IMG/VR virus record: IMGVR_UViG_3300023440_000621
Coordinates: 1-21,169 of that record
Length of the DNA stretch: 21,169 bases
Direction: 5' to 3' (one strand)
Source of the DNA: a virus
Shown here: positions 1-21,169 of the stretch, one piece after another
Position numbering within the stretch: position 1 is the first letter of the stretch
How the letters are laid out: the number at the start of each line of letters is the position of its first letter
Position numbers and translations under genes: made by a program
The notes under the pieces: generated by a model
What the model saw: only the letters and a program-made list of their open reading frames with translations
Databases searched by the model: none
What the model was told of the DNA's origin: nothing

Positions 1-1086
1 GTTGGGTTTCAGCCAAAGGCTTTGCTCTTCTTCGCTCGGGCGAAGTACGGCGCCAATGACCACATGATAACCCATGGTTTTGCTACCGGGGTCAATAATC
101 AGGGCTGTACGACGAGCTGCGGCGATTATTATTCAGGGTATGATCGTGGTGGTATCTTAAACACACATGCAATTTGGCTGATCAGTAACGATCCGGCCAC
201 ACGAGAGCAAGGACGAGTATCCGCTATCGGGGCAACGGGTTTCGACATTACGTGGGACACGTATACGTCGAGTCGCACAATCTACTATGTAGCGCTGGGG
301 GGCAGTGACCTCGCCAACGCCGCTGCCGGTGCGCTCGTCTATAGTGGCACCGCAAACTACGCTGAGACAGGCCTGGGGTTCCAGCCGGATTGCCTGCTGG
401 GTCTGGGGTATAACCGTGATGATGCTGTTGCGCTAACGTTCGGAGACAATCCCAGACCTATTGGCATCACCACGGGATTCGCTCTATCGCCGGCCGATCA
501 GCACTCGTTTGGTGCTCAGTCATCGTGGAACTCAGATACCGACAGTACATCCGGGCACAAGGTGGGCAGTATCATCGTTATTCCTGGCAGGAGTAGCGGC
601 ATTGATGTGGACGTGACACTACAATCATTTGATGCTGGTGGATTCACGTTAGCAAAAGGCACCGGAACAGAGGATGTAGGGATCGTATATCTAGCCCTCA
701 AAGGGTTGCAGTACAACATCGGCGTTAACCAGCAGCCTACGACTGTCGGGGATCAAGCACTGACTGGATTTGGATTCCCCCCCCAACTGCTCCTCGCACA
801 TCACGCAGGTAATGCCAATGCGGATGGCGTCTTCACCGAGCCTGAAGCTAGAGGTTTCGGTGCGGGGGATGGCACAGTGATGGGCGCGGTATCGCAGGTT
901 AGCGCGCTGAACAGCTACCAGTTCGGGAGCCGTCTTGACACCAATCAGATTATAACCACATGCGCCGTCGGTGATTCCATCGTGGCAAGTGCCAGCCTAA
1001 AGAGCCTCGATGCTGATGGCATCACGCTCAACTGGACTACTGCCGATACTGTGGTCAGGAATTTCGGCTGGCTGGCCATCGGGCCT
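1..1086 (+). repeat. Three diverged ~110-residue domain repeats
   Basis: The encoded protein repeats a unit three times. Unit openings read VGFQPKALL (base 1), LGFQPDCLL (about 373) and FGFPPQLLL (about 768). Unit ends read YYVALGG, VYLALKG and GWLAIGP, each preceded by a GFDITWDT, GFTLAKGT or GITLNWTT strand. Similarity is visible in protein but not in DNA, which implies old duplication. Unit 1 may be cut by the window edge. Confidence 0.75.
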
Positions 1087-1803
1087 GCAGCGGCTGGAGG
1101 CGGGGCACACGATCTCATCGTAGGCGATATTTCATCAGCCGCATCATCTGATGATGCGCTGGTTATACAAACACAGGCGCTGGCGGCCGCTGATGCGTCG
1201 GCTGGATCATTTGCGGATGCCGCCGCATTAGCGCAGCCGCAGCAGCTTTCCGCCACCGATATGGTGGCGGTATCAGCAACCGATGCGCCGGCCGCCCAAC
1301 AGACAAACGCCTTGACGATCTCGGCAGCATCCGCAAGCACCGTATCAGACCTCATCGCTATTACACAGTCTCACGCCGTCACTATTGACGGTGCAGCGAG
1401 CCAGGCTGCTGCAGATGATGTTGGCGTCTCAATGGGTGTCGTTACCGATCTGACGATAGCCGACATGTCTGCGGCAGCCACCGTAGATGACGCCTCTATT
1501 GCGCAGCAACATGCATCGGTGATTTCAGGCGCGGTGGGGCAGGCGTCCGCATCAGACGTGTCGGCCTCTTATGAGCACGCAATCATTCTGCCGCCGTCCT
1601 ATGCGGATGCCGAGGCCGAGATGGCGGCTGTTACACAGCAGCATATTATTTTCGTTGATGGCGCAGCCTCTGCTGCAACAATCGATGAACCGTCCCTAAT
1701 CACTGGTGGTCTGGGTGTGATTACGGATCCATCGCTGATCTCGCTGACGAAACAGCGCACGATGAACAGCATGACGAAACAGCGCACGATAAAACAGCTA
1801 TAG
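1..1803 (+). CDS. Large repeat-built phage virion protein (5'-truncated by window edge)
   Basis: The reading frame is open from base 1 and 600 codons are visible. The first seven codons (VGFQPKA) complete a repeat motif seen twice more, so the true start lies upstream and the TTG at 22 is not it. About 360 residues form three diverged units of roughly 105-115 residues. Each opens with a G-F-x-P-x-x-LL motif and closes with a DxxGFxLxW-like strand followed by W/Y-x-AL/AI-G, which looks like a beta-rich surface or lectin-type domain. Next come nine 22-24-residue Ala/Asp-rich repeats and a short basic tail holding a 9-residue duplication. Degenerate DA-x-HA-type repeats of this sort are known from phage structural proteins. 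The role is inferred to be a head- or tail-surface appendage; a specific family is not recognised. It ends in TAG overlapping the ribosome-binding site of the next gene. Confidence 0.75.
   Translation, partial: VGFQPKALLFFARAKYGANDHMITHGFATGVNNQGCTTSCGDYYSGYDRGGILNTHAIWLISNDPATREQGRVSAIGATGFDITWDTYTSSRTIYYVALGGSDLANAAAGALVYSGTANYAETGLGFQPDCLLGLGYNRDDAVALTFGDNPRPIGITTGFALSPADQHSFGAQSSWNSDTDSTSGHKVGSIIVIPGRSSGIDVDVTLQSFDAGGFTLAKGTGTEDVGIVYLALKGLQYNIGVNQQPTTVGDQALTGFGFPPQLLLAHHAGNANADGVFTEPEARGFGAGDGTVMGAVSQVSALNSYQFGSRLDTNQIITTCAVGDSIVASASLKSLDADGITLNWTTADTVVRNFGWLAIGPAAAGGGAHDLIVGDISSAASSDDALVIQTQALAAADASAGSFADAAALAQPQQLSATDMVAVSATDAPAAQQTNALTISAASASTVSDLIAITQSHAVTIDGAASQAAADDVGVSMGVVTDLTIADMSAAATVDDASIAQQHASVISGAVGQASASDVSASYEHAIILPPSYADAEAEMAAVTQQHIIFVDGAASAATIDEPSLITGGLGVITDPSLISLTKQRTMNSMTKQRTIKQL
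1108..1716 (+). repeat. Nine tandem 22-24-residue Ala/Asp-rich repeats
   Basis: The protein sequence falls into consecutive segments of 24, 22, 22, 22, 22, 24, 22, 22 and 23 residues, 203 in total. A loose consensus is hydrophobic-x-I-x-(D/G)-A-x-S-A-A-x-x-D-D-x-x-x-x-Q-x-H-A. Examples are VTIDGAASQAAADDV and SVISGAVGQASASDV. The DNA period is about 66 bp but codons have diverged. Such arrays usually form extended stalks or spacers in phage structural proteins; that role is inferred here. Confidence 0.75.
1745..1798 (+). repeat. 27-bp in-frame tandem duplication at the gene's 3' end
   Basis: Two adjacent 27-bp units (1745-1771 and 1772-1798) share an identical 19-base core, TGACGAAACAGCGCACGAT, and encode LTKQRTMNS and MTKQRTIKQ. 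The period is a multiple of three, so the frame is kept. The near identity of the copies points to a recent duplication. Confidence 0.85.
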
Positions 1804-1813
1804 GAGAAATGTG

Positions 1814-2449
1814 ATGCCAAAGTCGTTTCACAATGATGTTTTCGACAAGGGTCTGGCACAGGTCAGTGACAGCGCCAACTGGGGTGGCGGGGTGTTGAGC
1901 ATGGTGCTGTGCGCCGGTGCGCCGGCCACGGTAAGCGAGGCGTCTACATTGTTTGGCGCTGGCGGCAAGCGGGTGAGTGGGGCGGTAGCGATGGCGGTGG
2001 GTGATTTCACCCTGGCCGACAAGGCGGGCGGGGGGCGTGAGGTCTCCATCGGCGCCAAATCGGATACCGCCGGTGTCGATGTACCGGCCATCGATCAGGG
2101 CACTGCGACATCGGCCACCAACAATACGCTGACGGATACCGCCAAGGCATGGACTGCCAGTGCTCACGTCAACAAGGTGGTCAAGATCACGGGCGGCACG
2201 GGGGCCGGGCAGACGCGCATCATCACCGCCAACACGGCGACGCAGCTCACGGTGGACAGTAACTGGACGACGAACCCTGACGCCACGTCGACCTACCAAA
2301 TTCTGGAGGACTTGCACATTGCGCTCTATGATGGCGGCGCGACGCCGCGTTTGCTGGTGGTCACCAATGAGAGCAGTGACCAGGTGATCACCAATGCCAA
2401 TCCGATCAATTTCCCGGCCTGGACGTTCGGGTTCAACGATCCCGTCTGA
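1814..2449 (+). CDS. Phage structural protein with an inserted ~70-residue module
   Basis: This 211-residue protein starts at ATG 1814, seven bases after AGGAG (1802-1806); a GTG at 1811 is too close to that site. The ends (residues 1-92 and 166-211) resemble a widespread small phage structural protein in which a VxVxA...DLHIALxDG segment leads to a C-terminal PAWxxxxxDPV motif. Between them, residues about 93-165 form a separate unit with TLTDTAKAWT, GGTGAGQTRII and NPDATSTYQI signatures. That unit recurs in unrelated phage virion proteins. The gene overlaps the next one by one base (TGATG), indicating coupled translation. The exact function is unknown; a virion component is inferred from family and neighbours. 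Confidence 0.7.
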   Translation: MPKSFHNDVFDKGLAQVSDSANWGGGVLSMVLCAGAPATVSEASTLFGAGGKRVSGAVAMAVGDFTLADKAGGGREVSIGAKSDTAGVDVPAIDQGTATSATNNTLTDTAKAWTASAHVNKVVKITGGTGAGQTRIITANTATQLTVDSNWTTNPDATSTYQILEDLHIALYDGGATPRLLVVTNESSDQVITNANPINFPAWTFGFNDPV

Positions 2450-2766
2450 TGAGAGAGATTGCCTACAAGGGTCGAGACAACACCATTGAGCTGCAGCTGC
2501 TGGAAGACGGCGCGGCGGTTGATCTTGCGTCCTCTGTCACCCGCATGGTGTTGAAGCTGGACGGTCCTGTAAGTGCGTCTGTTGACAGCGACAACGCCGC
2601 CGGTGTATTCGACTGGTCGGCAGGCAATGGAAAACTGACCATCTCCCTGGGTGGGCAATCGCTCACCGCCGGGGAGTATTCCGCAGGGCTGGTCATCTAT
2701 GACCCGAGCAACACCAATGGCCTCGTATGGGATGTGTTTGATCTGACCGTAGAAGACACCTGGTAA
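2449..2766 (+). CDS. Small phage protein, baseplate/upper-fibre Ig-like type
   Basis: This 105-residue beta-rich protein starts at the ATG that overlaps the preceding stop. The pattern NTIELQLLEDGAAVDL followed by alternating strands and a GVFDWSAGNGKLTISLG segment resembles the N-terminal immunoglobulin-like domain of BppU-type phage proteins, where polymer-like strands anchor appendages. It is the last gene before the terminator at 2803, so it closes a three-gene unit. No signal peptide or membrane segment is present. The family assignment is tentative; the coding call is firm because of the coupling and lack of alternative frames. Confidence 0.65.
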   Translation: MREIAYKGRDNTIELQLLEDGAAVDLASSVTRMVLKLDGPVSASVDSDNAAGVFDWSAGNGKLTISLGGQSLTAGEYSAGLVIYDPSNTNGLVWDVFDLTVEDTW

Positions 2767-2802
2767 CAATTCCGGATTTTCTCTCCCAGCACCATCTCCC
2801 GT

Positions 2803-2829
2803 GCCTGCGTCCCCCGCGGGCTTTTTTTT
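2803..2829 (+). terminator. Rho-independent terminator after the first gene unit
   Basis: A 7-bp stem with one G-U pair (2803-2809 with 2815-2821) closes a TCCCC loop and is followed directly by eight T residues (2822-2829). It lies 37 bases after the stop of the gene ending at 2766. It separates the left-edge genes from the head module. Confidence 0.88.
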
Positions 2830-2919
2830 CGCTGAAACTGACCCGTCACGGACGACAGGCGGCGAAAGCGGGCCGAGACTGCTAGAAAAGGATCATCTTT
2901 CTCATGCCCGGAGGCCGTG

Positions 2920-3321
2920 ATGAACGAGGAACAACTGAAGGCGCTGATTGCCGGTAATGTGAATGATTCGCTGGCACGGATCCGCGCCGTTGCTGATCAG
3001 CTTTCTCCTGCCGATCTGGCACGCCTCGAAGAGCTGGAGGCCGGCGCCGCGAATCGGGCCACGTTGCTGACCGCCATCGACAGCCTGATGGCAGACTCCC
3101 AGGCAGGCCAACAGGATGGTGGTGATGCCAGCGCAGAAGATGGCACCAATGACGAAGCCCATGACAGCGATGATCATGCGCTTGGTATCGACGCCGTTCA
3201 GGAGAAAAGCGGCAAGGCAACCCGCGGCGAGCACCAAGAGGAGTGGATGAAGCCAGATTACAGCGGCCCCATCACCATCGAAATGGCCGAATGGCGCAAC
3301 AAGCACCTCGTGACCAAATGA
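2920..3321 (+). CDS. Small acidic phage protein preceding the prohead protease
   Basis: This 133-residue protein starts at ATG 2920, five bases after GGAGG (2910-2914); a GTG at 2917 would be too close. The N-terminal half is helical and acidic, the middle (residues about 60-105) is a low-complexity Asp/Glu/Gly/Ser stretch, and the C-terminus carries the signature DYSGPITIEMAEWRNKH. I recognise that C-terminal motif from small proteins encoded between portal and protease genes in siphophages, with no assigned function. The stop overlaps the protease start as ATGA. A capsid-assembly role is inferred from position only. Confidence 0.7.
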   Translation: MNEEQLKALIAGNVNDSLARIRAVADQLSPADLARLEELEAGAANRATLLTAIDSLMADSQAGQQDGGDASAEDGTNDEAHDSDDHALGIDAVQEKSGKATRGEHQEEWMKPDYSGPITIEMAEWRNKHLVTK

Positions 3322-4439
3322 CCCACGGCGCGAAACAGTTTTCAGCGATTTTCTGCAAGGCGCACGGCGCCCCAGACGATGCGCAGCTCGCGCTGATCAA
3401 CAACTATACCCTGGCGCCTCATACTGCAGAGCAGGTGTATGTGCGCACCGCCTACATCGCCCACAACGGTATCGACCGCGACGACGAGGTGTTCGATGAT
3501 GCGCTGCTGAGCGATTTTGCCCGCACACTGCCAGGCAAGGGCCTGTTCATCAAGCACCCCCGTGGTTACGACGGCGACAGCGGACCAGGGCCTGGGCGCT
3601 GGTTTTCAGCCCGCGTGGTTGAGATGTCGCTGGATGAGGCGCGCGCCGCACTGCGCACGCCGGGCTTGCAGTTCCCCCCCTCGGCCCAGACCGCGAAGCT
3701 GGTGGAGGCCAGTTTTTTCATCCCGCGCACGGAGGGCCGGGCGGAACTGATTGCCGATATCGATGCCGGCGCCGCGGCGGACATCTCCATCGGGTTCGAT
3801 GCGAGCAGCCGCGAGCCCATTGCCGACGGCAGCGACAAGGTGATCGCCATGCGCTGGAAGGCGCCGGGCGAGGCGTTGGAGGCCTCTTTGGTATGGCTGG
3901 GCGCTCAACCGGGTGCCCGGGTGCACAAACATGCAACGACAGACAACCCCGACGACGGAGACACGACCATGAGCGACAAACAGGCCGCAGAACAACTCAA
4001 GGCGCTGCAGACCAAGCACGAGCAACTCACCAAGGATCTCGAAGCCGCCACCACCAAGGCCGCCGCCTATGACGAGCTGGCCAAGGCAGTGGGCGAGGAT
4101 CTGGCAAAAGACCATGCACGCCTGGCGCGCATCGTCAATGACGGCAGGGCCTATCACAAGAGCCTGGTGGACGACATCGTGCGCATGGAGCGCCTGTCCG
4201 GAATCGTGAAGGGCGACGACGAGGCCGCCATCGAACAGGCAAAGGCGGCCTACAAGGATCGCGATATCGACTTTCTGCAGGCCTGGCAACAGCGCCTGGC
4301 CAGACAGGTGAAGGGCGCGGACGAGGGTGCCGGCATCGAGGGCGGCGACCCCAACGCGAACCGCGGCAGCGGCGAGGGCGCCAAGGGGCTGCGTGACGCC
4401 AGCGTGACCCAAAAGGCCCTGGGCGTTCATGCAGCCTGA
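3318..4439 (+). CDS. Prohead serine protease fused to capsid scaffold
   Basis: This is a 373-residue protein. The start is ATG 3318 in an ATGA overlap with the previous stop; the open frame further upstream is only read-through. The N-terminal domain has features of HK97-type (S78-like) prohead proteases: a candidate catalytic His80 in GLFIKHPRG, a candidate Ser157 in ISIGF, and a closing segment EASLVWLGAQPGARV. After about residue 218 the protein becomes a charged, Ala/Lys/Glu-rich coiled-coil-prone region ending in a Gly-rich tail, typical of scaffolds. An in-frame internal ATG with its own ribosome-binding site marks a nested scaffold product. The protease would remove scaffold during capsid maturation, as in lambda C/Nu3 and Mu I/Z. 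Catalytic residues are assigned by motif only. Confidence 0.85.
   Translation: MTHGAKQFSAIFCKAHGAPDDAQLALINNYTLAPHTAEQVYVRTAYIAHNGIDRDDEVFDDALLSDFARTLPGKGLFIKHPRGYDGDSGPGPGRWFSARVVEMSLDEARAALRTPGLQFPPSAQTAKLVEASFFIPRTEGRAELIADIDAGAAADISIGFDASSREPIADGSDKVIAMRWKAPGEALEASLVWLGAQPGARVHKHATTDNPDDGDTTMSDKQAAEQLKALQTKHEQLTKDLEAATTKAAAYDELAKAVGEDLAKDHARLARIVNDGRAYHKSLVDDIVRMERLSGIVKGDDEAAIEQAKAAYKDRDIDFLQAWQQRLARQVKGADEGAGIEGGDPNANRGSGEGAKGLRDASVTQKALGVHAA
3969..4439 (+). CDS. Nested in-frame capsid scaffold protein
   Basis: An in-frame ATG at 3969 inside the protease gene is preceded by GGAG (3957-3960) at an 8-base spacing. It would give a 156-residue protein beginning MSDKQAAEQLKALQ. The product is almost entirely the helical, charged C-terminal region. 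It shares its stop with the protease. Nested protease/scaffold genes are established in lambda (C and Nu3) and Mu (I and Z). The start is inferred from the ribosome-binding site and the domain boundary that falls exactly there. Confidence 0.7.
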   Translation: MSDKQAAEQLKALQTKHEQLTKDLEAATTKAAAYDELAKAVGEDLAKDHARLARIVNDGRAYHKSLVDDIVRMERLSGIVKGDDEAAIEQAKAAYKDRDIDFLQAWQQRLARQVKGADEGAGIEGGDPNANRGSGEGAKGLRDASVTQKALGVHAA

Positions 4440-4482
4440 CGCCGGCAACGGTATTCACTGATTACAGCGAGAGGATTTCGAC

Positions 4483-4833
4483 ATGGCAAAAGCAACGGTT
4501 CTGTGCCCCACCGAAAAACTGGACACCCTGACCAATACGCCGGGCGCGGCCGTGGCCGTGGACGATATCGTGGTGATCAACACCCGCATCTGCGTGGCCT
4601 ATGCGGACGTGGCCGCCGGCGCGAAGGGCGAATTCATTCACCGGGCCGAGGAGATCGAGGCACCCAAGGCTGCCGTGGCCATCACCGAGGGCGACACCGC
4701 ATATTGGGATAGCGCCGCCAATGTGTTCACCAACGTGGTGGGCCTCAACACCAAGTGCGGCATGTTCCTGGAGTCCGCCCTGGCTGGCGATGCCACGGCC
4801 CGGCTGCGCCTGGACAACAGCGTCGCGGTTTAA
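4483..4833 (+). CDS. Capsid decoration protein (DUF2190 type)
   Basis: This 116-residue protein begins MAKATVLCPTEKLDTL and has the small beta-barrel pattern of DUF2190 capsid cement proteins, including a GAKGEFIHRAEEIEAPK strand-turn and GDTAYWDSAANVFTNV near residues 67-82. Decoration proteins bind the outside of the matured capsid and stabilise it. Location between scaffold and major capsid protein matches the usual order. The start follows GAGAGG at about an 8-base spacing. It has no membrane segment or signal peptide. Family recognition is good, but binding to this capsid is inferred. Confidence 0.8.
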   Translation: MAKATVLCPTEKLDTLTNTPGAAVAVDDIVVINTRICVAYADVAAGAKGEFIHRAEEIEAPKAAVAITEGDTAYWDSAANVFTNVVGLNTKCGMFLESALAGDATARLRLDNSVAV

Positions 4834-4872
4834 CGGCTGACCATCTACAGGTTTCAACAGAGGAGCGAGGAA

Positions 4873-5868
4873 ATGCGCGCAAACGAAATCAACACGTTCG
4901 GCGGCAAAGGGTTCCCCAACGGTATCGCCACGGGTATCGACTGGGAGGCTGCGGACATCGACACCGAAGGGGGCCGCAAAGACCTGGTGGCGGCCGTCAA
5001 CAGCTACTTCAAGGACCTGCGCGGCATCAAGGTGCCGGGCGGCGAGAAGACCACGCGCACCGGCCATATCAGCGGCCTGCCATCGGCGCCGGATATCGAC
5101 GTGCGGTTCTATGGGCCGTCTCAGGATGCCGGTGTGCTGCAGTTGTTCCGCTTCGTGGACAAGACAGCGTCGAGCAACCCGACCTATCAGATGGCCAATG
5201 TATCGGCCAAGGCCATTGTGTTCGAGCAGAAGCGCGAGGGCCAGGCGGCGCGCATCCGTCAGGTCTCAGGCGGCACGCCGGTCACCGTCAGCAGCGTGAC
5301 CTGGCATGGCGCCCTGGGCATCGACGACGAGGCGCGACGTTTCGACGATTATGGCGTATTTGAGCAGAACGTGCAGCAGGTGCCCAACATCTGGAACGAC
5401 AAGATGGTGGACAATCATGTGGCACTGCTCACGGCGCTTGGCGCCGGCGTCAATGAGGCATGGAGCACCGACCTGATCACTACCGTCAACAACGGCTGCG
5501 CGCAGATCCTGGAGGATGTGGGCGACACCTACGGCCTGCCGGACCGGCCAGTGTTCGGGCTGCTCTACAATCACCGGCGGTGGAACATGGTGCAGCAGGC
5601 GCTGGCGAGCAATTTCGTTCTACCCAATGACACCAACAGTGTGCGCATGTTGCAATTCGATATCGTGGCCATCCCCACGCGCAAGATCGACACCACCAGC
5701 ATGTATCTGGCCTTGCCTGGATTTGACATGGTAACGGTGGAGTGGGACGGCCTGTTTTCTGAATTCGGGCGCGATTTCTCTCGTGGCGTGGATGCCTTCG
5801 TCTGGCGCGCGCGGCAGAACGCGGCCATCGGCAACGTCTCCCAATTGCGACGCATCACACCGCCATAA
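4873..5868 (+). CDS. Major capsid protein
   Basis: This 331-residue protein sits directly after the decoration gene and before a strong terminator, the usual place for the major head subunit. The start follows an AGGAGCGAGGAA purine tract. The protein has no signal peptide or membrane segment. Length, the central DxYGVFEQNVQ and NDKMVDNHVALLTA helical segment (a spine-helix candidate), and the C-terminal FSRGVDAFVWRARQNAAIGN strand region fit an HK97-fold capsid protein of the Mu-like or siphophage group. There is no obvious N-terminal delta domain, consistent with a separate scaffold. Its identity rests on gene order and general fold features rather than on a diagnostic motif. Confidence 0.85.
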   Translation: MRANEINTFGGKGFPNGIATGIDWEAADIDTEGGRKDLVAAVNSYFKDLRGIKVPGGEKTTRTGHISGLPSAPDIDVRFYGPSQDAGVLQLFRFVDKTASSNPTYQMANVSAKAIVFEQKREGQAARIRQVSGGTPVTVSSVTWHGALGIDDEARRFDDYGVFEQNVQQVPNIWNDKMVDNHVALLTALGAGVNEAWSTDLITTVNNGCAQILEDVGDTYGLPDRPVFGLLYNHRRWNMVQQALASNFVLPNDTNSVRMLQFDIVAIPTRKIDTTSMYLALPGFDMVTVEWDGLFSEFGRDFSRGVDAFVWRARQNAAIGNVSQLRRITPP

Positions 5869-5889
5869 TAACAATCACCACCAGCGACT

Positions 5890-5928
5890 CGACCCGGGCG
5901 TGGGGCCACCTGCCCCGGGTCGTTTTTT
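5890..5928 (+). terminator. Rho-independent terminator between head and neck genes
   Basis: A perfect 9-bp GC-rich stem (5890-5898 with 5914-5922, CGACCCGGG and CCCGGGTCG) with a 15-base loop is followed by six T residues (5923-5928). The next gene's Shine-Dalgarno tract begins immediately after it. It probably lowers transcription of neck and tail genes relative to the abundant capsid protein. Confidence 0.88.
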
Positions 5929-5936
5929 GAGGGGCC

Positions 5937-6365
5937 ATGGCAAAAGCGAAACCAAAGGACGTGACGGCGCTGGGATTTTCCGGGCAGCAGTTCGGCTCGC
6001 CCGGGCGCTGGGATGTGCCGAACGGCTATATCGCCGGCATTATCAATGTGATGGCTCAGGAGGTGGCGGATCGCGTGGGGCAGACAGCCTACGACGCGGC
6101 CACGGGGCTGGCGCTGGAGCGTATGCGCCAGGCTGAGATCTGGCTGACGGCCGCCGAACTGTGGCGGCGCATGGAACAGTTCGAGCGCGCGGACCTCAAC
6201 ATGGCGCGCAGCGACGGCGGCGCAGAGACCATCAGCAGCCGTCTGCTGAAAAACGCCGAGGCAGCAGAAGAGCGGGCCGAGCAATGGCTGGCCCGGATCA
6301 CCGGTGGCGGTGGCCTGGCGGTGGGCTACGTGCAGACCGGGCCCTATAGCGAGGAGACGGCCTGA
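5937..6365 (+). CDS. Head-tail connector (neck) protein, putative
   Basis: This 142-residue, largely helical protein is the first gene after the capsid terminator. The start ATG 5937 follows GAGGGG closely. It contains a long helix around ERMRQAEIWLTAAELWRRM and a Gly-rich C-terminus. Head-completion or adaptor proteins of this size and helical character normally follow the capsid gene in siphophages and extend the portal channel. I see no diagnostic motif, so the neck role is from position and shape. The stop overlaps the next start (TGATG). Confidence 0.6.
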   Translation: MAKAKPKDVTALGFSGQQFGSPGRWDVPNGYIAGIINVMAQEVADRVGQTAYDAATGLALERMRQAEIWLTAAELWRRMEQFERADLNMARSDGGAETISSRLLKNAEAAEERAEQWLARITGGGGLAVGYVQTGPYSEETA

Positions 6366-6754
6366 TGGCGACCGGCGGACCAGTGGATATCGCCCGGGCA
6401 TTCTACCGGCGGGCAAAGCGGGTCAACCCGGCGGTGCGGCGTGGTGTGCGTAATGCCAGCATCGCCGTCAACCGGGCGCAGATCGATAATCTAAGAGGCA
6501 GCCATAAGGCCCCTCCGGGCAGCTATCCGGTGCCAAATCGCAGTGGCAACCTGATGCGCGGTGCGAATTGGGCCATCAGCGCAGGCGGCGTCGGGCTGGT
6601 ATTCAACAGCGCGCCCTATGCCTACGCCATCCACGAGGGCGCCGGCAGTTCCATGGTCCATGGCCGCCGGCCTTTCCTGGATGATGCCGCCGACAGCACC
6701 GACTGGCAGGGCATCATGCGCGCCGAGGTGCGCAAGGCGATATTTGCGCTGTGA
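6365..6754 (+). CDS. Head-tail closure/HK97 gp10-like protein
   Basis: This 129-residue basic protein has the hallmark C-terminal arrangement of HK97 gp10-like neck proteins. An APYAYAIHEG strand is followed by a RRPFLDDAAD segment, and an N-terminal helix region (ARAFYRRAKRVNPAVRR) precedes a PVPNRSGNLMRG loop. These proteins join the head connector to the tail. It overlaps the upstream gene by one base and the downstream gene by four (GTGA), supporting coupled expression. Confidence 0.75.
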   Translation: MATGGPVDIARAFYRRAKRVNPAVRRGVRNASIAVNRAQIDNLRGSHKAPPGSYPVPNRSGNLMRGANWAISAGGVGLVFNSAPYAYAIHEGAGSSMVHGRRPFLDDAADSTDWQGIMRAEVRKAIFAL

Positions 6755-7200
6755 GCCTGGCGTCCTATCACGCGCAGCTCAAGGCCCTGTTGCTGGCCAA
6801 CGCGGGCCTGGTGGCCTGGGCGCGGGACAATTTCGGCAGTGGGCTGGTGGCCATCGACGGCAACGTGGAGGTGGAGCGGGTACGGCCGCGCGAGATGCCG
6901 GCGCTGATCTTCGAGCTGGGCAACGCGGAGCTGGAGATCGAGGTGGGCAATTACAGCCAGACCGCCCAGGCAGAGATGCTGCTGGCCGTGGTCTGGCACG
7001 AGGACGACCCGGCGCGGGCATTTGCCCAGCGCCTGGCGCTGCCTGACCTGATGGCCAAGGCGGTGATGAGCGATCACGTGCTGGCCGGGGCGGTGGACGG
7101 CGCCTGGCTCTCGAAGTGGGAATCGGACAAGGGGGTGAACCATCCGCGGCATGTGGTGCGGTTCACGATAAGCGGCGAATTCACCATCACGAACGGATAG
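6751..7200 (+). CDS. Tail terminator protein, putative
   Basis: This 149-residue protein starts at GTG 6751, overlapping the previous stop as GTGA. It lies between the gp10-like neck gene and the tail tube gene, the classical place of the tail terminator, which caps the growing tube and docks to the head. The alternating pattern, with a helix (SYHAQLKALLLANAGLVAWA), then strands around MPALIFELGNAELEIEVG and a final VVRFTISGEFTI strand, fits that fold. A specific family was not recognised. Confidence 0.65.
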   Translation: MSLASYHAQLKALLLANAGLVAWARDNFGSGLVAIDGNVEVERVRPREMPALIFELGNAELEIEVGNYSQTAQAEMLLAVVWHEDDPARAFAQRLALPDLMAKAVMSDHVLAGAVDGAWLSKWESDKGVNHPRHVVRFTISGEFTITNG

Positions 7201-7213
7201 GAAGGAGGGCGAC

Positions 7214-8449
7214 ATGCCACAGGCGCGCGGATCACAGGCGAAATTCTATCTCTATGACGAGGATACCTATGGGCAGGATCCCGGCACACCGGCGGCGAAG
7301 CGGGTCTATCTGACCGGCTGCAACCTGGCCACCACCCAGAATAAGCTGGAGGACGACACGCTGCTCAATGCCCGCACCCGGGCGCGGCCTGACGCGGGCA
7401 ACATCGACGGCGGCGGCAGCATCCCCATGAACATGGCGGCGGAGGATATCGGCCCGCTGCTGAAACATGCATTGGGGCAGGTGGCGACCTACCGGCCGGT
7501 ATCCACCCAGCCAGCGAATATCACTGGCGTCACGGTGGCTCATGCCGAGAGCACCTGTCCGACAGGCAACGGCACGCTGTCGTTCACAGCCGTTGGCACG
7601 CTGCTGAGCTGGCAGGCCAGTGGCGATACCGCCGGCGCCGGCGTGGACGTGAGCGCGGGCGGCACGTTCACTCTGCAATCCGGCACCGCCGGCGCGGCGC
7701 TGACGGTGACCGTGGCCCAGGCCAGCCTGCCGGGTACGGACCAGAGCGACACCATCACCGTGGTGGCGGCCTACAAGCATGTGTTCACCATCGGCGACCT
7801 GCCGGCCGGCTTCACCTTCGAGAAGGATTTTGGCGCGAATATCGCGGGCACCGGCCGGGTGGAGAAATTCAACGGCTGCCGCATCGCCACCGGGACGTTC
7901 GATTTTCCCCAGGAGGGATACTGCACCGCAAATTTCGATGTGAAGGCCGCGAACTCGACCCTGCAGAGTGCCGCGCTGGACGCTACGCCGGAGGACAACG
8001 GCCATACCTCGTTCTCCGCGTTCCGCCTGGCGACGCTGGAGGAGGGCGGCGCGGCCATCGCCAAGGTGAAGAGCCACAACTACGTGCTCAACAACGAGCT
8101 GGACGAGGACGGCTATGTGCAGGGGGGCAGCAACAGTGGCATCCGCGTGGATATGTCGGAGGGGTTCGCCACAGTGACCGGCCAGATCACCGCCATCTTC
8201 GATGACGCCACGCTGCTGACTAAGGCCATCAACAGCACGGCCAGCAGTCTGCGCTCGGTATTGAAGCGCGGCGACGGTTTCGGCACGGCGGGCAACGAGA
8301 GCATCGAGTTTCTGGTGTCCGCCATGGAATACGAGCGCGCCAGCCCCGAGGTTTCCGGCCCCGGCGGCATTCTGCAGCAGCTCAATTTCAAGGCCTACGG
8401 CAGCGGTTCTCTGCAGGTGACCTTGTTCAACAGCGTGGCGGCGGTCTGA
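7214..8449 (+). CDS. Major tail tube protein with inserted Ig-like domain
   Basis: This 411-residue protein follows a strong GAAGGAGG site (7201-7208). Residues 1-93 and 187-411 match the phage tail tube pattern: a RVYLTGCNLATTQN start, AAEDIGPLLKHALG, then YKHVFTIGDLPAGFTFEKDF and a long strand-rich C-terminus. Residues about 94-186 look like an insertion: a beta domain with GNGTLSFTAVGTLLSWQ, GDTAGAGVDVSAGG and TFTLQSG signatures that I associate with Ig-like add-on domains of phage virions. Without it the protein would be about 318 residues, close to usual tube lengths. The subunits stack into the hollow tail; the extra domain probably points outward. Confidence 0.8.
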   Translation: MPQARGSQAKFYLYDEDTYGQDPGTPAAKRVYLTGCNLATTQNKLEDDTLLNARTRARPDAGNIDGGGSIPMNMAAEDIGPLLKHALGQVATYRPVSTQPANITGVTVAHAESTCPTGNGTLSFTAVGTLLSWQASGDTAGAGVDVSAGGTFTLQSGTAGAALTVTVAQASLPGTDQSDTITVVAAYKHVFTIGDLPAGFTFEKDFGANIAGTGRVEKFNGCRIATGTFDFPQEGYCTANFDVKAANSTLQSAALDATPEDNGHTSFSAFRLATLEEGGAAIAKVKSHNYVLNNELDEDGYVQGGSNSGIRVDMSEGFATVTGQITAIFDDATLLTKAINSTASSLRSVLKRGDGFGTAGNESIEFLVSAMEYERASPEVSGPGGILQQLNFKAYGSGSLQVTLFNSVAAV

Positions 8450-8787
8450 TGTTCAGGATGGCGAAGCAGCGCGAGGTGTTGTGGCCGGTGACGGTGCGCG
8501 TGCCATCTGGCGATGGCAGCGGGGCGGTGGAGGCCTGCGAGATCAAGCTGCGCTTCCGGCTGATGACGCGCAGCGAGGCGCGCGCGCTGGCAGGGCTCAG
8601 CGACGAGGAGTTCGACGCCGAGGTGCGGCGCAGGATCACGGGCTGGGAGGGCGTCTGCGACGAGGAGGGCGAGCCCATCCCGTTCAGCGCCGAGGCGCTG
8701 GCGGCGGCCATGGACGTGCCCTATTTCATGGCGGCCGCCCATACCGGGCTGGTGATGGCCAGCAACGGGGCGCCGGCAAAAAACTGA
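8449..8787 (+). CDS. Tail assembly chaperone, short product (lambda G-like)
   Basis: This 112-residue protein starts in a TGATG overlap with the tail tube gene. It lies exactly between tube and tape measure, where siphophages encode two overlapping chaperones that hold the tape measure and recruit tube subunits. The protein is acidic and helical in its C-terminal half (SDEEFDAEVRRRITGW, then AEALAAAMDVPYFMAAAHTG). Its last three sense codons are GCA AAA AAC followed by TGA, a -1 slippery site in the correct phase. It is therefore the abundant zero-frame product, and a minor longer product is expected. Confidence 0.82.
   Translation: MFRMAKQREVLWPVTVRVPSGDGSGAVEACEIKLRFRLMTRSEARALAGLSDEEFDAEVRRRITGWEGVCDEEGEPIPFSAEALAAAMDVPYFMAAAHTGLVMASNGAPAKN
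8778..8784 (+). other. Programmed -1 ribosomal frameshift site A AAA AAC
   Basis: The heptamer AAAAAAC is phased A-AAA-AAC relative to the upstream frame and is followed immediately by the TGA stop (8785-8787). Slippage by -1 continues at CTG 8784 into an open frame ending at 9122. X-XXY-YYZ heptamers at the same gene junction are established in lambda (G/T) and many other siphophages. A small hairpin (8815-8819 with 8823-8827) lies about 30 bases downstream and may be too far to stimulate. Confidence 0.88.
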
Positions 8788-9122
8788 CCGCGTGGGTGCG
8801 CTGGTTCCTGGGCGCCGACGAAGTCGGACCCGGGTACTGCAAGACGGTGTGCGAGAGGGATTTCTGCGTACCCACGACACGCTGCAAGGACTGCCCGGAG
8901 CCCGACCTTCTGCCGGAGGTCATAGAGACGGTGAACCTGTTTCTGGCCTGCCTGACACAGCGGCGCACGGCGATGATGGGCGGCTGCCTGGGGTTCGACT
9001 ATGCAGGGGTGCGGGCTGCGGCGCAGATGATGCAGATAGACGACGTGGCGCAGTCATTCGAGTGGCTGCGGGTGATGGAACAGGAGATGATCGCGGTTCT
9101 CAACGATGGGCAAGAAGACTGA
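8784..9122 (+). CDS. Frameshift extension of the tail assembly chaperone (lambda T-like)
   Basis: This open frame has no good start of its own near its beginning and is joined to the upstream chaperone by -1 slippage, giving a fusion of about 224 residues (112 plus 112). It begins LTAWVRWFLGADEVG. Five cysteines follow in a C-x3-C-x4-C-x5-C-x2-C pattern at fusion residues 131-149, suggesting metal binding or disulfides. Helices make up the rest, ending MIAVLNDGQED. In lambda the T extension recruits tail tube subunits to the tape measure complex. It overlaps the tape measure start by 17 bases. Confidence 0.8.
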   Translation: MTAWVRWFLGADEVGPGYCKTVCERDFCVPTTRCKDCPEPDLLPEVIETVNLFLACLTQRRTAMMGGCLGFDYAGVRAAAQMMQIDDVAQSFEWLRVMEQEMIAVLNDGQED

Positions 9123-11298
9123 CACGCTGATCCTCAGGCTGGAGACTGACGGCGCCGGCAAGATCCGCGCCTCGCTGCAGGGCGCCGGTCGCGAACTGGA
9201 GCGGACCGGCAAGCAGCTCGGCGGCACCAACCAGCAGCTGGTGCGCATGCGCACCCTGGTGGCGGCCGTGGGCAGCGCGGCGGTGATCAAGGGCATCGTC
9301 TCCACCATCGTGGAATTCGAGCGGCTGGGGGCCTCCCTGGTCACGGTGACGGGCTCCGCCGAGGAGGCCCAGACGCAGTTCGACGCGCTGAAACAGTTCG
9401 CCGCCGAGACACCGTTTCAGGTGCAGGAGGTGGTGGACTCGTTCATCAAGCTCAAGGCCCTGGGGCTGGACCCCTCCATCGAATCCCTGCGCAGCTATGG
9501 CAACACGGCGAGTGCCACGGGCAAATCCCTGAACCAGTTCATCGAGGCCGTGGCGGACGCTGCCACCGGCGAATTCGAACGCCTGAAGGAATTCGGCATC
9601 AAGGCCCGCAAGCAGGGCGACCAAGTGAGTCTGACATTCCAGGGCGTGACCACCACGGTGGCGGACAATGCGGCCGCCATCGAGGGCTATCTGCGGCGCA
9701 TCGGCGACGAGAAATTCGGCGATGCCATGCAGCTGCAGATGGATACGCTGGGCGGCGCATTCTCAAACCTGCAGGACGCAGGCGCACAACTGGCGGAGGC
9801 CATCGGCGAGGCGGGCCTGACCACGGTGCTCAATGGCCTGGCCAGCGCCATGACATGGGCTGCTGAGAAGGCCAAGGCACTGCTGGAAGCCATGAGCGGC
9901 ACGGCTGAAGATCTGAGTTTCACTGGCGGATTCGTCGGCGGCGCGCTGGATCGGATCAAGGAATTGGGCGAGCGGGCAGATGAGGCGCGAAAGAAGATTC
10001 TGGAGCTTCAGGCCAAGGGTACGCTGGGCACCGGGATCAGCGGTTTCCTCTCCGGCGACACCTCTCGCAGGGAACAGGTCGCAGAACTCGAACGCCAGAT
10101 CAGGGCGCTGCGATTCCAGATCAGAAACGAGGCGGCAAATGCCGCCAGGTTCGCACAGGACAACGGTACGGTCGACAACCCCGCAAACAACGAGGCTGCG
10201 CGCAAGGCCGCGGCCCAAGCGGCCGCCGAGCTGACGAAACAGATCGAGGCGCAGCAGAAGCGCATCAACGCTATCTATCAGGCCACGCTGACACCTCAGC
10301 AGCGATTCATCCAACAGACACAGGAACTTGAGTCGCTGCTGTCAGCAGGACTGGACGAGGGCACCTATCTGCGCGCCCTGGCGAAATACCGGGATCAACT
10401 GATCGGCGCCGGCGGCGCCGCCGATGAGAGCAAGCAGAAGATCATGGGGCTGTTCCAGGCGACGCGCACGCCGCAGGAGCAGTTCATTCAGAAGACCCGG
10501 GAACTGGACGAACTGCTGAAGCGCGGGCTGGACGAGGACACCTATCAGCGCGCGCTGATCCAGTACCGGGATGCCCTGATCGGCACCGGCGAGGCAGCGG
10601 ACGACACCAAGGCGCGCATCGAGCGGCTCTATGAGGCGACGCGCACGCCGCAGGAGCGATTCATCCAGCAGACGCGGGAGCTGGACGAACTGCTGAAGGC
10701 CGGACTGGACGAGGATATCTACAAGCGCGCCCTGGCGAAATATCGCGACGAGCTGATCGGGATGGGCGAGGACGGCAAGAAGACGTTCAACGAGTTGCAG
10801 AAGGCCACCGAGAAGTGGGGCGAGCAGTTTACCGGCACGCTGGCGGATATGGTGACCAAGGGCAAGCTTGACTTCAAGAGCCTGGCGGACTCCATCCTCA
10901 ACGATCTGGCGCGCATAGCCATCCGCAACACCATCACCAAGCCGATACTCAGCAGCCTGGGGGAGAGTTTCCCCAGCATATTCGGTGGCGGCAAGGCCCA
11001 TGGCGGGGCGGTATCTTCCGGCGTGTCTTATCTGGTCGGCGAGCGCGGCCCGGAACTGTTCACGCCGCGCGCGTCTGGCAATATCACACCAAATGACAAG
11101 CTGGGCGGCCAGACCTTGGTGCAGGTCATCAATCAGGGCCCCGTGCCGGCCGAAACCCAGCAGCTGCGTACGCCGGACGGCGGCGAGATGATCCGGGTGT
11201 TCGTGCGCGCGGTGGCCGATGACATCTCCCGCGGCGGGCTCATCGCCCGGGCGGCACAGAACCGCTGGGGCCTGGTGCCGCAAGGAGTGGCGCGCTGA
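9106..11298 (+). CDS. Tail tape measure protein
   Basis: This 730-residue protein sets tail length and is packed inside the tube. Residues 1-260 have the typical tape measure start: a Gly-rich helical lead, RMRTLVAAVGSAAVIKGIV, then FERLGASLVTVTGSAEEAQ and an AAETPFQVQEVVDSF segment. Residues 387-563 are three tandem 59-residue repeats. The C-terminus matches the lambda-type domain (GKLDFKSLADSILNDLARIA, then HGGAVSSGVSYLVGERGPELF). The start ATG 9106 lies inside the preceding chaperone frame without an obvious Shine-Dalgarno site nearby, so translation is probably coupled. At about 0.15 nm per helical residue, a tail near 110 nm would be expected; this is a rough inference. Confidence 0.92.
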   Translation: MGKKTDTLILRLETDGAGKIRASLQGAGRELERTGKQLGGTNQQLVRMRTLVAAVGSAAVIKGIVSTIVEFERLGASLVTVTGSAEEAQTQFDALKQFAAETPFQVQEVVDSFIKLKALGLDPSIESLRSYGNTASATGKSLNQFIEAVADAATGEFERLKEFGIKARKQGDQVSLTFQGVTTTVADNAAAIEGYLRRIGDEKFGDAMQLQMDTLGGAFSNLQDAGAQLAEAIGEAGLTTVLNGLASAMTWAAEKAKALLEAMSGTAEDLSFTGGFVGGALDRIKELGERADEARKKILELQAKGTLGTGISGFLSGDTSRREQVAELERQIRALRFQIRNEAANAARFAQDNGTVDNPANNEAARKAAAQAAAELTKQIEAQQKRINAIYQATLTPQQRFIQQTQELESLLSAGLDEGTYLRALAKYRDQLIGAGGAADESKQKIMGLFQATRTPQEQFIQKTRELDELLKRGLDEDTYQRALIQYRDALIGTGEAADDTKARIERLYEATRTPQERFIQQTRELDELLKAGLDEDIYKRALAKYRDELIGMGEDGKKTFNELQKATEKWGEQFTGTLADMVTKGKLDFKSLADSILNDLARIAIRNTITKPILSSLGESFPSIFGGGKAHGGAVSSGVSYLVGERGPELFTPRASGNITPNDKLGGQTLVQVINQGPVPAETQQLRTPDGGEMIRVFVRAVADDISRGGLIARAAQNRWGLVPQGVAR
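10264..10794 (+). repeat. Three tandem 177-bp (59-codon) repeats in the tape measure
   Basis: Units start at 10264, 10441 and 10618, each exactly 177 bp. The protein consensus includes ATRTPQERFIQQTRELDELL, then GLDEDTYxRALxKYRDxLIG. Units 2 and 3 are also highly similar at the DNA level, for example around GCGACGCGCACGCCGCAGGA, while unit 1 has diverged more. The equal length suggests selection on tail-length increments. Confidence 0.92.
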
Positions 11299-11645
11299 TG
11301 GCCGTCTGGCCCTCATCCCTGCCGCAACTGCCCCGGCAGTCTGGCTATACCGAGCGCATGGCGGAAAATGTGATCCGGCAACCCATGGACGTTGGCCCTG
11401 CCAAGATCAGGCGGCGCAGCACGGCGGCGCCCAAGCCCAAGACCATGGTGATATCTCTGACCGCCGCCCAGGCCGATACCCTGGAGTCGTTCTATGACAA
11501 CGACACCCTGGGTGGGGCGCTGCCGTTCAGTTGGGTGGACCGCAATGGCAACACCGTGAATTACAACTTTCTGGAGCCGCCGGCGCTCACGCCCAAGGGC
11601 GGCGGCAAATATCTGGCCACGTTCCGCGTCGAGGAGTTGCCCTGA
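11298..11645 (+). CDS. Minor tail protein, lambda M-like
   Basis: This 115-residue protein directly follows the tape measure (TGATG overlap; AAGGAG at 11282-11287). It opens with MAVWPSSLPQLPRQSGY and has a GPAKIRRRS motif, a FYDNDTLGGALPFSWVD segment and a C-terminal FRVEELP. This arrangement is characteristic of the small tail-tip protein placed after the tape measure in lambda-like phages (M), which helps build the tip complex. It is beta-rich with no signal or membrane segment. Its stop overlaps the next start. Confidence 0.75.
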   Translation: MAVWPSSLPQLPRQSGYTERMAENVIRQPMDVGPAKIRRRSTAAPKPKTMVISLTAAQADTLESFYDNDTLGGALPFSWVDRNGNTVNYNFLEPPALTPKGGGKYLATFRVEELP

Positions 11646-12115
11646 TGGGCACGGTCTCCGCCACCGCTCTGCAGGCCATGCTCGCGGCGCAGACTGGCGA
11701 GGTGTTTCTGACGACGGTGAAGATCGAGCATTCCGGCCTGGCGCAGACTATCCGCCTGGTGAACGACACGCAGAATCTGGTGCGGGCCGACGGCACCTAC
11801 ATCGCCTATCCATTCGAGACCTCGCTGCCCATGGACGACGACAAGCAGCTGCCGGCGGTGCGCCTGGCCATCGACAATGTGTCGCGGGACTATATCGACG
11901 ACCTGCGCGCCCTCAGCTCGCCACCCACGGTGACGCTGGAGGTGGTGCTGGCCAGCAGCCCGGACACGGTGGAGGCGGGCCCCTATGTGTTCACGATGAA
12001 AGAGGCGGGCTATGACGCCCTGCGCATCGAGGCGGAGCTGGGCTGGGAGGACGTAGCCAGCGAGCCATTCCCCGGCGGGTCGTTCGATCCGCTGCAGTTT
12101 CCGAGGCTGTTCTGA
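11645..12115 (+). CDS. Minor tail protein, DUF1833 / lambda L-like
   Basis: This 156-residue protein starts at ATG 11645 in a TGATG overlap; the open frame extends upstream but that part is noncoding in this frame. The pattern LTTVKIEHSGLAQTIRLVND, then YIAYPFETSLP, LAIDNVSRDYIDDLRAL, VTLEVVLASSPDTVEAGP and a terminal FDPLQFPRLF agrees with the DUF1833 family. These proteins hold the place of lambda gpL between M- and K-type genes. In lambda, gpL is a tip component. The metal-binding cysteines known from lambda gpL are not apparent here; no cysteine is present. Confidence 0.78.
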   Translation: MGTVSATALQAMLAAQTGEVFLTTVKIEHSGLAQTIRLVNDTQNLVRADGTYIAYPFETSLPMDDDKQLPAVRLAIDNVSRDYIDDLRALSSPPTVTLEVVLASSPDTVEAGPYVFTMKEAGYDALRIEAELGWEDVASEPFPGGSFDPLQFPRLF

Positions 12116-12549
12116 TGGCGGTGGCGGCACATCGTGACCCGGCGCCGCTCCCGGCGCCCGGCGATGCCCGCTGGCCGGCGCGCTATGTGGGGCTGGAATT
12201 CGAGCCCTGGGGCAGGGGGCCACGCTATGATTGCTGGGGCCTGGTGCGCCTGGTGATGGGGCAGGAGTTCGGCATCGAGCTGCCCTGTTATGCCGGCGCC
12301 TATGGCGCATCGAGCGGGACGGATGCCGCGCGGGTGGTCCATGAGGAGCTGGCCAGCCGTTGGACGCCCATCCTGCAGTTCGCGCCTGGGGATATCGTGT
12401 TGTTTCATGGCGCGCGCTGGCATGCCGGGGTGGTGGTGCGCGCCGGGGTCATGCTGCATATGCGGCGCGCGGCCGGGGCGGTAGTGGAGTCGTTCTATTC
12501 GCCGTTGTGGCGCGGGCGCTTCGAGGGAGGGTGGCGCATTGCCTGGTAA
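12115..12549 (+). CDS. NlpC/P60-type tail tip peptidase, lambda K-like
   Basis: This 144-residue protein has the NlpC/P60 signature: candidate catalytic Cys40 in YDCWGLVRLVMG, then LQFAPGDIVLF and candidate His103 in RWHAGVVV, with His115 as a possible third residue. Such tip proteins cut peptidoglycan peptides during DNA entry or process the tip during assembly. It lies between L-like and J-like genes, as K does in lambda, but lacks the extra N-terminal JAB/MPN domain of gpK. It starts by TGATG overlap and overlaps the J-like gene by 11 bases. Confidence 0.85.
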   Translation: MAVAAHRDPAPLPAPGDARWPARYVGLEFEPWGRGPRYDCWGLVRLVMGQEFGIELPCYAGAYGASSGTDAARVVHEELASRWTPILQFAPGDIVLFHGARWHAGVVVRAGVMLHMRRAAGAVVESFYSPLWRGRFEGGWRIAW

Positions 12550-15500
12550 GGGCGCCGTGCAGGTCGTGGCCGCGGCACATCCGTTGCGCAGTGAGACGGT
12601 GCGCGCCGATTTCCCGGCGGGGCTGTCGCTGGCGCAGATGCTGGGGCAGGCCCGCGATGACCTCTACGTGGAACTGGATGGCGAGCCGGTGCCCCGGGAG
12701 CGCTGGGCCGAGACGATACCCGGGGCGGGGCAGACGGTGACGGTGCGCGTGGTGCCAGGTGATGGGCAGACGTTTCTGAGCTTTGCGCTGCTGGCGGCCT
12801 CGTTGTGGATACCGGGCGCGCTGGGGTTGTCTGGTGTGGTGAAGGGAGTGGCGGCCGCGGGCATCATGGCCCTGGGGCAGACCCTGATCGGCCCGCCGAC
12901 ACAGAACACGGGGGGTGATGAGATCCCGCAGCGGCGTGACGCCATCACCGGGGTGCGCAACCAGATCAACCCCTATGGTCCCATCCCCAGGGTCTATGGC
13001 AGGCACCGGTTCTACCCGCCGTTGGCGGCCATGCCCTATACCGAAATCGTGGGCGATGCCCAGTATATGCGCATGCTGTTCTGCCTGGGCTATGGGCCGC
13101 TGGATATCAGCGACCCGCGCATCGGTGACACGCCCATTACCAGCTACGAGGGGGTACAGTACGAGGTAACCGAATCGCCCACGCTGTTTGTGGACAGCGT
13201 GTTCGAGGAGGCGCTGTCTGTCACGCTGGCGCGTTCCGACCAGGCGGGCAACTCGGCGACGCGCACCACGCAGGCGGACGCGGAGGAGATCAGCGTCGAT
13301 CTGACGTTTCCCCAAGGGCTGGCACGGACCACGAAGAAGGGTAAGCGCCATCCCATGGAGGTGGGGATCAAGATCGAATATTCGCCAGCGGGGGCCAACA
13401 CCTGGTCAAATGTCATCGACGCCCAGGGGTTGACGCTCTCATCCGGTTTGATTCAGGTGGCGGATGCCACGCAACTGCGCGTCAATGCCGAGACGAATAC
13501 ACCTCAGCGGGCGGGCATACGCTGGCGGGTGGCCAAGGGGCAATACGACGTGCGTGTGACGCGCACCTATGAGATGAACATCAACAATGTCTATGGCGCC
13601 AAAGATGTGCTGACGGACGCCACCACCTGGACCGCGCTGCGCACCATCAACCACAACCCGCCTGTCAATACCAGCGGCATCCTCTATTTCGCCCTGGTGG
13701 TGAAGGCCAGCGACCAGCTCAACCGGGTGATCGACCGCTTCAACTGCATTGCACAGGCGCGCCTGCAGGTGTGGGATGGTTCCACGTGGAGCGAGCAGGC
13801 GACGCGCAACCCGGCCTGGGCCTATGCAGATGTGCTCTCCGGGTCTGCCAATGCGCGGGCCCTTCCCACCAGCCGCCTAGTGGCCAGCGAGCTGAAGGCC
13901 TGGGCGGATGAATGTACGGCCAAGGGCTACAATTTCGACGCGGTGATCGATTATCGCACCACGGTGTTCGAGCTGTGCCGTGATATCGCCGCCGCGGGGC
14001 GCGCTTCCTGGGCGCTGCCGGACGGGCAGTACAGCGTGGTGCGCGACACCGGCCAGACCGTGCCCGTGCAGCATTTCACGCCGCGCAATTCCTGGGGGTT
14101 CCGCGCCGTGAAGCGCTTCCCGGACCTGCCCCATGCCATCAAGATCCGGTTTCTCAACGAGGATGCCGATTGGCAGGAGGACTTGGCCATTGTCTATGAC
14201 GATGGATACACCCAAGCCAACGCCACGAAATTTGAGTCGCTGGAGTTTCGCGGGGTTACCAACTATAACCATGCCTGGAAATTGGGCCGCTATTATCTGG
14301 CCGCGCTGCGCCTGCGCCCAGAGGAGTACGAGCTGAACGTGGATGTGGAACACCTGGTGGCGCGGCGCGGCGATTATGTGGTGGCGGTGCATGACGTGCC
14401 GCTGTGGGGCCTGGGCGCCGGGCGCATCAAGAGCGTGACGCTGGACGGCAGCAGCAACGTGACCGCCATCACCGTGGATGAGGAGCTGGTGATGGATGGG
14501 GCGAAGAGCTATGCCGTGCGCATCCGCACCGCCAGCAACCAGAGCGTTTTGGCGCAGGTGGTGACGGTAGCCGGGACCAATATCACCAGCCTGACGCTGC
14601 AGGCGCCGGTGAGTGGGCCGCAGGCGGGGGATCTGTTCCTGTTCGGCGAATTCGGCAATGAGAGCGTGGATCTGATCGTGACGCGCATCGAGCCGGGGCC
14701 TGACCTCACGGCGCGCGTGGTGCTGGCGGACAAGGCCGATGCGATCCAGAGCGCGGACAGCGGCGCCATCCCGCCATTTTCGCCCGGCATTACGCTGCCG
14801 GCGGACCCGGCGACCATCAAACCGCCGGCGCCCATCATCAGCTCAGTGGCCTCGGACGAGTCGGTGCTGGTGCGCGCGGGTGACGGGGCGCTGCAGAGCC
14901 GCATCGTGGTGGGGTTTCAGTTTGTCGGCGCCAGCGGATTCCATGCCTTGCGCGTGGAGGGACGCTACCGCATCTCAGGCTCCGGCGGCGCTTGGGCGAC
15001 GGTGCCGCCGGTGGACAGCGCCACCGGCGCCATCCCCTTCGGCGAGGTGGAGGATGGCGTTACCTACGCCCTGGAGATCCGCACCGTGACGGCATTCGGC
15101 GTGCCCTCCGACTGGACGGCGACCACGGAGACGGTGATCGGCAAAACCACGCCGCCGGCCGATGTTACGGGTTTTTTCGTGGCGCAGAACGGCAGCGTGG
15201 CGGTGCTGCGTTGGGATCCTAACGAAGACCCGGACCTGGAGGGGTATATCCTCCGCTATAGGCCGCGTGGCAATACCACCTGGGAGGATGCCACGCCGTT
15301 GACCACGGTCACGCGCGGCACCAATATCACCACCGCAGATCTGCCACCCGGGGACTGGACGCTACTCATCAAGGCGGTGGACAGTGCCACCGTACCCAAT
15401 GAATCACTGACGGCGGCGACAGCCGATCTGCTGTTCGTCAACACCTATGACGTGATCTCCAGTGCGCCGCAGGCGCCGGACTGGGGCGGCACGCTGACCA

Positions 15501-16717
15501 ATTTCGTACGCCACTATAGCGGGGTGCTGGTGCCGTCGTCGCAACTGCCCGCCGATGGGGAATTCACCAACGACACGTTCACTGCCGCGGACGGCACGCT
15601 CTCAGGCAGCCATACCTCCGAAGGCTCTTTGTGGACGGACCAGCAGACCGGCCTGCCGGACAACTGGTCGGCGAAGATCTATGGCAACCGCCTGGTGGGC
15701 GTCTCCAACGAGCTGAACATCTACGATGCCAATGCCAAGCCGCCGGTGGCGGACTATGTGGTCTCCGCCGATCTCTACGTGGCATCCATCCAGGGCAACA
15801 TGGGCATTGCGGTGCGGCACGACGCCAATAATGAGAATTACTATGGCGTGGTCACCGACGGCGCGACATGGACGCTATTCAAAAACGGGGGGTATCTGCA
15901 GAGCGATATCCTGGCGACCCTGACCCAGGCGCTGATTGTCGGGTGGACATACCGCATCAATCTGGAAGTGGTGGGCGACACCCTTAATTTCTGGATCGGC
16001 GCCACCAAACCGCCCCAGCCGGACATGACGGCAACGGACAGCGGGCTGGATGGCGCCGGGAACCCGGCCATCATCAAGGCGTCATTCAGCCCCTATATCA
16101 CCAGCAGCACGTCGGATACGGCCACTACCGGGTTTCATATCGATAATTTCCGCTGCGCCACGCTGCTGGATGGCTGGGAGGTGTTCGACCAGTTCGTGCC
16201 CTATCCGTTTCCCACCTGCACCTATGAGGCGACTGAGGTGGATCTCGGCTTCGACAGCGCAGCGCGGGTCTGGGCGGACATCGAGTCGGCGCTGGGGTTC
16301 GGCGAGACAGGTATCGCTGACCCCAGGCTGCAGATCGACTACCGCCCGGTGGCCGGGGCCTATGACGGATTCGAGGCGTGGTCCATCGGCAACCTGACCG
16401 CACGTTATTTCAAGTTCCAGCTGTCGCTGGACACCACCAAGGGCGTGGCCTATGTCTCGGCATTCACGCCCACCATCGACAACGAGGAGCGCAAGGAGCG
16501 CAAGACCGGGCTGACGGTGCCGGCCACGGGCCTGGCGGTGACATTCGATAAGCCGTTCCACCAGGCGCCGTGGATTGACCCGATGGTGGAGGGCGTCGGC
16601 CTGACCGCAACGCATACCAACGTGACCACGACGGGATTCACATTGTGGGTATTCGATTCAACCGGCTCGCCAGTTGCAGTCAGCAACGTGGCTGGCTATG
16701 AGGCAATAGGAGTTTAA
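12539..16717 (+). CDS. J-type tail tip / host specificity protein with fused I-like N-terminus
   Basis: This 1392-residue protein is read from TTG 12539, eight bases after GGAGG (12526-12530), inside the end of the previous gene. Residues 1-120 hold a ubiquitin-like stretch (AGQTVTVRVVPGDGQ) and a hydrophobic Gly-rich segment typical of lambda I proteins, fused to J. Residues about 440-635 match the tip attachment core. Two fibronectin III-like domains follow (about 760-860 and 870-965). Residues about 1011-1211 form a LamG/concanavalin-like domain (TFTAADGTLSG, NENYYGVVTDGATW). The C-terminus (VTFDKPFHQAPWIDP, then GFTLWVFDSTG) resembles an H-type lectin. It forms the tail tip and contacts the host surface. 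Domain edges are estimates. Confidence 0.9.
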   Translation: MPGKGAVQVVAAAHPLRSETVRADFPAGLSLAQMLGQARDDLYVELDGEPVPRERWAETIPGAGQTVTVRVVPGDGQTFLSFALLAASLWIPGALGLSGVVKGVAAAGIMALGQTLIGPPTQNTGGDEIPQRRDAITGVRNQINPYGPIPRVYGRHRFYPPLAAMPYTEIVGDAQYMRMLFCLGYGPLDISDPRIGDTPITSYEGVQYEVTESPTLFVDSVFEEALSVTLARSDQAGNSATRTTQADAEEISVDLTFPQGLARTTKKGKRHPMEVGIKIEYSPAGANTWSNVIDAQGLTLSSGLIQVADATQLRVNAETNTPQRAGIRWRVAKGQYDVRVTRTYEMNINNVYGAKDVLTDATTWTALRTINHNPPVNTSGILYFALVVKASDQLNRVIDRFNCIAQARLQVWDGSTWSEQATRNPAWAYADVLSGSANARALPTSRLVASELKAWADECTAKGYNFDAVIDYRTTVFELCRDIAAAGRASWALPDGQYSVVRDTGQTVPVQHFTPRNSWGFRAVKRFPDLPHAIKIRFLNEDADWQEDLAIVYDDGYTQANATKFESLEFRGVTNYNHAWKLGRYYLAALRLRPEEYELNVDVEHLVARRGDYVVAVHDVPLWGLGAGRIKSVTLDGSSNVTAITVDEELVMDGAKSYAVRIRTASNQSVLAQVVTVAGTNITSLTLQAPVSGPQAGDLFLFGEFGNESVDLIVTRIEPGPDLTARVVLADKADAIQSADSGAIPPFSPGITLPADPATIKPPAPIISSVASDESVLVRAGDGALQSRIVVGFQFVGASGFHALRVEGRYRISGSGGAWATVPPVDSATGAIPFGEVEDGVTYALEIRTVTAFGVPSDWTATTETVIGKTTPPADVTGFFVAQNGSVAVLRWDPNEDPDLEGYILRYRPRGNTTWEDATPLTTVTRGTNITTADLPPGDWTLLIKAVDSATVPNESLTAATADLLFVNTYDVISSAPQAPDWGGTLTNFVRHYSGVLVPSSQLPADGEFTNDTFTAADGTLSGSHTSEGSLWTDQQTGLPDNWSAKIYGNRLVGVSNELNIYDANAKPPVADYVVSADLYVASIQGNMGIAVRHDANNENYYGVVTDGATWTLFKNGGYLQSDILATLTQALIVGWTYRINLEVVGDTLNFWIGATKPPQPDMTATDSGLDGAGNPAIIKASFSPYITSSTSDTATTGFHIDNFRCATLLDGWEVFDQFVPYPFPTCTYEATEVDLGFDSAARVWADIESALGFGETGIADPRLQIDYRPVAGAYDGFEAWSIGNLTARYFKFQLSLDTTKGVAYVSAFTPTIDNEERKERKTGLTVPATGLAVTFDKPFHQAPWIDPMVEGVGLTATHTNVTTTGFTLWVFDSTGSPVAVSNVAGYEAIGV

Positions 16718-16719
16718 TC

Positions 16720-17895
16720 ATGCTGCCCAATTACACGACGACGGCGGATGCCGCGCAATACAAAGGCGACATCGACGAGAGCATCAATAACACACTGAAG
16801 CCGGTGACCACCGGCGGAACAGGAGATGCCTACACGGCAGCGCTCGGCATTAGCGCCTATGAAATCGGAAGGATCTATACCGTCAAGTTTGACCGGTCAA
16901 ACAACACGGCGACACCGACGCTGAACATCGACGGACTGGGCGCGAAGACGATCAAGAATATCGGTGGCAGTGCTGTTGCAGTCGATACGCTGATTATCAA
17001 CCATGTGCTGCATTTCCTGTACGACGGTACAGACATGATCCATATCACGCCATTCTTCGGCTCTGTAGTCGTAGATAGTGCAGGACGATTGGGAATAAAT
17101 GTTACTCCAGAAAATACATGGGCTGCTGGATGGCAAATACTCAGGGCTGGACAAAATTTCTCGATTATGTCCGGCCAAGGCAATAATGATACATACCTAC
17201 TCCAAAACGCTTTATGGAATGGAACAGGTTGGGTATATATAACGGCAGGACAGGAGGCTTCGGCGCTCCAAATGGATCCATTAGGCCGAATAACTATAAA
17301 AACTGCGCCTACCTCAGCAAACGCTGGAGATCCAATTACATGGAACAACGTAACAACTGTTTACAATAATGGTGGCGTAACTTACGGCTCCCCAACAGGC
17401 GGCAGCAAAGGCGTAGGTTCAGCAAATTTTGAGAAGGCGTATGTGCAAGGGAAGGAAGTCACGGGGCCATCGTTCCGCGCATTTCGCGGCAATACGTTAT
17501 CGGTCGCACCGGTAACCGATACCACGATCCCATTCAACTCCGAGACATTTGATGCCTCCAATGCTTACGATATCGCGACGGGGCAATTCAATCCGAAGAT
17601 TGCCGGTGAATATGCATTAACCGCCAAATTGAGGATATTGGCGCCTGATGCTGGAAAGGGGTATACGATTGCCCTGAACCATACGTCAGGGGAAATGGCG
17701 GCATTCACGAGGGTGGCAACGGCGGAAGAGGCGACGGCAGGGCTGCTCGATCTAAGCATCAGTGATGTGCTGCCATTCGATGGCAATCTCGATGAGGTGC
17801 ACGTCACGCTATATCACACGTCCGCTACTGCCAAGACGGTAACCGGCGGCAGTCCGAACCTAACTTTTTTCTCTGCGCATAAGGTGCCGTCATGA
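16720..17895 (+). CDS. Tail fibre with C1q-like receptor-binding head
   Basis: This 391-residue protein starts at ATG 16720, seven bases after AGGAG (16708-16712). Residues 1-107 are an attachment region with a TTGGTGDAYTAALG motif. Residues about 108-227 are clearly more AT-rich in codons and resemble shaft segments found in many phage fibres (GRLGINVTPENTW, LQNALWNGTGWVYI). Residues about 251-391 resemble a C1q-like trimeric head (SFRAFRGNTLSVAPV, IPFNSETFDASNAYD, FNPKIAGEYALTAKLRI). It probably forms trimeric side or tip fibres with the J-type protein. Its stop overlaps the next start (ATGA). The composition break suggests a swapped segment. Confidence 0.8.
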   Translation: MLPNYTTTADAAQYKGDIDESINNTLKPVTTGGTGDAYTAALGISAYEIGRIYTVKFDRSNNTATPTLNIDGLGAKTIKNIGGSAVAVDTLIINHVLHFLYDGTDMIHITPFFGSVVVDSAGRLGINVTPENTWAAGWQILRAGQNFSIMSGQGNNDTYLLQNALWNGTGWVYITAGQEASALQMDPLGRITIKTAPTSANAGDPITWNNVTTVYNNGGVTYGSPTGGSKGVGSANFEKAYVQGKEVTGPSFRAFRGNTLSVAPVTDTTIPFNSETFDASNAYDIATGQFNPKIAGEYALTAKLRILAPDAGKGYTIALNHTSGEMAAFTRVATAEEATAGLLDLSISDVLPFDGNLDEVHVTLYHTSATAKTVTGGSPNLTFFSAHKVPS

Positions 17896-18194
17896 GAGCT
17901 CCATGGCAATGCATCATCAAATGTTTGAAACCCCACCTCAAACGCTTCTGGGCTGCGCTGCGCGGCCGGGAGCAGAAGAAGAACGACCTGGCCGAGGGCC
18001 ATGCCTGGGTGAACCTGTTTGCCGAGGGGCTGCGCTGCGCGGGGGTGCCGGAGCGGGTCATCAAGGCCCGGCTCGGCGGGGTGTTCGGGCTGCCGCACCT
18101 GCTGGCCGTGGTGGCGGGCGGGCTGATCGTGTGGGGCGTGATCGGCGGCGCCCTGCACCTGGGGCAATACCTGACAGATGCCGGACGACATTGA
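17892..18194 (+). CDS. Single-pass membrane protein at the start of the lysis cassette
   Basis: This 100-residue protein starts in an ATGA overlap with the fibre gene. The N-terminal half is basic (RFWAALRGREQKKND) and residues about 67-91 form one hydrophobic segment (LPHLLAVVAGGLIVWGVIGG), giving a C-terminal membrane anchor. I do not recognise the family. Its place before an XhlA-like gene and the endolysin suggests a lysis accessory or holin-like factor. The codon bias matches the structural genes, so it belongs to the late transcript. Confidence 0.6.
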   Translation: MRAPWQCIIKCLKPHLKRFWAALRGREQKKNDLAEGHAWVNLFAEGLRCAGVPERVIKARLGGVFGLPHLLAVVAGGLIVWGVIGGALHLGQYLTDAGRH

Positions 18195-18411
18195 CATGGG
18201 CGGGGGTAATGATCAAACGATGGAGATCGATCCCATCGAGTATGGCAAATTGATTCAGGCCGTGGAGACGCTCACCAAGGAAGTCACGGAACTGCGCGGG
18301 CAGATCGACGGGCTGAAATCCAGCATGTCGAAGGGCCGCGGGATGCTGTTCGGGCTGCTGTTGGCGGCTGGGGTCTCCGGGGCCGGCATCACCTCATTGG
18401 TGAAGGGTTAG
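18178..18411 (+). CDS. XhlA-like coiled-coil plus C-terminal membrane segment protein
   Basis: This 77-residue protein overlaps the preceding gene by 17 bases. It has a coiled-coil helix (KLIQAVETLTKEVTELRGQI, residues about 24-43) followed by a C-terminal membrane segment (GMLFGLLLAAGVSGAGITSL). This layout is that of XhlA-type proteins that act with holins in some phages. No strong ribosome-binding site precedes ATG 18178; in-frame ATGs at 18196 and 18220 are alternatives. The lysis role is inferred from layout and neighbours. Confidence 0.6.
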   Translation: MPDDIDMGGGNDQTMEIDPIEYGKLIQAVETLTKEVTELRGQIDGLKSSMSKGRGMLFGLLLAAGVSGAGITSLVKG

Positions 18412-18414
18412 GAA

Positions 18415-18807
18415 ATGTCGGATTCTCCATGGCAGTATTTCCCCATCAGTGATCTGGTGTGCCGGTGCGGGTGCGGGCGCTGGGAGATGGACCATGATTT
18501 CATGCCCAAGATCGTGGGGTTGCGGCGCACGCTTGGGTTCCCTTTCATCGTCAGCTCGGCCTACCGATGCCCTGAATACAATGCACGTGTGTCTCACTCC
18601 GGGATGGACGGACCGCATACGACGGGGCGGGCCATGGATATCAAGCTCCATGGCGACCGTGTGCACGCGCTGCTGCGCCTGGCGGGCGACATGGGCATGA
18701 CGGGGATCGGGTTGTCACAGAAGGGCGACTGGGCAGCGCGGTTCGTTCACTTGGACGACCTCAGTTATGACGTGGGCCGGCCGCGGCCTTGGGTCTGGAC
18801 CTATTGA
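18415..18807 (+). CDS. Endolysin, peptidase M15 family
   Basis: This 130-residue protein carries the zinc peptidase M15 (Peptidase_M15_3-like) pattern. It has FIVSSAYRCPEYNARV, then candidate zinc ligands His68 and Asp75 in PHTTGRAMDIKLHG and His112 in RFVHLDD. These enzymes cut peptide bonds in peptidoglycan stems or cross-links. No signal peptide is present, so export to the wall would depend on a holin. An N-terminal Cys cluster (CRCGCGRWE, residues 16-24) is common in this phage branch. It lies between two small membrane-protein genes, as expected for a lysis cassette. Confidence 0.9.
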   Translation: MSDSPWQYFPISDLVCRCGCGRWEMDHDFMPKIVGLRRTLGFPFIVSSAYRCPEYNARVSHSGMDGPHTTGRAMDIKLHGDRVHALLRLAGDMGMTGIGLSQKGDWAARFVHLDDLSYDVGRPRPWVWTY

Positions 18808-18816
18808 GGAGGGCGC

Positions 18817-19068
18817 ATGAGCGAGAGCATCGTCAATACCAAAAAGCCCTGGCGGCCGCCCGCGGCGCCTGCCGATGTTCAAATGGAGCGCAGGCTGCGC
18901 ACGCGCAAATTTCTGGGGTTTGTGCTGGCCGCGCTGCTGAGCGCCGGGGGGCTGTATCTCGGTAAGATCGGCGGCGGCGAGTACATGACCATCATTCTGG
19001 CGCTGTATGGCACGTTCGTGACCGGCAACGTGAAGGAGAAGGCCGATGCGCTGGCTGACAGGCGTTAA
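18817..19068 (+). CDS. Putative holin
   Basis: This 83-residue protein follows a strong GAGGAGGG site (18806-18813). A charged N-terminus of about 30 residues precedes two membrane helices (FLGFVLAALLSAGGLYLG and MTIILALYGTFVTGN) and a short charged tail, the usual holin layout with both ends probably cytoplasmic. It lies directly between endolysin and spanin genes. It overlaps the Rz-like gene by 23 bases. No family-specific motif was recognised, so the holin call rests on topology and context. Confidence 0.7.
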   Translation: MSESIVNTKKPWRPPAAPADVQMERRLRTRKFLGFVLAALLSAGGLYLGKIGGGEYMTIILALYGTFVTGNVKEKADALADRR

Positions 19069-19426
19069 GGCCTGGTTGGCCGCGGGCGCCGTGATCGCGG
19101 CCCTGGGCGGCGCTCTGTGGCTCAGCGTGCGCAGAAACGCGGAGCTGGGCGTTGAGCTGCGCCAGAAGGACGAGGCCATCCAGATCTATGCCGAGAGCTG
19201 GGAGGCGGAGAGCCGCCGGCTGGCGGCCATTCAGGTGCGGTTCCAAGCAGCGCGGGACCGTGAATCGGAGAACACGCAGGTTTTCAACGAGCACAATCTC
19301 GATGATCTCATCAAGAAAAAGCCGGGCCTGGTGGCTGAGCGGGCTACTGCTGGCTATGAGCGGCTGTTCGATGCCATTGAAATGGCGTCCCGTGGAGCCG
19401 CCCAGGCTGCGCCCGCCACCCCCTGA
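19046..19426 (+). CDS. Inner-membrane spanin subunit (Rz-like)
   Basis: This 126-residue protein has an N-terminal membrane anchor (residues about 8-27, AWLAAGAVIAALGGALWLSV) followed by a long periplasmic coiled-coil region (ELGVELRQKDEAIQIYAESW and onward), the standard i-spanin plan. AAGGAG at 19033-19038 gives a 7-base spacing to ATG 19046, inside the holin gene. The second spanin gene starts inside it in another frame. With the Rz1-like lipoprotein it would bridge inner and outer membranes and disrupt the outer membrane. Spanins are poorly conserved, so topology and overlap are the main evidence. Confidence 0.82.
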   Translation: MRWLTGVKAWLAAGAVIAALGGALWLSVRRNAELGVELRQKDEAIQIYAESWEAESRRLAAIQVRFQAARDRESENTQVFNEHNLDDLIKKKPGLVAERATAGYERLFDAIEMASRGAAQAAPATP

Positions 19427-19577
19427 CGCCCTGCATCTCACGCGTATCGAGTGGCACGGCCTGGAGGGCTATCTGTGCCTGGACGCCGAGGGCTTCGAGG
19501 CCATGGGCCGCAACTGGCTGTCTACCCTGCGCTACATCGACCAGCAGAATGCCGTGGTGGAGTTCCTGTCGCAATGA
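19302..19577 (+). CDS. Outer-membrane spanin lipoprotein (Rz1-like), overlapping Rz
   Basis: This 91-residue product starts at ATG 19302 in a different frame inside the Rz-like gene and runs 151 bases past its end. The N-terminus is a short lipoprotein signal (MISSRKSRAWWLSGLLLAMS) with a lipobox-like LAMSGC, placing the lipidated Cys at residue 22. A proline-rich stretch (PVEPPRLRPPPP) follows, typical of Rz1 proteins. The ribosome-binding site is weak, consistent with low, coupled expression. Earlier in-frame starts would put a long basic region before the signal and are unlikely. Confidence 0.82.
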   Translation: MISSRKSRAWWLSGLLLAMSGCSMPLKWRPVEPPRLRPPPPDALHLTRIEWHGLEGYLCLDAEGFEAMGRNWLSTLRYIDQQNAVVEFLSQ

Positions 19578-19672
19578 TGGGGATGCTGGCAGAGGCTGTT
19601 CTGCTGGCGTTTGTAGTTGGTGTTGTGGTGGGGTTCCTGGTCGGTCTGATATCTCAAAAACAATCCTCTTAG
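19574..19672 (+). CDS. 32-residue single-pass membrane peptide
   Basis: ATG 19574 overlaps the Rz1-like stop as ATGA; a second ATG follows directly at 19577. The product, MMGMLAEAVLLAFVVGVVVG plus a 12-residue tail, is one hydrophobic helix with a short polar C-terminus. It is the last gene of the lysis cassette. I do not recognise a family. The tight overlap argues that it is translated; a role in lysis timing, such as an antiholin or pinholin-like partner, is only a possibility. Confidence 0.5.
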   Translation: MMGMLAEAVLLAFVVGVVVGFLVGLISQKQSS

Positions 19673-19696
19673 AATCCGTTTAGCCCCTCAAACCGC

Positions 19697-19729
19697 AACA
19701 TATCTGTTGACGATAACAACAGATATGTT
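19697..19729 (+). promoter_or_regulatory. Perfect 13-bp inverted-repeat operator of hicAB
   Basis: AACATATCTGTTG (19697-19709) and CAACAGATATGTT (19717-19729) are exact reverse complements separated by the 7-base spacer ACGATAA. The palindrome covers the -35 hexamer and most of the -35/-10 spacer of the predicted promoter. Toxin-antitoxin operons of this class are established to be repressed by HicB, whose C-terminal DNA-binding domain dimerises; this site is the evident binding target. Confidence 0.85.
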
Positions 19730-19734
19730 ATGCT
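19707..19734 (+). promoter_or_regulatory. Predicted sigma70-type hicAB promoter
   Basis: TTGACG (19707-19712) and TATGCT (19729-19734) are separated by 16 bases. The expected transcription start is about 19741, which is the hicA ATG, so the transcript may be leaderless. The local sequence is AT-rich in contrast to its surroundings. Confidence 0.6.
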
Positions 19735-19740
19735 GTATTC

Positions 19741-19917
19741 ATGAAGACGAGGGAATTCAAACGTTGGCTGACCAAACAGGGCGCTGTCTTCGAGCCCGGC
19801 AAGGGCGGCCATCTGAAGGTGTTCCTCAATGGCCGCCGCTCTGTGCTCCCTATGCATTCTGGTGAGATCAAAAAGGGCACCATGGAGGCCATCAAGAAAC
19901 AGTTAGGGCTCAAGTGA
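19741..19917 (+). CDS. hicA: HicA mRNA interferase toxin
   Basis: This 58-residue protein has the compact HicA double-stranded RNA-binding-like fold pattern. It begins MKTREFKRWLTKQGAVFEPG, followed by candidate catalytic His24 in KGGHLKVFLNGRRSVLPMHS and the conserved ending EIKKGTMEAIKKQLGLK. HicA toxins cleave mRNA and halt translation until neutralised. Usual HicA length is 55-85 residues, so this one is complete. No Shine-Dalgarno sequence precedes ATG 19741, and it lies at or next to the predicted transcription start. It is followed by hicB with a 13-base gap. Confidence 0.9.
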   Translation: MKTREFKRWLTKQGAVFEPGKGGHLKVFLNGRRSVLPMHSGEIKKGTMEAIKKQLGLK

Positions 19918-19930
19918 GCAGGAGGTCAAT

Positions 19931-20356
19931 ATGTTCAATTATCCCGTGAATCTCGATACCGCGGAGGAGGGCGGCTTTGTGGTGACGTTCCCCGACGTGC
20001 CGGAAGCCATCACCCAGGGCGACGACGAGGCCGAGGCGCTGATGGCGGCGCGCGATGCGCTGGAAACGGCGCTGGCCATGTATGTGGCGGCCCGTGAGGA
20101 TTTGCCCAGCCCCAGTGCGCCCAAGGGCCGGCCGATCGTGTCGCCCTCTGCGCTGGCCTGCGCCAAGCTGGCGGTCTATCAGGCGATGCGGGAGCAGGGT
20201 ATCGGCAAGGCCGACCTGGCGCGGCGTCTGGGATGGCATCTGCCGCAGGTCGACCGGGTGCTGGATCTGGATCATGCCAGCCGGCTGGATCAGATCGAGG
20301 CGGCGCTGGCGGCGCTTGGGAAGCGGTTGGATGTGGTGGTGAGTGAGGCGGCTTGA
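19931..20356 (+). CDS. hicB: HicB antitoxin with C-terminal helix-turn-helix
   Basis: This 141-residue protein follows AGGAGG (19920-19925), a far stronger initiation signal than hicA has. Residues 1-66 form the HicB fold (MFNYPVNLDTAEEGGFVVTF, then GDDEAEALMAARDALETALA) that masks the toxin active site. Residues about 80-135 form an XRE-like helix-turn-helix (AVYQAMREQGIGKADLARRL), expected to bind the operator at 19697-19729 and repress the operon. The toxin-first gene order is typical for hicAB. Confidence 0.92.
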   Translation: MFNYPVNLDTAEEGGFVVTFPDVPEAITQGDDEAEALMAARDALETALAMYVAAREDLPSPSAPKGRPIVSPSALACAKLAVYQAMREQGIGKADLARRLGWHLPQVDRVLDLDHASRLDQIEAALAALGKRLDVVVSEAA

Positions 20357-20393
20357 ATATCGTCCGAAATGGTGATTAATTTAATTAACGAGT

Positions 20394-20435
20394 TGGCCTT
20401 ATGCCCTTGTGGTGGCTCTGTTAAACCACCGGCCA
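20394..20435 (+). other. Composite RNA hairpin downstream of hicB
   Basis: TGGCC (20394-20398) pairs with GGCCA (20431-20435), and GGTGG (20411-20415) pairs with CCACC (20426-20430). The right-hand arms are contiguous, so the stems can stack, leaving a 12-base bulge on the left. There is no following T tract, so it is not a classical terminator. Its function is unknown. Confidence 0.4.
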
Positions 20436-20460
20436 TTGGATCTACCAGGGAAGCTCGCCC

Positions 20461-20520
20461 ATGCGCGCGCCTATACGTGATTTTCTGTTGCTGTTCATGT
20501 TGTTAGTTCCTCTAAACTAA
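20461..20520 (+). CDS. Possible 19-residue hydrophobic peptide
   Basis: The frame encodes MRAPIRDFLLLFMLLVPLN. AGGGAAG (20447-20453) lies seven bases before the ATG and could act as a ribosome-binding site. A charged start followed by a hydrophobic core resembles the layout of very small membrane-active peptides such as type I toxins, but no antisense RNA was identified and no family is recognised. It may be chance in an AT-rich region. Confidence 0.22.
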   Translation: MRAPIRDFLLLFMLLVPLN

Positions 20521-20608
20521 TAGACAAATTGTATCAAAATTATCGGAAAATCAACAGATAATATTTAATTTTTCTTGTATTTCAATACAAATATTGTGCC
20601 ATTTTTTG

Positions 20609-21169
20609 CTATCCGGCACGCTGCGAAGCCATTTCTGCTTCCAGATCTATGAGCGATTCGTGGCGGACGGCGCGGATGATTTTGCGGCGGCGCCTTTTGA
20701 ACAGCTCTGGCAGGATGACGAACAACGGCGCCAATAGTAGAAGTAATGGAAGGGCAATCATTGATCGCAGGATTGCGGCCGCAGCGATGGCGCTGGCGGC
20801 GGTATTCATTTTGTTCTGAATCTCTCTTCGCACTTTATGATCTTCGATGCGCTCCAGGGCCGCGGTGAAACGCGAATGGGCCTCGATATTTTTCGTGGCG
20901 CGATACATGTGGATATACCACGGGATGGTGAATTTATGGGCATGGCGGATCAGCCCATTGAAGGTGTCGCGGATTTCTTTGTATTCATCGGATGCGAATG
21001 TGAAACCGCGGCCATCGGCGGCCATGTCAAATATCTGGTCGCGCAGTTCGAAGAGCCGCTGGCGCAGCAAGTCTGTTGCGGCACGCTGCCATGGGCCATA
21101 TGCCACGTAGAGGATCAATGCCAGTAGGATAATCGATGAGATGCCTGATACAAACTCTTCGGGTGTCAT
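20609..21169 (-). CDS. Unrecognised membrane protein on the minus strand (start at window edge)
   Basis: The visible product has 186 residues and its ATG is the last three bases of the window, so the true start could lie further out and its promoter is not visible. Residues about 9-25 form one membrane helix and residues about 123-157 a long hydrophobic stretch that could be one or two helices. Between them is a charged helical region of about 95 residues (LLRQRLFELRDQIFDMA, then KNIEAHSRFTAALERIEDHK). A basic FKRRRRKIIRAVRH patch follows. It is convergent with the late operon and so separately transcribed, as phage cargo genes or bacterial flanking genes often are. Function is unknown. Confidence 0.7.
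   Translation of the reverse strand: MTPEEFVSGISSIILLALILYVAYGPWQRAATDLLRQRLFELRDQIFDMAADGRGFTFASDEYKEIRDTFNGLIRHAHKFTIPWYIHMYRATKNIEAHSRFTAALERIEDHKVRREIQNKMNTAASAIAAAAILRSMIALPLLLLLAPLFVILPELFKRRRRKIIRAVRHESLIDLEAEMASQRAG

Follow-up and report, generated by a model that had tools for sequence, protein, structure and literature searches.

A predicted -1 frameshift site abutting the stop codon of a tail assembly chaperone gene, and its conservation among G/DUF1799 relatives

A known tail chaperone frameshift is that of phage lambda, in which the genes are ordered tube, G, T and tape measure and a -1 heptamer, GGGAAAG, lies near the end of G, five codons before its stop. Chaperone heptamers that directly touch the stop have been described as single cases in Burkholderia phage KL1 (gp18/gp19; PMC3483164) and Acinetobacter phage Loki (gp12/gp13; PMC5313236), the examined portions of the Loki report containing no analysis of structure or conservation. 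Caulobacter phages phiCbK and Colossus carry AAAAAAC and GGGAAAC at the chaperone junction (PMC3556154), the same heptamers as in the family described below. In the record of Rhodobacter phage RcapMu a 'potential -1 frameshift' is noted at the position corresponding to the one studied here, before a T of the DUF1799 type that is 29% identical to ours; its heptamer is GGGAAAC, followed by TGA. The RcKemmy and Smarc2 records present G and T as joined genes. In Rous sarcoma virus, barley yellow dwarf virus and HIV-1 test constructs the codon directly 3' of the heptamer is likewise a stop, and at the HIV-1 site in E. coli a next-codon stop reduced the apparent slippage, which vanished with additional RF2 (PMC4373837); these sites belong to eukaryotic viruses or constructs, and not to phage chaperones. 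No statement of a family-wide touching-stop rule was found in the literature searched, though Xu et al. 2004, the principal paper on sites of this type, or Horsfield et al. 1995 may hold one. Single chaperone heptamers touching the stop are thus already in print, and the family-wide rule is the generalisation made here.

The DNA analysed (the window) comprises the 21,169 bases of a virus record from IMG/VR. Its chaperone junction is very probably a place where a long-tailed phage uses programmed -1 ribosomal frameshifting, of the ordinary low-level kind, to yield G and a GT fusion. This reading is based on the anatomy of the site, the conservation of the heptamer in the family, the conservation of the stop and the enrichment of stems across the family. 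The features concerned are:

1-21,169: virus record IMGVR_UViG_3300023440_000621, the whole window
7214-8449, plus strand: tail tube protein gene, upstream of G (PF18906 Phage_tube_2, E 5.5e-33)
8449-8787, plus strand: gene G, tail assembly chaperone, 112 aa (PHROG 569, E 2.7e-10; PHROG 313 'Tail assembly chaperone', E 1.3e-6)
8778-8784, plus strand: in-phase slippery heptamer A_AAA_AAC (73 of the 81 family clusters have AAAAAAC or GGGAAAC)
8785-8787, plus strand: TGA stop of the zero frame, immediately behind the heptamer (so placed in 69 of the 81 clusters)
8784-9122, plus strand: T extension, a DUF1799 protein of 112 codons plus stop read in the -1 frame (PF08809, E 1.5e-7; PHROG 680, E 1.8e-18)
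8791-8801, plus strand: 5' arm of a predicted stem of 11 bp, set off from the heptamer by six bases (other folds compete in longer windows)
8866-8876, plus strand: 3' arm of the predicted stem, pairing with 8791-8801
9106-11298, plus strand: tape measure protein gene, downstream of T (PF20155 TMP_3, E 1.2e-18; PF09718)

The zero-frame codons at the end of G are GCA (8776), AAA (8779), AAC (8782) and TGA (8785), in agreement with the original prediction that the heptamer lies in the exact X_XXY_YYZ phase and that the stop follows with no spacer. In the -1 frame, T is open from CTG at 8784 to 9119 (112 codons, with a stop at 9120-9122), and the predicted fusion has 112 + 112 = 224 residues, as had been estimated. 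The frame had also been said to stay open up to the tape measure start; this is nearly right, the tape measure ATG at 9106 giving a 17-base overlap with T. The order tube, G, T and tape measure is accompanied by a matching family assignment for each gene, and the assignments of G (PHROG 569 and 313) and T (PF08809) bear out the proposal that the frameshift joins two tail chaperones.

The window's own G matched no Pfam model; PF08748 (Phage_TAC_4) was matched by 17 of 27 scanned G relatives, the window's G being among those without a match, and PF08809 by all 28 aligned T members. A Foldseek search with G returned nothing at E<=0.001. In a second fold comparison, YqbN (3klu), which we take to be a tail chaperone relative, ranked first with Z 4.6 and the HK97 chaperone (2ob9) fourth with Z 2.9, both of which are low values. 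Comparison of G and T with PDB folds gave no clear match, and sequence profiles gave none.

Several further features of the window were observed. The tape measure ATG lies inside the last T codons (9106-9122), with no evident ribosome-binding site; translation of the tape measure may be coupled to that of GT through ribosomes reaching its end, and the quantity of tape measure would then follow the frameshift rate. Near the right end (19741-20356), genes for a HicA toxin (PF07927) and a HicB-like antitoxin (PF15919) suggest a temperate phage or a host flank. Positions 18415-18807 encode a Peptidase M15 (PF08291), probably the endolysin. At 1-1803, left of the capsid genes, lies a long open frame that contains imperfect repeats and matches nothing in Pfam; its product looks fibre-like, and the position would be unusual for such a protein.

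Heptamers of the general X_XXY_YYZ type are not rare in phase: the 23 genes of the window contain 22, against 25.4 expected from codon shuffles. The in-phase X_XXA_AAN type is rare, with 2.5 expected over 6173 codon junctions (0.0004 per junction). AAAAAAC itself occurs four times on the two strands of the window (0.54 expected), and only the copy at 8778-8784 is in phase within a gene. That this copy is not a chance occurrence is settled by its being kept in relatives.

To survey these relatives, 364 loci were collected, of which 362 could be analysed; in the other two (L340 and L360) the contig start was too near and there was no overlapping G frame. Clustering by T identity gave 81 clusters at 70% and 41 at 50%. 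The window's own copy (L001), L011-L015 (in which the scan found no DUF1799 T, or which served for comparison) and L157-L159 (HK97, lambda) were excluded from the counts. Sampling was by T similarity and was broad, not random: the best 80 of 588, 80 of 164 and 80 of 263 confirmed loci were taken, and in the phage collection, where 1099 records match one T, 23 regions were inspected. Later sets were seeded from other T proteins, including two clades whose named phage had shown no heptamer. Close relatives were few in IMG/VR: a scan with the window's T found none and one with its G found a single locus (L002). Within the family, junctions with a stop directly behind the heptamer come from Pseudomonadota phages and prophages as well as from those of a Desulfovibrio, a Nitratiruptor and cyanobacteria.

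In the first set of 151 loci the heptamer was present in all 151 and the stop lay directly behind it in 147. Over the 362 loci, 274 had a heptamer with a touching stop, 68 a heptamer 1-13 codons before the stop, and 20 none, meaning no X_XXY_YYZ heptamer within the G/T overlap. Counted as clusters at 70% identity, a heptamer was found in 78 of 81 (AAAAAAC in 42, GGGAAAC in 31, AAAAAAG in 3, GGGAAAA in 1, AAATTTT in 1, none in 3). The expectation that phages usually recode at this junction with other heptamers is therefore true of lambda, with its GGGAAAG, and does not apply to the G/DUF1799 family, where X_XXA_AAC was found in 73 clusters. The stop touched the heptamer in 69 of 81 clusters (35 of 41 at 50% identity), so that the missing spacer is not peculiar to this phage and is a property of most of its family.

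Nine clusters have a heptamer and a stop that does not touch it, the distance being 1 codon (three clusters), 3, 4, 8, 10 (two clusters) or 13 codons. On a tree of 80 clusters (L186 omitted), which was built from only 107 columns and leaves many forks unresolved, the touching state required six changes compared with 10.5 when the labels were shuffled, and departures from it arose several times. As judged from these sequences, the touching-stop rule appears strong, but not absolute, in the G/DUF1799 family. The three clusters lacking a heptamer still keep T. In Rogue1- and KP36-type phages (Drexlerviridae; L162 and L163, near 1490-1504) the junction reads GCAAAGGTC TAA or GCAAAAGTT TAA and contains no X_XXY_YYZ heptamer, T and the position of the stop both being kept; these phages may use a tetramer, A_AAG or A_AAA, or another route. 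PaMx74-like phages, which have a related tube protein, carry TTTTTTC 18 codons before the stop (L011, L013 and L015, at 3559, 3556 and 3036). In Microcystis phage MACPNOA1 (L003, 51-1040) the tail-tube relative is annotated as 'site-specific recombinase XerD', a name that looks wrong.

The conservation of the stop can be separated from that of the T protein, since its three bases, read in the -1 frame, complete T codon 1 (second and third positions) and open codon 2. Among the 69 touching-stop clusters, 65 have A as the first letter of codon 2, as against 20% for the remaining codons of T (binomial p 2e-40), while the encoded residue varies (I 20, T 18, R 14, K 11, A 2, E 2, S 1, M 1), which places the constraint on the stop and not on the T residue. 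The stops themselves interchange (TGA 44, TAA 21, TAG 4). Judged by codon composition, selection evidently maintains a stop directly behind the heptamer; whether it does so for frameshifting or for the end of G is not separable from sequence. No preference was seen in the 69 clusters for a weak next base after the stop (UGAC), the four bases being about equally frequent. UAG was used by 4 of 69 G stops and by 21 of 69 T stops (Fisher p 0.0003). This is a hint of UAG avoidance at the G stop, and no more than a hint because T stops frequently fall where genes overlap and make a less than ideal reference.

One explanation, which is compatible with frameshifting and to which we give slightly less than an even chance, is that the stop is fixed by a need for G to end at this place and has no part in the frameshift. 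The end of G shows conservation of its own (position -4 is R in 52 of 69 clusters, followed by K or G and then N), two of the heptamer-less clusters retain the stop position, and the nine clusters described above manage with a heptamer and no touching stop. However, the end of G passes into T within GT, so that its last residues need not be terminal, and in other chaperone families the stop is found further downstream, by five codons in lambda and 18 in the PaMx74 type; in two published chaperone sets the mean distance from heptamer to stop is 26 and 36 nt (PMC10885494).

The original prediction saw no obvious stimulatory structure within 10 bases of the heptamer. This was not confirmed: after a six-base spacer, 8791-8801 can form 11 consecutive pairs with 8866-8876, although this predicted stem is not the sole stable fold, and stems at this place are enriched in the family. 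An anchored test was used, in which the best stem with a 5' arm starting at offsets 4-9 after the heptamer was scored. Three of the 602 anchors taken as controls within the window scored as well as its stem, as did none of 200 dinucleotide shuffles and 1% of protein-preserving shuffles, and p was about 0.01 when only the 3' partner region was shuffled. Over 69 clusters the mean score was 19.1 at the junction compared with about 14 elsewhere, and over 78 clusters the mean was highest with the 5' arm at offset 7-8 after the heptamer, close to the spacing of the window's stem. With the 5' arm fixed, 28% of the 78 clusters reached p<=0.05, as opposed to 4-14% at six other anchors. The peak is not merely due to high G+C at the start of T, as the effect shrinks but remains under stricter shuffles (39% of 69 clusters below 0.05 with plain shuffles, 26% with protein-preserving ones). 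In one Pseudomonas group of eight sequences, whose stem is not that of the window, compensatory changes were found in 4 of 12 pairs and in none of six slid controls. Among the nine non-touching clusters, anchoring on the heptamer gave no consistently better stems than anchoring on the stop, L187 alone clearly favouring the heptamer.

Folding of the window's sequence depended on the length taken. An 80-base fold after the heptamer, which ends just short of the partner strand, gave z -0.03; at 100 bases z was about -1.4 to -1.8, and about 8% of 255 window segments reach -1.66. The probability of the 11-bp stem was near 1 in folds ending by 8890 and 0 to 0.06 in those ending at 8910, 8960 and 9000; forcing it in the fold ending at 9000 costs only 0.7 kcal/mol. 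The energy of entire folding windows was also considered as a signal of structure. In the 69 clusters its mean z was -0.83 just after the stop, -0.70 at -50 and about -0.67 at +30 and +60 (just after the stop versus other offsets, Mann-Whitney p 0.012), a modest and diffuse signal to which the anchored stem test was preferred. A Shine-Dalgarno stimulator was rejected, as the 25 bases upstream of the heptamer showed no enrichment (a piece of at least 4 bases in 16 of 40 clusters, and at 1427 of 4000 background positions).

T could alternatively be a separate protein, with its own start or termination-coupled to G, next to which the heptamer is incidental. A GTG four codons into T (8796) lies near the G stop, and T frequently appears as a gene of its own in the annotations of relatives; there is, though, no evident ribosome-binding site ahead of 8796, and the first in-frame ATG of T is at residue 64, within DUF1799. 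T is conserved from its first residues ('L.AAAR'), and a structure model predicts a confident helix at residues 2-8. In 6 of the first 40 clusters (L003, L006, L007, L016, L149 and L153) there is no ATG, GTG or TTG before about T residue 56, so that T could hardly be made alone in these. Given also that the heptamer is kept in 78 of 81 clusters, we consider a separate T very unlikely. It is more improbable still that RNA polymerase slips on the run of six A and generates a mixed mRNA pool. The slip site is indeed an A run, albeit a short one for polymerase slippage, but in 31 of 81 clusters it is replaced by GGGAAAC, whose longest run is three bases and at which tandem tRNA re-pairing is still possible; the lack of a long A run in these clusters disfavours slippage by the polymerase. 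A sequencing or assembly error, or a broken gene, would suit a homopolymer at a frame change in a virus contig, but with the frame change at the same place in relatives and a heptamer in 78 of 81 clusters its probability is close to nil.

For ribosomal frameshifting, the preferred reading, the following course of events may be proposed, in which slippage in this phage, its rate, the part played by the stem, the competition with the release factor and the roles in assembly are what we infer from the above. The majority of ribosomes would decode AAA AAC and terminate at TGA, giving the 112-aa G. In a few per cent, the Lys- and Asn-tRNAs would re-pair one base upstream (AAA AAC to AAA AAA), and the slipped ribosomes would read CTG in place of the stop and continue to the 224-aa GT. 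The predicted stem, beginning at 8791, would be at the mRNA entrance while the heptamer and the stop are being decoded and would favour slippage. The release factor acting at the adjoining stop would oppose slippage, and the ratio of G to GT would reflect termination versus slippage; in this RF2-competition model the touching stop would be the brake and the stem the accelerator. The direct competition between slippage and termination named in the original prediction is supported as a deduction of this kind. Their roles would be as in lambda, with G binding the tape measure and GT bringing in the tail tube protein.

Published rates are compatible with a low level of slippage. AAAAAAC and GGGAAAC have been called low-efficiency heptamers in E. 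coli (PMC4066793), IS1 gave about 2% frameshifting on AAAAAAC (PMC12428005), and 6 and 7% were measured in E. coli for two genes of an HK97-like phage chaperone cluster (PMC3711429). A low rate would suit a chaperone pair, given that the two chaperone products of lambda are made at 30:1 (PMC5009743).

A more specific scenario, which we put forward tentatively and regard as rather doubtful, is that the signal of the G/DUF1799 family is a ten-letter box, X_XXA_AAC_URA, with a stem some seven bases further on, in which the stop is a working part and the release factor sets the ratio of G to GT. Slippage would then occur partly with the stop in the A site and the tRNAs in the P and E sites, and the release factor would mostly be RF2 (UGA or UAA in 65 of 69 clusters, UAG in 4). 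If true, this scenario would couple tail assembly to the termination capacity of the host.

The single site in the window is itself ordinary; it is the family pattern that is of wider use, combining two heptamers rated as weak in E. coli, a touching stop that is kept and a positioned stem. The family rule provides a simple annotation pattern for joining T to G, where annotations frequently leave T as an orphan DUF1799 protein; the loci also make up a large natural set, with exceptions of 1-13 codons, for testing whether an A-site stop has a role in bacterial -1 slippage.
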